Assembly (NCBI GenBank): GCA_029782355.1 | Contig: JAKOUY010000031.1 | Location: forward strand, 124,001-188,000 | Length of the DNA: 64,000 nucleotides | Direction: 5' to 3' | Source of the DNA: Actinomycetes bacterium | GTDB taxonomy: Bacteria; Actinomycetota; Acidimicrobiia; Acidimicrobiales; Ilumatobacteraceae | Shown: piece after piece, positions 1 through 64,000 of the stretch | Layout: each line of letters begins with the position of its first letter | How positions within the stretch are numbered: position 1 is the stretch's first letter | The notes under the pieces: generated by a model | The model's input: only the letters and a program-made list of their open reading frames with translations | What the model was told of the DNA's origin: nothing | The model's database searches: none | Program-made: the position numbers and the translations under genes

Positions 1-1075
1 TGTCGCCGACCTGCAGGGCGGTGCGTGCCTCGGTCCGGGCGATGAGCATCGCCGTCTCGGTCTGGGTGACGTCGCCCACCCCGGCCACCGCCAGGCCGGG
101 AGCGTCGATCCGAACGTGGAGCATGACTTCGCTGCCGAGTCCTTCACGCACCTCGACGACGCCGTGCAGCGCTGACGGATCGGCGGTCGAGGCTTCCTTG
201 GCGTGCTCCGGGCGTAGCCCCACCGCCACCTCCCGGCCGTCGTATCCGGCCAGCGCCGGGCGGCTGGCGAACACCTCGGGCGGCAGGGGGATCGCCTGCG
301 ACCCCACGTGCAGGGTCGGCTGGTCCCCCATGGCCAAGCGCCCGACGAACAGGTTCATCTGCGGCGACCCGATGAACGAGGCGACGAACAGGCTGTTGGG
401 GAAGTCGTAGAGGTTCTCCGGCGAGTCGACCTGCTGCAGCACGCCCTTGGACAGCACGGCGACCCGGTCGCCCATGGTCATCGCCTCGACCTGGTCGTGG
501 GTCACGTAGACCGTGGTGACGCGCAGGTCGCGCTGCAGCTTGGCGATCTCGGCGCGCATCTGGACGCGCAGCTTGGCGTCGAGGTTGGAGAGCGGCTCGT
601 CCATCAGGAAGGCCTTCGGCTGGCGAACGATGGCCCGGCCCATGGCGACGCGCTGGCGCTGGCCGCCGGAGAGCTGACCGGGCCGGCGGTCGAGGTACTC
701 GGTCAGGTTGAGCTTGGCGGCCGCGGCCTCGACTCGGCGGTTCAGCTCGGCCTTGTTGACCTTGGCCAGCTTCATCGAGAAGCCGATGTTCTCGCGCACG
801 GTGAGGTGCGGGTAGAGCGCGTACGACTGGAAGACCATGGCGATGTCCCGGTCCTTCGGCGGGACGTGGTTCATCACCTTGTCGTCGATGCGCATCGTGC
901 CGCGGGTGATGCTCTCCAGGCCGGCGAGCATGCGTAGGGCGGTGGACTTGCCGCACCCGGACGGACCGACGAGCACGAGGAACTCGCCGTCGTGGATCTC
1001 CAGGTTGAGCTTGCGGATGCCGACGTACCCGTTCTCGTACACCTTGTCGACATTGGTCAACGTGATCTGAGCCAC
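1..1075 (-). CDS. Sugar ABC transporter ATP-binding protein, UgpC/MalK type (partial, C-terminus off the window)
   Basis: Energy-coupling ATPase of a carbohydrate importer. Reading the minus strand from a GTG at 1075 gives a frame open to the window edge (358 codons). Walker A GPSGCGKST is near residues 37-45, followed by the Q-loop region (MVFQSYALYPH), the ABC signature LSGGQRQRVAMGRA and Walker B FLMDEPLSNLD. A C-terminal OB-type regulatory domain follows (VGLRPEH), as in MalK/UgpC. It closely resembles the second ATPase at 24157-25341. These ATPases often serve several sugar importers, so the substrate is not known. A perfect 14-bp palindrome lies 45 bp upstream of the start. The missing C-terminus is only a window effect. 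Confidence 0.93.
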   Translation of the reverse strand, partial: MAQITLTNVDKVYENGYVGIRKLNLEIHDGEFLVLVGPSGCGKSTALRMLAGLESITRGTMRIDDKVMNHVPPKDRDIAMVFQSYALYPHLTVRENIGFSMKLAKVNKAELNRRVEAAAAKLNLTEYLDRRPGQLSGGQRQRVAMGRAIVRQPKAFLMDEPLSNLDAKLRVQMRAEIAKLQRDLRVTTVYVTHDQVEAMTMGDRVAVLSKGVLQQVDSPENLYDFPNSLFVASFIGSPQMNLFVGRLAMGDQPTLHVGSQAIPLPPEVFASRPALAGYDGREVAVGLRPEHAKEASTADPSALHGVVEVREGLGSEVMLHVRIDAPGLAVAGVGDVTQTETAMLIARTEARTALQVGD

Positions 1076-1119
1076 GGCGTCGCCCCCTGCGCTGGTGTGT
1101 TCGGCGTCACACTACGTCG

Positions 1120-1133
1120 TTTGAACGTTCAAA
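1120..1133. promoter_or_regulatory. Perfect palindrome TTTGAACGTTCAAA, candidate operator of the sugar ABC gene
   Basis: A perfect 14-bp palindrome centred 51 bp upstream of the GTG of the ABC ATPase and 115 bp upstream of the divergent secreted-protein gene. It is strikingly AT-richer than its surroundings. Its size and symmetry fit a LacI- or GntR-type sugar regulator site. No regulator gene is adjacent, so the cognate factor is unknown. Confidence 0.5.
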
Positions 1134-1241
1134 TCAAGGGGTTGGTTGGCAGGAGTGCCAGTTAGCAGACCGTTAGCGCCCGTCGTTCATCGTCGTCCGG
1201 CCACACCACATCGGGTGGGTGGCGGACCAAAGGAGAGATTG

Positions 1242-1721
1242 GTGAATCTGAAGAAGGGTTTCCTCGTTGGCGCGCTTGGCACCTGCCTGGTGGCGGCAGC
1301 CGCGCCGTCAGCCAGTGCGGTGAGCGGCGTCGTCCGCCCGGCCTACGACGCCTACGGCGCCTTCGTCTACACGCCGGTTGGCCGGGTGCCGTCCGCAGCG
1401 GCTGCCGGCAACTCGATCATGTGGGACACCAACGGCCAGTACGTGACCGTCTACACCCACGTCAAGGACACCGGCCGCAGCGACGGTCAGCTCGCCGGGC
1501 TGTACGCCAACCTGACCTTCACGGACGGAACGCGCTCGGGGCGCAAGCCGGTCTTCCAGACGGGCGTGGAGACGTCGTGGATGCCCGGATCGCGGGCGTT
1601 CGTGCCGTCCAAGCGGGTGGCGAACGTGCAGCTCGAGGCGTGCCGGTACTCCGCTGCGGCGGGCATCAACGCCTGCACGCCGGCGGGATCGTCGTGGTTC
1701 TACGACAACCCGTACACGTGA
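1242..1721 (+). CDS. Small secreted protein of unknown function
   Basis: 159 residues from a GTG at 1242, preceded by the purine-rich ribosome binding site AGGAGAG. The first 27 or so residues are a classical Sec signal peptide: a KK n-region, a hydrophobic core, and an Ala-x-Ala type site near SASA-V. The mature part has one or two cysteines, many Tyr/Ser/Thr residues and alternating polar and hydrophobic segments that suggest a beta-rich fold. I do not recognise a family. A strong hairpin terminator follows the stop codon. A longer start upstream at 1146 would bury the signal peptide and was rejected. Confidence 0.75.
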   Translation: MNLKKGFLVGALGTCLVAAAAPSASAVSGVVRPAYDAYGAFVYTPVGRVPSAAAAGNSIMWDTNGQYVTVYTHVKDTGRSDGQLAGLYANLTFTDGTRSGRKPVFQTGVETSWMPGSRAFVPSKRVANVQLEACRYSAAAGINACTPAGSSWFYDNPYT

Positions 1722-1785
1722 TGGGCGCCACCTCGACGAGTCCGGCACCTGCGACCCTGGCCTGGCTGGGTTCGTGAACCGCACG

Positions 1786-1817
1786 GTGGGGCTGGCGTTT
1801 CCGGACGCCAGCCCCAC
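1786..1817. terminator. Strong bidirectional hairpin terminator
   Basis: A perfect 13-bp stem (GTGGGGCTGGCGT paired with ACGCCAGCCCCAC) with a 6-nt loop TTCCGG, lying between the stop of the secreted-protein gene and the stop of the convergent ino1 gene. There is no clear U-tract, which is common for high-GC actinobacterial terminators. Its position suits transcription from both sides. Confidence 0.7.
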
Positions 1818-1877
1818 GCGGCGCGCCAGTGCCGACCTGTTCGGGCTCTCGTTCGGAGACCGCCCGCGTTGCCAGCT

Positions 1878-3206
<1,329 letters not shown>

Positions 3207-3255
3207 ATCGGGCGAGTGTAAGGATCCGTATTCATCACGGGTCTATGGTTCAGAG

Positions 3256-4206
3256 ATGCTTCATAATTCTGCGGAAGCACCTCCCGCGGTCTCGACGACG
3301 CAGCTGGCCTACGTGGTGGCCATCGACCGCCACCCGACCTGGGCGCTGGCGGCCGCATCGCTCGGCGTGACCCCATCGGCGTTGTCGCAGGGCATCGCCG
3401 AGCTCGAACGGCGGCTCGGCGTGCCGCTCTACGCCGCCGACGGCCGGCGCCGAGTTCCGTACGCCCACACGGCGACGCTCGTCGAGCACGCCGAGCGGGT
3501 GCTGGCCGACCTCGGGGAGGTGACCCGCTGGTTGCGCAGCGTGGCTGCCGGGCGGCAGGGACGGCTCCGGGTCGGGCTGATCGACATCGCTGCGACGCAC
3601 TACTGCCGCGATTCGATCCGCCGGTTCCGCCGAGCGAACCCCGACCTCGCCGTCGGGTTCACCGTGGCGCCGACGGGCCAACTGCTCGACGGCCTGGCTG
3701 GCGGCGAGTTCGACGTGACCGTGTGCGTCGACCCGGCGGGGACGGGGCGCTTCGAGTCCACCCCGTTGCTGGACGACGAGTTGGCCGTGTACGCGCCCGC
3801 CACGGCGCTGCGCCCGTCGCCACCGCCGCCCGCTGCGTGGGGTCCCTGGTTGCTGTTCCCCCCCGAGTCGCGGACCCGAGCCGTCATCGAGGCACGCCTC
3901 CGCCAGCTCGGCGCGCCAGTCCGCGTCGAGATGGAGTCCCACCAGCCGGACGTGCTGTGCGAGATGGTCCGACTGGGAATGGGCTGGACGGTGCTGCCCA
4001 CCGCCCAGGCCGAACGTGGCCCGCATCGACTCGGGCGCGCCATGGCCGAGCCGCTGTGCACGCGCACCCTCAGCGCGGTCACCCGCCGGGGAGGCGCCGT
4101 CCACCCGGCGGTTGCCGGTTTCGTCGCCTCACTCCGGGGGCCACACCGCGCAGCGGTGATCGGTGATGGGCCGACCACGACCCGCCCTCCAGCAATCTTG
4201 TCGTGA
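3256..4206 (+). CDS. LysR-family transcriptional regulator
   Basis: 316 residues from an ATG at 3256. The N-terminal winged helix-turn-helix is clear: WALAAASLGVTPSALSQGIAELERRLGVPLY at roughly residues 28-58 (the classical LysR recognition helix SALSQxIxxLE), followed by a linker helix and an effector-binding domain beginning near GRLRVGLIDIAA. LysR proteins commonly control the divergent neighbour, here ino1, so inositol synthesis is a possible target; that is inference from layout. The stop codon falls inside a hairpin repeat. The C-terminal tail is Pro/Thr-rich. An upstream in-frame start would overlap ino1 and was not chosen. Confidence 0.9.
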   Translation: MLHNSAEAPPAVSTTQLAYVVAIDRHPTWALAAASLGVTPSALSQGIAELERRLGVPLYAADGRRRVPYAHTATLVEHAERVLADLGEVTRWLRSVAAGRQGRLRVGLIDIAATHYCRDSIRRFRRANPDLAVGFTVAPTGQLLDGLAGGEFDVTVCVDPAGTGRFESTPLLDDELAVYAPATALRPSPPPPAAWGPWLLFPPESRTRAVIEARLRQLGAPVRVEMESHQPDVLCEMVRLGMGWTVLPTAQAERGPHRLGRAMAEPLCTRTLSAVTRRGGAVHPAVAGFVASLRGPHRAAVIGDGPTTTRPPAILS

Positions 4207-4240
4207 CAAGAAGCCGACGTGCGCTTCTTGTCACGACAAG
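4197..4240. repeat. Hairpin repeat, copy 1: perfect 17-bp inverted repeat with loop CCGACGTGCG
   Basis: Arms CTTGTCGTGACAAGAAG and CTTCTTGTCACGACAAG are exact reverse complements around a 10-nt loop. Each arm is itself a smaller dyad (TTGTC-2 nt-GACAA), so the element can fold as one long hairpin or two small ones. It overlaps the stop of the LysR gene. A decayed second copy with the same loop lies at 7584-7630, just beyond the operon that starts here. It could act as a terminator, a REP-like element or a double operator. Confidence 0.75.
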
Positions 4241-4339
4241 AACGGGCACGGGGAGGGCGGTGGCGCCCGGTGGGCCGAGACCGGCGCGGATCGAACCTCC
4301 TCACCACTGCTCCGCCGAGCCGCCGATAGGTTTCGTGGC

Positions 4340-4609
4340 ATGCTGAGCGAGCACCGCCCGGACGACCGTCGCGCCCGCCCGGCGGTCGGCCGATTCGCTC
4401 GGTCCTGCCATCGGGGCATCGTCGTGCTCGGGATCAACGGCCCGGAGCTGCTGGTGGGAAGCGCCGCTGCAGCGTGGGTGCGGAGCGAGCAGGAGCCGAG
4501 CATCCGGTTGCTGATCGATTCGATGATCGCCGATGGGTGCGAGCGGGCATGGGCCGAGGACGCCGTAGCAGGACTGGTCGACGCAGGAGTGCTGGTGATC
4601 GACCGGTGA
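4340..4609 (+). CDS. PqqD-like small protein (RiPP recognition element type)
   Basis: 89 residues. The pattern ELLVGSAAAAWVR, a short helix-rich stretch, then AEDAVAGLVDAGVLVI matches the winged-helix PqqD fold that binds leader peptides in RiPP pathways; sequence similarity is weak. The ATG at 4340 is chosen because a -10-like TAGGTT at 4327-4332 sits 7 nt before it, suggesting a leaderless mRNA. The stop overlaps the GTG of the nucleotidyltransferase (GTGA), so the two are translationally coupled. Families of this kind were catalogued beside HprK-related kinases as the 'HPr-rel-A system', whose function is unknown. Confidence 0.65.
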   Translation: MLSEHRPDDRRARPAVGRFARSCHRGIVVLGINGPELLVGSAAAAWVRSEQEPSIRLLIDSMIADGCERAWAEDAVAGLVDAGVLVIDR

Positions 4610-5745
4610 GGCCGCCAACTGCCGCTCACGGCGCGGCGGCACTGGGGCAATCCGACTCGGGGTGGGCGAGCTCGTTCGTCGTGTCGATCAGCGGGCACGA
4701 CCTGGATCGCCGGTGTGGGCAGGTGTCGCTGCCGGACGGCTCGTCCATCGACGCCCGTCGGTTCGCTGCGCTCGTCCAACATGCCCGAGCCGTGCGCGCC
4801 GAGCCACTGCTCGGTGCGTGGGCCACCGACTCCCTCGACGAGGTGTCGCTGGGCCCCGTCTTCGATGACCTGTGGCGTGCCGAGGAGCGTTCGCTGTCGC
4901 TGGTCGTCATGCTCGAGTGGGAGCTGTGCGCGATGGCCGAGCGACTCGAACGAGCGGGAGTTCCGTTCCGCGTGCTGAAAGGCCCGGCGATCGCTCACCT
5001 CGACGAGCGCATCCCGTCGATGCGACCGTTCGGCGACCTCGACCTCCTCGTCCGTTCGGCGGACATCGCCCGGGCGATCGACGTCGTCACCGCCGCCGGC
5101 GGGACCCGCCGGATCGCCGAACCGAGGCGAGGGTTCGATCGGCGGTTCTCCAAAGGCGTCAGCTTCGGATTCGAGCGCAACCTCGAGGTAGACCTGCACC
5201 GCACGCTGGCACTCGGGGTGTTCGGACTGACCATCGACCTCGACGAGCTGTTCGAGGGGACGCAGACCCTGTCGGTCGCCGGCATGCCGCTCGCCGCGCT
5301 GGACCGTCCATCGAGGTTCCTCCACGCCTGCCTCCACCTCGTGCTCGGCGGCCCGTGGGACCGTCCGTCGCTCTACCGCGATGTCATGCTGACCGTGCCC
5401 GTCGACGAGCCCGAGGCCGCGCTGGTCGCCGAACGGGCGGCCCGCTGGCGGTTGACGGCCGTGGTCCAGCACGCCATGCACATGGTCCGACAGGCATGCG
5501 CCTGGTTGCCGCCGGAGACGACCGCGGCGCTGACCGTCACCCCGGCCAGCCGGGAGCAGCGGGCCTGGCTGGCGACCGTGTTGGATCACCGGCGGCTGGC
5601 CGGCCACCGCCAGTCAGTGAGGGTCATCCGCGGGGTGCGGGCCAAGCTGGCCTACACCGCGAGCGTGGCTGCTCCCCGAGCACCCGGGCATACGTCCGTG
5701 GTCGCCCGGGTCCGTCTCGGCCTGAACGAGCTGTTCGGGTCGTGA
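4606..5745 (+). CDS. Nucleotidyltransferase family protein (NTP_transf_5 type), locus 1
   Basis: 379 residues from a GTG that overlaps the preceding stop. The family signature is visible: VLKGPA near residues 123-128 followed by RPFGDLDLLV near 140-149, giving the Asp-x-Asp metal-binding pair of the pol-beta-like nucleotidyltransferase fold. A later HACLHLVLGG segment and an Arg-rich C-terminus are also typical. It presumably transfers a nucleotide to a protein, peptide or small molecule; the substrate is not known. It sits between a PqqD-like protein and a PqqD-HprK fusion, and a paralogue at 13139-14221 has the same kind of partners. Confidence 0.82.
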   Translation: MRPPTAAHGAAALGQSDSGWASSFVVSISGHDLDRRCGQVSLPDGSSIDARRFAALVQHARAVRAEPLLGAWATDSLDEVSLGPVFDDLWRAEERSLSLVVMLEWELCAMAERLERAGVPFRVLKGPAIAHLDERIPSMRPFGDLDLLVRSADIARAIDVVTAAGGTRRIAEPRRGFDRRFSKGVSFGFERNLEVDLHRTLALGVFGLTIDLDELFEGTQTLSVAGMPLAALDRPSRFLHACLHLVLGGPWDRPSLYRDVMLTVPVDEPEAALVAERAARWRLTAVVQHAMHMVRQACAWLPPETTAALTVTPASREQRAWLATVLDHRRLAGHRQSVRVIRGVRAKLAYTASVAAPRAPGHTSVVARVRLGLNELFGS

Positions 5746-5752
5746 CCCGACG

Positions 5753-6979
5753 ATGAATCGGCGACCTCGCCTCCGAACGGACCTGCTCGCTGCGCCGATC
5801 GAGGACCAGGTCCTGGTTGTCGATGGGGTCAGCCATCGGTCGCACCTGCTCAGCCCGCTGGCATGGTTCGTGGCGCAGGCATGTGACGGCTCACGTCGCC
5901 CGTCGGAGCTGACCGGTCTGGTTGCCGGCGAAGCGGGCACATCGCCGGCGGGCACGGCCACGGCGGTCGCCGCAGTGCTCGAGGAACTGCGCTCGGCATC
6001 GCTCGTCACCGTCGAGCCGCCGGCCGACGCGGCCACGGGTCCGACGCGGTCTCCATCCCTGATCGGGGTTGCTCCTCGCGGCCGGGCCGACCGTGGACCG
6101 ACCCTGCCGCAAACCCGCGCGTACCGGATGGCTGCGTGGCAGTTCCGCGTCGTCGGCCCTCGCGACTTCGTCGGAGCAGCGCGGGCCGTGCTGGGCGTGT
6201 GCGATCGCCCGGCCCCCTCCCTCCCCGTCCATCGCTATGTGGTGCGGCCCGGTCGATGCGGGTTGCGGGTGTCGATCGACGGATGTCCGGTCAGTCACGC
6301 CATGACAGCCGGAGACGCGCTCGCCTGGATGTTGTGGCACGCCAACCACCAGGCAGCCAACTCCGTGAGCGACGGGTGTGTGATGCACGCTGCCGTCGTC
6401 GCGATCGGCGCTGGTTGCGTGCTGATGCCGGCGATCTCGGGATCGGGAAAGTCGACGTTGGCCGCGGCGATGTCCGGGCGCGGTCACCCCTGTCTCAGCG
6501 ATGAGCTGGCGGTGGTCTCTCGGCGCCCGGGCGGAATCCGGGTTCGAGGCGTGCGCCGGGCGATCGCCCTCGAGCCGTCCAGTCGGGAGTTGTTCGGGGA
6601 GACGGCGGTTCTGCTCGAGGCGGACGATCCGGTTGCCGGTCACGGGGCCTGGTACCGAGACCCCGGACCCCGATTGGGTGGGGGCGCTCGCCGGCTGACC
6701 GCGGTGGTGATGCCCTCGTATCGTCCCGGGTCGTCGCTCAGCTGGCGAACCGTCGGGCCGGCGCGGGCCGCGCTGGACCTCACCCGGCATGCGGTCCAGC
6801 TGACCCAGGCCGGCCTGGAGTCGCTGGTCGAGGTGGCCACGACCGTGCCCGCTCTGGAGCTCGTCCACGGCGACGCTCACGCAGCGGCGCAGGCGATCGA
6901 AGACGACCACCAGGAGTGGTGTTCGGCCGCGCAAGCGGATAGCGTCCCGGTCGGGTCGGTCGAGGCGAGACGACCGTGA
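5753..6979 (+). CDS. PqqD-like domain fused to an HPr kinase-related protein, locus 1
   Basis: 408 residues, starting 7 nt after the nucleotidyltransferase stop. Residues 1-88 look like a second PqqD-type winged helix (SHLLSPLAWFVAQACDGSRR, later VLEELRSASLVTV). Residues from about 125 on are HprK-like: MHAAVVAIGAG near 211-221, Walker A SGSGKSTL near 229-236, then CLSDELAVV near 247-255 in the place of the HprK acidic motif. Classical HprK phosphorylates Ser-46 of HPr, but this branch lacks the rest of that protein. Fusion of a peptide-binding domain to a kinase-like domain suggests a peptide or protein substrate delivered by the PqqD part. That function is inferred. Confidence 0.78.
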   Translation: MNRRPRLRTDLLAAPIEDQVLVVDGVSHRSHLLSPLAWFVAQACDGSRRPSELTGLVAGEAGTSPAGTATAVAAVLEELRSASLVTVEPPADAATGPTRSPSLIGVAPRGRADRGPTLPQTRAYRMAAWQFRVVGPRDFVGAARAVLGVCDRPAPSLPVHRYVVRPGRCGLRVSIDGCPVSHAMTAGDALAWMLWHANHQAANSVSDGCVMHAAVVAIGAGCVLMPAISGSGKSTLAAAMSGRGHPCLSDELAVVSRRPGGIRVRGVRRAIALEPSSRELFGETAVLLEADDPVAGHGAWYRDPGPRLGGGARRLTAVVMPSYRPGSSLSWRTVGPARAALDLTRHAVQLTQAGLESLVEVATTVPALELVHGDAHAAAQAIEDDHQEWCSAAQADSVPVGSVEARRP

Positions 6980-6997
6980 CGAAGGGATGAGGATCGG

Positions 6998-7576
6998 GTG
7001 GAAACCGATCGACGGACGATGCTGAAGCGAGCGGTGATCGGCACCGCGGTTGGATGGGCTGCTCCGCAGATCGTGTCCACCGAGCCGGCCTGGGCGATGA
7101 CCTGCTGCCCACGAACGGTCACCGTGCCGTTCCAGGTCCAGGTGGTGACCAGCTGCGGTGTCCAGACGCAGGGCCCCGCCGGCGGGACTGCCTGCTACCG
7201 CGAGATCCGCGGGACCGTCACGGGCTTCTGCCTGCCGCGCACCGCGACCAAGGTGTACCTCTCCCTCACCGCCACCGGCGGCGATCCTGGGTACGACGAC
7301 GGGATGTACGCCGTGATCACCCCGTCCGGCGGGGCATCGACGACGCTGGCGTGGAACACCTACGGGACCCAGTGCGTGCCACCCGGCGTGACGTCGGTCC
7401 GCAAACCGGTCGTCCCCGGTGGCTGCGGTGCGGCGAACAACGGCAGCCCGGGCTACGACGTCACGGCCTCCTTCCGGCCGTGCGTGTCCTACACGGTCAG
7501 CATCGGCGCCTTCAACCAGATGAACGGCTCGGTGAACAACCTGACTTGGACGAACGTCTTTCTCCGAGTCACGTGA
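6998..7576 (+). CDS. Tat-exported Cys-rich protein associated with the HprK/PqqD locus
   Basis: 192 residues from a GTG at 6998. The N-terminus has a twin-arginine motif (DRRTMLKRA, residues 4-12), then a weakly hydrophobic stretch and an Ala-Trp-Ala site near residue 33, so export folded through Tat is likely. The mature domain begins TCCPRTVTVPF and carries about eight cysteines, glycine/threonine-rich beta-like segments and no recognised enzyme motif. It is the last gene of the operon, 18 bp after the HprK fusion, so it may be the modified or exported product of the system. I do not recognise the family. Confidence 0.75.
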   Translation: METDRRTMLKRAVIGTAVGWAAPQIVSTEPAWAMTCCPRTVTVPFQVQVVTSCGVQTQGPAGGTACYREIRGTVTGFCLPRTATKVYLSLTATGGDPGYDDGMYAVITPSGGASTTLAWNTYGTQCVPPGVTSVRKPVVPGGCGAANNGSPGYDVTASFRPCVSYTVSIGAFNQMNGSVNNLTWTNVFLRVT

Positions 7577-7583
7577 CCGCCAT

Positions 7584-7630
7584 TCCGTCGTGACCGGAAG
7601 CCGACGTGCGCTTCGTGTCACGACAAGAAG
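7584..7630. repeat. Hairpin repeat, copy 2 (decayed)
   Basis: It shares the loop CCGACGTGCG (7601-7610) and most of both arms with the perfect copy at 4197-4240. The left arm is altered (CCGTCGTGACCGGAAG) and the right arm has one or more changes (CTTCGTGTCACGACAAG). It lies 8 bp after the Tat-protein stop. Together the two copies bracket the four-gene operon exactly. Confidence 0.65.
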
Positions 7631-7644
7631 CGCAGGACGGGCGG

Positions 7645-7673
7645 TTGCGCCCGGGCGGATCACCTGGCAGACT
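7645..7673 (+). promoter_or_regulatory. Candidate promoter of the ilv leader and ilvBNC
   Basis: A -35-like TTGCGC (7645-7650) and a -10-like CAGACT (7668-7673) are separated by 17 bp. Transcription would begin about 7-9 nt later, at or next to the ATG of the leader peptide (7682), so the leader would be translated from a leaderless mRNA. Match to consensus is modest. Confidence 0.4.
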
Positions 7674-7681
7674 CACGGGCG

Positions 7682-7729
7682 ATGCGTGCGCCGACCCCCA
7701 TCTCCGCGCTCCTCGTAGTCATCGTGTAG
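7682..7729 (+). CDS. Leader peptide of the ilvBNC attenuator, 15 residues
   Basis: A short reading frame encodes MRAPTPISALLVVIV, whose second half is a run of the three branched-chain amino acids (I, L, L, V, V, I, V). It is followed 28 nt later by a perfect hairpin with a T-rich tail and then ilvB. This is the classic layout of transcription attenuation: shortage of Ile-, Leu- or Val-tRNA stalls the ribosome and lets an alternative structure form, so the terminator fails. Similar leaders are known before ilvB in other actinobacteria. The peptide is too short for ordinary gene finders. Confidence 0.8.
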   Translation: MRAPTPISALLVVIV

Positions 7730-7757
7730 ACGCGCGCCACATACTTCGCGTGCGTCT

Positions 7758-7788
7758 GGCCTCCCGATCGGGAGGCCATTTCGCTTTT
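7758..7788 (+). terminator. Attenuator terminator of the ilv operon
   Basis: GGCCTCCCGATCGGGAGGCC (7758-7777) is a perfect 20-nt palindrome forming an 8-bp stem with a GATC loop, followed by ATTTCGCTTTT. It lies between the Ile/Leu/Val leader peptide and ilvB, where an intrinsic terminator used for attenuation is expected. It ends 60 bp before the ilvB start. Confidence 0.78.
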
Positions 7789-7837
7789 CCGAACCCCGTC
7801 CGATCCGCCCACCCCGACCACACAGGAGCCCGCCGAG

Positions 7838-9576
7838 ATGAAGCTCACCGGAGCCCAAGCGTTGATCAAGTCGCTCGAACTGGAGGGCACCGAGGTGATC
7901 TTCGGTCTGCCCGGCGGCTGCATCCTGCCTGCTTACGACCCGCTGCTGGACAGCCCGATCCGCCACATCCTGGTGCGCCACGAGCAGGGCGCCGGGCACA
8001 TGGCCGAGGGCTACGCCCATGTCACCGGTCGGCCCGGCGTGGCCATGGTGACCAGCGGGCCGGCCGCCACCAACATGGTCACCCCGCTGATGGACGCCTA
8101 CATGGACTCGATCCCGATGGTGTGCATCACCGGCCAGGTGTCGACCGGAGCCATCGGCACCGATGCGTTCCAGGAGTGCGACACCGTTGGCATCACCCGC
8201 AGCTGCACCAAGCACAACGAGCTGGTGATGCGCCCCGAGGACCTCCCCTTGGCCATCCGCCAGGCGTTCCACATCGCCACCACCGGGCGCCCCGGGCCGA
8301 CCCTCGTCGACGTGCCCAAGGACGTCCTGCAGAACTCGATGGAGTGGCACTGGCCGACGGACCAGGAGGTCGCCGACAGCCTGCCCGGCTACCGGCCGAA
8401 CATGAAGGGCCACGGGCGGATGATCAAGGAGGCGGCCAAGCTGATCCTGGCCGCCGAACGCCCGGTCCTGTACGTGGGCGGCGGGATCTTGAAGGCTCGG
8501 GCCGCCGAGGCGCTGCGCGAGCTGGCCGAGCTGACCGGCATCCATGTCGTCACCACGCTGATGGCCCGCGGCGCCTTCCCGGACGACCACCCGCTGTGCC
8601 TCGGCATGCCGGGGATGCACGGCAACGCCGCGGCCACCACCGCCATGCAACGCAGCGACCTGCTGATCGCCCTCGGTGCCCGCTTCGACGACCGGATCAC
8701 CGGCAAGGTCGCCGGCTTCGCCCCGCAGGCCAAGGTGATCCACGTCGACATCGACCCGGCCGAGCAGGGCAAGGTCCGCCGGCCGGACGTCCCGATCGTC
8801 GGCGATTGCCGGCTGGTCGTCGAGGAGCTGATCCGGGTGATCCGCTCGATGCGCTCGGCGGGGACCGAGCAGGCCGACACCGGCGCCTGGCGCAGCACCA
8901 TCAGCGGCTGGCGCGAACTGTTCCCGGTGGCCTACGAGCCGTCCCAGCCCGGCGAGGCGCTGAAGCCGCAGTTCTGCATGGAGCAGCTGCGTGACCATGC
9001 GCCGGAGGGCACCATCCTCGTGAGCGGGGTCGGCCAGCACCAGATGTGGGCCAGCCAGTACTGGAACTTCACCGAGCCCTACAGCTGGGTCAACTCCGGC
9101 GGTCTGGGCACCATGGGGTTCAGCGTGCCGGCGGCCATCGGCGCCAAGGTCGGCCGCCCGGACCGCACGGTGTGGGCCGTCGACGGCGACGGGTGCTTCC
9201 AGATGACCGCCCAGGAGCTGGTCACGGCCAGCGTCGAGCGGATCCCGGTGAAGGTGGCGATCCTCAACAACAGCTACCTGGGCATGGTCCGCCAGTGGCA
9301 GGAGATGTTCTACGACGAGCGCTACAGCGAGGTCTACCTGTCGCCGGAGCTGCCCGACTTCGTCAAGTGGGCCGAGGCGATGGGGTGCGTGGGCATCCGC
9401 GTCGACAGCCCCGAGGAGGTCCAGCCGGCCATCGACAAGGCCAACGCGGTCGACGATCGCCCGGTCGTGGTCGACTTCCGGGTCGACGCCCGGGAAAAGG
9501 TCTTCCCCATGGTCCCGGCCGGATGCAGCAACGACGAGCTGATCCTCCCGCACTTCCAGAACAAGGAGCAGTTGGC

Positions 9577-9580
<4 letters not shown>
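7838..9580 (+). CDS. ilvB: Acetolactate synthase, large (catalytic) subunit
   Basis: ThDP- and FAD-dependent enzyme condensing two pyruvates to 2-acetolactate, or pyruvate with 2-oxobutyrate, the first common step of valine, leucine and isoleucine synthesis. The 580 residues show the three domains of the family: N-terminal with catalytic Glu49 ([15 protein letters not shown]), a central FAD-binding domain ([12 protein letters not shown]), and a C-terminal ThDP motif running from GDGCFQM (about 449) to [11 protein letters not shown]. An AGGAG site precedes the ATG. It overlaps ilvN by GTGA and is controlled by the upstream leader peptide and attenuator. Confidence 0.97.
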
Positions 9581-11146
<1,566 letters not shown>

Positions 11147-11193
11147 CCGCCGGCCGTTCCCGTGGGCCACGGGCCACCGCCTGGGCCCGGTGA

Positions 11194-12027
11194 TCAGCCG
11201 GAGCTGACGAGCCCGAGGGCAGCCGCCGCCAGCAGCATGCCGCCGAGCTGGGGGCGGCTGACCCGCTCGCCGTCCACGGTGGTGGCCAGCACGACCGTGC
11301 TCACCGGGTACATGGCCGACACCACGGCCACGATCGACAGCATCCCGTGGCGAGTTGCGGCCAGGTAGCAGACGTTGGCGAGCATGTCGAGGATGCCGGC
11401 CACGACGGCGATGGGTACGGCCCGGCGGGCGACTGCGGTGACGCCCCGCCGCACCTGCCAGGCGAGCACGGGCGCGGTGATGCCCACGGACCCGAGCCGC
11501 GCCCCGACCAGCGGCCACAGCCCGCTGCGGTGCGGGGCGTGGGACAGCAACACGAAGATCAGCCCGAACCCCAACCCGCCCAGCAGCGAGAGCGTCAGCT
11601 GGCGACGACCGATTCGCTGGTGGGCCGCGCCGACGATCCCGCCCACCAGCAGCACGGCCGCGGCAGCGAGGGCGATGCCCACCCAGGCCCGGGCACTCGG
11701 CCGCTCCCCCTGGGCGACGCCGACGATCACCGGGACGGTGAGGCTGACGACGGCGGTGGTCGGGGCGACGACGGACATCGACCCGCCGGCCAGCGCGGCG
11801 TAGAAGCAGACGATGCCGAGGACGCCGGCGCAGCCGCCGGCCAGCCCCCATCCGAGGCCGCCGAGCGGATCGGCCAGGACCAGCGCGGCGATGGTGACGA
11901 GCACGAGGCTCGCCGACTGGCCGACCACGGCGACGGCCAGGGACGCCATCCGCCGGGAGGCGTGGCCACCCGTCCAGTCGCCCAGGCCGTAGACCACGGC
12001 CGCGATCGCCGCGAGGAGCACACCCAC
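11194..12027 (-). CDS. EamA/DMT-family membrane transporter
   Basis: 277 residues made of two repeats of about five hydrophobic helices, the duplicated EamA layout of drug/metabolite transporters. Recognisable family features are an N-terminal LAAIAAVVYGLGDWTGG, an end of repeat one with VPVIVGVAQGE, and the closing PQLGGMLLAAAALGLV. Substrate is unknown. The start is 17 bp from the stop of the dioxygenase gene and on the same strand, so it is probably the last gene of a nucleotidyltransferase-dioxygenase-EamA operon. In that setting it could export a product of the HprK/PqqD locus; this is inference from position only. Confidence 0.85.
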   Translation of the reverse strand: MGVLLAAIAAVVYGLGDWTGGHASRRMASLAVAVVGQSASLVLVTIAALVLADPLGGLGWGLAGGCAGVLGIVCFYAALAGGSMSVVAPTTAVVSLTVPVIVGVAQGERPSARAWVGIALAAAAVLLVGGIVGAAHQRIGRRQLTLSLLGGLGFGLIFVLLSHAPHRSGLWPLVGARLGSVGITAPVLAWQVRRGVTAVARRAVPIAVVAGILDMLANVCYLAATRHGMLSIVAVVSAMYPVSTVVLATTVDGERVSRPQLGGMLLAAAALGLVSSG

Positions 12028-12044
12028 GGACGGGCCGTTCTGGG

Positions 12045-13142
12045 TTACGGGCCGACGAGGCGAGCCGTGGGCACCCGGCCGGCGGCGTCGACCACGTCGA
12101 ACAGCCGGAGCGGGCCGCCGGGCACGGCGGCCAGGTCGGCGAACGCGGCGTCGACCGCCGGCACTGACCGCCGCCGGGTGACCGCACCGGCGAAGCTCCC
12201 GGCCTGGATCGGCAGGGTCAGGAACAGGCGGTCCGTCTCGGTGGGCCGCTGGGCGCGGTGCAGGCCGCGCGGGTTGGAGAGGTAGGTGGTGCCGGCCGGT
12301 CCGGTCAGCCGGCGTGGTTCGACCCGGCCGAAGCGTCGAGCGACGGCGTCGTCGGCCTCGCCGAGGTCGACGCGCCGGAAGCCGCGGCCGCGCAGCGCGC
12401 CGAGGCGATGCGATCCGGGGAGGTACTCCATGGGAGCGGCTCCGTCATCGACATCGGTGAGGTTGATGTGGACCCGGATCGCCCCGAGACCGTCGAAGTC
12501 GGTGTGCCACGTCCGGGCGAAGCGAGGCGAGGACTCGGTAGGACTGTGACTCGACGGGACGCACGACCAGTTGAGCTGCGAGGTGTGCACCACGGCACCC
12601 AGCCCGTACAGCGCGCCGACCAGCTGGTGCAGCCGCCGGCTGGCCATCAGGGATTGGATCGGGCCCTGGGCCCAGGCGAAGTCACCGGGGATCTGGACCA
12701 GGATCGCGTCGGCCGGCCGATCGGCGTACGTCCCCCGGGTCATCGACCCGTCGGCGTGGCGGACCACACCCGGCGCCGTGGTGGCGAACTCGCGCAGGCG
12801 GCGCACGGCATCGGCGTCGAGCACGGGGTCGATGCGTGCCAGGCCGACGCGTTGCAACTCGGCCAGCGCGGCGCGGTCGGCGCTCGAAAGCCCGGCACGC
12901 ATCCGCCGGGCCGACACCCGGTCCGGCCCGGGGACGGCCCGCAGCGCGGCTCGCAGCACCTCACTGGTGACGCCCGCCGTGCGGACGTGCAGCCGGCGGG
13001 CGTGACGGTAGGTCACCGGCGACGACGGCAGCCCGCGCCGGGCCCGGGCCAGGTCGTCGCCCAAGCCGCGGCCGGCCCGCCACGCCCGGCGGAGGAGCGC
13101 GGCGGAGCGCCTCGACCGGGCGGTGACGATCGGGGCGGTCAT
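12045..13142 (-). CDS. Phytanoyl-CoA dioxygenase-family 2-oxoglutarate oxygenase, locus 2
   Basis: 365 residues. The Fe(II) facial triad of the PhyH family can be placed: His213 and Asp215 in TWHTDFDG, and distal His295 in NPRGLHRAQ, with the conserved turn PMEYLPGSHRLG between them. The first 80 or so residues are Arg-rich and may be an extra domain. Such enzymes hydroxylate small molecules, lipids or peptide side chains. Its start overlaps the nucleotidyltransferase stop by 4 bp, placing it in the HprK/PqqD locus, where it is a natural candidate for tailoring the 40-residue peptide. The substrate is not shown by the sequence. Confidence 0.82.
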   Translation of the reverse strand: MTAPIVTARSRRSAALLRRAWRAGRGLGDDLARARRGLPSSPVTYRHARRLHVRTAGVTSEVLRAALRAVPGPDRVSARRMRAGLSSADRAALAELQRVGLARIDPVLDADAVRRLREFATTAPGVVRHADGSMTRGTYADRPADAILVQIPGDFAWAQGPIQSLMASRRLHQLVGALYGLGAVVHTSQLNWSCVPSSHSPTESSPRFARTWHTDFDGLGAIRVHINLTDVDDGAAPMEYLPGSHRLGALRGRGFRRVDLGEADDAVARRFGRVEPRRLTGPAGTTYLSNPRGLHRAQRPTETDRLFLTLPIQAGSFAGAVTRRRSVPAVDAAFADLAAVPGGPLRLFDVVDAAGRVPTARLVGP

Positions 13143-14221
13143 CGACGGTCAACGTATCGAACGAGCGTCTTCCCGCCGGCCATCGCGCCGCGCTGGGCGC
13201 TGCGGGCCAGCCGGCCGGCGCTGCCGACCCACCACCAGCGACGGGGCACCGTGGAGCGGGCGGCCGCCTTGACCGACACCAGGTTGCGCCCGGTGGTGGC
13301 CAGGTAGGACGCCACCGACGGGGTCATCCGAGCGTCCTGGAGGGCGCGCACCCAGCGGTTCGACGACGGTGCGGACACCTCGTCGAGCGCGCATGGGTCG
13401 CCGCCGGCGAGCACCCGCTCGGTCAACCGGTGGGTCCGCCCGACGGCGGCCGAAGCGTCGGCGAGGCCTGCGGCGCGCTGCCAGCCGGCACCGGCGCGCT
13501 CGACCAGCAGGTGGGCGTCGACGAGGGTGCGCAACGACGACCACCCGTCCTTGGCGGCGTGCAGGCAGACGTGGGCCAGCGCGGCGTCCGGGTCCAGGGT
13601 CCGCACCGCCGCACCGGCGAGGACGACGTCGACCGAGCGGGCCAACAGCTCGGCGGTGGCCAGCCTGCGAGGGTGGCCGGGCGTGATCCGCCAGTGCAGG
13701 TCGAGGTAGCCACCATGACCGGCGAGGGTCAGCTCGTAGGACGTGAACCGGACCACCCGGCTGAGCAGATCACTGACCCGCGGGTCCGGCAGGTTGGGCA
13801 CGACGGCGTAGCCGGACCGACAGAGCACGTCGATGGCCTGCCCGAGCCGAGCCGGTTGGACCAGCAGGTCGACATCGACGCCGACGCGATCGGCGGCCGG
13901 CCGACCGGTGAGCGCGCCGAGGGCCACGCCCTTCAGGCACAGGCTGGGGATCCCGGCATCACCGAGCAGGGTCGTGGTCCGCACGCACGTCGCCTCGGCC
14001 TGGGCGCCGCTGACCAGCAGCGAGCGCCGGAGCACGGCGAGGGTTCGCTCGGCGGCATCGGTGACCGGAGCGCCCTGAGTGGTGGCAGCGAGCACGTTCG
14101 GCACGACGTCGTGGTCGATCGCCAGCGTCACCAGATCGGTGTCGATCGGGGTCGTGGGCGCGTCGGCGATGCCGAGCCCGGACCGCACGACGGCCACCAG
14201 CGCTGCCGCCGTCGCCCCCAC
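13139..14221 (-). CDS. Nucleotidyltransferase family protein (NTP_transf_5 type), locus 2
   Basis: 360 residues from a GTG at 14221. Key motifs are CLKGVAL near residues 95-101 and DRVGVDVDLLV near 111-121, giving the Asp-x-Asp metal site, and later LDLHWRI and HVCLHAAKDGW, all typical of this family. It is a distant paralogue of the protein at 4606-5745. Longer starts up to 14341 would run through the start of the divergent HprK-like gene, so the GTG leaving a 34-bp gap is preferred. The stop overlaps the dioxygenase start. The substrate is unknown; a peptide or its kinase partner is possible. Confidence 0.82.
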   Translation of the reverse strand: MGATAAALVAVVRSGLGIADAPTTPIDTDLVTLAIDHDVVPNVLAATTQGAPVTDAAERTLAVLRRSLLVSGAQAEATCVRTTTLLGDAGIPSLCLKGVALGALTGRPAADRVGVDVDLLVQPARLGQAIDVLCRSGYAVVPNLPDPRVSDLLSRVVRFTSYELTLAGHGGYLDLHWRITPGHPRRLATAELLARSVDVVLAGAAVRTLDPDAALAHVCLHAAKDGWSSLRTLVDAHLLVERAGAGWQRAAGLADASAAVGRTHRLTERVLAGGDPCALDEVSAPSSNRWVRALQDARMTPSVASYLATTGRNLVSVKAAARSTVPRRWWWVGSAGRLARSAQRGAMAGGKTLVRYVDRR

Positions 14222-14241
14222 GGCGGCAACTGTAGGCCCGG

Positions 14242-14247
14242 TACAGT
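14242..14247 (+). promoter_or_regulatory. -10-like TACAGT before the HprK-like gene (leaderless start)
   Basis: TACAGT sits 8 nt before the GTG of the HprK-like gene, the distance expected for a leaderless actinobacterial transcript. The same hexamer, in the similar context ATACAGTTCG, lies before the 40-residue peptide at 15093-15098. No convincing -35 is seen. Confidence 0.4.
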
Positions 14248-14255
14248 CGGCCGCC

Positions 14256-15092
14256 GTGACCCTGTCCGACCTGCTCCCCGCCGGGTTGGTGAGCGCCGCG
14301 GTTCGGGTGGGTGCCGTCCCGGCCACGTTGGACGGCGGCACCGAGTTGAACGAGTGGCTGGTGGCTCGCGACGACGCCGCCCTGTACCGGATGGCCGGGT
14401 TCCGGATGCTGGTCCGAGGGACGCACGAGGTCGTCGTCGAGCCGCTCGGAACGACCTCGCTGGACGAGGTCGCCGTGCACGTCTACGGCATGGCCGTCCG
14501 GTCACTGCTGCTGCACGGTGGTGTGTTCTGCCTGCACGCCAGCGCCGTCCGCCTGGGCGGCACCGTGCTGGCAGTGGGTGGGCGCAGCGGCGCCGGGAAG
14601 AGCACGACGGCCATGGCCCTCGCCGCCCACGGCGAGCTCCTGGTCGACGACGTCGTCCCCGTCACCGTCACCGACGGGGTGGCGCTGGTCCACCCGTTCC
14701 ACCGACCCGTGCACCTCGACCGGTCTCCGAGCCACGGCGACGCCGGCGGCGGCGGGCGGATCACGTCCGGCCCACGCGGCAAGCAGGCGGTCGAGCCGGG
14801 CGCGGCGGACCGGCGACCGTGCCCGCTCCAGCGACTGGTGGTGATCGAGCTGGGACCGCCCGGGACGGCCGTGTCGGCCCGCCCGGTCGGCGGGGCCGAG
14901 CGGCTGCGCTGGATCGTCCGGCTGTCCAACTCCACCGGCCTGGCATCGCTCGGGCGGCGGGCTGCGGGGTACTTCGCCTGGGCCGCGGCCGTGGCCGACG
15001 CCGTGCCAACCGCAGTCGTGACCCGCCCGGACGGATCCGACACGCTGGGCGAGGTGGTCGCCATGATCCGTGATGGTCGGTGTGACCTGTGA
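14256..15092 (+). CDS. HPr kinase-related P-loop protein, locus 2
   Basis: 278 residues from a GTG at 14256. HprK features are clear: LHASAVRLGG near 93-102, Walker A VGGRSGAGKSTT near 107-118, and LLVDDVVPV near 128-136 matching the catalytic acidic pair of HPr kinase. The N-terminal third has no PqqD domain, unlike the locus-1 homologue. True HprK phosphorylates HPr, but related kinases in some lasso-peptide clusters phosphorylate a serine of the peptide. It is followed by a 40-residue peptide and a PqqD protein, so a peptide substrate is the simplest guess. It is divergent from the nucleotidyltransferase. Confidence 0.82.
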   Translation: MTLSDLLPAGLVSAAVRVGAVPATLDGGTELNEWLVARDDAALYRMAGFRMLVRGTHEVVVEPLGTTSLDEVAVHVYGMAVRSLLLHGGVFCLHASAVRLGGTVLAVGGRSGAGKSTTAMALAAHGELLVDDVVPVTVTDGVALVHPFHRPVHLDRSPSHGDAGGGGRITSGPRGKQAVEPGAADRRPCPLQRLVVIELGPPGTAVSARPVGGAERLRWIVRLSNSTGLASLGRRAAGYFAWAAAVADAVPTAVVTRPDGSDTLGEVVAMIRDGRCDL

Positions 15093-15098
15093 TACAGT
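15093..15098 (+). promoter_or_regulatory. -10-like TACAGT for the 40-residue peptide gene
   Basis: TACAGT lies 34 nt before the peptide ATG, leaving a 5' leader of about 28 nt that holds the ribosome binding site GGAGGG (15120-15125). A separate promoter here would let the peptide be made in excess over the modifying enzymes, as is usual for RiPP precursors. A -35 box is not clear. Confidence 0.35.
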
Positions 15099-15132
15099 TC
15101 GCCGCTTCAACCATTGAGCGGAGGGCAGTGAG

Positions 15133-15255
15133 ATGGACCAGGTCATCAAGCAGGAGTGGGACGTTCCGGCCGCGGAGGCGTTGACCGACGTGGAGAGCCG
15201 GGCCGACCGGCCCGACGTCACCATGCGCAACGGGCAGACGTCCGTTCCCGCCTGA
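15133..15255 (+). CDS. 40-residue peptide, candidate RiPP precursor
   Basis: A short gene with its own strong ribosome binding site GGAGGG 7 nt before the ATG. The peptide starts MDQVIKQEWDVPAAEALTDV and ends MRNGQTSVPA. It has no signal peptide and no cysteine, is acidic in the first half, and has Thr36 and Ser37 near its end. EWDVP (residues 8-12) gives aromatic-x-x-Pro, which resembles the YxxP leader motif that PqqD-like domains recognise in lasso-peptide precursors. It lies between an HprK-like kinase gene and a PqqD gene. It is the best candidate substrate of the locus; cleavage site and final product are unknown. Confidence 0.72.
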   Translation: MDQVIKQEWDVPAAEALTDVESRADRPDVTMRNGQTSVPA

Positions 15256-15289
15256 GCCCCGCCCGGCCGATCCCCGCCCGGCGGACTCC

Positions 15290-15565
15290 GTGGTGAGTCA
15301 CCCGCCGCGCTATCGGCGCGCCCCGGGAGCGGCGACGGCGTCGGTCGACGGCGACACCGTGGTCGTGTCGCCTGCGGATCTGCGCTATCACGCGCTGAAC
15401 CGTTCGGGGGCTGGGTTGTGGTCCGTGCTGGTCGATCCCGTCACCGTGGACGAGATCGTCGGCCACCTGACGGCCCGGTTCGAGGTGGACGACGGGCGGT
15501 GTCGTGTCGACGTCGAGGATGCCCTGGCGCACTTCGCCGAGATCGGGATCGTCGAGGTCGTCTAA
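15290..15565 (+). CDS. PqqD-family peptide chaperone (RiPP recognition element), locus 2
   Basis: 91 residues from the first of two adjacent GTG codons. It fits PqqD well: a beta-hairpin region DGDTVVVSP, then LRYHALNRSGAGLWSVL, VTVDEIVGHLTARFEVDD, and the final DVEDALAHFAEIGIVEVV, the standard winged-helix order. PqqD proteins bind leader peptides and present them to modifying enzymes. It starts 34 bp after the 40-residue peptide. The TAA stop is the first half of an inverted repeat that belongs to the metY promoter. Confidence 0.85.
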   Translation: MVSHPPRYRRAPGAATASVDGDTVVVSPADLRYHALNRSGAGLWSVLVDPVTVDEIVGHLTARFEVDDGRCRVDVEDALAHFAEIGIVEVV

Positions 15566-15602
15566 ATCCGACTTGGTAGGTCGGGATTTACTCGGGTACG
15601 CT
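15563..15602 (+). promoter_or_regulatory. metY promoter with overlapping inverted-repeat operator
   Basis: TAAATCCGAC (15563-15572) and GTCGGGATTTA (15580-15590) form an inverted repeat around TTGGTAG. TTGGTA (15573-15578) also serves as a -35-like box, 18 bp before the -10-like TACGCT (15597-15602), which is 8 nt from the metY ATG. A factor bound to the repeat would cover the -35, so repression, probably in response to sulphur status, is likely. Rrf2/CymR- or TetR/McbR-type regulators bind comparable dyads. Confidence 0.55.
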
Positions 15603-15610
15603 CACGGTCC

Positions 15611-16939
15611 ATGAGTGACGCTTGGGGTTTCGAGACACGCCAGATCCACGTCGGCGGTGAGCCCGACCCGACCACCGGGGCTCGGGCGGTGCCCATCTAC
15701 CAGACGACCAGCTACGAGTTCCGCGACGCGGCGCACGCCCAGAACCTGTTCGCCCTGGCCGAGGTCGGCAACATCTACACCCGGATCATGAACCCCACGC
15801 AGGGGGCGCTGGAAGCCCGGATCAACTCGCTGGAGGGCGGCTGCACCACGGCCATCGGGCTGCCCGGGGCCTTGGCCGTCGCCAGCGGGCAGTCGGCCGA
15901 GACCCTCGCCATCCTGACCCTGGCCGAGGCCGGCGATCACCTCGTGGCCAGCCCGTCGCTGTATGGCGGCACGTACAACCTGCTGCACCACACGCTGCCG
16001 AAGATGGGCATCCAGGTCACCTTCGTCGACGATCCCCACGATCTGCAGCAGTGGGCCGCCGCCGTCCAGCCGAACACCAAGGCGTTCTTCGGGGAGGTCC
16101 TGGCCAACCCGCGCAACGACGTGTTCGACATCGAGGGCGTCGGCGGTGTGGCCCATCAGCACGGGGTACCGCTCATCGTCGACAACACCGTGGCCACGCC
16201 GTACCTGGTGCGTCCGCTCGAGTGGGGCGCCGACATCGTGGTCCACAGCCTGACCAAGTTCTGCGGCGGGCACGGCACCTCGATCGGCGGGGCGATCATC
16301 GACGGCGGGACCTTCGACTTCGGTGCCAGTGGTCGCTTCGCCAACTTCACCGAACCCGATCCCAGCTACCACGGCCTGGCCTACTGGCCGGCCCTGGGCC
16401 ACGGCTCGTTCATCCTCAAGGCCCGGGTGCAGCTGCTGCGCGACCTGGGCATGGCGATCTCGCCGTTCAACGCCTTCTTGATCCTGCAGGGCCTGGAGAC
16501 GCTGAGCCTGCGGATGGAGCGGCACTTCGCCAACGCCTCCCGGGTGGCCGACTACCTGGCCAACCATCCGAAGGTGGACAGCGTGGCCTTCGCCGGGCTG
16601 GCGTCGAGCCCGTGGCACGACCGGCTGACGCGCTACGGCGGCGGTCGCGGCTACGGCAGCATCATCGCCTTCGACCTGAAGTCGGCCGACCCGGAGTCGG
16701 CCCGCACGGACGGCCAGCGCTTCGTCGAGGCGCTCAGCCTGCACAGCCACGTGGCCAACATCGGCGACGTCCGCAGCCTGGTGATCCACCCAGCGAGCAC
16801 GACTCACAGCCAGCTGACCCCCGAGGAGCAGGCGGCCAGCGGCGTCAACCCGGGCCTGGTCCGCCTCAGCGTCGGGCTGGAGACGATCGACGACATCCTC
16901 GCCGACCTGGACACCGGGTTCGCCGCCATCGGCGGCTGA
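15611..16939 (+). CDS. metY: O-acetylhomoserine sulfhydrylase (aminocarboxypropyltransferase)
   Basis: PLP enzyme making homocysteine from O-acetylhomoserine and sulphide (direct sulfhydrylation), feeding methionine synthesis. The 442-residue length and start (WGFETRQIHVGGEPDPTTGAR) are typical of MetY rather than the roughly 380-residue MetB. Visible are the phosphate-binding YTRIMNPTQGALEARI, the stacking Tyr region PSLYGGTYNLL and the PLP lysine at about residue 216 in HSLTKFCGGHG. Its ATG is 8 nt from a -10-like box, so the mRNA is probably leaderless. An inverted repeat overlaps its promoter. Confidence 0.95.
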   Translation: MSDAWGFETRQIHVGGEPDPTTGARAVPIYQTTSYEFRDAAHAQNLFALAEVGNIYTRIMNPTQGALEARINSLEGGCTTAIGLPGALAVASGQSAETLAILTLAEAGDHLVASPSLYGGTYNLLHHTLPKMGIQVTFVDDPHDLQQWAAAVQPNTKAFFGEVLANPRNDVFDIEGVGGVAHQHGVPLIVDNTVATPYLVRPLEWGADIVVHSLTKFCGGHGTSIGGAIIDGGTFDFGASGRFANFTEPDPSYHGLAYWPALGHGSFILKARVQLLRDLGMAISPFNAFLILQGLETLSLRMERHFANASRVADYLANHPKVDSVAFAGLASSPWHDRLTRYGGGRGYGSIIAFDLKSADPESARTDGQRFVEALSLHSHVANIGDVRSLVIHPASTTHSQLTPEEQAASGVNPGLVRLSVGLETIDDILADLDTGFAAIGG

Positions 16940-16977
16940 ACCCGGCGCCCAGATCGGGCTCGGACACGATCAGACTT

Positions 16978-16996
16978 GGCCGGTCAGATCCCGGCC
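16978..16996. terminator. Short hairpin between convergent metY and protease genes
   Basis: GGCCGG and CCGGCC flank a 7-nt loop just before the protease stop. It is a weak 6-bp stem without a U-tract, so its role as a terminator is only suggested by position. Confidence 0.3.
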
Positions 16997-16997
16997 G

Positions 16998-17921
16998 TCA
17001 GATCCCGAAGTGGGCCAGCCACTTCTTGACGACGGGGATGTCGACGCGCTGGTACCCGCCGAGGTACCGGCAGTTCTCCGCACCGTTGAGGGCGTAGCTG
17101 GTCACCGTGACGATCACACCCTTGAGCAGCGACGGGCCGCCCGAGTCACCGAAGCAGGTCCCGCCGGTGCCCTTGGTGTTGTTCGGGTTGCCGTTCATCT
17201 GGACCACCTGAGCGGTCATCTTCTGGCCTTGCTGCTCGGCGTACTCGCGCTCGATCGGATCGCTCGTGGCTTCCGGCTTCTGCGGCCCGCTCAGCGGCTT
17301 CTGCACGTGCGTTCCGTACCCGATGGACGTGAAGATGGTCTTGTTCAGCGTCGGCTGCGCATAGTTGTTCAGCATGTTGGTCGGCGCGACGTTGAGGGTG
17401 TCTCGGTCGTTCACCGGAGCATCGAGGACGATGACCCCGACGTCGTTCCAGTTCTTCAGGTCGGTGAAGTGGGAGTAGCCGGGGTGGGTGTAGGACTGCC
17501 CGCTGACCACCGTCCACCTCGAGACCGACCCCCCGTCCGGGTCGTAGATGCCGGCGGGCAGCGCGTCGCCCGGGTGCAGGTACCCGATCTCCGGGTACCC
17601 GGTGTTGGAGTTGCCCGTGTTGGGGTCATGATCGTCGGCCCGCGGGAGCCGCAACGATGGCTTGAAGTCGAAGAACACGAGGGTCTTGCCCCTGTTGCCG
17701 TCGGTGCAGTGGCCAGCCGTGATCACGACGGTCGGTGACACGAGGGTCCCGGTGCACCGGAAGCGGCTGTCGCCCTGGTAGTAGAGCAGCATGCCCACGC
17801 CGTTGTGGGCGCGGTCGGGCGCGCCGCCGGTGATGGCGACGGCGGGAGCGGCAGCGATGCCGGCCCCGGCTGCGACGGCGACGCCCGCGGCGATTGCCGT
17901 GCGAAGTTTCCTACGGATCAT
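16998..17921 (-). CDS. Secreted trypsin-like serine protease (S1 family)
   Basis: 307 residues with a Sec signal peptide (RRKLRT then an Ala/Val-rich core, cleavage near PAVA-ITGG). The mature N-terminus ITGG resembles the IVGG activation end of trypsins. The catalytic triad can be placed: His71 in ITAGHC, Asp160 in NWNDVGVIVLD and Ser260 in CFGDSGGPSLL. Cys56/Cys72 and Cys256/Cys282 or so could form the usual disulphides. It probably acts outside the cell on proteins. It stands alone, divergent from the MMPL exporter across a gap of 130 bp. Confidence 0.92.
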   Translation of the reverse strand: MIRRKLRTAIAAGVAVAAGAGIAAAPAVAITGGAPDRAHNGVGMLLYYQGDSRFRCTGTLVSPTVVITAGHCTDGNRGKTLVFFDFKPSLRLPRADDHDPNTGNSNTGYPEIGYLHPGDALPAGIYDPDGGSVSRWTVVSGQSYTHPGYSHFTDLKNWNDVGVIVLDAPVNDRDTLNVAPTNMLNNYAQPTLNKTIFTSIGYGTHVQKPLSGPQKPEATSDPIEREYAEQQGQKMTAQVVQMNGNPNNTKGTGGTCFGDSGGPSLLKGVIVTVTSYALNGAENCRYLGGYQRVDIPVVKKWLAHFGI

Positions 17922-18051
17922 GAAGAACCCTCCCCGGTTCTGTGAGGTCGCGGCCGCCTGACCGCAACGAGTGGAACAGACGTTACAGCCAGGGAATCGG
18001 GCTGGAAAGGGTCACCTCTCTAGGATCGGATCGCAACAAGGGGGAGCGACG

Positions 18052-21048
18052 ATGGACAGGGTGTGGGCCGGGCTCGGTCGGGTGTTCAGCAGGCGGACGG
18101 TGGCCACCGTGCTCGGCGTCGCCGCGGTGACGGCGCTGCTCGCCGTCGGGCTCAACCGGTTGGGCTTCGCCACCGGCCAGGACAGCTATCTGGATCGAAC
18201 CTCGCAGGTGGCCAAGGACAACGAGCGCTACCAACGTCTCTTCGGTGGCGAGAACATGGTGGTCCTGTTCACCGCTCCGGAGGGGTCGACCATCGCCGAC
18301 CTGTTCACGGCCAAGAACCTGGCCAGTTTCCAGGGCATGGAGCGCGATCTGGCGGCGACGCCGTCGATCCAGTCGGTGATCACGCCGGTCACGCTGCTGC
18401 AGTGGACCCAGGACATCGTCACCAAGGGCGTCGCCGTCGAGATCCTCAATCGGACCCGCGGGCGCGAGCCCGACGAGGCTGCCCGCAAGCTGCGTGACGC
18501 CGACTCGGCCCTGACGCTGGCTCGCCTCGGGGCGGCCGGAGCGCAGACCTTCGACAACCCGGACTGGGTCAAGTTCCTGCTCTTTGCCAACGACGGGTTC
18601 ACCGCCGGCCCGGACGGCACGGTGACCGCGCCGAGCACCGATCGACTGATGATCCGCAAGTCACTGCGGGCCTTCATCCCGGACGCCCGCCACGCGATCA
18701 TGGCCGCGGTCCTCACCGGCAACGCCTCGCTCGACGTGCTGGCCGACGGGGCCAAGGCGGTGAAGCAGGCCCTCGCCGAGTACTCCTTCGAGCACGCCTC
18801 GGTCATCGCCACCGGCACGCCGACGTTCCTGACCGACATCAACAACTACCTGCAGGGTGGGATGACCGTGCTCGGCGGCATCGCCGTGCTGGTGATGATG
18901 GTCATCCTGCTGGTGGCCTTCCGGGTGCGGTGGCGGCTGCTGCCGCTCATCGGCATGGCGGTCGGCGTGGCCTGGGGGTTCGGCCTGTTCGGCTTCACCG
19001 GGACCAAGCTGTCGTTGGTCACCATTGCCGGCCTGCCGATCCTGATCGGCCTCGGGATCGAGTTCGCCATCCAGGTGCAGAACCGGATCGAAGAGGAACA
19101 CTGGCTGGATCATGAGCGCGATCCGTTCGCCGAGACGCTGCGGCACATGGGTCCGCCGCTGCTGGCGGCGACGGTCGCCGCGGCCATCGCCTTCCTGGTG
19201 GTCAAGATCTCCAAGGTGCCGATGGTCCAGGACTTCGGTGTCCTGCTGACGCTGGGCATCATTGCCCTGCTGGTGGCCGGCATCGTCGTGCCGACGACCC
19301 TCATCGGCGCCCGGGAGCGACGCTCTCCGTCGACCAAGGCGCCGGCCGTCAGCTGGGTGGAGCGGACGGTGCAGACCCTCGGCAGGTTGCCACGATGGAC
19401 GGTGCTGCCGCTGGTGGTCGTCGCCGCTGGCATCCCGCTGCTCGGCCTGGCGCTGGAGGGCGGGACCCGGATCGAGAGCGATCCGATCAACTGGGCCAAC
19501 CCGTCGAGCGAGTCGGTGCGCAGCGTTCGGACGCTCGAGCACGAGACCGGGTTCGCCTCGACGATGGGCGTGTTCATCGAGACCGGCGTCGACGGCGCCA
19601 CCACCACGCCGGTCCCGAACGGCGTGTTCACCGACCAGATGGGTGCGTTCGTGTTCGATCTGGTCGAGCGGTCGTTGGCCGAGAACCGCGAGCTGGCTCA
19701 GGCGTCGAGTTTGGCGACCACGGTCGGGTGGCTGATGGAGGTCCCCGGGACCACCTCGTTGGCGCCGACGGGCGTGGACATGCTCGAGGCCTACCGGGTC
19801 GCCCCGAAGGTGATCCAGGAGTCCTTGGTCGGTGAGCGCGGCGGCGCTGCGCAGGTGCTCTTCCAGGTCGGCCCGTCGTCCCTCGAGCAGCGCTCCGTGG
19901 TGCTCGACAAGGTGCGCGCCGCCATCGCCGATCCAGGCCGGGGAGCTGCATTGCCGAAGCAGGCCGCGGCGACCACCGGCGGCCTGGCGGTCGTCGGTGT
20001 CGGCCTGCTGCACAACATCACCGCCAACCGGGCCGAGTTGACCATCGTCGCCCTGCTGCTGGTCGGTGCGTTCGTCATGGTGCGGTACCGCAGCCTGGTC
20101 CGCGGACTGCTGACGATGGTGCCCGTCATGCTCGCCGTCGGCACGTCGGCGGTCCTCGTGCGAGTCCTGAACATCACCCTCAGCCCGCTGACCACGGTTG
20201 GTGGTCCGTTGATCGTGGCGACCTGCGCCGAGTTCTCGATCCTGCTCGTCGACCGCTACATGGAGGAGCGCCGACGGGGTCTGTCGCCCGAGGACAGCAA
20301 CCGGGTCGCCGCCGAACGGACCGGGCGGGCGTTCTTCGTCTCGGCGCTGACCACCCTCGGCGGCTTCGCCGTGCTGATGTTCTCGAGCCTGCCACTTCTG
20401 GCCGATTTCGGTCTGGTGGTCACGGTGAACATCGCCGTGGCCTTGCTGGCGGCACTGGTGGTCGTGCCGCCGTTGCTGAAGGCCGCCGACCATCACGGGC
20501 TGCTGCACACCACAGCCGGTGACGAGCGGCGCGTGCGGATCGGTGCGCCGGCCCTGGTGGGTGCGGCGGTGCTGGCTGCCATCGGCGGCGTGCTGGTGTC
20601 GCGCGCCGTGGAGGACCGCCAACCGGTGGCTGCGGCAGCCAAGTACACCGAGCGTGTGGAGGCGCCGGCGACGATCCCGACCACCACCACCTCGACCACG
20701 ACCACGACCACCACCACGATCCCCCCGACCACGGTGCCCTTGGCCCCGGGCGAGACCGCGGCACCGACCACGACCAGCACCACGACGACGCTGCCCCCAG
20801 GCCCCGCCGAGCGCCCGTCCGGACTGGTGGCCGGAGCCTTCTACGACGCGTTGACCGCCAAGGGTGGGGTCGAACCCGGTGTCGCCCGGTGCGCGGCGGA
20901 CACCTTGGTGGCGGTCACCTCGGAGGCCGACCTCCTGGCCATGGGCATCGCCAACTCCCCACGCCCGGAGCCGGTCAACGAACTGCTCCGCCAGGCCGGT
21001 TTCCGCTGCGGGGTGACCCAGGAGCAGCTGGACAAGGCGGCCGGATAG
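18052..21048 (+). CDS. MMPL/RND-family exporter with Thr-rich linker and extra C-terminal domain
   Basis: 998 residues from an ATG preceded by GGGGAG. Two repeats each have one N-terminal helix, a large extracytoplasmic loop and a bundle of about five helices, the layout of MMPL/HAE3 RND pumps; the motif GLGIEFAIQVQNRI marks helix 4 of repeat one. It probably moves lipids or hydrophobic compounds using the proton gradient. After the last helix there is a linker (about residues 876-918) of almost only Thr, Pro and Ser, then an 80-residue domain with two cysteines (VARCAADTL, FRCGVTQ). That tail is unusual for the family. Its orientation and function are unknown. Confidence 0.88.
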   Translation: MDRVWAGLGRVFSRRTVATVLGVAAVTALLAVGLNRLGFATGQDSYLDRTSQVAKDNERYQRLFGGENMVVLFTAPEGSTIADLFTAKNLASFQGMERDLAATPSIQSVITPVTLLQWTQDIVTKGVAVEILNRTRGREPDEAARKLRDADSALTLARLGAAGAQTFDNPDWVKFLLFANDGFTAGPDGTVTAPSTDRLMIRKSLRAFIPDARHAIMAAVLTGNASLDVLADGAKAVKQALAEYSFEHASVIATGTPTFLTDINNYLQGGMTVLGGIAVLVMMVILLVAFRVRWRLLPLIGMAVGVAWGFGLFGFTGTKLSLVTIAGLPILIGLGIEFAIQVQNRIEEEHWLDHERDPFAETLRHMGPPLLAATVAAAIAFLVVKISKVPMVQDFGVLLTLGIIALLVAGIVVPTTLIGARERRSPSTKAPAVSWVERTVQTLGRLPRWTVLPLVVVAAGIPLLGLALEGGTRIESDPINWANPSSESVRSVRTLEHETGFASTMGVFIETGVDGATTTPVPNGVFTDQMGAFVFDLVERSLAENRELAQASSLATTVGWLMEVPGTTSLAPTGVDMLEAYRVAPKVIQESLVGERGGAAQVLFQVGPSSLEQRSVVLDKVRAAIADPGRGAALPKQAAATTGGLAVVGVGLLHNITANRAELTIVALLLVGAFVMVRYRSLVRGLLTMVPVMLAVGTSAVLVRVLNITLSPLTTVGGPLIVATCAEFSILLVDRYMEERRRGLSPEDSNRVAAERTGRAFFVSALTTLGGFAVLMFSSLPLLADFGLVVTVNIAVALLAALVVVPPLLKAADHHGLLHTTAGDERRVRIGAPALVGAAVLAAIGGVLVSRAVEDRQPVAAAAKYTERVEAPATIPTTTTSTTTTTTTTIPPTTVPLAPGETAAPTTTSTTTTLPPGPAERPSGLVAGAFYDALTAKGGVEPGVARCAADTLVAVTSEADLLAMGIANSPRPEPVNELLRQAGFRCGVTQEQLDKAAG

Positions 21049-21054
21049 GCCGGG

Positions 21055-21720
21055 TCACGCCGCCGGTCGAGCCGCGGGGCGCGGCGGACCGTGCTGCTGC
21101 AGCCAGGCGACGGCCGCGTCGGGCGCGAGGCGCTGCTCGCGGGTTTCCTCGATCAGGGCGCGCAGCAGGCTCAGCTCGTTGGACGGCTGGATGGGCGCGG
21201 CCAACGGAGCCAGGGCGACGACCGTTGCGCAGGTCTGGCAGGCATTGGCGGCGAGCGGTAGGAAGTGTTGGCCCTCCATGGGGACCGCCAGGGCCCCGCA
21301 CACCGTCTCCCGCCGGTAGCCCTCCGGCCGCACGCTGTGGCGCAGGGCATGGGTGCGCGTCCGGCCGAGCCCGGACCCTCCACGCTCGTAGCCAGAGCCG
21401 CGAACCCTGGGGCGCCCCGGCCGCTCGCGGTCGCCGAGCTGGCCCGGCAGCAGGCGCTGGCTGCGCACGTGGACGAAGCCGTGGCGGTGCTCGTAGGCAC
21501 GCTGCCGGCAGATCTGACGGCAGTACAGACGCGGACGGCCGGGCCGAGGCAGCACGACGATCGGCGACGTGCACCAGGCACAGGCCCGAGACGGAAGGCA
21601 GGCGGCGTGGGGCTCCGGCGGTGCGAGGAGCAGGTCTGGCGCCTCACCCGCCGCAGCGGTGCCCGGCTCGCCGCTGACCGCTGATGGCTCCGACTGCCGA
21701 GCGCCCGATCCCTCGTTCAT
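21055..21720 (-). CDS. Zinc-ribbon protein of unknown function
   Basis: 221 residues from an ATG at 21720. A zinc-ribbon-like motif lies near residues 47-75: CAWCTSPIVVLPRPGRPRLY, then CRQICRQRAYEHRHG. This Cys-x2-Cys ... GRPRxYC-x3-C pattern occurs in short actinobacterial DNA- or RNA-associated proteins. A second possible metal site is NACQTCATV. The C-terminal 60 residues are helical. The stop is 6 bp from the convergent MMPL stop. Three 10-mer and three 18-mer direct repeats lie upstream of its start and may regulate it. An upstream extension to 21885 would translate those repeats and is unlikely. Confidence 0.6.
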   Translation of the reverse strand: MNEGSGARQSEPSAVSGEPGTAAAGEAPDLLLAPPEPHAACLPSRACAWCTSPIVVLPRPGRPRLYCRQICRQRAYEHRHGFVHVRSQRLLPGQLGDRERPGRPRVRGSGYERGGSGLGRTRTHALRHSVRPEGYRRETVCGALAVPMEGQHFLPLAANACQTCATVVALAPLAAPIQPSNELSLLRALIEETREQRLAPDAAVAWLQQHGPPRPAARPAA

Positions 21721-21770
21721 GACCCAAGTGGACCACAGGGGTGCCACGCAGTCGCCCGCGGTCACCCGCG

Positions 21771-21800
21771 GTCGATGTCGGTCGATGTCGGTCGATGTCG
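21771..21800. repeat. Tandem repeat, 3 x GTCGATGTCG
   Basis: Three exact, abutting copies of the 10-mer at 21771, 21781 and 21791, about 50-80 bp upstream of the zinc-ribbon gene start. A 10-bp period puts each copy on the same face of the helix, which would suit cooperative binding of a regulator. Simple slippage expansion is also possible. Confidence 0.6.
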
Positions 21801-22168
21801 GCCGTCGTCGGCGACGCAGCATCCCCGGTCGATGTTCGAGCGCTCCACCCGAGCCTGCGCCTTCACCAGGGACCCCCGCCTCCATCGTGACCCCGGCCTC
21901 GATCGCGACACCCTGGCCCCCAGCGAAGACCCGCCGCAGCGGGCATCCTCCATCCCATCCCCTGTGGAACCGTCAGTGACGCAGCGATCGGCCCGACCAC
22001 TCGTCACTGACGATTCGACACGCACGGGATTGAGGCCGAGTTGCGTCACTGACGATTCGACAGGGGGCGGGGACGACAGGCGGTTGTGTCACTGACGATT
22101 CGACAGGGCGCCCGGACGGAGGCCGGGGTGGGGTGCCGTGCGAGTCGCACGTGGCGATCGGGCTGCGG
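21801..22168. repeat. Gene-free gap with 3 direct copies of GTCACTGACGATTCGACA
   Basis: The 18-mer GTCACTGACGATTCGACA occurs exactly at 22003-22020, 22045-22062 and 22088-22105, with starts 42 and 43 bp apart. A partial copy CGTCAGTGACG lies near 21971. Each contains the small dyad GTCA-C-TGAC. The rest of the gap shows no credible gene. It lies between the malQ stop and the zinc-ribbon gene. Possible roles are operators, iterons or a genome-wide interspersed repeat. Confidence 0.65.
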
Positions 22169-24160
22169 TCAGTGGTCGGCAGCGCCCGCGGCCGCGGCCC
22201 CGGCCGCGCCGCCATCGGCGGCGGGGTGGGTCTCCTCATGGGCGGCGGCGGGGGTCCCCTCATGGGCGGCGGGGTGGGGGGCGTCATGGGCGGCGGGGTC
22301 CGCGACGGGGTCGGCGTGGGCGCGGCGCGCCTCGGCGATGCGGCGGCAGGTCTCGGCGATGCCGCCGTCGTGGTACAGGTGGTCGAGGGTCAGCTGGGCG
22401 GTGCGGCGCCAGTTCGGCTCTTCCTGGAAGGTGCCGGGGGTGTTCTGCGGGCGGGTCTCCAGCCAGAAGTCCTCGAGATTGAAGATGGCCACCCAGGCCT
22501 CCTGGTCGGCAAGGTCCTCGGCGACGGCCACCATGGTTGCGCCGAGGTTGTCTGGCTGATGCAGCCGACCCTCGGCGACCATCCGATCGACGACCCGTTG
22601 GCGTTCGTCGACCCGCCGGGTGAGCCGGCGCTGACGGGTGGCGTCGTCGATCAGACCGTGGCGATGGGCCCGCTCCACGTCGACCCCCTCCCACCAGCCG
22701 GCGAAGGGCACGCCGTCATGGGTGGTGAGCATGGCGACCTCGTGGCGGGATGACCGGACCATGCGGTCCGTGCCGTACGTCGCCAGCACGTCGGCGGCCA
22801 CGTAGATGCCGAGCAGGTGGTGGTCCGCCAACCCGTCGTTGACCGCCGGCGGGACGATCCCGAGGTTCTCGCCGACGACCATCGCACCGGCCAGCGTGGC
22901 CTCGAGGCAGACGACGGCGAGCAACTCCTCGAGCGGGTAGCTGACGTAGGCGCCGTCGGTGGCGGTCAACCCGTGGGGCACCCACCACTGCCGCGCCAGA
23001 CCCATGACGTGGTCGAGACGGAGCAGCTTGGCGAATCGCAGGTGGTGGCGGATCGTCTCCCGGAAGTAGCGGTGGCCGGTCGCCCGTGATCGCGCCGGAT
23101 GCACCGGCGGGAACCCCCAGTCCTGACCACCGACGAACACCGGATCCGGCGGCGCCCCGACGGAGACACCGGCCACGAACAGATCGTGCTCGCGCCAGAC
23201 GTCGAACCCGTCTCCGTGGGCGCCGAGGGCGACGTCCAGCGCCAGGCACTGTCCCCGTCGGGCGGCTGCGGCGGCGACGGCACCAAGCTGGCGGTCGGCC
23301 AGCCACGACCCGACGAGATGCCGTCGCTGGACGCGGACGTCGATGTCCCGACTGGCCGGAGCGGTGCCGGGTGCCGTGGACCACGTCCGCCAGTTCCGAC
23401 CCAGGCGGGCCTGGGCACCGCGATAGGCGGCGTACTCCTGGAGGAGGGGATGCTCGGCGACGTACCGCTGCAGCTCGGGGGACGGCCACCACGCCTCGGC
23501 CATGGCGTCGAGCCGGGCGGCGTGGATGCGCTGCAGCAGCGGGTAGTCGAGCAGACCGTCAAGCGGCTGCGGGCACTCCTCGGCGGACCGCGGCGGCGCA
23601 CCGGCGGCGTCGAGATCGACGTACAGCTCGTTCCACATCCTCCGGGTGACCGGGGAGTACGGGCTCCAATCGGCTGGCTCGTCGAGGTACATCGGGAGCA
23701 ACGGCAAGGTGAGCAACGTGTCCCCACCACGCCAGTGCAGCCAGTCGAACAGGCTGTCCAGATCGGTGTAGGTGGCCAGCGAGGTGTGCTCGTTGCGACG
23801 CAGCGAGTACAGCGGCAGGAACACACCCCACCGACCGGGGGCGCTCACCGGGGCGTACTGCGGGGCGGCGATCACCGTCCCGATCGGTCGGTCACCGAGC
23901 AGCAGGGTGTGGTACCCGAGCGGCGTCGGCACTCGCACCGACGGGTGGTCGACACCGGATTCGAGCACGATACGAGCGCCGGCGGGCAACGCCGGCAGCT
24001 CCCCGTCCCAGGCGACGACGACGTCGAAGCGGTGTTCCGGGCCACTCCCCGTGTCGCCGAGCGCGCCGCGGACCCCGTCCAACGCCGCGGCCGAGCTGTG
24101 GATCAGGGTGCCCGTGGGGTCGAGATAGCTGGGGAGCACCGCCGGGGGGAGCTCGGTCAC
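22169..24160 (-). CDS. malQ: 4-alpha-glucanotransferase (amylomaltase)
   Basis: Transfers alpha-1,4-glucan chains between maltodextrins, releasing glucose, and completes use of imported maltodextrins. The 663 residues from a GTG overlapping the ATPase stop carry GH77 signatures: SPYSPVTRRMWNELYVDL, the nucleophile segment LLRLDHVMGLARQWWVP, the acid/base VVGENLGIVP, and the late TTHDGVPFAGWW. An N-terminal beta domain of about 130 residues precedes the barrel, as in actinobacterial MalQ. The last 50 or so residues are a low-complexity His/Ala/Pro/Glu tail encoded by a short DNA repeat, probably dispensable. It is the last gene of the mal operon. Confidence 0.93.
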   Translation of the reverse strand: MTELPPAVLPSYLDPTGTLIHSSAAALDGVRGALGDTGSGPEHRFDVVVAWDGELPALPAGARIVLESGVDHPSVRVPTPLGYHTLLLGDRPIGTVIAAPQYAPVSAPGRWGVFLPLYSLRRNEHTSLATYTDLDSLFDWLHWRGGDTLLTLPLLPMYLDEPADWSPYSPVTRRMWNELYVDLDAAGAPPRSAEECPQPLDGLLDYPLLQRIHAARLDAMAEAWWPSPELQRYVAEHPLLQEYAAYRGAQARLGRNWRTWSTAPGTAPASRDIDVRVQRRHLVGSWLADRQLGAVAAAAARRGQCLALDVALGAHGDGFDVWREHDLFVAGVSVGAPPDPVFVGGQDWGFPPVHPARSRATGHRYFRETIRHHLRFAKLLRLDHVMGLARQWWVPHGLTATDGAYVSYPLEELLAVVCLEATLAGAMVVGENLGIVPPAVNDGLADHHLLGIYVAADVLATYGTDRMVRSSRHEVAMLTTHDGVPFAGWWEGVDVERAHRHGLIDDATRQRRLTRRVDERQRVVDRMVAEGRLHQPDNLGATMVAVAEDLADQEAWVAIFNLEDFWLETRPQNTPGTFQEEPNWRRTAQLTLDHLYHDGGIAETCRRIAEARRAHADPVADPAAHDAPHPAAHEGTPAAAHEETHPAADGGAAGAAAAGAADH

Positions 24161-25341
24161 CGCAGTGGCTCCCCCGACGTGCGCTCGAAGAAGTGGCACC
24201 GGTCGGTCTGGACCCGCAGGCGGACGTGGTCGCCCACGCTGATCCGGGCGATCCCATCGACCCGGGCGACGACCACCGTGCCGTCGCTGCCGGGAATGCC
24301 GCCGGTGTCGTCGTGCTCGGCCAGCTCGCGGGTGTCCTCGGTGTCGACCGGTGGGACCGGGACCTCGAAGTGGATGTGCACCTCGCTGCCCATCGACTCC
24401 ACCAATCGAGCGGTCACCTCGATCTGCTGGTCGTCGGCCACCACATCGCCCGGGAGGCTGAAGAACTCGGGGCGGATCCCCATGATCACCGTGTCGCCGA
24501 CGTGGTCGGCGACCCGCGGATACGCGGCCAGCGCGCCCGGGCCGAGGGACAACCGGTGCGGCCCGATGGCCACGCCCAACCCGCCCGAGTCGCGCCGCTC
24601 GACGGTGGCCTCGAGCAGGTTCATCGATGGGCTGCCGATGAACCCGGCAACGAACAGGTTGGCCGGTCGCTCGTACAGGTCGTGGGGGGCGGCGACCTGC
24701 TGGAGCACGCCCTTGCGCATCACCGCCACCCGGTCGGCCATGGTCATCGCTTCGACCTGGTCGTGGGTCACGTACACCGTGGTGACCCCCATGTCGTGCT
24801 GCAACCGAGCGATCTCACTGCGCATCTGGACGCGCAGCTTGGCGTCGAGGTTGGAGAGTGGTTCGTCCATCAGGAACACCTGCGGATCGCGCACGATCGC
24901 CCGACCCATGGCCACCCGTTGGCGTTGCCCGCCCGACAGCATCTTCGGCCGCCGATCGAGCAGATCGCGCAGGCCGAGGATGTCCGCCGCCCGCTTGACC
25001 CGCTGGTTGATCTCGTCCTTCGGCATCTTGCGCAGCGACAGCCCGAAGGAGATGTTGTCGGCCACGCTCATGTGCGGGTACAGGGCGTAGCTCTGGAAGA
25101 CCATGGCGATGTCCCGCTCGCGCGGCGGGACCTCGTTGACCCGCCGGCCACCGATGCGGAGCTCCCCCTCGCTGATGTCCTCGAGGCCGGCCACCATCCG
25201 CAGCGCGGTGGACTTGCCGCACCCCGAGGGTCCGACGAGCACGAGGAACTCGCCGTCGCCGATGTCGAGCGACAGGTTGTCGACGGCACGGAACCCGTTG
25301 TCGTAGACCTTGGAGATCTGATCCAGTTCGACGTCAGCCAT
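24157..25341 (-). CDS. Maltodextrin ABC transporter ATP-binding protein, MalK/UgpC type
   Basis: 394-residue ATPase that energises the MalFG permease. Walker A GPSGCGKST at residues 37-45, FQSYALYPHMSVADN, signature LSGGQRQRVAMGRAI, Walker B FLMDEPLSNLDA and switch VTHDQVEAMTMADR are all present, followed by the C-terminal OB-fold regulatory domain (MGIRPEFF). Its start overlaps the amylase stop and its stop overlaps the malQ start. It is very similar to the ATPase at the left edge of the window. Gene order malEFG-amylase-ATPase-malQ makes maltodextrin the most likely substrate. Confidence 0.95.
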   Translation of the reverse strand: MADVELDQISKVYDNGFRAVDNLSLDIGDGEFLVLVGPSGCGKSTALRMVAGLEDISEGELRIGGRRVNEVPPRERDIAMVFQSYALYPHMSVADNISFGLSLRKMPKDEINQRVKRAADILGLRDLLDRRPKMLSGGQRQRVAMGRAIVRDPQVFLMDEPLSNLDAKLRVQMRSEIARLQHDMGVTTVYVTHDQVEAMTMADRVAVMRKGVLQQVAAPHDLYERPANLFVAGFIGSPSMNLLEATVERRDSGGLGVAIGPHRLSLGPGALAAYPRVADHVGDTVIMGIRPEFFSLPGDVVADDQQIEVTARLVESMGSEVHIHFEVPVPPVDTEDTRELAEHDDTGGIPGSDGTVVVARVDGIARISVGDHVRLRVQTDRCHFFERTSGEPLR

Positions 25342-27148
25342 GGCTGCTCCTCCAGATGTTCACGCACGCATCCTCGGCCCGCACCGTCAACCGCCGGCCG
25401 GCCGTCTCGTCCCCGATGACGGCATCGAGCCCGTGCTCGATGCCGGCGGCGGGCAGGTCGATCTCCACCGTGGGATGGGCGCCGCGGGACACCTGGACGA
25501 CGGCGGTGTCGTCGGCGGTCTCCCGGGCGAAGACGACCACGTTGTCGTCGGTGTACAACCAGCGCAACCCGCCGCGCTGCAGCGCCGGCGACTCGTGGCG
25601 GGCCGCCACCAGCCGGCGGTAGGCGCCGAGGACCTCGTGGTCCCAGCGGCCCTCGTCCCACGGCATCGGCACCCGTCCGGCGTCGCTGGACTCGCCCTGT
25701 AGGCCGACCTCGTCGCCGTAGTAGATCATCGGGACGCCCGGGTAGGCGAGCAGCAGGCCGGCGCCGGCGATCTGGCGGGCGCGATCGCCCGCGGCCGAGC
25801 GCCACCGGGCGGTGTCGTGCGAGCCGAGCAAGGTCAGGCTGGCCCGGGTGGAGCGCCACGGCATGGCGGCGACGAACTCGCTCATCGTCGCCGCCGCAGC
25901 TGCCCCGCCGATCACCGGGCGGCTGGCGGGATAGCCCATGACCTGCAGCCGGTGGGCGTGATCGCCCAGCCAACTCCACACCGGTCGGGTGAACCCGGCG
26001 TAGTTCATCGTCCCGTGCCAGCCATCGCCGCGCAGATCGGCGGAGGCGTCGTAGCAGTGCTCGGCCACCAGCCAGGCGTCCGGGCGGACCTCGGCCATCG
26101 TCGCCCGCATCGCCGTGGCGACGGCGTGATTGGTGTCGACGTCGGCGTGGCGACCGGTCATGTTGGCCACGTCGATCCGCCAGGCGTCGAGGTCGTAGGG
26201 CGGGCGCAGCCAGCGACCGGTGATCGAGTCCGGCCCGACGAGCATCCGCTCGGCGAGGGCACTCGCCCGGTGGTCCAGCTTGGGCAGCGTCTTGACCCCG
26301 AACCAGCCCACGTAGTCGTCCGGCCCGTCGCCCTCGAAGAAGTAGAAGCCGGCCTCCGGGCTGGTCCGGTCGTGCTGGGCGGTGCGGAACCAGTCGTGGG
26401 TGTCGCCGGTGTGGTTGGTGGTCAGGTCGCCGACCAGGCGGAGCCCGGCGCGATGCGCGGCGGCGCTCAGCGAGACCAGCGCGGCGTCCCCACCGAGCAG
26501 CGGGTCGACCCGGTCGAAGGCCTGGGCGTTGTACCGGTGGGCGCTCTCCGCCGGGAAGAACGGGGTCAGATAGATGGTGTTGGCCCCGAGCGAGCGGATG
26601 TGGTCGAGATGGGCCTCGACCCCCGCCAGGTCTCCGCCGAACAGCTGGCGGGTCGACACTCGCCACTCGTCGTGGATCGGGTCGTCCCACTGGCTGGGCA
26701 CCGCCCAGTCCGGCCAGTGCCGCGGGGCCCCGGAGTTGGCGAAGCGATCCGGGAAGATCTGGTAGACGACGGCGTCGTCGAGCCAGGCCGGAGGTGGCGC
26801 GGCGCTGGTCAGCCAGAAGTCGGCGCCGTCGGTGACGTCGCGGTGCACGGTGCCGCCGGCGTTGACCCAGGCGTACCCGGCAGCCCCGCCGTCGAGCAGG
26901 AAGCGATAGCGCATCGACGGGTTGACCATCCGCACCTCGGCCCGCCACCAGGTCTCGTGGTCGCCGCGACGCTCCACGGTGGCCGGGTCCCAGTGCGGCT
27001 CACCATCCGGCGCGGTGCGCACCCAGACCCGCTCGGCGCTCAGGTGGGCCGGGACGCGCAACCGCAGCGTGACCGTCTCGCCCAACTGCGGGGCGACGCG
27101 GTCGACGTACAGCTCGGAGCCGTCGTGATGAGCGTCGAGTCGGATCAC
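25334..27148 (-). CDS. GH13 alpha-amylase / maltodextrin glucosidase-like enzyme
   Basis: 604 residues, intracellular (no signal peptide), so it acts on imported maltodextrins. An N-terminal carbohydrate-binding-like beta domain of about 120 residues leads to a GH13 barrel: the start VVYQIFPDRFANSG, region I LVGDLTTNHTGD, region II LDAWRIDVANMTG with the nucleophile Asp, region III WLVAEHCYD with the acid Glu, and region IV LLGSHDTARW with the transition-state Asp. Arrangement resembles neopullulanase/maltogenic amylase or MalZ enzymes; exact specificity cannot be read. Its start is 4 bp after the malG stop. Confidence 0.93.
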   Translation of the reverse strand: MIRLDAHHDGSELYVDRVAPQLGETVTLRLRVPAHLSAERVWVRTAPDGEPHWDPATVERRGDHETWWRAEVRMVNPSMRYRFLLDGGAAGYAWVNAGGTVHRDVTDGADFWLTSAAPPPAWLDDAVVYQIFPDRFANSGAPRHWPDWAVPSQWDDPIHDEWRVSTRQLFGGDLAGVEAHLDHIRSLGANTIYLTPFFPAESAHRYNAQAFDRVDPLLGGDAALVSLSAAAHRAGLRLVGDLTTNHTGDTHDWFRTAQHDRTSPEAGFYFFEGDGPDDYVGWFGVKTLPKLDHRASALAERMLVGPDSITGRWLRPPYDLDAWRIDVANMTGRHADVDTNHAVATAMRATMAEVRPDAWLVAEHCYDASADLRGDGWHGTMNYAGFTRPVWSWLGDHAHRLQVMGYPASRPVIGGAAAAATMSEFVAAMPWRSTRASLTLLGSHDTARWRSAAGDRARQIAGAGLLLAYPGVPMIYYGDEVGLQGESSDAGRVPMPWDEGRWDHEVLGAYRRLVAARHESPALQRGGLRWLYTDDNVVVFARETADDTAVVQVSRGAHPTVEIDLPAAGIEHGLDAVIGDETAGRRLTVRAEDACVNIWRSSHG

Positions 27149-27152
27149 GCGC

Positions 27153-28058
27153 TCAGCCCTTGACCGCTCCCGCAGTGAGACCCGAGACGACGAAGCGCTG
27201 CAGGAACAGCCACAGCACCAGAACGGGGATGGCGGCGATCAGCGCGCCGACGGCGAAGGCACCCCAGTTGTTGTCGAACCCGGCAAGGACGAAGCGGGAC
27301 AACCCGACGGCGGCGGTGCGCTGCTTCTCGTTGTTCTGGATGATGATGTCGGCGATCATGAACTCGCTCTGGCTGGCGACGAACGACAGCAGGCCGATGA
27401 CCGCCAGCACCGGCGCGGCCAGCGGGAGGATGATCTTGAAGAAGATCTGGGCGTGCGTCGCCCCGTCGACCACGGCCGACTCGTCGAGCTCGCGAGGGAT
27501 GGTGTCGAAGAACCCCTTCATCAGCCAGGTGTTCACCCCGAGCGCCCCGCCGAGGTAGACGAGGATCAGGCCCCAGTACGTGCCCAAGCCGATGCTGGGG
27601 AACATCCCCTTGACCCGTTGCATCAGCAGGAACAGGGCCACCGAGGCCAGCAGGTTGGGGAACATCTGGACCAGCAGGAGGAACAGCATCCCGCCGCGGC
27701 GGCCCGTGAAGCGCAGCCGGCTGAAGGCGTACGCGGCGCAGGCGCAGAGGAACACGGTCAGGATGGCGGTGACCCCGCCGACGATCAGCGAGTTGAGCAT
27801 CCACCGCCAGAACGGGCGCTTGACGAGCGTGCGGTAGTTGTTCAGCGAGACGCTCTCGGGGATCAGCTTCTGCGACTCCAGGCCGCCGGTGCTGAACGCC
27901 GCGGAGATGACCCACAGCACGGGGAACAGGGCGAAGACGCAGACGACGAGGGCGACGACGTGGCGCCACCCGGTGTCGACGAACCAGCCCTTGGCGGTTC
28001 GCTGGGTGCCGCTGCGCCCCTGGAACCGGGACCGGTCGGTTGCCGGGGTGGCGGTCAT
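27153..28058 (-). CDS. malG: Maltodextrin ABC transporter permease, MalG type
   Basis: 301 residues with six predicted membrane helices. The EAA loop that contacts the ATPase is clear: ELDESAVVDGATHAQIFFKIILPL, seen as DESAVVDGATHAQIFFKI in the middle third. The N-terminal GWFVDTGWRHVVALVVCVF is helix 1 and the end LQRFVVSGLTAGAVKG is the family's typical C-terminus (FVxGLTAGAVKG). It pairs with MalF in the membrane. The start codon shares a base with the malF stop, indicating coupling. Confidence 0.95.
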   Translation of the reverse strand: MTATPATDRSRFQGRSGTQRTAKGWFVDTGWRHVVALVVCVFALFPVLWVISAAFSTGGLESQKLIPESVSLNNYRTLVKRPFWRWMLNSLIVGGVTAILTVFLCACAAYAFSRLRFTGRRGGMLFLLLVQMFPNLLASVALFLLMQRVKGMFPSIGLGTYWGLILVYLGGALGVNTWLMKGFFDTIPRELDESAVVDGATHAQIFFKIILPLAAPVLAVIGLLSFVASQSEFMIADIIIQNNEKQRTAAVGLSRFVLAGFDNNWGAFAVGALIAAIPVLVLWLFLQRFVVSGLTAGAVKG

Positions 28059-29632
28059 CAGCGGACCTCCTCGAACATCTTCGTGTACCGGAAGCTGAAC
28101 GCGCTGATCGCCGCGACGATGAGGAAGATGATCACGCCGAGGGCCGAGGCCAAGCCGTAGTCGGCGCCGCGGCCACCGCCGAAGGCGATCTTGTACATGT
28201 ACGAGATGAGGATGTCCGTCGATCCGGCGTCACTGCCCTGGACCGCCGGCCGGCCCTCGGTCAGCAGGTAGACGATGTTGAAGTTGTTGAAGTTGAAGGC
28301 GAACGAGGCGATCAGCAGCGGGGCCACGGCGATGAGCAGCAGCGGGAAGGTGATCCGCCGGAAGGCGGTGAACCCGGTGGCCCCGTCGACTACGGCGGCT
28401 TCCTTGAGGTCCGACGGGATGCCCTGCAACGCCCCGGTGCACACCAGGAACATGTACGGGAACCCCAGCCACAGGTTGACCAGCAGGATCGACGCCCGCG
28501 CCCAGTTGGGTTGGTTGAGCCACGGGATGCTGGTGCCGAGGTAGCGGTTGAGCACCCCGAAGGTCTGGTTGAACATGCCGCGCCACACGAGCGCGGTCAT
28601 GAAGCTGGGCAGCGCATAGGGAATGACCATCGCCAGCCGGTACCAGCGTTTGCCCTTCATCCGCTCGCTGGAGAACACGATGGCGAGGAACAGCCCGAGG
28701 GCGAAGGTCAGCAGCACGGAGCCGATGGCGAACACCAGCGTCCACAGGAACACCCGCAGGAAGGTGCCGGTGAGCTGCAACCGACCGTAGTTGCGGGTCC
28801 CGATGAACGCCCGCCACCCGGGCAGCAACCGCTGGCCGCTGTCGCTGACGAACGAACCGTCCTGCTCGTGGTACACGGTCTTGGTGGCCGTGTCGGTCAT
28901 GGTGTTCGACGCCGCGTCGTAGGTGATCCCCTGGGTCTTGGCGAAGGCGCTGGTGAGGCTGTCGTTGGAGATCTCCCCAGCCGGGCTGGGGACCTTGAAG
29001 GCCTGGATCTCGGTTTGGCGGGAGGTCGCCTGGCCGAGGTTGAGGGCCGTGTAGCCCTCGATCGTCGAGCGGATGCCCTGCTTGACGATCTGGCCGGCGG
29101 CAACCGGGGTGGTGCCCTGCTTGGTCCCGAGCAGCACGTTGCCCTGGGCGTCGGTGAGCAGGAACGCCAGCTCCCCGGTGGGCGACCCCTTGGCCAGGAC
29201 CTGCAGCTTGTACTTGACGGCGTTGCTCGACGCGCCGATCGAGTTGCGCTGGATCAGCTCGATGGCCTGGCTCTTGGACAGGTTGTTGCCCGTGCCGTAG
29301 TTGGTCAGCGAGTTGTAGACGGTGTACGCCACCGGATAGAGCACGAAGATCGCCAGGAAGATGGTGCCGGGGATGAGGTACTTGGCCGGGATCCACCGCC
29401 GACCACCGAGGTAGGTGGCGTCGATGACCACCAGCGAGACGACCGTGAAGACGGCGAAGGCCCAGTCGTGATGGCTGACCATCACGCTGAGCCCGAAGAT
29501 GGCCACGGCGTTGAACGCGGCGAGCAGGAGGATCTTCAGCAGCAGCCCGCCGACCTTGATCGAGCACGTCGGGCCGGGGGCGCAAGCGCCCCGGGCCCGA
29601 CGTGCTCTGATGAGCCGAGGGCGATGTCGCAA
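28058..29632 (-). CDS. malF: Maltodextrin ABC transporter permease, MalF type (start uncertain)
   Basis: The core is a clear MalF: an N-terminal helix pair (LLLKILLLAAFNAVAIFG), a helix at IPGTIFLAIFVLYPVAYTVYNS, a periplasmic P2-like insert of about 170 residues, then the permease bundle with the EAA loop DLKEAAVVDGATGFTAFRRITFP. The start is unclear. The in-frame TTG at 29632 lacks a good ribosome binding site and its reading runs through a 46-nt hairpin. An ATG at 29660, 4 nt after malE, has a better context and a normal-looking N-terminus but is one base out of frame. A frameshift in the hairpin, natural or a sequencing error, is possible. Confidence 0.88.
   Translation of the reverse strand: MRHRPRLIRARRARGACAPGPTCSIKVGGLLLKILLLAAFNAVAIFGLSVMVSHHDWAFAVFTVVSLVVIDATYLGGRRWIPAKYLIPGTIFLAIFVLYPVAYTVYNSLTNYGTGNNLSKSQAIELIQRNSIGASSNAVKYKLQVLAKGSPTGELAFLLTDAQGNVLLGTKQGTTPVAAGQIVKQGIRSTIEGYTALNLGQATSRQTEIQAFKVPSPAGEISNDSLTSAFAKTQGITYDAASNTMTDTATKTVYHEQDGSFVSDSGQRLLPGWRAFIGTRNYGRLQLTGTFLRVFLWTLVFAIGSVLLTFALGLFLAIVFSSERMKGKRWYRLAMVIPYALPSFMTALVWRGMFNQTFGVLNRYLGTSIPWLNQPNWARASILLVNLWLGFPYMFLVCTGALQGIPSDLKEAAVVDGATGFTAFRRITFPLLLIAVAPLLIASFAFNFNNFNIVYLLTEGRPAVQGSDAGSTDILISYMYKIAFGGGRGADYGLASALGVIIFLIVAAISAFSFRYTKMFEEVR
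29562..29607 (-). other. malE-malF intergenic hairpin, 22-bp stem
   Basis: Arms 29562-29583 and 29586-29607 pair over 22 positions with only one G.G mismatch and a 2-nt AA loop; the outer part is GAGCACGTCGGGCC / GGCCCGACGTGCTC with one offset. It follows malE in the operon. Hairpins at this place are known in mal-type operons, where they stabilise or partly terminate the binding-protein mRNA so that MalE is made in excess of the permease. Confidence 0.75.
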
Positions 29633-29664
29633 CGTCCGCTGCGGTCGATCCCCGGCTCATGCGG

Positions 29665-30978
29665 TCACCCGCCGATCTTGGCGCGGATGGCGGTGGCGGC
29701 GTCCTGGAACGCCTTGGTGGGATCGCTACCGCTGAAGATCGCCGTGTAGGCGTCGGTCCAGGCGGTCCACACCGAGGCCATCGCCGGGATGGCGGGCATC
29801 GGCTGACCGGACTGGCCGGCGGCACCGAAACCGGCGGTGTCGGCGTCGGACTTGACCTTGTCGAAGGCCGAGGTCATCGCCGGGGCGCGGCCGCCAGCCT
29901 TGTACAGGTCGAGCATGACCTGCTCGGTGTTGACGTAGTCGGACAGGAAGCTCTTGGCCAGGTCAGCCTTCTTGGAGAAGGCCGAGATCATGAAGCCCTG
30001 CACGCCCACGAACACGGCCGGGGCCTTGCCGCCTTCGGTCAGCGGCGGGATCGGCTCGACGGCGTACTTGACGCCCTTGGCCTTGAACCCACGCTCGGCA
30101 TCGTTGACCGCCCACGGCCCGGTGATGGCGAACGGCGCCTTCCCGCTGGCGAACTTCTCGATCATGATGTCGTAGTTGACGTCCTTGTTGATCAGGCCCT
30201 CGGACGACCACTTGGCGAAGTTCTTGGCCGACTCCAGCGCCTCGGGGGTGTCCAGACCGAGCTTGGTCGGGTCGTAGGTCCCATCGGCGTTCTGGGCGAA
30301 CACGCTGGCACCCGTCATGGTGAACAGCGGGTAGTTGTGGTACGGGTCGGCCGTGCCCTCCTGGATGGCCAGGGGGATGTCGACCTTGCCGGCGGCCTTC
30401 AGGTCCAGGGCGGCCTTCTCCACGTCGGCCCACGTCTTCGGGGCGTCGGGCACCAGGTCGGTGTTGCGGATCAGGGCGATGTTCTCGATGGCGTACGGCA
30501 GGCCGTAGAGCTTGCCGTCGTAGGTGAAGGCCTTCTTGGCCACGTCGGCGTAGCCGGACAGGTCGATGTCGAGCGGGGCGACCGCACCGTTGGCCACCAG
30601 CTCGCCGAGCCAGTCGTGGGCGCCGACGATGATGTCCGGGCCCTCACCGGCCGGGCCGGACTTGGACAGGTTGTCGCGGATCTTGTCGGACGGCACCAGC
30701 TGGACGACGACCTTGACGCCCTCGGCCTTGGCGAAGGCCTCGGCCAGCGGGTCGAGGACCTGCTTGCGGGTGTCATCGGCCCAGATCACCAGGTCGGCGT
30801 CGCCGCGCGTCGGCGGGACGTACTCGGTGGTGGGTGTCGTCGCCGGCGGCGCAGCGGCCGCGGTCCCGGCAGTCGTCCCCGGCGTGGTGCCGGGTGTGGT
30901 GGCTGATGCGGTTGCTGCTGCAGCGGCCACCATGCTGGTGATCAGCGCCGCCGCGGCGAGCGAGTTGCGGAAACGCAC
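29665..30978 (-). CDS. malE: Maltodextrin-binding protein of the ABC importer, MalE type
   Basis: 437 residues. The Sec signal peptide (MRFRNSLAAAALITSMVAAA) is followed by a Thr/Ala/Pro-rich linker up to about residue 55, then the mature binding domain: DLVIWADDTRKQVLDPLAEAF, GPDIIVGAHDWLGELV, YGLPYAIENIALIRN, APFAITGPWAV and the closing PTKAFQDAATAI, all of the MalE family. There is no lipobox cysteine, which is odd for a monoderm importer; the linker may hold the protein near the wall or membrane. It is the first gene of the mal operon and should be the most abundant product. Confidence 0.94.
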   Translation of the reverse strand: MRFRNSLAAAALITSMVAAAAATASATTPGTTPGTTAGTAAAAPPATTPTTEYVPPTRGDADLVIWADDTRKQVLDPLAEAFAKAEGVKVVVQLVPSDKIRDNLSKSGPAGEGPDIIVGAHDWLGELVANGAVAPLDIDLSGYADVAKKAFTYDGKLYGLPYAIENIALIRNTDLVPDAPKTWADVEKAALDLKAAGKVDIPLAIQEGTADPYHNYPLFTMTGASVFAQNADGTYDPTKLGLDTPEALESAKNFAKWSSEGLINKDVNYDIMIEKFASGKAPFAITGPWAVNDAERGFKAKGVKYAVEPIPPLTEGGKAPAVFVGVQGFMISAFSKKADLAKSFLSDYVNTEQVMLDLYKAGGRAPAMTSAFDKVKSDADTAGFGAAGQSGQPMPAIPAMASVWTAWTDAYTAIFSGSDPTKAFQDAATAIRAKIGG

Positions 30979-31020
30979 GTCTCCCCCTTGGGTTGTCGGC
31001 TGGGCGGAAGGCCCAGAGTC

Positions 31021-31057
31021 CGGTGCGATGCACCGTACTGACCTAGGTGTAGCACCT
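31021..31057. promoter_or_regulatory. Two dyads upstream of the mal operon
   Basis: CGGTGC-GAT-GCACCG (31021-31035) and AGGTG-TAG-CACCT (31045-31057) lie 43-79 bp upstream of the malE start. Both are perfect short inverted repeats with a GGTG...CACC core and 10 bp between them. They are plausible sites for the maltodextrin regulator, whose gene is not in the window. Confidence 0.4.
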
Positions 31058-31092
31058 CGGCCGTGGGCCGGGCCACAACCGCTGACGATCCG

Positions 31093-34259
<3,167 letters not shown>

Positions 34260-34267
<8 letters not shown>

Positions 34268-35609
34268 GCCGCTCCTCGCTCATGGACCGCAGCGCGGCGT
34301 CGAGCTCGGCGGGCACGTCGATGCGCCGGTGGGCACCGCCGGTCACGACGTCGCGCCCGTCGACGGTCACGGTGGTCACGTCGTCGGCGGTGGCCGCCAG
34401 GAAGGCGGTGGCCAGCGGGTCGGCGGTGCCCCCGGCGGTGCGCCGGCTGGTGAGCGACACGGTGACCAGGTCGGCGCGGGCACCGACGCGCAGCTCCCCG
34501 GCGTCGTCCCAACCCAGGGCGTGGTGCCCGGCCGCGGTGGCGGTGTGCAGCAGCTGGGTGGGGGAGAACACGCCGCGCCGACCGCTGACGGCGCGCTGGC
34601 CCCACTCCACGGCACGGCTCTCGGCCAGCAGGTCGATGACCGCCTGGGAGTCCGTCCCGACCGTCAGCGTGGCGCCGGCGCGGTGCAGGGTGGCTGCCGG
34701 GCCGATGCCGTCGGCCAGGTCGGCCTCGGTGGTGGGGCACAGGCAGATCGTGGCGCCGGCCGACCCGAGGGCGGCGACGTCGTCGGCGGTCAGGTGGGTG
34801 GCGTGGACTGCGGTGAAGGCCGGACCGAGCGCACCCGTGGCGGCCAGGAGCTGCACCGGGGTGCAGCCATGGACGGCGAGGCTGGCCTCGTTCTCCGCCG
34901 GTTGCTCGCTGACGTGGGCGTGCAGCGGAACACCGGCGGCCGCAGCCCACCCGGCCAGCCGGGCGATGGACGCCGGGTCGACGGCGCGCACCGAGTGGGC
35001 CGCCGCGCCCAGGCGTTGGGTGGGCCACAGCGACAGCTGGCCGACCCGCTCGATCCAGTCGTCGACGGAGCCGTCGACGAAGCGCTGCTGGACGCCGTCC
35101 GCCGGCCGGTAGCCACCGGTGTCGAGCCCGCCGTGGAGGTACAGCGTGTCCAGCAGGGTGATCCGCAGCCCGGCGTCGGTGGACGCGGCGAGGATCGCGT
35201 TGGCCATCGCGTTGGGATCGGCGTACGGGCGACCGTGCGGATCGTGGTGGACGTAGTGGAACTCGCCGACGCAGGTGATCCCGGCGCAGACCATCTCGGC
35301 GAAGGTCGCCCGGGCCAGGCGGTAGGCGCTCTCCGGAGTCAGCTGGGCGGCGACCGCGTACATCCGCTCCCGCCAGGTCCAGAACGTGCCGCCATCGCCG
35401 TGGGTGCGGTGGCGCAGGGCCCGGTGGAAGGCGTGGCTGTGGACGTTGGCCAGGCCGGCCATGCTCAGCCCGGGGCGCCGCTCGACGCCGGGACCGGGGT
35501 CCGAGCCCGTGGCGACCGAGGTGAACCGACCGTCGGCCAGACCGAGGGACACCCCGGCGCAGACCTGGCCGCCGACGACGGCCCACTCACACCAGATCGT
35601 CCGCTGCAC
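34260..35609 (-). CDS. hutF: Formimidoylglutamate deiminase
   Basis: Removes the imino group of N-formimidoyl-L-glutamate to give N-formyl-L-glutamate and ammonia (the five-step Hut route). 449 residues from a GTG at 35609. It is an amidohydrolase with LANVHSHAFHRALRH (His57/His59), FTWRERMYAVAA-type text as TFWTWRERM, ITCVGEFHYVHHDPHG, HAHVSEQPAENEA and VGTDSQAVIDLL, all HutF-specific. A longer reading upstream lies within the def gene and was rejected. The expected next enzyme, HutG (N-formylglutamate deformylase), is absent from the window. Confidence 0.95.
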
Positions 35610-35617
35610 GGGCGGTC

Positions 35618-36187
35618 CTACGAACCGACTCGCCGGACGAACTGGGTGATCCGCTCGACGAAGGCGGCCCGGTGGTGACGGTCGAACTCGTCCCACGTCG
35701 CCAGGGTGGCCGGATCCGCGCGGTCGACGATCAGCGTGCCGTCGAGGTGGTCGCACTCGTGCTGCCAGGTGCCGGCGGTGAGTCCGCGGACGATCTGGTC
35801 GTGGGCCACCCCGTGGCGGTCGAGGTACTGGACGCGCACGGAGACGTGGCGGGTCACGTCGCCGCGCAGCGGGACGCTCAGGCAGCCCTCGTTGTTGACG
35901 AAGGTCTCGTCGTCGAGCGGGGTGATCACCGGGTTGATCGCCACCGTCAGCGGGATCCGTGGCTTGTACGGGTAGCGCGGGTTGTCCTCGACCTCGATCG
36001 CCACGGCGCGCCGGGCGATGCCGATCTGCGGGGCGGCGAGTCCGGCGCCGTGGGCGGCGCGCATCGAGTCGACCAGGTCGTCGATCATCGACTGCATCTC
36101 CGGGCCGGCGAGCTCGGCCGGGTCGATCGGTGCGGCGACGCCTCGCAGGACCGGATCGCCGATCTGGCGGATCGGGCAGGCGCTCAC
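35618..36187 (-). CDS. def: Peptide deformylase homologue in the hut operon
   Basis: 189 residues. All three deformylase motifs are intact: GAGLAAPQIG (47-56), EGCLS (100-104) with the metal-binding Cys102, and QHECDHLDG (142-150) with the HExxH-type metal site. Ordinary Def removes formyl from new proteins. Here it lies between a dioxygenase and hutF, overlapping the former (GTGA; an alternative GTG two codons upstream is at 36193), with HutF 8 bp away. Because HutG is missing, it may instead or also deformylate N-formylglutamate, the product of HutF. The fold call is secure; the pathway role is inference. Confidence 0.9.
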   Translation of the reverse strand: MSACPIRQIGDPVLRGVAAPIDPAELAGPEMQSMIDDLVDSMRAAHGAGLAAPQIGIARRAVAIEVEDNPRYPYKPRIPLTVAINPVITPLDDETFVNNEGCLSVPLRGDVTRHVSVRVQYLDRHGVAHDQIVRGLTAGTWQHECDHLDGTLIVDRADPATLATWDEFDRHHRAAFVERITQFVRRVGS

Positions 36188-36980
36188 GGCCACAGCACCG
36201 GGAACAGCGGGTGCTCGAGGGCGGCACCGACGGCCAGCTCGTCAGCCAGACCGGGGAACGGCGGCGAGGTGGCCCACGGCCGCGGCGCGTGGCGCATGTC
36301 GTCGCCGAGGAACCGCACGCTGAGCACACGGCGCCTGGCCCCGCCCGGGGCGACGCCCGCCGAGCCGTGGACGGTGAGCATGTGGAAGAACACGGCATCG
36401 CCGGGTTGCAGCGCCCAGGCCAGCACCGGCCAGCGCTGCGGATCGGCGTCGAAGTCGGGGAGCTCGGCCAGGGAGCCCTCGGGGAACCACTTGGCCTGCG
36501 TGTCCATGAAGCTGCGCGGCATGTACCACGGGCCGCGGTGGGTGCCGGCCACGAAGCGCAGCGTGCTCGCCACCGGGACCGGGTCGACGGGCAGCCACAT
36601 CGACGTGTTCTGCATGCCGTCGACGTTGTAGTACGGCTGGTCCTGGTGCCACGGGGTCGACTGGCGGGTCCCGGGCTCCTTGACCAGGACGTGGTCGTGG
36701 TAGAGGCGAACCGTCGTCGCCCCCATCAACTCGGCAGCGATGGTTGCGGCCGGCGAGTCGCGGATGAACCGCTCCATCTCGGGCAGGCGCTGCCAGTTGC
36801 AGAAGTCCTCGACGAAGGCCCCGTCGTCCGCGGCCGAGGCCCGCTTGGCCAGCGGGGAGAGCGAGGCCAGGTTGGCGTCGATCGCCGCCTCGGCCAGGGC
36901 CAGGTGGGCGGGGCTGAACGCGTCGCGCACGCACACCGCGCCGTCGCGCTGGTAGTCGCCCTCGACGGTGTAGCCGGCCA

Positions 36981-36981
<1 letters not shown>
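36184..36981 (-). CDS. Phytanoyl-CoA dioxygenase-family oxygenase in the hut operon
   Basis: 265 residues from an ATG that overlaps the hutU stop (TGATG). Fe(II) ligands can be placed: His112 and Asp114 in TPWHQDQPYYN and His205 in MLTVHGSAGV, with the 2-oxoglutarate-binding Arg just after (RRRVLSVRFLGDD). The segment SMWLPVDPVPVASTLRFVAGTHRG is typical of the PhyH/ectoine-hydroxylase group. Co-transcription with hutU and def suggests a substrate related to histidine or one of its derivatives, but nothing in the sequence identifies it. It is not part of the known Hut pathway. Confidence 0.88.
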
Positions 36982-38639
<1,658 letters not shown>

Positions 38640-38714
38640 CCCGGCAGTGTCCCGCGCCGCCGATTCGATTGTCAAGTGTTGACACTCGTTGTCAACTCGT
38701 GACAATCTGCTCGG
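38640..38714. promoter_or_regulatory. hut control region with near-perfect 39-bp palindrome (38668-38706)
   Basis: Between divergent hutU and the IclR gene lies a palindrome from ATTGTCA (38668) to TGACAAT (38706). It contains four alternating TTGTCA/TGACAA-like half-sites: ATTGTCA, GTTGACA, TGTCAAC and TGACAAT, with few mismatches between the halves. Its end is 8 bp from the IclR start. It is strongly AT-rich for this genome. It is almost surely the operator for the IclR-type regulator, probably controlling both hutU and the iclR-hutH pair, with urocanate the likely inducer as in other Hut systems. Confidence 0.75.
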
Positions 38715-39416
38715 GTGACCGAGGAGACCGACGCCGACGGCGTGCCCCGCTCGATCGGTCGGGTGCTCGACGTGCTCGAGGCGGTGGTCGACGCAGCCAT
38801 GGTCGACGGTCCGGCCAATCTCACCGCCGTCGCTCTGGCCACCGGATTGACGCCCACCACGGCGCTGCGCCACCTGCGCGCCCTCGACCAGCGCGGCTAC
38901 GTCGAGCGGGCCGCCAACGGGTCCTACGGGCCGGGGCCGACGCTCCTGCGCCTGGCCACCGTCACCCTGCGCCACGGCCCGGCCTCGTCGTTGATCAGCG
39001 CCTCCCGTCCGTACCTCGACACCTTGGCGGCGACGACCGGGGAGTCCAGCTACCTGACCGTCGTCGCCGGGACGGACGCGCTGTACCTGGCGATGGCCGA
39101 GAGCCCGCGCGCCATCCGCCACGTCGGCTGGGCCGGGCGCACCGTGCCACTCGCCGGGTCGGCGGCCGGGGAGGCGTTGCGCGGCGAGCCCGGCGCCCAT
39201 GTGCGCGTCGGTGCGGTCGAGCCGGACATCACCGCGGTCGCCGCCGGCGTGCGCGTCGGCGGGGCGGTCGTGGCCGCCCTGTCGGTCGTCGGGCCTTCGC
39301 ACCGGATGAGCGGCGCCACGCTGGAGTCGATCCGCCAGCTGGTGGTGACCACCGCCGACGACTTCGGTGCCCACCTCGCCGCCCACGTCCCGGCGGGCGT
39401 GGTGGTGACCTCGTGA
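38715..39416 (+). CDS. IclR-family regulator of histidine utilisation
   Basis: 233 residues from a GTG 8 bp beyond a palindromic operator. The N-terminal winged helix is visible ([14 protein letters not shown], then [31 protein letters not shown]), followed by the IclR effector domain ([46 protein letters not shown]). Domain 2 is somewhat shortened compared with typical 250-residue IclR proteins. The stop overlaps the hutH start by GTGA, so regulator and enzyme are co-translated. Autoregulation and control of divergent hutU are expected from the shared operator. Confidence 0.9.
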
Positions 39417-40969
39417 GTCCGGCGGCGGGGGTCCGCCTCGATGGCCACGGGGTGACCGTCGAGCAGGTCGTCGCCGTGGCCCGCCGTGGCGCACCCGTCG
39501 AGTTGACCCGCTCGGCGATCGAGCGGATGTCCGTGGCCCGGGCGCTGGTCGAGGACCTGGCCCACGGCGAGCCGGTGTACGGCATCTCCACCGGGTTCGG
39601 TGCGCTGGCCAACGTGTCGATCCCCGAAGACCGCCGCGCCGCGCTGCAGGCCGCGCTGGTCCGCTCCCACGCCGCCGGGATGGGCCCGCCGGTGGAGGCC
39701 GAGGTGGTCCGGGCGATGATCTTCCTGCGGGCCCGGACCCTGGCGCTCGGCGCCAGCGGTGCTCGCCCGGTGGTGGCCCAGCGGATGGTCGATCTGCTCA
39801 ACCACGGCATCACCCCGGTGGTGCCGGAGTACGGCTCGCTCGGGGCCAGCGGCGATCTGGCCCCGCTGGCCCACGCCGCCCTGGTGCTCATGGGCGAGGG
39901 TCGCGCCGTGGTCGGTGGCAACGTGGTCGGCGGCAACGAGGTCGACGGCGCCACGGCGCTGCGCGACGCCGGGCTGGAGTCCGTGTCGCTGCGCGACAAG
40001 GAGGGCCTCTCGGTCACCAATGGGACGGACGCGATCCTTGGCATGCTGTGCCTCGCCGTGGCCGATGCCTCGGTGCTGCTGCGCCAGGCGGACATGGTGG
40101 CGGCGATGACTGTGGAGGGCATGCTGGGCACCGACCGGCCGTTCGCCGCCGATCTCCAGGCGTTGCGCCCGCAGCCCGGCCAGGCGGTCAGCGCGGCCAA
40201 CCTGCGGGCCATGCTGGCCGGTTCGCCGCTGGTGGCCAGCCACCGCCACGGCGACGACCGGGTACAGGACGCCTACTCGTTGCGCTGCACGCCGCAGGTC
40301 CACGGTGCGGCGCGCGACACCCTCGATCACGTCCGCCGCGTGGCCGGATGGGAGCTGGCCGCGGCGATCGACAACCCGATGGTGTTGCCGGATGGTCGGG
40401 TCGAGTCGTGCGGCAACTTCCACGGCGCCCCGCTCGGCTTCGCCGCCGACTTCCTGGCCATCGCCCTGGCCGAGGTCGGGGCCATCGCCGAGCGGCGGAT
40501 GGACCGCCTGCTGGACAAGACCCGCTCCCACGGGCTGCCGCCGTTCCTGGCCGAGGACCCCGGCGTGGACAGCGGGATGATGATCGCCCACTACACCGCG
40601 GCGGCGATGTGCGCCGAGAACCGCCGCCTGGCGGCGCCCGCCTCGGTGGACTCGCTGCCCACCTCGGGCATGCAGGAGGACCACGTCTCGATGGCCTGGG
40701 GTGCGGCGCGCAAGCTGCGCCGGGTGGTCGACAACGTCCGGCGGATCCTGGCCGTCGAGTGGTGCATCGCCGCCCGGGCCATCGACCTGCGCGGCGCGGT
40801 GGCCGAGCCGGCCGCGGCCACGGGCGCGGCGCTGGGCGTGCTGCGCACGCGGGTGCCGGGCCTCGGGCCCGATCGCTTCCTGGCCCCGGAGCTCGCCGCC
40901 GCCGCCGAGCTGCTGGCCGACGACGCGCCGGCAACGGCCCTGGCCGGCGTCGGCGTCGAACTGGGGTGA
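39413..40969 (+). CDS. hutH: Histidine ammonia-lyase
   Basis: First step of histidine degradation, releasing ammonia to give trans-urocanate. 518 residues from the GTG that overlaps the IclR stop. The self-forming MIO cofactor triad Ala-Ser-Gly is at residues 145-147 in [53 protein letters not shown] and [12 protein letters not shown] are the other standard blocks. A long upstream reading overlapping the regulator was rejected. A small hairpin follows the stop. Confidence 0.97.
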
Positions 40970-40973
40970 TCCT

Positions 40974-40989
40974 GCCGGCGTCCGCCGGC
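40974..40989. terminator. Short GC hairpin between convergent hutH and hypothetical gene
   Basis: GCCGGCG and CGCCGGC, perfect 7-bp complements separated by 2 nt, fall exactly between the hutH stop and the stop of the convergent gene. The loop is tight and there is no T-tract, so termination is plausible but not certain. Confidence 0.35.
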
Positions 40990-41487
40990 TCAGGTCTGCG
41001 GGCGGTCGCCGGGCACGTCCGGCCGCGGCGCGTCGGCGGGTGCCGGCGTGTTCCGGGGGCGTCGTTTGTCGTGGGCGGCCTTCGGTGCGGCCTTCGGCGT
41101 GGGCTTGGGTGCGGGTGCCGTGCCGCGAGCCGCGGCAGCGAAGCGCCGGTCCTCGGCGGCGGTCTGGGCGTCGGGCTCCCGTGGCCGGAACACCGTTGGA
41201 TCGGACTCGTCGAACGCCACCTTCTGGCGCGACGGATCGCAACGGACCTTGACGCGTTGGCCTTCCTCCGGAGCCCGGAACCTGCCGGACTTGGTCTGCC
41301 ACGGGCCCTTCAGGACCGCCCGGAACGGCGGTGAGCCGTCGCTCGGGTGCACGTCGAGGACGTAGTCGAAGGCCTCGCTCACCCCATGTGCGGCGGAGTA
41401 CTCCACCTTGCGCAGGCCGAACCATCGCCGACCGGTCTTCCGGGCGACCACGGTGGCCGTGCCGGGCTGCTGCAGGCGGTCGAACAT
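40990..41487 (-). CDS. Conserved-looking hypothetical protein with basic tail
   Basis: 165 residues. The first 110 look like a small beta-rich domain: TATVVARKTGRRWFGLRKVE, FDYVLDVHPSDGSPPFRAVL, then EEGQRVKVRCDPSRQKVAFD. This resembles short actinobacterial proteins of unknown role that handle extracytoplasmic or DNA-related functions, but I cannot name the family. The C-terminal 55 residues are a Lys/Pro/Ala-rich disordered tail. No signal peptide or membrane helix is seen. It is convergent with hutH and 19 bp downstream of the membrane-protein gene on the same strand. Confidence 0.6.
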   Translation of the reverse strand: MFDRLQQPGTATVVARKTGRRWFGLRKVEYSAAHGVSEAFDYVLDVHPSDGSPPFRAVLKGPWQTKSGRFRAPEEGQRVKVRCDPSRQKVAFDESDPTVFRPREPDAQTAAEDRRFAAAARGTAPAPKPTPKAAPKAAHDKRRPRNTPAPADAPRPDVPGDRPQT

Positions 41488-41506
41488 CGTCCTACCGTAT
41501 TCGACG

Positions 41507-42301
41507 TCAGCGCAGCACGTTGACGGCGCGGGCGACGACGAGGGCGACCGTCACCACCGAGATCGTCGACTGCAGCATCATGACCAACTTGGTCCAGCGG
41601 GTCATCGGCAGCACGTCGGTCGGGCTGAACGCGGTGGCGTTGGTGAACGACAGGTACAGGTAGTCGACGTAGGTCGGCTCCCAGTCCTCGCCGCATAGGT
41701 CGGGCTTGTCCATCTGCGGGAAGAGGAAGTCGACGTCGCCGCGGCTGCCGAGGGCCCGCTGCACCGGGCCGCCGCGGTCGGACTCCCAGTACCACAGGGA
41801 GAAGACCAGCACGTTGGTCAGCCAGATCGCCCCGCCGGTGAGCAGCAGCTCGGTGGGCTCGCGGATGCCCTGGGCGCGGGCCAGGTCGACCACCAGGCGG
41901 ATGGCGGACGCCGCGTTGGCGATGCTCAGGAGGGCGATCAGGACCAGGCTCCAGCCGCGCAGGAGCTTGGAGTCCGTGGTCAGCCGGGCCGGGCTGGCGA
42001 TCACCAGGGCGACGAGCAGCAGCAGCGCCAGGCCGGGGAGGAGGTAGCGCGGCCGGTTGGCGATGCGCGCCGGGAGCAGCACCATCAGCGTGACCGTGGC
42101 CAGGATGGCCAGGGTGGCCGCGGCACGGTGCTCGCCGCGCGTCTCCCGCCGCCAGGCCGGGATCATGTTCATCGCCCCGGCCGCGACCTTGTCGAGCCCG
42201 AGGCCGTCGATCCCCAGTCGGCGCTGGAGGTCCTGCACGGCGCGCACCACGGCGCGGTCCGGCTCGGGGGGCGTGGGGCTCGGCGTGTCGGTCGGTTCCA
42301 T
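41507..42301 (-). CDS. Integral membrane protein with a pore-loop-like C-terminus
   Basis: 264 residues from an ATG at 42301. An N-terminal helical cytoplasmic region is followed by about six hydrophobic segments. The last third (YVDYLYLSFTNATAFSPTDV, then PMTRWTKLVMMLQSTISVV) is arranged like the outer helix-pore loop-inner helix of two-TM potassium channels, but the filter TxGYGD is replaced by TAFSPTD. This is a recurrent, uncharacterised actinobacterial family as far as I can tell. A longer start would run into the HNH gene upstream region and was rejected. The function is unknown. Confidence 0.75.
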   Translation of the reverse strand: MEPTDTPSPTPPEPDRAVVRAVQDLQRRLGIDGLGLDKVAAGAMNMIPAWRRETRGEHRAAATLAILATVTLMVLLPARIANRPRYLLPGLALLLLVALVIASPARLTTDSKLLRGWSLVLIALLSIANAASAIRLVVDLARAQGIREPTELLLTGGAIWLTNVLVFSLWYWESDRGGPVQRALGSRGDVDFLFPQMDKPDLCGEDWEPTYVDYLYLSFTNATAFSPTDVLPMTRWTKLVMMLQSTISVVTVALVVARAVNVLR

Positions 42302-42386
42302 GGCGGCCTGCGGGTCACCGTACCCCGCACCGTCGCGTCCACGATGCGGGGGAACCGCGTCACACCCCAACTGCTTGGATGACGAC

Positions 42387-43694
42387 ATGGTCGCCGTGAT
42401 CGCCGAGCTCGAAGCGGCGGTGGGCGCGCTGCTGGCAGTGGACCCGGACTCGCTCGATGGCCCTGAGCTGCACGACGCCGCGGTGCGCTGGCTGCAGGTG
42501 CGCGAGCGCCTGGAGGCTGCCGGGGCGCGGCTGGTGGAGGCGTGGGATCGCCGCCGGCTGTGGGCCTCGAACGGGGCCACGTGCGTCACCCGCCGGGTCA
42601 TGGGCGAGACGTCGTGCTCGTTCACGTCGGCCAAGCGCACGGTGTCCCGGGCTCGCTCGTTCGCCGAGATGCCGGCCGTCGCCGCCGCCGTGGCCAGCGG
42701 CGACCTGTCGCTCGACTAGGCCCGCCTCCTGGCCGAGGCCAACACACCGGAGCACCATGAGGCCTTCGCCCTCGACGAGGAGTTCCTGGTCGACCGGGCG
42801 ATCCCGCTGAACTTCGACGACACGGCGACGATGCTCGACTACTGGTCGATGCACCAGGCCGATCGGGAGGGGCGGATCGCCGAGGACGGGACGGACCACA
42901 GCGTCGTGTCGCTGTCGACCACCTTCCAGGGTGCCGTGGTCCTCGACGGCGTGCTCGACCCGCTGCCCGGCGCCATCCTCGCCGAGGAGCTGACCCGCTT
43001 GGAGCGGGAGCTGTGGCTGGAGGATCGGCGCAACGGCGTGCATCGCACGCTCCGCCAGCGTCGGGCTGCGGCGCTGGTGCGCATGGCCGTGCGCTCCGCC
43101 GCCAAGACCGAGGGGGCGCTGGACCCGCGCCTGCTGCTCACCGTGCACGTCGGCGAGTCGACGCTGGCCAACCTGTGCGAGCTGGCCCACGGCAAGGTCA
43201 TCGCCCCGGGCGTCCTGGTGCCGTGGCTCGGCCACGCGGCCGTCGAGTCGATCCTGTTCGACGGGCCGATGACCGTGGTCGGGGTGTCCTCGCAGCGCAC
43301 GTTCACCGGCGTCGTTCGCCGCGCCGTGCAGGCACGGGACCGGCGCTGCGTGCACCCCTCGGGGTGCCGGGTGCCGGCGGCACGGTGCGATGTCAACCAC
43401 ATCGTCCCTCGGTCGCAACACGGCGAGACCTCGCAGTTCAACGGCAACGTCGAGTGCCCGGCGCACAACCGCGATGCCGGACGCCACGACCAGGCCACCC
43501 AGCCGCTGCCGTCCCGGCCGGTCACGCCGGCCGACATCCGCCGGGTGCGCAGTCGCTACCGAGCCCGCTTCGGGCAGTTCGACGGCAAGGCCGACGATGG
43601 CGCTGGCGAGTCGGACGGCGCCGGCGACCCGGACGGCGAGGCGTCAGGCCCGGCCGACGAGGGTGGGGCCGGCCCGGTCCAGCCAGGCGTGTGA
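42387..43694 (+). pseudogene. DUF222/HNH endonuclease interrupted by an in-frame amber codon
   Basis: From an ATG at 42387 one reading frame covers a complete DUF222-HNH protein except for a single TAG at 42717-42719, after ...SGDLSLD. In this family the motif normally reads SLDQARLLAEA, and here ARLLAEA follows the stop directly, so a CAG glutamine codon has become TAG by one C-to-T change. Downstream, the HNH nuclease part is intact (RCVHPSGCRVPAARCDVNHIV..., with NHI and the HNR end CPAHNRDAGRHD). Such genes are multi-copy and often decay in actinobacteria. The 3' end overlaps the convergent phosphotransferase by 51 bp. Confidence 0.85.
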
Positions 43695-44435
43695 CCGGCG
43701 GTTCTGGGCCTCGTAGCCGGCGGCCCAGGCCTCGACGTAGCCGGGTTGGCCGGCCTCGGCCCGGGCGCGCATCGAGACCAGGGCGCGGTCGAGGAAGTCG
43801 AGCCCGGCGGCCACGACGGCCGCGCGGGTCGCGCCGTCCAGCCGGTGCGCGTCGCAGAACGCGCTGAAGCGAGCGGGCTGGTCGATGCCCTGCCAGGCTG
43901 CGGCGACGTCGGTCGGGTCGCGCAGCGGGACCCAGTGGCGGGCGGCGATGGCGATGTCGACGAGCGGGTCGTTCGGCGCGGCGAAGTCGAAGTCGATGAA
44001 CCCGGCGGCCCGGCCCCGCCGGACGACGACGTTCTCGACGCACAGGTCGTTGTGGCAGACGATCGCACCGGCCGGCGGAGCGGGCAGGTTGGCGCGATCC
44101 CAGCAGGCGTCGGACGGCGCAACGAAGGTGCCCGCCGCCCGGTGCAGCGCGGCCTGCAGCTCGGCCACCGACACGAGCAACTCGTCGCTCGCCGCCCACG
44201 CCGGGAAGGGCGGGACGGCCACGTCGCCCTCGATCCAGGTAAGCACCTCCCGGCCTCGTTCGTCTTGCCCGACGACCCGCGGCGCGCCGTCGAACCCGGC
44301 CTTGGCGAGGTGGTCGAGGAGTGCGTGGACGGCTGGGGTGTGCGCCCGCCACGGTCGCCGGACGGTGTCGCCGACGCGCACGACCGCCCCGCCCGAGCCC
44401 AGCCCGCCGGCGAGGGCCTGCTCGTCGGTGTTCAC
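43644..44435 (-). CDS. Aminoglycoside phosphotransferase-family kinase
   Basis: 263 residues from a GTG overlapping the upstream stop. The kinase-like fold is shown by the catalytic loop IVCHNDLCVENVV (HxDxxxxN type) and the metal-binding segment AAGFIDFDFAAPNDPLVDIAI. An N-terminal lobe is short. Substrates of this broad family include aminoglycosides, choline, homoserine and sugars; nothing identifies the substrate here. It is translationally coupled to the GNAT-dioxygenase fusion, suggesting a small-molecule modification unit. Confidence 0.87.
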   Translation of the reverse strand: MNTDEQALAGGLGSGGAVVRVGDTVRRPWRAHTPAVHALLDHLAKAGFDGAPRVVGQDERGREVLTWIEGDVAVPPFPAWAASDELLVSVAELQAALHRAAGTFVAPSDACWDRANLPAPPAGAIVCHNDLCVENVVVRRGRAAGFIDFDFAAPNDPLVDIAIAARHWVPLRDPTDVAAAWQGIDQPARFSAFCDAHRLDGATRAAVVAAGLDFLDRALVSMRARAEAGQPGYVEAWAAGYEAQNRRSHAWLDRAGPTLVGRA

Positions 44436-45991
44436 CGCACCCCGCCCGGTGTCGGCTCACCGGTCGGGCAGAGATCGGCCCCGGGGTCGAGCACGGTGGC
44501 GTGGAACTTGGACATCAGGTGTGGTCCAGCGGCGATCGGCGGGTGGCGCGGCTGCTCGCCAGGCGCCAGGCAGGTCGGCAGGCACTCGATCACCGCATCC
44601 CAGTTGGCGTTGTGGAAGAACGCCAGCGAGCGTCGTTCCGTCCCGGCCGCCCCACCGGACGAGCCCGCCGCCGTCCCGACGTGTCCGGCCGTCTCACCAG
44701 GCCCGGTCGCCCCGGTTGGGCGGCCACTCGGCAGGGCCACCCGGTGCAGGGTCGAGACCCAGCGGTCATTGGTCCAGCGCGACATCGCGTCGCCGAGATT
44801 GACCACGAAGGAGTCAGCCACGGTGGGCACGTCGATCCATCGCCCGTCCGCTCGGCGGACCTGCAAGCCGCCTGCGCCGGGACGGTCGTCGTGGCCGTCG
44901 CGCAGCAGGATCGTGAGCGTGCCGTAGTCGGTGTGCGCGCCGGCGCGCAACTGGCCGGGGCGCGCCGGGCCGGCCAGCGGCGGATAGCGCAGGGCGCGCA
45001 TCGCGCTGGCATGACGGTCGATCAGCGGGGCGAAGTACGCCTCGTCCAGCCCCAGCGCGGTGGCCATCAGCGACAGGAGCCGGGCGGCCAGGTCGCCCAT
45101 GGCCGTGAAGTAGGCCGACCACGCCGGACGCAGGGCCGGCAGGACGGCGTCGGGCCAAGGCGTCGGGCTGAACGCCCAGGCCTCGTCGTCGCTGAGCGGC
45201 CCGGGCACCAACCCGGCCGGGCCGATCGCGTAGCTCTCCTTCACGTCGGGCGGGGTGTCCTCCCCGAGGCTGCGTGCCAGCGTCTCGGCGGCCAGCCCGT
45301 TGTAGCCGTACGGATCGCCGGGCCGTGCCATGGCCACGGTGGCCTTGTCGGCGTCGGGGAGGGCGAAGAACTCGGCCGCGGCCGTCCAGGCCCGATCGAC
45401 CACCTCCCGCGCCACGCCGTGCCCGGTGATCACCAGGAAGCCGAGGTGGGTGCAGGCGGCGTCGATCGCCGCGGCCACCTCGTCGCGATCGCCGCCGAGG
45501 TCGATCACCGGCACCGCGGCCAACGCCGCCTCCGCGCCTGCCTCGAGCCGCACCGGCCGCCGGCGGACCACGCGGTGATGGGGGAGTGCGGTGGCGGCGT
45601 CGACGAAGCCGTCCCCGACCACCTCGAACCCGTGGCGCCGGTAGAAGTCGAGCGCCGCGTCACGGGCGTTGGCCCACACCGCGTCGGCACCGTGCTGCCA
45701 GGCCCGCCGGCAGCCGTCCTCGACCAGCAGGGCGCCGACGCCGGTGCGTTGCGCGTGGACGGCGGTGGCCATGCCGCGCAGCTGCACGGCGGGCCCGGCG
45801 CACCCGTCCAGCGTCCGCGGCACCCAGGTGGAGACGGCCACCAGCTCGTCGCCGTCGAGCACGCCCAGATGGAGGGCGCCCTCGAGGTGATCTTCGGGGA
45901 ACTCGACGACCCGGGTCGGGGTCTCCGCCCGCAACACGGCGAGGCGCAGCGGGTGGGTCTCGGCCGCACGCAGCTCGACGACGGTTCGCAC
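44432..45991 (-). CDS. GNAT acetyltransferase fused to an isopenicillin-N-synthase-like dioxygenase
   Basis: 519 residues from a GTG at 45991. Residues 1-147 are a GNAT domain (LRGMATAVHAQRTGVGALLV, with the acetyl-CoA loop RTGVGAL at 82-88, and ARDAALDFYRRHGFEVVG). Residues from about 160 on are an IPNS-type 2-oxoglutarate/Fe(II) oxygenase: VPVIDLGG, CTHLGFLVITGHGV, then ligands His353 and Asp355 in AGAHTDYGTLTILL and His416 in STLHRV. The two reading frames join without a break. Both parts are catalytically complete by motif. The substrate is unknown; the neighbouring kinase may act in the same pathway. Confidence 0.87.
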   Translation of the reverse strand: MRTVVELRAAETHPLRLAVLRAETPTRVVEFPEDHLEGALHLGVLDGDELVAVSTWVPRTLDGCAGPAVQLRGMATAVHAQRTGVGALLVEDGCRRAWQHGADAVWANARDAALDFYRRHGFEVVGDGFVDAATALPHHRVVRRRPVRLEAGAEAALAAVPVIDLGGDRDEVAAAIDAACTHLGFLVITGHGVAREVVDRAWTAAAEFFALPDADKATVAMARPGDPYGYNGLAAETLARSLGEDTPPDVKESYAIGPAGLVPGPLSDDEAWAFSPTPWPDAVLPALRPAWSAYFTAMGDLAARLLSLMATALGLDEAYFAPLIDRHASAMRALRYPPLAGPARPGQLRAGAHTDYGTLTILLRDGHDDRPGAGGLQVRRADGRWIDVPTVADSFVVNLGDAMSRWTNDRWVSTLHRVALPSGRPTGATGPGETAGHVGTAAGSSGGAAGTERRSLAFFHNANWDAVIECLPTCLAPGEQPRHPPIAAGPHLMSKFHATVLDPGADLCPTGEPTPGGVR

Positions 45992-46019
45992 CGTCCCAGT
46001 CTCGCCTACGCTCGGTCCC

Positions 46020-47075
46020 GTGCGTGCCCTGGCGAAGACCACGCCCGGCCCGGGACTGGATCTGATCGAGGTCCCCGAGCCCCGACCCGGCCCGAACGAC
46101 GTCAAGATCCGCGTCCTGCGCGCCGGGCTGTGCGGCACCGACCTGCACCTCCAGCAGTGGGACGACTGGGCGGCGGCCACCGTGCACCCGCCGCTGGTCA
46201 TCGGCCACGAGTTCTACGGCGAGATCGTCGAGCTGGGCGACGACGTCGGCGTCACCACCGGTGGCCGCCTCGCCGTCGGCCAGCGGGTGTCCGGTGAGGG
46301 CCATGTCGTCTGCGGCCACTGCCGCAACTGCCGGGCCGGGCGCCGCCACGTGTGCATCAACACCCAGGGCATCGGGGTCAACCGCGACGGCGCCTTCGCC
46401 GACTTCGTGGTCCTCCCGGCCGGCAACGTGTGGGTCCAACCCGACTCGATCACCCCGGAGCTCGGGGCGATCTTCGACCCGTTCGGCAATGCCACGCACA
46501 CCGCCCTGCAATGGCCGATGGTCGGGGAGGACGTGCTGGTCACCGGCGCCGGGCCGATCGGGGTGATGGCCACGGCGATCGCCCGCCACGCCGGGGCTCG
46601 CTACATCGCCGTCACCGACCTGTCCGACTACCGCCTCGGCCTGGCCCGGCGGGCCGGCGCCGACCTGGTGGTCAACAGCGCCACCACCCGGCTCAGCCAG
46701 GTGCAGCGCGAGCTCGGCATGAAGGAGGGCTTCGACATCGGTCTGGAGATGAGCGGCGCCCCGCCGGCCGTGCGCGAGATGCTCGACAACATGAACCACG
46801 GCGGGCGGGTGGCCATGCTCGGCCTGCCGAAGGACGACTACGCCGTCAACTGGGGCAAGGTCATCACCCACATGATCACGATCAAGGGCATCTACGGCCG
46901 GGAGATGTTCGACACCTGGTACGCGATGAGCGCCATGCTGCAGACCTCGGCCGAGCTGCGCGCCGCGATCACCTCGGTCATCACCCACACGTTCCCGGCC
47001 GAGGAGTGGGCCACCGCCTTCGACACCGCCCGCGGTGGGCAGTGCGGCAAGGTGATCATGGACTGGGAGGCGTAG
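46020..47075 (+). CDS. tdh: L-threonine 3-dehydrogenase
   Basis: Zinc-dependent NAD enzyme oxidising threonine to 2-amino-3-ketobutyrate. 351 residues from a GTG at 46020. The catalytic zinc ligands Cys38 (GLCGTDLH) and His63-Glu64 (IGHEFYGEI) and the structural-zinc cysteines 98, 101, 104 and 112 are all present. The Rossmann motif TGAGPIGVMATAIA follows. DPFGNATHTAL and HMITIKGIYGREMFDTWY are Tdh-specific. It is immediately followed by kbl, the next enzyme. It is divergent from the GNAT-dioxygenase gene across 28 bp. Confidence 0.96.
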   Translation: MRALAKTTPGPGLDLIEVPEPRPGPNDVKIRVLRAGLCGTDLHLQQWDDWAAATVHPPLVIGHEFYGEIVELGDDVGVTTGGRLAVGQRVSGEGHVVCGHCRNCRAGRRHVCINTQGIGVNRDGAFADFVVLPAGNVWVQPDSITPELGAIFDPFGNATHTALQWPMVGEDVLVTGAGPIGVMATAIARHAGARYIAVTDLSDYRLGLARRAGADLVVNSATTRLSQVQRELGMKEGFDIGLEMSGAPPAVREMLDNMNHGGRVAMLGLPKDDYAVNWGKVITHMITIKGIYGREMFDTWYAMSAMLQTSAELRAAITSVITHTFPAEEWATAFDTARGGQCGKVIMDWEA

Positions 47076-48246
<1,171 letters not shown>

Positions 48247-48272
<26 letters not shown>

Positions 48273-49488
48273 GCCGCAGCCGGGTGCGCAGCCGGCGGGT
48301 GATCGTCAGGTAGGCCAGCGCCCCGCACAGGTTGAGCACGGCGAACGCGGCGATGGCGGTGCGCACGCTGGTGGAGTCCGCCAGCGTGCCGGCGGTCAGG
48401 TTGGACAGCGAGATGATCAGGGTGGCCAGGGCGAAGTCGCCGGCCATGATCCGGCCGCGCACCGCATCGGTTGCCCGCCGTTGCAGGCCGTAGGTGCTGA
48501 GCGTCCACTGCGCCCCGCCGCCGAGGTGGGCCAGGAACGCCAGCAGCGCGGCGAGCCACAGCGTCGTGCTGACGCTGAGCCCCAGGTAGCACAGCCCGAA
48601 CAGCACGCCGACCGACCCGGAGACCAACAGGATGCGCGACAACCGCGGCCCGGCCAGGCGGGCGGCGATCAGCGGGCCGAGGGCGACGCCGAGGCCACGG
48701 GCACCGATCAGCCAGCCGGTCCCCCGGTCACCGGCGTGCAGCGGACCGGTGGCCATGGCCGCCAGCAACCCGACGATGCCGGAGCCCACCGCAAAGGTCG
48801 CCTTGCTGGACATCAGCGCCAGCAGCACCGGGTCGCGGCGCGCCTCGTGGATCGCTTCGGCCATGTCGGCCAGCGGGCGCATCCGCCGCCCGGTGTGCGC
48901 CGTCCGCTCCTGCTGCATCGGCCGGCGGATCCCGGCCACCAGCAGCGCGGCGATCAGGAAGGACACGCCGTTGGCGACGAAGGCGGTGTCCCGCCCGAAC
49001 CAGCCGGCCACCAGCCCGCCCAGCGCCGCGCCGACGGCCAGCATCGTGCCCCACAGCGATCCGAACATCACTGCGGCGACGCGCAGCTCGTCCGCCGAGC
49101 GGGCCAGGTTGGGCAGGCCGGCCTGGGCAGCCGGGCCGACGAACGCCCCGAGGGCGGAGATCGCGCACAGGCAGGCGTAGCCGATCCACAGCGAGGAGGC
49201 CGAGCGGACCACGAGCAGCCCGAGCGCCGCAACGGTCTGGACCACGGACACCACGGCGAGGATCGTCCGCCGATCGAAGCGGTCGGCCGCCGAGCCGGCC
49301 AGCGGGGAGACCAGGAACGCCGGCAGCGCCTGGGCGACCATCACCAGGGTGACGAGCAACTTCGACGACGAGAGGTCCTGCACCAGGCCGACGAAGGCGA
49401 CGTAGGCGAACCAGTCGCCCATGAACGACACCACCTGGGCGACGAACAGGCGGCGGATGTCGGCATTGCCGCGCAGCACCCTCCACAC
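48247..49488 (-). CDS. Major facilitator superfamily transporter
   Basis: 413 residues from a GTG at 49488, with about 12 hydrophobic segments. The loop between helices 2 and 3 reads [16 protein letters not shown], the MFS motif A, and [16 protein letters not shown] at the first helix is typical of the EntS/MFS-3 type exporters. Substrate is unknown; relatives export siderophores, drugs or amino acids. It starts 5 bp after the DUF2520 gene, in a possible csoR-DUF2520-MFS unit. Confidence 0.88.
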
Positions 49489-49493
49489 GGCGG

Positions 49494-50198
49494 TCAGCCG
49501 CGCTCGGCCAGGCGGCGGGTGGCGCCGGCCAGCGCGTCGAACAGCTCGAGCAGGTCCGGGCAACGCTCGGCCACGGCGGCGCGCTGGCGCTCGACGGTGG
49601 CCCGGTCGCCGCGAGCGATCGGGCCGGTCAGGGCGGCCGGACCACCGGTGGCGGCCCAGTTGGCCAGTGCCGCCTCGACCAGCGGGACCAGCAGCGCCCG
49701 GTCGCCTCCGGCGGTGACCATCAGGCGCTCGGCGGCGTCCTCCAGGGTGACCAGGTAGTTGGCCGCCATCGACGCGGCAGCGTGATAGGCGGCGCGGTCG
49801 GTGTCGGCGACGTGCACCGGCCGCATGCCGAGGGCCTCGGCCACCTCGACGGCGAAGGCCTCGGCCCGGGGCGTGCTGCCGGCGACGGCTGCGCCCGCCC
49901 CGCCGAAGTCGGCACCGCTCGCCGGCACGGTCATCAGCGGATGCATGGCGAAGCACTCGTGACCAGCCAGCACGTCGAGTCCCAGCGCACCGGCGCAGTG
50001 CCCGACCAGTGGCCCGCGAGCCAGGCAGGCCGCGGCCGCGGCGATCTGCCCGTCGGGCACGGCGAGGATCACGGCCTCGATCTCGCCGCCCCCGGCATAC
50101 CCCCGGCCGAACGGGCCGCGGACACCCGGGAGGGCGCTGGTCAGCGCCCGGCCGACCCGGCCGGCGCCCACCACGGCGGTGGTCAGCGAGAGCGCCAA
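49494..50198 (-). CDS. Rossmann-like DUF2520 protein
   Basis: About 234 residues from a TTG at 50198; the start is uncertain because the alternatives are TTG, GTG or an overlap with csoR. The N-terminal LTTAVVGAGRVGRAL is a Rossmann dinucleotide motif, followed by VILAVPDGQIAAAA, GHCAGALGLDVL and AMHPLMTVP. The C-terminal half is the helical DUF2520 domain (HAAASMAANYLVTLEDAAERL, TGPIARGDRATVERQ). Such proteins resemble ketopantoate or prephenate dehydrogenases but have no proven reaction, and are often next to panC, which is not present here. Confidence 0.82.
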   Translation of the reverse strand: MALSLTTAVVGAGRVGRALTSALPGVRGPFGRGYAGGGEIEAVILAVPDGQIAAAAACLARGPLVGHCAGALGLDVLAGHECFAMHPLMTVPASGADFGGAGAAVAGSTPRAEAFAVEVAEALGMRPVHVADTDRAAYHAAASMAANYLVTLEDAAERLMVTAGGDRALLVPLVEAALANWAATGGPAALTGPIARGDRATVERQRAAVAERCPDLLELFDALAGATRRLAERG

Positions 50199-50208
50199 GC
50201 CGGTGGGC

Positions 50209-50478
50209 CTAGGCCAGCTTGGTGAACATCCGCTGCACGTCGGCCAGCTCGTAGCCCTCGGCACGGGACCGTTCGGGGTCCGACAGGCACCACGTCAGCC
50301 CGGCGGCGACCAGCACGAACCCGGCCTGCTCCAAGGCCTTGTTGGCTGCGCTGAGCTGGGTGACCACCTCGCGACAGTCGCGCTTCTCCTGGAGCATCTG
50401 CTGGACGCCCCGGACCTGTCCCTCGACACGCCGCAACCGCCGGAGCAGATCGGCCACCGTGTCATCGCTGAGCTCCAT
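50209..50478 (-). CDS. CsoR/CstR-family repressor
   Basis: 89 residues, all helical, with the family start LLRRLRRVEGQVRGVQQML. CsoR binds copper through a Cys-His-Cys set. Here Cys35 (RDCREV) and Cys64 (LTWCLSD) are kept, but the position of the histidine is Gly60 (LVAAGLTWC). Loss of that histidine is typical of CstR, which senses persulfides, so reactive sulphur rather than copper may be the signal. An exact operator-like dyad lies 19 bp upstream of the start. The genes downstream (DUF2520, MFS) would be under its control. Confidence 0.85.
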   Translation of the reverse strand: MELSDDTVADLLRRLRRVEGQVRGVQQMLQEKRDCREVVTQLSAANKALEQAGFVLVAAGLTWCLSDPERSRAEGYELADVQRMFTKLA

Positions 50479-50493
50479 GGCGTCCAGCCTACG

Positions 50494-50919
50494 TCATACC
50501 CCAGGGGGTAGCGCGGCCCGGATCCGTCCGGCGACCTGCTCGATCTCGCCATCGGCGTAGCGCTGCCGGGGCCAGAAGAAGCCGCGCAGGCCGTCGCCGC
50601 GCCGGCGCGGCACGACGTGGACGTGCAGGTGGGGCACGCTCTGGCTGATCGTGTTGTTCATGGCCACGAACGTCCCGCCGGCGCCGAGCGCCTCGGGCAT
50701 CGCCGCGGCGACCCGCCGGGCCAGGCCGAAGAGCGGAACGAGCAGCCCGTCGTCGAGGTCGACGAGGGTCGGCACGTGCCGGCGCGGCACCACCAGGGTG
50801 TGCCCGGGGAACACCGGGCGGGTGTCGAGGAAGGCGACCGCCGCCTCGTCGGCGGCGACCAGGTGCGCCGCGGCCTCGCCGGTGACGATCCGGCAGAACA
50901 GGCAGGCCGCTTCGCTCAC
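50494..50919 (-). CDS. HIT-family nucleotide hydrolase or transferase
   Basis: 141 residues. The histidine triad His97-x-His99-x-His101 is in SVPHLHVHVVPRR, preceded by the fold's LVVPRRHVPTLVDLDD. An N-terminal CLFCRIVTGE gives the Cys-x2-Cys zinc site of many HIT hydrolases. It probably cleaves dinucleotide or nucleoside-phosphoramidate substrates. Its GTG overlaps the VIT-protein stop. Its final codons contain the csoR operator. Confidence 0.93.
   Translation of the reverse strand: MSEAACLFCRIVTGEAAAHLVAADEAAVAFLDTRPVFPGHTLVVPRRHVPTLVDLDDGLLVPLFGLARRVAAAMPEALGAGGTFVAMNNTISQSVPHLHVHVVPRRRGDGLRGFFWPRQRYADGEIEQVAGRIRAALPPGV
50497..50510. promoter_or_regulatory. CsoR-type operator TACCCCAGGGGGTA
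   Basis: A perfect dyad TACCCC-AG-GGGGTA, the G-tract form known for CsoR/CstR/FrmR repressors, 19 bp upstream of the repressor ATG. It lies inside the last codons of the upstream HIT gene. It implies autoregulation and a promoter inside that gene. Confidence 0.75.
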
Positions 50920-51626
50920 ACGGCGTTGCCGGTGACCGTGCCGATGAGCACGGAGATGGCCAGGGCCAGCGATCCGCCGATCAGCACCCGGATCGCCGCT
51001 CGACTCTGCGGCGCCCCGCCGAGCCGGGCGCCGAGCGCCCCGAGCCCCACCAAGCCGGCCAGGGTGACGGCGATGGTCACCGGGATCCGCGCCCCGGAAC
51101 CGGTGAGCAGCACGACGATGATCGGCACGATGGCCCCGGCGATGAAGCTGAACGCCGACACCACCGCGGCCTGGATCGGGTTGGCCAGGTCGTGGATGTC
51201 GATGCCGAGTTCGTCGCGGGCGTGGATGGCCAGCTTGTCGGGGTGCTGGGACAACTCGTCGGCGACCTGCTCGGCGAGGTGCTCGCTGAGCCCCTTGTTG
51301 CGGTAGATCTCCACCAGCTCGTGACGCTCCTCCTCCGGAGCGAGCTCCAGCTCACGCCGCTCGCGCTCGATGTCGGCGCGCTCGGTGTCCCGTTGCGAGC
51401 TGACCGACACGTACTCGCCGGCCGCCATCGCCAGGGCTCCGGCAGTGAGCCCGGCGATCCCGGCCACCAGGATGGCCGAGCGGGAGCTGTCGGCCGAGGC
51501 CACGCCGACCATCAGCGCAGCGGTGGAGATCAGGCCGTCGTTGGCCCCGAGGACGGCGGCGCGCAGCCAGGCGGCGCGCCCGCCGCGGTGCAGCTCGGGG
51601 GCGTGCGCGGTGGTCGTGCGGGTCAT
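50916..51626 (-). CDS. VIT1/CCC1-family iron/manganese transporter
   Basis: 236 residues from an ATG at 51626. The five-helix VIT pattern is clear: AAVLGANDGLISTAALMVGVA as helix 1 (motif GxNDGLxS), GLTAGALAMAAGEYVSVSSQ as helix 2, a cytoplasmic metal-binding region rich in Glu (RDTERADIERERREL), then three helices with AVVSAFSFIAGAIVPII. These carriers export Fe(II) or Mn(II) in exchange for protons. It is divergent from the CLC gene with only 25 bp between them. Confidence 0.92.
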   Translation of the reverse strand: MTRTTTAHAPELHRGGRAAWLRAAVLGANDGLISTAALMVGVASADSSRSAILVAGIAGLTAGALAMAAGEYVSVSSQRDTERADIERERRELELAPEEERHELVEIYRNKGLSEHLAEQVADELSQHPDKLAIHARDELGIDIHDLANPIQAAVVSAFSFIAGAIVPIIVVLLTGSGARIPVTIAVTLAGLVGLGALGARLGGAPQSRAAIRVLIGGSLALAISVLIGTVTGNAV

Positions 51627-51630
51627 CCGG

Positions 51631-51647
51631 CCATCGTGCCACGATGG
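51631..51647. promoter_or_regulatory. Palindrome CCATCGTG-C-CACGATGG between VIT and CLC genes
   Basis: Perfect 8-bp arms around one base, filling most of the 25-bp gap between two divergent transporter genes, whose starts are at 51626 and 51652. It could be an operator for both. The gap is too short for a fluoride riboswitch of usual size. Confidence 0.45.
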
Positions 51648-51651
51648 TCGG

Positions 51652-52950
51652 GTGACCGACGAACACCGCGGCGACGTCCGCCCGGCGCTGGCGGAACAGG
51701 TCGGGATCGCCGTCCATCTGGTGCGCTGGGTGGTGCTCGGAGCCATGGTCGGCGGCCTGGCGGGGGGCGCGGCGTACGTGTTCCTGGAAGGTCTCGATCG
51801 GGTGACCGCCTACCGTCTGGACCACGGCTGGCTGGTGTGGCTGCTGCCGGCGGCCGGGCTCCTGATCGGGCTCGGCTCCCACCGTTTCGGCGGGCGGGCG
51901 GCGCAGGGCAACGTGCTGCTGCTCGAGGAGATCCATGCGCCGAGCGAGTGGGTGCCGCGGCGGATGGCCCCGCTGGTGCTCGTCGGTTCGTGGATCACCC
52001 ACCTGTTCGGCGGATCGGCCGGCCGGGAGGGCACTGCCCTGCAGATGTCGGGCAGCCTGTCCGACCTGGCGGCGCGGACCCTGCGGCTCAAGCCCGACGA
52101 TCGCCGCCTGCTGCTGATCGCCTCGCTCGGCGCCGGGTTCGGGGCGGTGTTCGGGGTGCCACTGGCGGGGGCGGTGTTCGCCCTCGAGGTCCAGGCCATC
52201 GGCCGGGTCCGCTACGAGGCGCTGGTGCCGGCCCTGACCGGGTCGATCGTCGGCGACCTGGTGGTCCGCGGTCTCGGCTACCACCATCACCGCGTGGCCG
52301 CGGTGACCGCCGAGCTGACCATCGGCCTGGCCGGCAAGGTGGCCGTGGCCGGGGTGGCCTTCGGCCTGTGCGGCCTGCTGTTCACCGAGGCCACCCACCT
52401 CGTCCAGCGGGCGGTCCGCCGGGTGGCCTGGCCGCCGCTGCGGCCCATGCTCGGCGGGTTCGGCGTGCTCGGCCTGTTCCTCCTGTTCGGCAGCGACTAC
52501 CTCGGCCTGTCGCTCCCGCTCGCCGAGCGAGCGCTCGGCGGCGAGGGTCTCGGTGTCGCCGTGTTCGCCCTCAAGCTGGTCTTCACCGCGGTCACCCTCG
52601 GGGCCGGCCTGCCTGGGGGCGAGGTCACTCCGCTGTTCGTCATGGGGGCCGCGCTGGGTTCAGCGCTGGCCGCCCCGCTGCACCTCCCGGTGGTGCTGCT
52701 GGCGGCGATCGGCTACGTGGCGGTGTTCGGCGGGGCGTCGAACACCCCCCTGGCCTGCACGATCATGGGCGCCGAGATCTTCGGTGCCGGCGCGGTGGTG
52801 CCGTTCGCCGTCGGATGCGTGGTGGCCTACGTGTGCTCCGGGCACCGCAGCATCTACGCCTCGCAGCGGATCGTCGCCGCCAAGGGCCGCACCACGATCA
52901 GCGGGGCGCCGGCCGTGCGCGACCATCGGGTCCAGCGCCCGGATCGGTGA
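51652..52950 (+). CDS. CLC-family anion channel/antiporter, possibly fluoride type
   Basis: 432 residues from a GTG at 51652, with about ten helices. The chloride-type motif GSGIP is replaced by QGNVLLLEEIHAP (about 85-97) and GREGP by GREGT (124-128). These replacements, as I recall them, mark the CLC-F fluoride/proton antiporters. FGAVFGVPLAGAVFALE carries the second conserved element. The rest (GAGLPGGEVTPLFVMGAALG) is standard. Fluoride export is the best guess from motifs; chloride or another anion is not excluded. The 3' end overlaps the convergent DUF2142 gene by 53 bp. Confidence 0.87.
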   Translation: MTDEHRGDVRPALAEQVGIAVHLVRWVVLGAMVGGLAGGAAYVFLEGLDRVTAYRLDHGWLVWLLPAAGLLIGLGSHRFGGRAAQGNVLLLEEIHAPSEWVPRRMAPLVLVGSWITHLFGGSAGREGTALQMSGSLSDLAARTLRLKPDDRRLLLIASLGAGFGAVFGVPLAGAVFALEVQAIGRVRYEALVPALTGSIVGDLVVRGLGYHHHRVAAVTAELTIGLAGKVAVAGVAFGLCGLLFTEATHLVQRAVRRVAWPPLRPMLGGFGVLGLFLLFGSDYLGLSLPLAERALGGEGLGVAVFALKLVFTAVTLGAGLPGGEVTPLFVMGAALGSALAAPLHLPVVLLAAIGYVAVFGGASNTPLACTIMGAEIFGAGAVVPFAVGCVVAYVCSGHRSIYASQRIVAAKGRTTISGAPAVRDHRVQRPDR

Positions 52951-54430
52951 CCTCGACGCCCCGGTCGATGGCCAGGGCGACGATGGACACGCAGGCCGCT
53001 GCGGCGACGGTGGCCGTGACCGGCCAGCCGAGCGGGGGCGACCACCTCGCCCCGGTCAGCCACCACGACCCACGGGTGCCGACGGCATGGCGGCGGGCCA
53101 TCGTCCAGAACGCCGCGGCATGGACGGTCGCGACCACGAGTGCGGCGGCCACCACCCAGTGCCGAGATCGATGTGACGGCGCGCGGGGTGCGTGGCGCGC
53201 CGCCGCCGCGGCCACCGTGACCAGCCCGGCGACGCCCAGTCCGAACGAGAAGCGGGCCTGGACGGTGAACCCCGTGGGACGGATGGCCAGCAGGAGCAGC
53301 ACGTTCATCGCCATCCACGCCAGGGCGGCGACGACGGTCTGCACGACGGCGCGCCGCCGACGCCAACAGCCGGCGACCAGCACCACCCCGGCCAGGGCGA
53401 GCCACAGGAGCCCCCACCGGCGGGCCAGCCGGACGTCGAGCCACCCGAGGCGGCCGACGGAGTCCGTCACCATCGACACGTCGTCACGGAGCGAGATCTT
53501 CACGACCCTGGCGCTGAGGGCGGCGAACCGGACGCGCGGCTGGACGGCCAGCCGCCAGGCCAGCGAGGCGGCGCTGCCGGCGGCAACGGCGACGGGCAGC
53601 GGCCAACTCGCCCGTGCCGTGATCCGTCGCACCGCCGCCCGGCGATCCGGTTGGGCGACGACGGCCAGGACCACGATCGCCGGCACCACGAGGTAGCCGA
53701 GGTCGCGCGTCATCGTGGCCACCCCCGCCGTACCGGCCGAGAGCCACAGCCACCGCCGGTCGCCGCCCCACAGCCAGCGGAGCAGCGCTGCCGCGCAGGC
53801 CACCTGTGCGGCGATCTCGGTGCCACTCGGCGAGATCGTTCCGGCCAGGAAGGTGGCGAGCGGGGTGGCCCGCAGCACGAGGAGCGCCACCCCGGGCCAG
53901 AACCGGCCGATCACCGGCCCCAGCGCCTCGGCGGTGACCAGCATGAACAGGGCGGCCTGGAGCAGGAAGGCGAGGCGCCCGAGATACACCTTGGCGGTCG
54001 TCGTGCTGCCCAGTCGGGAGACGACGGCCGGCAGGACGTACGACGTCGGCAGGACCCGGGCGTGGTAGGAGCGGGCGGTGATGGTGCCGGTGCGCGCCGG
54101 TGGCGCCGGGCAGTCGAAGGGCTTCGCCGGGACGAACCGGTTGCACGGCTCCACCGGGGCGGCCCGACCCGGGATCCGGTACATGCCCGACTCGCGATTG
54201 ACCCGCTCCACCGGGTAGCCCGGGCGCAGCATCGGATAGTCAGCGGGCAGCGCGCCCACGGGAACGGGTGTGCCGGTCAGCTGCCCCTCGCCGAGTCCGA
54301 CCATCCGGACGTAGTGCGAGTCCTCGTCCGGCGCCCCGGAGGGTGGCGTGATGAGCGCCCAGGAGATGCCGACGAGCAGGAGTGCCACCACCACCCGCAC
54401 CGGCACCGTCATCCGGCGACGACGCACCAC
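52898..54430 (-). CDS. DUF2142-family multi-pass membrane protein
   Basis: 510 residues with about ten or more hydrophobic helices. After helix 1 comes PPSGAPDEDSHYVRMVG, the conserved extracytoplasmic PDE-x-H motif of DUF2142 proteins, which resemble C-type glycosyltransferases. A large loop (residues about 55-125) has two cysteines in VEPCNRF and FDCPAPP. It might act in cell-surface glycan assembly, by analogy only. The start may also be an ATG six codons later. No other glycan genes are nearby. Confidence 0.82.
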   Translation of the reverse strand: MVRRRRMTVPVRVVVALLLVGISWALITPPSGAPDEDSHYVRMVGLGEGQLTGTPVPVGALPADYPMLRPGYPVERVNRESGMYRIPGRAAPVEPCNRFVPAKPFDCPAPPARTGTITARSYHARVLPTSYVLPAVVSRLGSTTTAKVYLGRLAFLLQAALFMLVTAEALGPVIGRFWPGVALLVLRATPLATFLAGTISPSGTEIAAQVACAAALLRWLWGGDRRWLWLSAGTAGVATMTRDLGYLVVPAIVVLAVVAQPDRRAAVRRITARASWPLPVAVAAGSAASLAWRLAVQPRVRFAALSARVVKISLRDDVSMVTDSVGRLGWLDVRLARRWGLLWLALAGVVLVAGCWRRRRAVVQTVVAALAWMAMNVLLLLAIRPTGFTVQARFSFGLGVAGLVTVAAAAARHAPRAPSHRSRHWVVAAALVVATVHAAAFWTMARRHAVGTRGSWWLTGARWSPPLGWPVTATVAAAACVSIVALAIDRGVEVTDPGAGPDGRARPAPR

Positions 54431-54478
54431 GACCCGGCACGGTAGACCAACGAGGCGCGGCCGACGGCCATCGTCGGA

Positions 54479-55189
54479 TCAGGCCTGCGGATCGGTGATC
54501 TCGATCCGCAGGCGCTTGTTGCCCTTGCCCTTGCTCTCGGTCTTGACGACGCGGAACCCACCGATCTCGGCGGTGGAACGCACATGGGTGCCGCCGTCGG
54601 CCTGCTTGTCGAGGCCGACGATGTCGACGACGCGCACCTCCGTCACCGACTCGGGGATCAGGCTGACCTTGGTGCGGATCAGGTCGGCGTCGCCGAGGGC
54701 CACGGCGCGCGGCAGGTACTCGACGCGGATCGGGCGGTCGGCGCGCAGTTCGGCGGCCACCAGGCGCTCGACGGTCTCGGCGAAGCCCTCGGGCAGCGGG
54801 TCGAACTCGAAGTCCATCCGGGCGTGCAACGGTTCCATGTTGCCGCCGGTGACCGGGACCCGCCACTCGTTCCAGATCACCCCGCACAGGACGTGCATCG
54901 CCGTATGGGTGCGCATCAGCTGGTGGCGGCGGTCCCAGTCGATGGTCCCGTGGACGGTCTGACCGAGCGTCGGGGGCTCGCCCTCGATGGTGTGCCAGAC
55001 GATCTCGCCGTCCTTGCGGACCTCGGTGACCCGGGCGGTGCCGAGCCGCCCGGTGTCGTGGGCCTGACCGCCGCCGGTGGGATAGAAGGCGGTGCGGTCG
55101 AGGGCGACTCGCCCGGCCTCGTCGACCCCGGTCACCGTGGCGGCGAAGTCGGTGAGGTAGGCATCGCCGAGGTACAGCAGGTCGGTCAC
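54479..55189 (-). CDS. AlaX-type alanyl-tRNA editing protein
   Basis: 236 residues from a GTG at 55189. Free-standing homologue of the AlaRS editing domain that hydrolyses Ser- or Gly-tRNA(Ala). TAFYPTGGGQAHDTG (33-47) is the substrate-contact loop and RTHTAMHVL has His95 and His99 of the zinc site. In the last block DGGTHVRSTAEIG, Asp replaces the usual Cys of CGGTH while His202 remains. Length and end (KGKGNKRLRIEI) are typical for AlaX. It is divergent from the liv operon across about 100 bp. Confidence 0.92.
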   Translation of the reverse strand: MTDLLYLGDAYLTDFAATVTGVDEAGRVALDRTAFYPTGGGQAHDTGRLGTARVTEVRKDGEIVWHTIEGEPPTLGQTVHGTIDWDRRHQLMRTHTAMHVLCGVIWNEWRVPVTGGNMEPLHARMDFEFDPLPEGFAETVERLVAAELRADRPIRVEYLPRAVALGDADLIRTKVSLIPESVTEVRVVDIVGLDKQADGGTHVRSTAEIGGFRVVKTESKGKGNKRLRIEITDPQA

Positions 55190-55290
55190 CGCACCAGTGT
55201 GCCGGGCTCGGAGCTCGGCGGGGTGATCTGGTAGACCTCCGCCCAGGTCACCGACCCGGTGGCCGCACTCGACCTGGGAGGGAATCGCCA

Positions 55291-56517
55291 ATGCGTATGT
55301 TCACCATGGCGGCCGGTGCTGCGGTGCTGTCACTCGGCGTCGCCACCGCCGCCGGGGCCACCACACCGCCGGCCGGCACGACGGCCGGCACCGCCGCTGC
55401 CGGCACGGGTGCGGCCGCTGCCGTCGACCTGTGCTCGGCGGCTGCTGCCGGGCCGATCACCATCGTCCACCTGACCGACGTCAAGGGCGAGAGCCCGACG
55501 GCCATCGACGACTTCTCCAACGGTTCGGCACTGGCGGCCAAGCAGATCAACGAGCAGTGCGGCAAGGAGATCGTCAAGGTCGAGCGGATCGCCACGGACT
55601 TCAGCGCCGAGGCCTTCGAGACCAACGTGCTGAAGGCCCAGGAGATGAAGCCGACGGTCATCATCGGGCAGGGCTCGAGCAGCCAGATGTCGAAGAACAG
55701 CCTGGTCACCGACGGGGGCATCCCGACGCTGTGGCCGGTGGGCACTGCCTCGGCGCTGAAGGGCGGCGAGAACTACTCCGAGCTGTCCTGGATGCTGCGC
55801 GTGGTCAACGACACCCAGGGTCAGGTGTGGGGCAAGTACGTGGTCGATGCCGGGTTCAAGAAGGCCTGGATGGAGTGCGTGACCACCCAGCTCGGCGTGT
55901 CCGGCTGCGGTGCCGCCGAGCCGATCCTGAAGGCCGGAGGCGTCGAGGTCATCGGGCGGTCGGACTCGGCCACGGACGCCACCGACTTCACCAACTCGGT
56001 GACGACCATCAAGGACAAGGGTGCCGATGTCGTCGTCCTGGCCCAGTTCCCCCGCCCGACCCTGGCGTTCGCCAAGGCCGTCGAGGACAACGGGCTTGCC
56101 GGCAAGGTCAAGCTGATCGGCAGCACCAGCACCGAGCTGATCTACCAGGCGTTGTCGCCGGCGGCGCAGGGGTCGATGGTCGCGCTGGCCGACTGCAACC
56201 CGCCGACCGACGCCCCGGACGTGGCCGCCGCCTACCAGGCGGCCTACCAGAAGGGCATGACCAGCCTGGCGGCCGTGACCTACGACGCGGTGTTCATGAC
56301 CGTCGACGCCGTGGCCCGGGAGGGCTCGACCGACCCGAAGAAGGTCGCCGAGGGCATCGCCAGCACCCACCTCAAGGGTGTCTGCCAGACCTACTCGGAC
56401 AGCGGTTCGCACGCCTTGGCCCACCACATGGTCGTCACCAGCTTCGGTGGCGGGAAGGTCACCACGGAGAAGTCCTACGACCTCGACGCCGACGGGAAGG
56501 CCCTGGCCGGCGGCTGA
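55291..56517 (+). CDS. Branched-chain amino acid-type ABC binding protein
   Basis: 408 residues with a Sec signal peptide followed by a Thr/Ala/Gly-rich linker up to about residue 45, like MalE in this window, and again no lipobox. The mature domain (PITIVHLTDVKGESPTAIDD, FSNGSALAAKQIN, VIIGQGSSSQMS, FAKAVEDNGLAGKVKLIGS) is a Leu/Ile/Val-type periplasmic-binding fold. Its ligand may be a branched-chain amino acid, another amide or urea. GGGAGGG lies before the ATG. It heads a five-gene transporter operon. Confidence 0.9.
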   Translation: MRMFTMAAGAAVLSLGVATAAGATTPPAGTTAGTAAAGTGAAAAVDLCSAAAAGPITIVHLTDVKGESPTAIDDFSNGSALAAKQINEQCGKEIVKVERIATDFSAEAFETNVLKAQEMKPTVIIGQGSSSQMSKNSLVTDGGIPTLWPVGTASALKGGENYSELSWMLRVVNDTQGQVWGKYVVDAGFKKAWMECVTTQLGVSGCGAAEPILKAGGVEVIGRSDSATDATDFTNSVTTIKDKGADVVVLAQFPRPTLAFAKAVEDNGLAGKVKLIGSTSTELIYQALSPAAQGSMVALADCNPPTDAPDVAAAYQAAYQKGMTSLAAVTYDAVFMTVDAVAREGSTDPKKVAEGIASTHLKGVCQTYSDSGSHALAHHMVVTSFGGGKVTTEKSYDLDADGKALAGG

Positions 56518-56520
56518 GCC

Positions 56521-57396
56521 GTGGCACGGTTCGTCGCCCTGTTCCTGAGCGGGATGACCGACGGCGTCGTCGCGGCGCTCGCCGCCGTCGGTCTCCTGGT
56601 CCTCAACAAGGCGACCGGCATCGTCAACTTCGCCCATGGTGACCTGATCACCCTGGGCGCCTACCTGGGCATCTGGCTGATCAACGGTCACGGCTGGGGG
56701 TACGTCCCGGCCGTGACCGTCAGCCTGGTGCTGATGTTCGCGGTGGGCGTGGTCATGGAGCGGGTCTCCCTGGCCCCGCTGCGCGGCAAGTCGGTCCACG
56801 TCGTGGTCATCGCCACGCTGGGTCTGGCACTGGCACTGCGCTCACTCGTCGGGATCTGGCAGGGCACCGACCCGAAGCGGTTGGAGTCCCCGGTCCCCGG
56901 GCGCAGCACGGTCTTCGGGGCGACGGTCACCCATCACCGGCTGCTGATCATCGCCGTCGCCCTGGTGGTGCTGGTGGCCGTGATGGGCTTCTTCGCCCGC
57001 ACCTCGTGGGGCCGCCAGGTGCGCGCCGTGGCCGCCGACCGGGTGATGGCCCAGCTCGCCGGGGTGCGCGCCGGCACCCTGTCGATGGCCGCCTTCGGGT
57101 TCTCCGCCGCCCTGGCCGGGTTGTGCGGGTTGCTCGTCGCCCCGCTCGGGGCCATCGACCTCAACCTCGGCTTCGGGATCATGCTGAACTCCTTCGCCGC
57201 GATGGTCATCGGCGGCAGCGGCAGCGTCGGCGGGGTGGTGATCGCCGGGGTTGGCATCGGCCTGATCGAGCGGGTGATCGGTGGGTACGTGCTCACCGAC
57301 TACTCCGAGGCCTTCCCCTTCGTCGTCATGATCCTGGCCATCGCCCTGCGCCCGCAGGGGCTGTTCGGGCAGCGTGAGCATGCCGCCCGCCTCTGA
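56521..57396 (+). CDS. livH: ABC transporter permease, LivH type
   Basis: 291 residues from a GTG 3 nt after the binding-protein stop. It has about eight hydrophobic helices. The family start GMTDGVVAALAAVGLLVLNKATGIVNFAHGD (NFAHGDL motif of LivH) is clear, as is the ATPase-contact loop RAVAADRVMAQLAGVRA and IGGSGSVGGVVIAGVGIGLIE. It forms the membrane channel with LivM. Its end overlaps the livM start by about 20 bp. Confidence 0.94.
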   Translation: MARFVALFLSGMTDGVVAALAAVGLLVLNKATGIVNFAHGDLITLGAYLGIWLINGHGWGYVPAVTVSLVLMFAVGVVMERVSLAPLRGKSVHVVVIATLGLALALRSLVGIWQGTDPKRLESPVPGRSTVFGATVTHHRLLIIAVALVVLVAVMGFFARTSWGRQVRAVAADRVMAQLAGVRAGTLSMAAFGFSAALAGLCGLLVAPLGAIDLNLGFGIMLNSFAAMVIGGSGSVGGVVIAGVGIGLIERVIGGYVLTDYSEAFPFVVMILAIALRPQGLFGQREHAARL

Positions 57397-58396
57397 CCCG
57401 GCCCTGCGCCCTCCGGCCTGGCGCCAGCACCACTACCTGGCGATCGGGGCCGTGGTCGGGGCCATCGCCCTCTACGTCCAGTTCGGCCAGTACCTGCACC
57501 TGCCCGGCCTGTTCGGCAGCATCCACAAGCAGTCCGGGCTCAGCGCGTTCAACGAGTGGCTGCTCCTGGCGGGACTGACCACCAGCTTCTACCTGGTGTT
57601 CGGGCTCGCCGGCCGCTTCGCCTTCTCGATGGCCGCGTTCTACGGGCTCGGTGCCTACGTGTCCCACTGGGCCACCCGCACCAGCCGGCACAACTTCCTG
57701 GTCGGCACGCTGGCGGCGATGGTCATCGCGGTCCTGCTGGCCACGGCCTTCGCCGTGCTGGTCCGCAAGGCCCACCACTTCTACTTCGCCGTCGCCACGC
57801 TGGGCCTGTCCGAGGTCCTGCTGTTGCTGTTCCAGCGAGTCCGGCGGCTCTCGGGGAAGTCCAGTGCGGAGATCGGCAACGCCAAGAAGATCGATCTGTT
57901 CGGCTGGGCCGCGCACACCCGGTACCGGCACGTGTGGGTGATCCTCGCCGCCCTGGCCCTGGTGCTGGTCGTCGTCGCCGCCGTCGAGCGGTCCGCCCTG
58001 GCCCGCCGCGCCGTGGCCACCCGGGACAACCCGACGGTGGCCGAGACGCTGGGCATCGACAGCACCCGGCCCGGCATCACCCTGTTCGTCCTCGGGTCGG
58101 CGTTGGCGGCGATGTTCGGCTCGCTCTTCGTCCACACCCGCAGCGTGGGCACGCCGGAGACGTTCGGGCTGAAGCTGGGCATCGCCGTCTTCGTCGCCCT
58201 GATCCTCGGCGGGCTGCACTCGATGTGGGGCGGGCTGATCGGCGCCTGGTTCTACACCTACATCCCCCAGTACCTCACCGGCCTCCAGCAGTGGACCCAG
58301 GTGATCTGGGGAGCGGTGCTGGTGCTGGTGATGATCGTGCTGCCCGAAGGACTGGTCGGCGTGTTCCGCTGGCTGCGGCACCGGATCCGGCGATGA
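57374..58396 (+). CDS. livM: ABC transporter permease, LivM type
   Basis: 340 residues from a GTG at 57374 (an ATG two codons later is also possible). It has around nine helices. LivM features include AFSMAAFYGLGAYVSHW, the ATPase-contact loop RRAVATRDNPTVAETLGID and GGLHSMWGGLIGAWFYTYIPQYL. The C-terminus PEGLVGVFRWLRHRIRR is standard. It overlaps livG by ATGA. Confidence 0.94.
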   Translation: MSMPPASDPALRPPAWRQHHYLAIGAVVGAIALYVQFGQYLHLPGLFGSIHKQSGLSAFNEWLLLAGLTTSFYLVFGLAGRFAFSMAAFYGLGAYVSHWATRTSRHNFLVGTLAAMVIAVLLATAFAVLVRKAHHFYFAVATLGLSEVLLLLFQRVRRLSGKSSAEIGNAKKIDLFGWAAHTRYRHVWVILAALALVLVVVAAVERSALARRAVATRDNPTVAETLGIDSTRPGITLFVLGSALAAMFGSLFVHTRSVGTPETFGLKLGIAVFVALILGGLHSMWGGLIGAWFYTYIPQYLTGLQQWTQVIWGAVLVLVMIVLPEGLVGVFRWLRHRIRR

Positions 58397-59185
58397 CCGC
58401 GCTGGCCGCCACCGACATCCGGGTCGCCTTCGGTGGCGTCGTCGCCTGCGACGGAGTCTCGCTGTCGGTCGCCGCCGGCGAGGCCGTCGGGCTGACCGGG
58501 CCGAACGGCTCGGGCAAGTCGACGCTGCTGAACGCCATCACCGGGCTGGTCCCGGCGACCGGGACGTTGCGCATCGGGTCGCGCCGGCTCGACCTCGGCC
58601 GGCCACGCCCGGTGCGCGCCGCCGGGGTGGCCCGGGTCTTCCAGGCCCCGCAGAACTACTTCGCCCTCACCGCCCTGGAGAACGTCGCCCTCGGCTGTGC
58701 CGACCACCGCCTGACCGGATTGCCCGGCGCGCTGCTGCGCCGCCGGTCGATGGCCGCCACCGAGCGCAGCCGATGGCGGGCCGCGGCCGAGGCGCTGGGC
58801 ACCGTCGGGCTGGCGGACAGCGCCGCGACGATGGCGTCGGCGCTGACCTACGGCCAGCAGCGGTTGCTCGAGCTGGCCCGGGCCATCGTCGCCCGACCGG
58901 ACGTGCTGATGCTCGACGAACCGTCGGCCGGGTTGAACGGTGCCGAGACCCGCCACCTCGCCGGCCTGCTCGGCGGGCTGCGCGATGCCGGGATGGCGCT
59001 GATCGTGGTCGACCACAAGATCGACTTCCTCGACTCGCTGTGCGAGCGGATCGTGGTGATGCAGATGGGCCGGGTGATCGCCGAGGGATCCCCGGCCACG
59101 ATCTGGCGGGAGCAGTCGGTGATCGACGCCTATCTCGGGGCACCCCAGCCCGACGACCGGGAAGCCGGCGAACGGGAGCACGACG

Positions 59186-59196
<11 letters not shown>
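58393..59196 (+). CDS. livG: ABC transporter ATP-binding protein, LivG type
   Basis: 267 residues from the ATG overlapping the livM stop. Walker A GPNGSGKST at 36-44, Q-loop VFQAPQNYFALT, the LivG form of the signature LTYGQQRLLELARAI and Walker B VLMLDEPSAGLN are followed by the LivG C-terminus (GRVIAEGSPATIW, VIDAYLG). It powers the LivHM channel together with LivF. A long upstream reading within livM was rejected. Confidence 0.95.
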
Positions 59197-59956
<760 letters not shown>

Positions 59957-60727
59957 TCACCGCCACCACAGCCGGTGGTGGGTGGCGAGGCCGCAGGCGA
60001 CCACCATCACCGCCGCCTCGGCGACCTGCTCGCAGGCCCCCAGCACGTCCCCGCTGATCCCGCCGATCTTCCGCCGGGCCAGCAGGGCGACGACGGCGGC
60101 CGCCACGGCGGCCGCGCCGGCCAGTGGCAGCGCCCACCACCCGGTCGCCGCGGCGGTCACGGCCACGCCGGCCAGCACGCCGAGCACGGCGCGCCCGGGC
60201 GTGGTCGACCGGCCGGCGTCGGCGCCCAACCCGGGGTGGGTGCTCATCGGCCCGGACCCCGCCAGGCCGACGGCCGCGGCCCGGCCCAGGGCGTTCCCGG
60301 CGACCGCGGTGGCGAACAGGGCCGCAGCCGACGGCATCGCCGCCAGGGCGCTGATCCGCACCCCGATCGAGGCGACCATCGCCGCCACCCCGTACGTGCC
60401 GTGGCGGCTGTCCTTCAGGATCTCCAACCGGCTGGCCACCGTGGTGCCGCCACCGAAGGCATCGGCCACGTCGGCCAGCCCGTCCTCGTGGAACGCGCCG
60501 GTGACGAGCAGGCCGGCCGTGACGGCCAGGGCGGCCGTGGGCAACGGCGGGAGCACCCGCCACAACCCGGCACCGACCCCGCCGACCGCGGCACCGATCA
60601 GCGCACCGATGACGGCGAACCAGGCCACGGCCCGGCCCGTGTCCGGCGCGGCGCGCAGGCGGATCGGCACCCGGGTGAGGAACTGCGCCGCAGCGAGCGG
60701 CCCGATCGGCGGCAGACCCTCGCTCAC
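59957..60727 (-). CDS. cobS: Adenosylcobinamide-GDP ribazoletransferase (cobalamin synthase)
   Basis: Membrane enzyme that joins adenosylcobinamide-GDP to alpha-ribazole, the closing step of the lower loop of B12. 256 residues from a GTG overlapping cobT (GTGA). LAAAQFLTRVPI at the start and FHEDGLADVADAFGGG with the metal-binding acids, then RLEILKDSRHGTYGV, are the diagnostic motifs; several hydrophobic helices follow. It ends the cobO-cobU-cobT-cobS run. Confidence 0.94.
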   Translation of the reverse strand: MSEGLPPIGPLAAAQFLTRVPIRLRAAPDTGRAVAWFAVIGALIGAAVGGVGAGLWRVLPPLPTAALAVTAGLLVTGAFHEDGLADVADAFGGGTTVASRLEILKDSRHGTYGVAAMVASIGVRISALAAMPSAAALFATAVAGNALGRAAAVGLAGSGPMSTHPGLGADAGRSTTPGRAVLGVLAGVAVTAAATGWWALPLAGAAAVAAAVVALLARRKIGGISGDVLGACEQVAEAAVMVVACGLATHHRLWWR

Positions 60728-61785
60728 GACCCGGGGGCCCCGGGCCCGAACCACTCGGCGAAGGTCGGCACGTCGGTCACCCCGGCGCAGGCCAGGCGCA
60801 GCAGCGGGATGGCTGCCATCGCCCCCGACCCCTCGCCCAGCCGCAGGTCCAGGTCGAGCAACGGCTGCAGGGCGAGAGCCTCCAGCAGGCGCCGGTGCCC
60901 GGGCTCGGCCGAGCGGTGGCCGGCCAGGCAGTGGGCCAGCGCGCCCGGGCGGGCGCGCCCCACGGCCCACGCCGCGGCCCCCACGACGAAGCCGTCGAGG
61001 ACGACCGGGATCGAGGCCAGCCGGGCCGCGACGAGGGCCGCGGCCATCGCCACCAGCTCGGCCCCGCCCACCTCGCCCAGCACGGCCAGCGGATCGTCCC
61101 GGCCGAGCCGGCCGAGACGGGCGACCGCCTGGCCGACCGCGGCCCGCTTGCGGGCCAGCCCGTCGTCGTCCACGCCGGTGCCGCGCCCGACCCAGACGGC
61201 GGACCGCTCGTCCACGTCGCCCGCCAGCGCGGCGCACACGGCTGCCGCAGCCGTGGTGTTGCCGATGCCCATCTCTCCCAGGACCAGCAGGTCGGTGGCG
61301 GCGGGCAGGGCCTCGACGGCGTCCCGTCCGGCGTCGATGGCCTCGTCGACGCGGTCGGGTGTCAGCGCCGCCTCGACGCGCAGGTCGGCGGTGGGCCGCC
61401 CGACACCCACGTCGACCGCGGTCACCGTGGCTCCGACGACTGCGGCGAAGGTGGTGACCGTCGAGCGGTTGGCCCGGTATGCGGCCAGCATCGCCGCGGT
61501 CACCTCGGTCGGGTAGTTGGACACGCCCGCCGCGGCCACCCCGTGATCGGCGGCGAAGATCAGCCCGGCGGGGTGGGTGACGCGCGGGCGGCTGCTGCGC
61601 TGCCAACCGGCCAGGAACACGGCGGCGTCGTCGAGACGGGCCAGGGCCCCGGCCGGGCGGAGGATGTCGTCGGCCCGGCGGCGGACCGCGGCCGCGGCGG
61701 AGGCGTCCGGGTCGGGGAGCCGGCCGAGCGCGTCGACCAGCCAGGCCCGGCCGCGGTCCGCCGATCCGGTCAGATCAGCGCCCAC
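60724..61785 (-). CDS. cobT: Nicotinate-nucleotide--dimethylbenzimidazole phosphoribosyltransferase
   Basis: Makes alpha-ribazole phosphate from the lower ligand base and nicotinate mononucleotide. 353 residues from a GTG at 61785 that overlaps cobU by 16 bp. Signatures: AADHGVAAAGVSNYPTEVTAAM, VGVGRPTAD, LLVLGEMGIGNTTAAAAV, and LDLRLGEGSGAMAAIPLL with the catalytic Glu. A longer upstream reading lies in cobU and was rejected. Confidence 0.94.
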   Translation of the reverse strand: MGADLTGSADRGRAWLVDALGRLPDPDASAAAAVRRRADDILRPAGALARLDDAAVFLAGWQRSSRPRVTHPAGLIFAADHGVAAAGVSNYPTEVTAAMLAAYRANRSTVTTFAAVVGATVTAVDVGVGRPTADLRVEAALTPDRVDEAIDAGRDAVEALPAATDLLVLGEMGIGNTTAAAAVCAALAGDVDERSAVWVGRGTGVDDDGLARKRAAVGQAVARLGRLGRDDPLAVLGEVGGAELVAMAAALVAARLASIPVVLDGFVVGAAAWAVGRARPGALAHCLAGHRSAEPGHRRLLEALALQPLLDLDLRLGEGSGAMAAIPLLRLACAGVTDVPTFAEWFGPGAPGS

Positions 61786-62285
61786 GGGTCCTCCAAGCGC
61801 ACGGCTCGCCCGGCAGCGAGGAACAGCACGGTGGCGATCTCGGCCACTGCCCGGTTCAGCGCCCCGAGCTCGTCGCGGTAGCGGCGAGTCGCCGGATCGG
61901 CGGGAACGATGCCCAGACCGACCTCGTTGGAGACCACCACGGACGGTCCCGGCCGGGAGCTCAGCGCCTCGACCAGGGGAGCCGGGTCGACGGCCTCGCC
62001 GGCGAGGTGCAGGTTGTTGACCCACAGGGTCAGGCAGTCGACGATCAGCAGATCGTCCGCCGGTGCACCGGCGACGGCGTCGGCCAGGCGGCACGGCGCC
62101 TCGACGGTGGGCCAGGCCGGTCGCTCGGCACGGTGGCGGTCGATGCGCGCCGCCATCTCGTCGTCGAAGGCCTCACCGGTGGCGATCACCGTCACCGGTC
62201 CGGGGTGGCGCCGGCCGATCTCCACCGCCAGCGCCGACTTCCCGCTGCGCGCCCCGCCGAGCAGCAGCGTCACCGCACCCGGCAT
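61770..62285 (-). CDS. cobU: Adenosylcobinamide kinase / adenosylcobinamide-phosphate guanylyltransferase
   Basis: Phosphorylates adenosylcobinamide and adds GMP. 171 residues from an ATG overlapping the cobO stop (TGATG). Walker A LLLGGARSGKSALA at 7-20, the second P-loop region ATGEAFDDEMAARI, LLIVDCLTLWVNN and VVVSNEVGLGIVPADPATRRYRDELG are all canonical for CobU/CobP. Confidence 0.94.
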   Translation of the reverse strand: MPGAVTLLLGGARSGKSALAVEIGRRHPGPVTVIATGEAFDDEMAARIDRHRAERPAWPTVEAPCRLADAVAGAPADDLLIVDCLTLWVNNLHLAGEAVDPAPLVEALSSRPGPSVVVSNEVGLGIVPADPATRRYRDELGALNRAVAEIATVLFLAAGRAVRLEDPWALI

Positions 62286-62875
62286 CAGTAGTCGATGCCG
62301 CGCTTGGCGGCGATGCCCTGGCGGTAGGCGTGCTTGACCTCGCGCATCTCGGTGACCGTGTCGGCCACCTCGATCAGCTCGGGCGCCGCATCCCGCCCGG
62401 TGATCACCAGGTTGACGCGGCTGGGGCGGCCCTCCACGGCGGCGACCACCTCGGCCACGTCGACCCATCCCCAGGTGCACAGGTAGGTCAGCTCGTCGAG
62501 GATCACCAGCTGGAAGTCGCCGCTGTCGATCAGGTTGCGCGCCGTCTGCCAGGCCGCGGCGGCCACGCCCCGATCGTGTTCGAGGTCGGTGGAGTCCCAG
62601 GTGAAGCCGGCACCCAAGGCGTGCCACTCGACGCCGAGCTGGCGGCCGATGGCTTCCTCGCCGACCTTCCAGTCGCTGGACTTGATGAACTGGACCACGG
62701 CCACCCGCCAGCCGCGGGCCACGCCGCGCAGCATCACGCCGAAGGCTGCGCTGCTCTTGCCCTTGCCGTCACCGGTGTTCAGCACCACCACCGAGGGTGC
62801 GGTACGCAGCCCGTCGGGGCGTGGATCGTCGGTCAGCGGTTGGTCGTCAGGGGGTGGAGCGGGCGTCACAGGCAT
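62285..62875 (-). CDS. cobO: Cob(I)yrinic acid a,c-diamide adenosyltransferase
   Basis: Attaches the 5'-deoxyadenosyl ligand of coenzyme B12. 196 residues of BtuR/CobO type: the P-loop LNTGDGKGKSSAAFG at about 33-47, VVQFIKSSDWKVGE, FQLVILDELTYLCTWGWVD and VNLVITGRDAAPELIE. The first 25 residues are a polar extension. It heads the minus-strand cob operon and lies back to back with the B12 riboswitch of the plus strand. Confidence 0.95.
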   Translation of the reverse strand: MPVTPAPPPDDQPLTDDPRPDGLRTAPSVVVLNTGDGKGKSSAAFGVMLRGVARGWRVAVVQFIKSSDWKVGEEAIGRQLGVEWHALGAGFTWDSTDLEHDRGVAAAAWQTARNLIDSGDFQLVILDELTYLCTWGWVDVAEVVAAVEGRPSRVNLVITGRDAAPELIEVADTVTEMREVKHAYRQGIAAKRGIDY

Positions 62876-62899
62876 GCGCCGGCCGATGATACGGCGCTA

Positions 62900-63030
62900 G
62901 GGTGGCGTCATCCGCTCGCCGAGCGGATGTGTTGTCCCAGCGAAGCCGGTGAGAACCCGGCGCTGTCCCGCAACGGTGGTTCGTGCATCGCCACGACGAG
63001 CCCGGTCGCCTGGTCCAGCACGCGTACCCC
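62900..63030 (+). promoter_or_regulatory. Cobalamin riboswitch (aptamer part)
   Basis: The conserved core is readable: AGCCGGTGAGAACCCGGC at about 62945-62962, then GCTGTCCCGCAACGGTG, followed by a B12-box-like AGCCCGGTCGCCTGG near 63000-63014. Upstream hairpin CATCCGCTCGCCGAGCGGATG supplies a peripheral stem. These match the AdoCbl/cobalamin riboswitch pattern, and the gene behind it is a B12-type binding protein. Exact borders are approximate. Confidence 0.88.
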
Positions 63031-63076
63031 AACCCTCGAGGCAAGGGCGGTTCGCCGTGGCCACCGGCCACCGGCA

Positions 63077-63101
63077 CCTCCGTTGTCCTCCACAACGGAG
63101 G
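63077..63101 (+). promoter_or_regulatory. Riboswitch expression platform: hairpin hiding the ribosome binding site
   Basis: CCTCCGTTGT (63077-63086) pairs perfectly with ACAACGGAGG (63092-63101) around the loop CCTCC. The right arm ends in GGAGG, the ribosome binding site, only 5 nt before the btuF ATG. When this hairpin forms, translation should stop, giving B12-dependent control of translation rather than transcription. Confidence 0.8.
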
Positions 63102-63106
63102 ATCCC

Positions 63107-64000
63107 ATGACTGTCCCAACCGACACCCGATCGGGTCGAACGCGCCGCCGCGCCGTGCTCGCCGCCCTGGCGCTGGTCGCCGGCCTGGCAGCGTGCGGCG
63201 ACGACCGCGACATGCCGGCCGCCACCGTGCCGGCCACTCGGTCGACGACCACGGCGGGAGCTGGCGCCGGGACGACCGCATCGTCGATCGTATCGAGCGC
63301 GGCGTCGACGACGCCGGCGACCGTCGCGTCGACGACGGCATCGACGGCATCGACCGGGTCAACCGTGGCGGCCGAGACGACCGCGTCGGCCGGGTCGGCC
63401 GCGTCCACTGCCGCGGCTGCGCCGGCGCGCATCGTCAGCCTGTCGCCGTCGGCCACCGAGACGCTGTTCGCCATCGGCGCCGGCTCGCAGGTGCTGGCCG
63501 TCGACCAGTACTCGAACTTCCCGGCCGAGACCCAGACGATCCGCCACGACCTCGACGGCTTCGAGCCGAACGTCGAGACGATCGCCGCCCTGCACCCCGA
63601 CCTGGTCATCCACGACGGCACCCGCGACCTGCACGCCCAGCTGTCCAAGCTCGGCATCCGTGACCTGGCCGCGCCGGCTCCGGCCGACCTCGACGGGGTC
63701 TACTCCCAGATCGAGCAGCTCGGCGCGGCCACCGGGCATGTCGCCGACGCCGCCCAGGTGGTCGCCCGGATGACCGCCACGATCCAGTCGGCGGTGGCGT
63801 CGGCGCGGTCGTCGCGCGCCGGGACGCGGTACTTCCACGAGGTCGACAAGACGCTCTACACGGTGACCTCGACGAGCTTCATCGGCCAGCTGTACGCCCT
63901 GTTCGGGCTGGTCAACATCGCCGACGCCAGCGGCGGGAGCAACCCCTACCCGCAGCTCAGCGCCGAGACCGTGATCCAGGCCGATCCGCAGCTGATCTTC
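63107..64000 (+). CDS. btuF: BtuF-like cobalamin-binding lipoprotein (partial, C-terminus off the window)
   Basis: 298 codons open to the window edge, from an ATG behind a B12 riboswitch. The N-terminus has an Arg-rich region (TRRRAVLAALALVAG) and the lipobox LAAC with Cys30, so it is a lipoprotein. A Ser/Thr/Ala-rich linker runs to about residue 105. The binding domain begins ARIVSLSPSATETLFAIGAG, then VLAVDQYSNFPAE, LHPDLVIHDG and later ADPQLIF, the pattern of class III solute-binding proteins such as BtuF. The B12 ligand is inferred from the riboswitch and the neighbouring cob genes. Confidence 0.92.
   Translation, partial: MTVPTDTRSGRTRRRAVLAALALVAGLAACGDDRDMPAATVPATRSTTTAGAGAGTTASSIVSSAASTTPATVASTTASTASTGSTVAAETTASAGSAASTAAAAPARIVSLSPSATETLFAIGAGSQVLAVDQYSNFPAETQTIRHDLDGFEPNVETIAALHPDLVIHDGTRDLHAQLSKLGIRDLAAPAPADLDGVYSQIEQLGAATGHVADAAQVVARMTATIQSAVASARSSRAGTRYFHEVDKTLYTVTSTSFIGQLYALFGLVNIADASGGSNPYPQLSAETVIQADPQLIF

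Follow-up and report, generated by a model that had tools for sequence, protein, structure and literature searches.

A conserved small gene beside HprK-like kinase and PqqD-type RRE genes in Acidimicrobiales is a candidate precursor gene of a linear, phosphorylated RiPP

A 40-codon open reading frame between a kinase gene and a PqqD gene raises two questions: whether it is a gene at all and, if so, what the neighbouring enzymes would make of its product. The frame lies on the forward strand of the window (the whole 64,000-nucleotide stretch of DNA analysed here), with an ATG start at 15133 and a stop codon ending at 15255, and it encodes MDQVIKQEWDVPAAEALTDVESRADRPDVTMRNGQTSVPA. The kinase gene ends at 15092 and the PqqD gene starts at 15290, all three on the plus strand, as the preliminary description had placed them, and the strong ribosome-binding site that it had proposed was found at 15120-15125 (+), where GGAGGG stands 7 nt before the ATG. 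A -10-like box belonging to the small gene had also been claimed. A promoter scan of 14900-15700 returned no site, so a separate promoter for the peptide gene is unsupported, and the best -10-like candidate by eye was TACAGT at 15093-15098, agreeing at 4/6 letters. The GC contents at the three codon positions were 0.70/0.45/0.95 in the peptide frame, 0.78/0.55/0.91 in the kinase gene and 0.77/0.46/0.86 in the PqqD gene, indicating a coding-like pattern in the peptide frame that resembles those of both neighbours.

When 248 genomes of the order (its own included) were searched with the peptide, only two gave matches at E < 0.01, its own and G044; some match at E <= 1 was present in 58 of the 248, the remainder at E 0.0103 or worse. 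G044 belongs to the same order and showed three tandem matches (E 1.5e-4 to 5.5e-4), with 42-43% identity over the matched stretch; these homologues are 40-45% identical to the window peptide. At this locus (L059, 19 kb read), the three peptide genes follow one another at distances of 10 and 8 nt, and the peptides and homologues of all four enzymes discussed below are packed within 4.1 kb. A kinase search was run separately and matched 22/248 genomes of the order at E <= 1e-5; its best foreign match was the same place in G044 (E 8.1e-43). Between the window and G044, identity was 48% for PqqD (91 columns), 40% for the kinase and 44% for the PhyH-type oxygenase, and the G044 NTP_transf_5 protein matched its window counterpart at E 6e-55. 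The gene order and strands of the enzyme set differ between the two loci, indicating that the linkage of the set is not leftover synteny. The window peptide aligned with the three G044 homologues at scores of 81, 75, and 79, compared with 53-55 for the best shuffles, and 0/20,000 shuffles per comparison reached the observed scores. Aromatic-x-x-Pro motifs of the form [WYF]xxP are frequent in short frames, which would suit a chance open reading frame, but the homologues in the same gene context, the shuffles and the coding-like GC pattern contradict this explanation and leave it scarcely credible. The 40-codon frame at 15133-15255 is a real gene, conserved in two genomes of the order and accompanied in both by one and the same set of four enzyme genes.

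Further members were sought with the peptide profile (A1). Among 396 genomes of the phylum, 11 matched at E <= 0.01, including its own, and no further clear member was found; the ten others lay at E 0.0017-0.0096, and three of the ten were examined. The matches in G359 and G053 were short stretches inside larger ORFs, and nothing better than E 0.36 was present at the G006 locus. Among 61 relatives, four matched, including its own, again with no further clear member: the best of them, G009 (2.3e-4), had a different context, with no kinase, PqqD, NTP_transf_5 or PhyH match in the 14-17 kb around its two loci, and the G901 match aligned over a short stretch only. In the family of G044, one of four genomes matched, namely G044 itself. 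The plasmid records searched held no match for the peptide family. A 62-base degenerate peptide pattern matched three places in a contig collection, which translated as unrelated ORFs, and no kinase or PqqD homologue was found in the 8 kb around each. The small number of members found indicates that the peptide family is rare in the genomes searched.

The four peptides share a conserved body and differ in their tails. In their alignment, residues 1-34 (15133-15234, +; W9xxP12xA14, L17T18, S22R23xD25xP27D28V29xxR32N33G34) showed no gaps in 4/4, and M1, W9, P12, L17, T18, S22, R23, D25, P27, D28, V29, R32, N33, and G34 were invariant; P39 was also aligned as invariant, yet it falls within the gapped tail. 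The tails after RNG have lengths of 6, 8, 12, and 12 residues: QTSVPA (15235-15252, +) in the window peptide, and ISGEPNVK, NDNGVVLSPVDT and NLSLSEPPDGPA in the homologues. This is the conserved leader with a variable C-terminus that the preliminary description had proposed to look for among homologues, and no frame-breaking indel was found in the body of any of the four. In pairwise comparisons of the G044 copies, 77, 73, and 77 of 81 nt of body DNA (counted from the codon that precedes Trp to the end of RNG) were identical, and for the tails 3531, 1328, and 2795 of 5000 shuffles scored as high as the real pair. With the body DNA near-identical and the tails at shuffle level, these recent duplicates have kept the body and replaced the tail. 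For the body, pN/pS between the window and G044 was 0.34-0.36/0.43-0.47, and the G044 copies differed from one another by 2-5 amino-acid-changing versus 0-1 silent changes; these codon counts show no strong purifying selection, the roughly 20 silent sites being too few to show it. The invariant hydroxyl residues of the four peptides are Thr18 and Ser22. At least one Ser and a Pro occur in every tail, with no conserved Ser/Thr position there, and the C-terminal residues are A, K, T, and A, with a terminal Ser in 0/4.

With regard to recognition, the preliminary description had likened a W-x-x-P in the peptide to the motif gripped by PqqD-like domains. The sequence WDVPAA, encoded at 15157-15174 (+), is a candidate RRE-binding motif that fits the consensus [Y/W]xxPx[L/V/I/A/F/Y] given for most discrete lasso RREs (PMC13381572), and a survey of RREs lists W/Y/LxxP/L/I recognition sequences (PMC12710340); both papers are cited here and below from partial texts, in which WxxP is documented as an RRE-binding motif, in line with the earlier comparison. 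The consensus was fitted by 4/4 peptides (WDVPAA, WVRPSA, WVRPSV, and WARPSV). By itself, an aromatic-x-x-Pro is weak evidence and common by chance, [WYF]xxP occurring in 31/160 window ORFs of 30-60 aa. The fuller [YW]xxPx[LVIAFY] occurred in 7/160 of these ORFs, three times within the first 20 residues, with the peptide itself counted. A longer motif, [YW]xxPx[LVIAFY]xx[LI][ST], chosen after the peptides were known, was found in 32/3450 ORFs of 30-130 aa in 563 kb, corresponding to nine distinct peptides because loci overlap; since many loci had been picked by kinase similarity, this count is no independent enrichment test. Seven of the nine lie in kinase/PqqD loci: the window, the three G044 copies, and one each in G057 (L066), G024 (L064) and G169 (L060). 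The other two were judged to be chance occurrences: one belongs to L043, itself only weak as a kinase locus, and the other, in L065, lies opposite a long ORF.

Several related loci were seen alongside. The G024 peptide (L064 4610-4753, +) has 47 aa, stands beside two HprK-like kinases, carries W..P.L..LS and GGPWASYYE, and ends in GHS; its sequence resembles that of a lasso precursor whose last residue, Ser, could be phosphorylated. The peptides of G057 (L066 5061-5195, -), which adjoins PqqD, and of G169 (L060 421-576, -) both lie in kinase loci and have WxxPxLxxL[ST] and a terminal Ser. In L062 (G108) and L063 (G024), sulfotransferase genes stand beside HprK-like kinases and Asn_synthase genes, and L063 additionally has the lasso B2 family Transglut_core3. 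The window itself holds a second kinase/RRE-type set at 4474-7576 (+), composed of an NTP_transf_5 gene (4474-5745), a PqqD-like domain (below cut-off) joined to a P-loop part that is HprK-like by eye (5753-6979, +), and an ORF with a Tat-like signal start, VETDRRTMLKRAVIGTAVGWAAPQIV (6998-7576, +). Contig C20 of the same genome (L065) carries a comparable set, including a Tat-like ORF (6815-7465) that resembles the one in the window.

The PqqD gene (15290-15565, +) encodes a discrete PqqD-type RRE (PF05402, 48.4 bits versus a cut-off of 23.4) with N37 and D74 at leader-contact positions. By sequence, the profile of the PqqD pair (A4) matched the solved RREs PbaB1 (9x90, the best, E 1.9e-10), TbiB1 (5v1u), LppB (9x8z) and TfuB1 (6jx3), with LppB scoring below PbaB1 and TbiB1; matches of PqqD to beta-catenin were weak (E 0.07 and worse) and were rejected. 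The 9x90 and 9x8z structures are complexes with leaders, and the LppB positions N33 and D70 are reported as deciding leader choice (PMC13381572). PqqD N37 aligns with LppB N33 (Gly in PbaB1), and D74 (Glu in G044) aligns with LppB D70 (Gln in PbaB1). TfuB1, which we take to be the same protein as FusB1, likewise has Asn and Asp at these two positions. For FusB1, binding of Tyr as well as Trp leaders is reported (PMC13381572). Two positions of the groove are unusual: Ala78 (Cys in G044) is Phe in PbaB1 and LppB, and Ser39 (Thr in G044) is Ile in PbaB1 and Val in LppB, with Leu and Thr, respectively, in TfuB1.

The gene at 14256-15092 (+) encodes an HprK-like kinase with the P-loop GAGKSTT, H94, K115, D131, and D132; its profile (A2) matched HprK structures over the P-loop region at E 6.1e-8, and its scores are below the curated cut-offs (Hpr_kinase_C, 20.6/33.3 bits in the window and 28.8/33.3 in G044). 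Lasso kinases are reported to have a His-Lys-Asp-Asp set (PMC9266682), and H94, K115, D131, and D132, invariant in 3/3, may correspond to it, having been matched without aligning lasso kinases.

On the opposite strand, just past the start of the kinase gene, an NTP_transf_5 nucleotidyltransferase is encoded at 13139-14224 (-), with PF14907 at E 3.5e-31 and an uncertain start codon, the ORF running to 14341; its G044 homologue matched PF14907 at E 5.9e-37, and both are above the Pfam cut-off. The gene overlaps by 4 nt that of a PhyH-type Fe(II)/2-oxoglutarate oxygenase (12045-13142, -), whose Pfam score is only just above the cut-off (22.5 versus 22 bits). The residues H213, D215, H295, and R305 (HxD...H...R), the iron- and 2-oxoglutarate-binding residues of the fold, were invariant in 6/6 aligned relatives. 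The model predicted from six sequences reached pLDDT 75.6 and pTM 0.79, a fold from two sequences (pLDDT 36.7) having been useless, and Foldseek matched it to SnoN, GriE, EctD and proline hydroxylase H11, with TM-scores of 0.39-0.46 by query length. A sequence search of solved structures gave no match for the PhyH protein or the nucleotidyltransferase, and the PhyH alignment found no relative in the contig collection. Close PhyH relatives (E <= 1e-15) were present in 2/395 genomes of the class. In the order, 6/397 genomes had a match at E <= 1e-10, the two close ones being G000 (the window's genome) and G044, both of which bear the peptide. Around the matches in the four distant genomes, the 7.8-16 kb read at each revealed no homologue of the kinase, PqqD or NTP_transf_5, two of these loci being whole short contigs of 7.8 and 10.4 kb.

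Beside the PhyH gene, an EamA-type membrane transporter gene (11194-12027, -) is a candidate exporter gene; the scanned G044 genes include no EamA match. The genes that flank the set are metabolic: one flank has acetolactate synthase and ketol-acid reductoisomerase, the opposite flank O-acetylhomoserine/O-acetylserine sulfhydrylase. A MalK-type ABC ATPase is encoded at 24157-25341 of the window. A trypsin-like protease with a signal-peptide-like start is encoded at 16998-17921 (-), 1.4 kb from the PqqD gene; it was set aside as a leader peptidase because none of the scanned G044 genes matched Trypsin. At both the window and the G044 locus, the scanned neighbouring genes yielded no dedicated protease or peptide exporter. 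This result, together with the HprK type of the kinase and the length of the conserved body, would fit an intracellular regulatory or adaptor peptide that serves the kinase and is phosphorylated like HPr, and is not a secreted natural product. Such a role is nonetheless unlikely, given that PqqD, NTP_transf_5 and an oxygenase stand in one cluster, that three tandem copies carry unrelated tails, and that a W/YxxP motif is present.

The reading that we prefer, at a probability of roughly 0.65, is that the gene encodes a RiPP precursor whose product is linear, phosphorylated and, probably, also capped and oxidised. Linearity is expected because neither a cyclase in the vicinity nor, in the window's genome, a lasso leader peptidase was found. 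In the proposed pathway, the discrete RRE (PqqD) would bind W9xxP12xA14 and the following strand (W9-T18) and present the peptide to the kinase. The HprK-like kinase would then place one or more phosphates on a hydroxyl, with Ser22 as first choice and a tail Ser as second. The NTP_transf_5 protein could add a sugar or nucleotide to the phosphate, as reported for PsmN, which in pseudomycoidin attaches hexose to a phosphate of this type; for PsmN, a nucleotide followed by a host glycosyltransferase was also allowed for. The PhyH protein probably hydroxylates an Asp, Asn or Pro, the candidates being the invariant Asp25, Pro27, Asp28, and Asn33 or a tail Pro.

The preliminary description had pointed to Thr36 and Ser37 as possible modification sites. 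We tentatively prefer Ser22 (codon 15196-15198, +), at somewhat less than even odds, as it is invariant in 4/4 and its spacing can be compared with known phosphosites. In the partial texts, the phosphosite is core Ser3 in LPP (PMC13381572) and Ser3 in Bsf lasso peptides. The spacing from Thr18 to Ser22 equals that from position -2 to Ser3 in Bsf numbering, which would put the cut after residue 19. However, such a cut would place Trp9 at -11, versus -15 to -17 in the three cases compared, and W9 lies 13 residues from Ser22, versus 18-19 from Tyr to phospho-Ser as counted from the LPP/Bsf numbering in the partial sources. Furthermore, L[T/S] at Trp+8/+9 also occurs in three other kinase-linked peptides, suggesting that Thr18 may belong to the RRE-bound strand. 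Trp9 at -11 and L[T/S] elsewhere weigh against a cut after residue 19, and for this reason the preference for Ser22 is kept tentative. A tail Ser or Thr is a plausible second candidate, at about one chance in three, and other sites take the remainder. The window tail has only six residues, and the four peptides come from only two of the genomes searched, three of the four being tandem copies. All invariant hydroxyl, Asp and Asn residues lie in the body, as would be expected if the body formed the product and the variable tail were a discarded follower, but the RRE motif sits in the body as well, and LPP and lasso precursors have a C-terminal core (PMC13381572); a discarded tail is quite improbable.

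A precursor of this kind could also belong to a lasso system whose cyclase and leader peptidase are encoded elsewhere in the genome. The RRE type and the [Y/W]xxPx[LVIAFY] leader motif are those of lasso systems, lasso clusters can include HprK-like kinases and nucleotidyltransferases, and contig C33 of the window's genome carries an Asn_synthase that is separated by about 5.5 kb from another PqqD. Of the Asn_synthase (PF00733) matches of this genome, a single one shares the contig of the peptide gene, at a distance of about 56 kb and with a score below cut-off; the others are on different contigs. However, the window's genome, which is 98% complete, gave no Transglut_core3 (B2, PF13471) match at E <= 0.001, whereas a lasso-type cluster in the order (L063 in G024) does show this family together with Asn_synthase. 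In G044, Asn_synthase gave partial matches on other contigs, the best at E 5.4e-7 over 60/354 positions. The peptides have no terminal Ser and seem to lack the Thr (rarely Ile or Val) that lasso leaders have at -2; the conserved Thr18 stands only 9 residues after Trp9, and no clear ring pattern was seen by eye. A lasso product is not supported, and we consider a lasso precursor very improbable.

Compared with known systems, the linear RiPP precursor proposed here comes closest in outline to the Linear Polyphosphorylated Peptides (LPPs; Popov et al. 2026, May), which are described in the partial text of PMC13381572 as restricted to Bacillota and of unknown biological role, with precursors that have a well-conserved N-terminal region and highly variable C-termini. 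Both systems have a discrete RRE, an HprK-like kinase, an NTP transferase, no macrolactam cyclase nearby, and one to three short precursors with [Y/W]xxP in a conserved N-terminus and variable C-termini (PMC13381572). Unlike the LPP motif YxxPxVLxHQxIxFETxxS, the motif here is W..P....LT...SR.D.PDV..RNG, with only [Y/W]xxP in common (PMC13381572). Neither an SpI-like peptidase nor an MsbA-like transporter was found among the genes scanned around the window or G044 locus, the conserved set includes a PhyH oxygenase, and the high GC of the genome suggests that the host is not a member of Bacillota. Because the family differs in three LPP features (the motif and, among the genes scanned nearby, the SpI peptidase and MsbA exporter) and PhyH is added, the family was not filed as LPP.

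The paeninodin/pseudomycoidin-type and Bsf lasso systems, as described in partial sources, likewise have an RRE (B1), an HprK-like kinase with His-Lys-Asp-Asp and a nucleotidyltransferase, and the paeninodin group also has a WxxP leader; the present system differs in having no B2 match in the genome, no cyclase nearby and no recognisable lasso ring sequence. According to the same sources, substrates of paeninodin-type kinases end in Ser, which holds for 0/4 of the present peptides versus 3/3 of the other kinase-linked candidates. In canucin, a partial source describes an Fe/2-oxoglutarate hydroxylase (CanE) that acts on a RiPP precursor, a role that PhyH may share, but no lasso machinery was found here. 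HPr-rel-A (TIGR04352/TIGR04353) also combines an HprK-related kinase with a PqqD-family chaperone, but the present proteins score far below its cut-offs (26/200 bits for TIGR04352 and 19.1/35 for TIGR04353).

Among the matches listed for open-access PMC (titles and abstract starts), no paper on the RRE-kinase-NTP_transf_5-PhyH set was found. It is conceivable, though we put it at less than an even chance, that these genes define a new linear RiPP family outside Bacillota, with HprK-like phosphorylation at an internal Ser22 phosphosite, NTP_transf_5 capping, PhyH hydroxylation and a diversified tail, which would have arisen independently of the LPPs from a shared stock of lasso-type RREs. The compact five-gene set makes RRE binding, phosphorylation, phosphate capping and hydroxylation separately testable, and the four natural tails form a set for probing substrate tolerance. 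If a second lineage indeed combines the RRE-kinase-NTP transferase logic with a precursor of another kind and an extra oxygenase, linear phosphorylated RiPPs would seem to have originated on more than one occasion.
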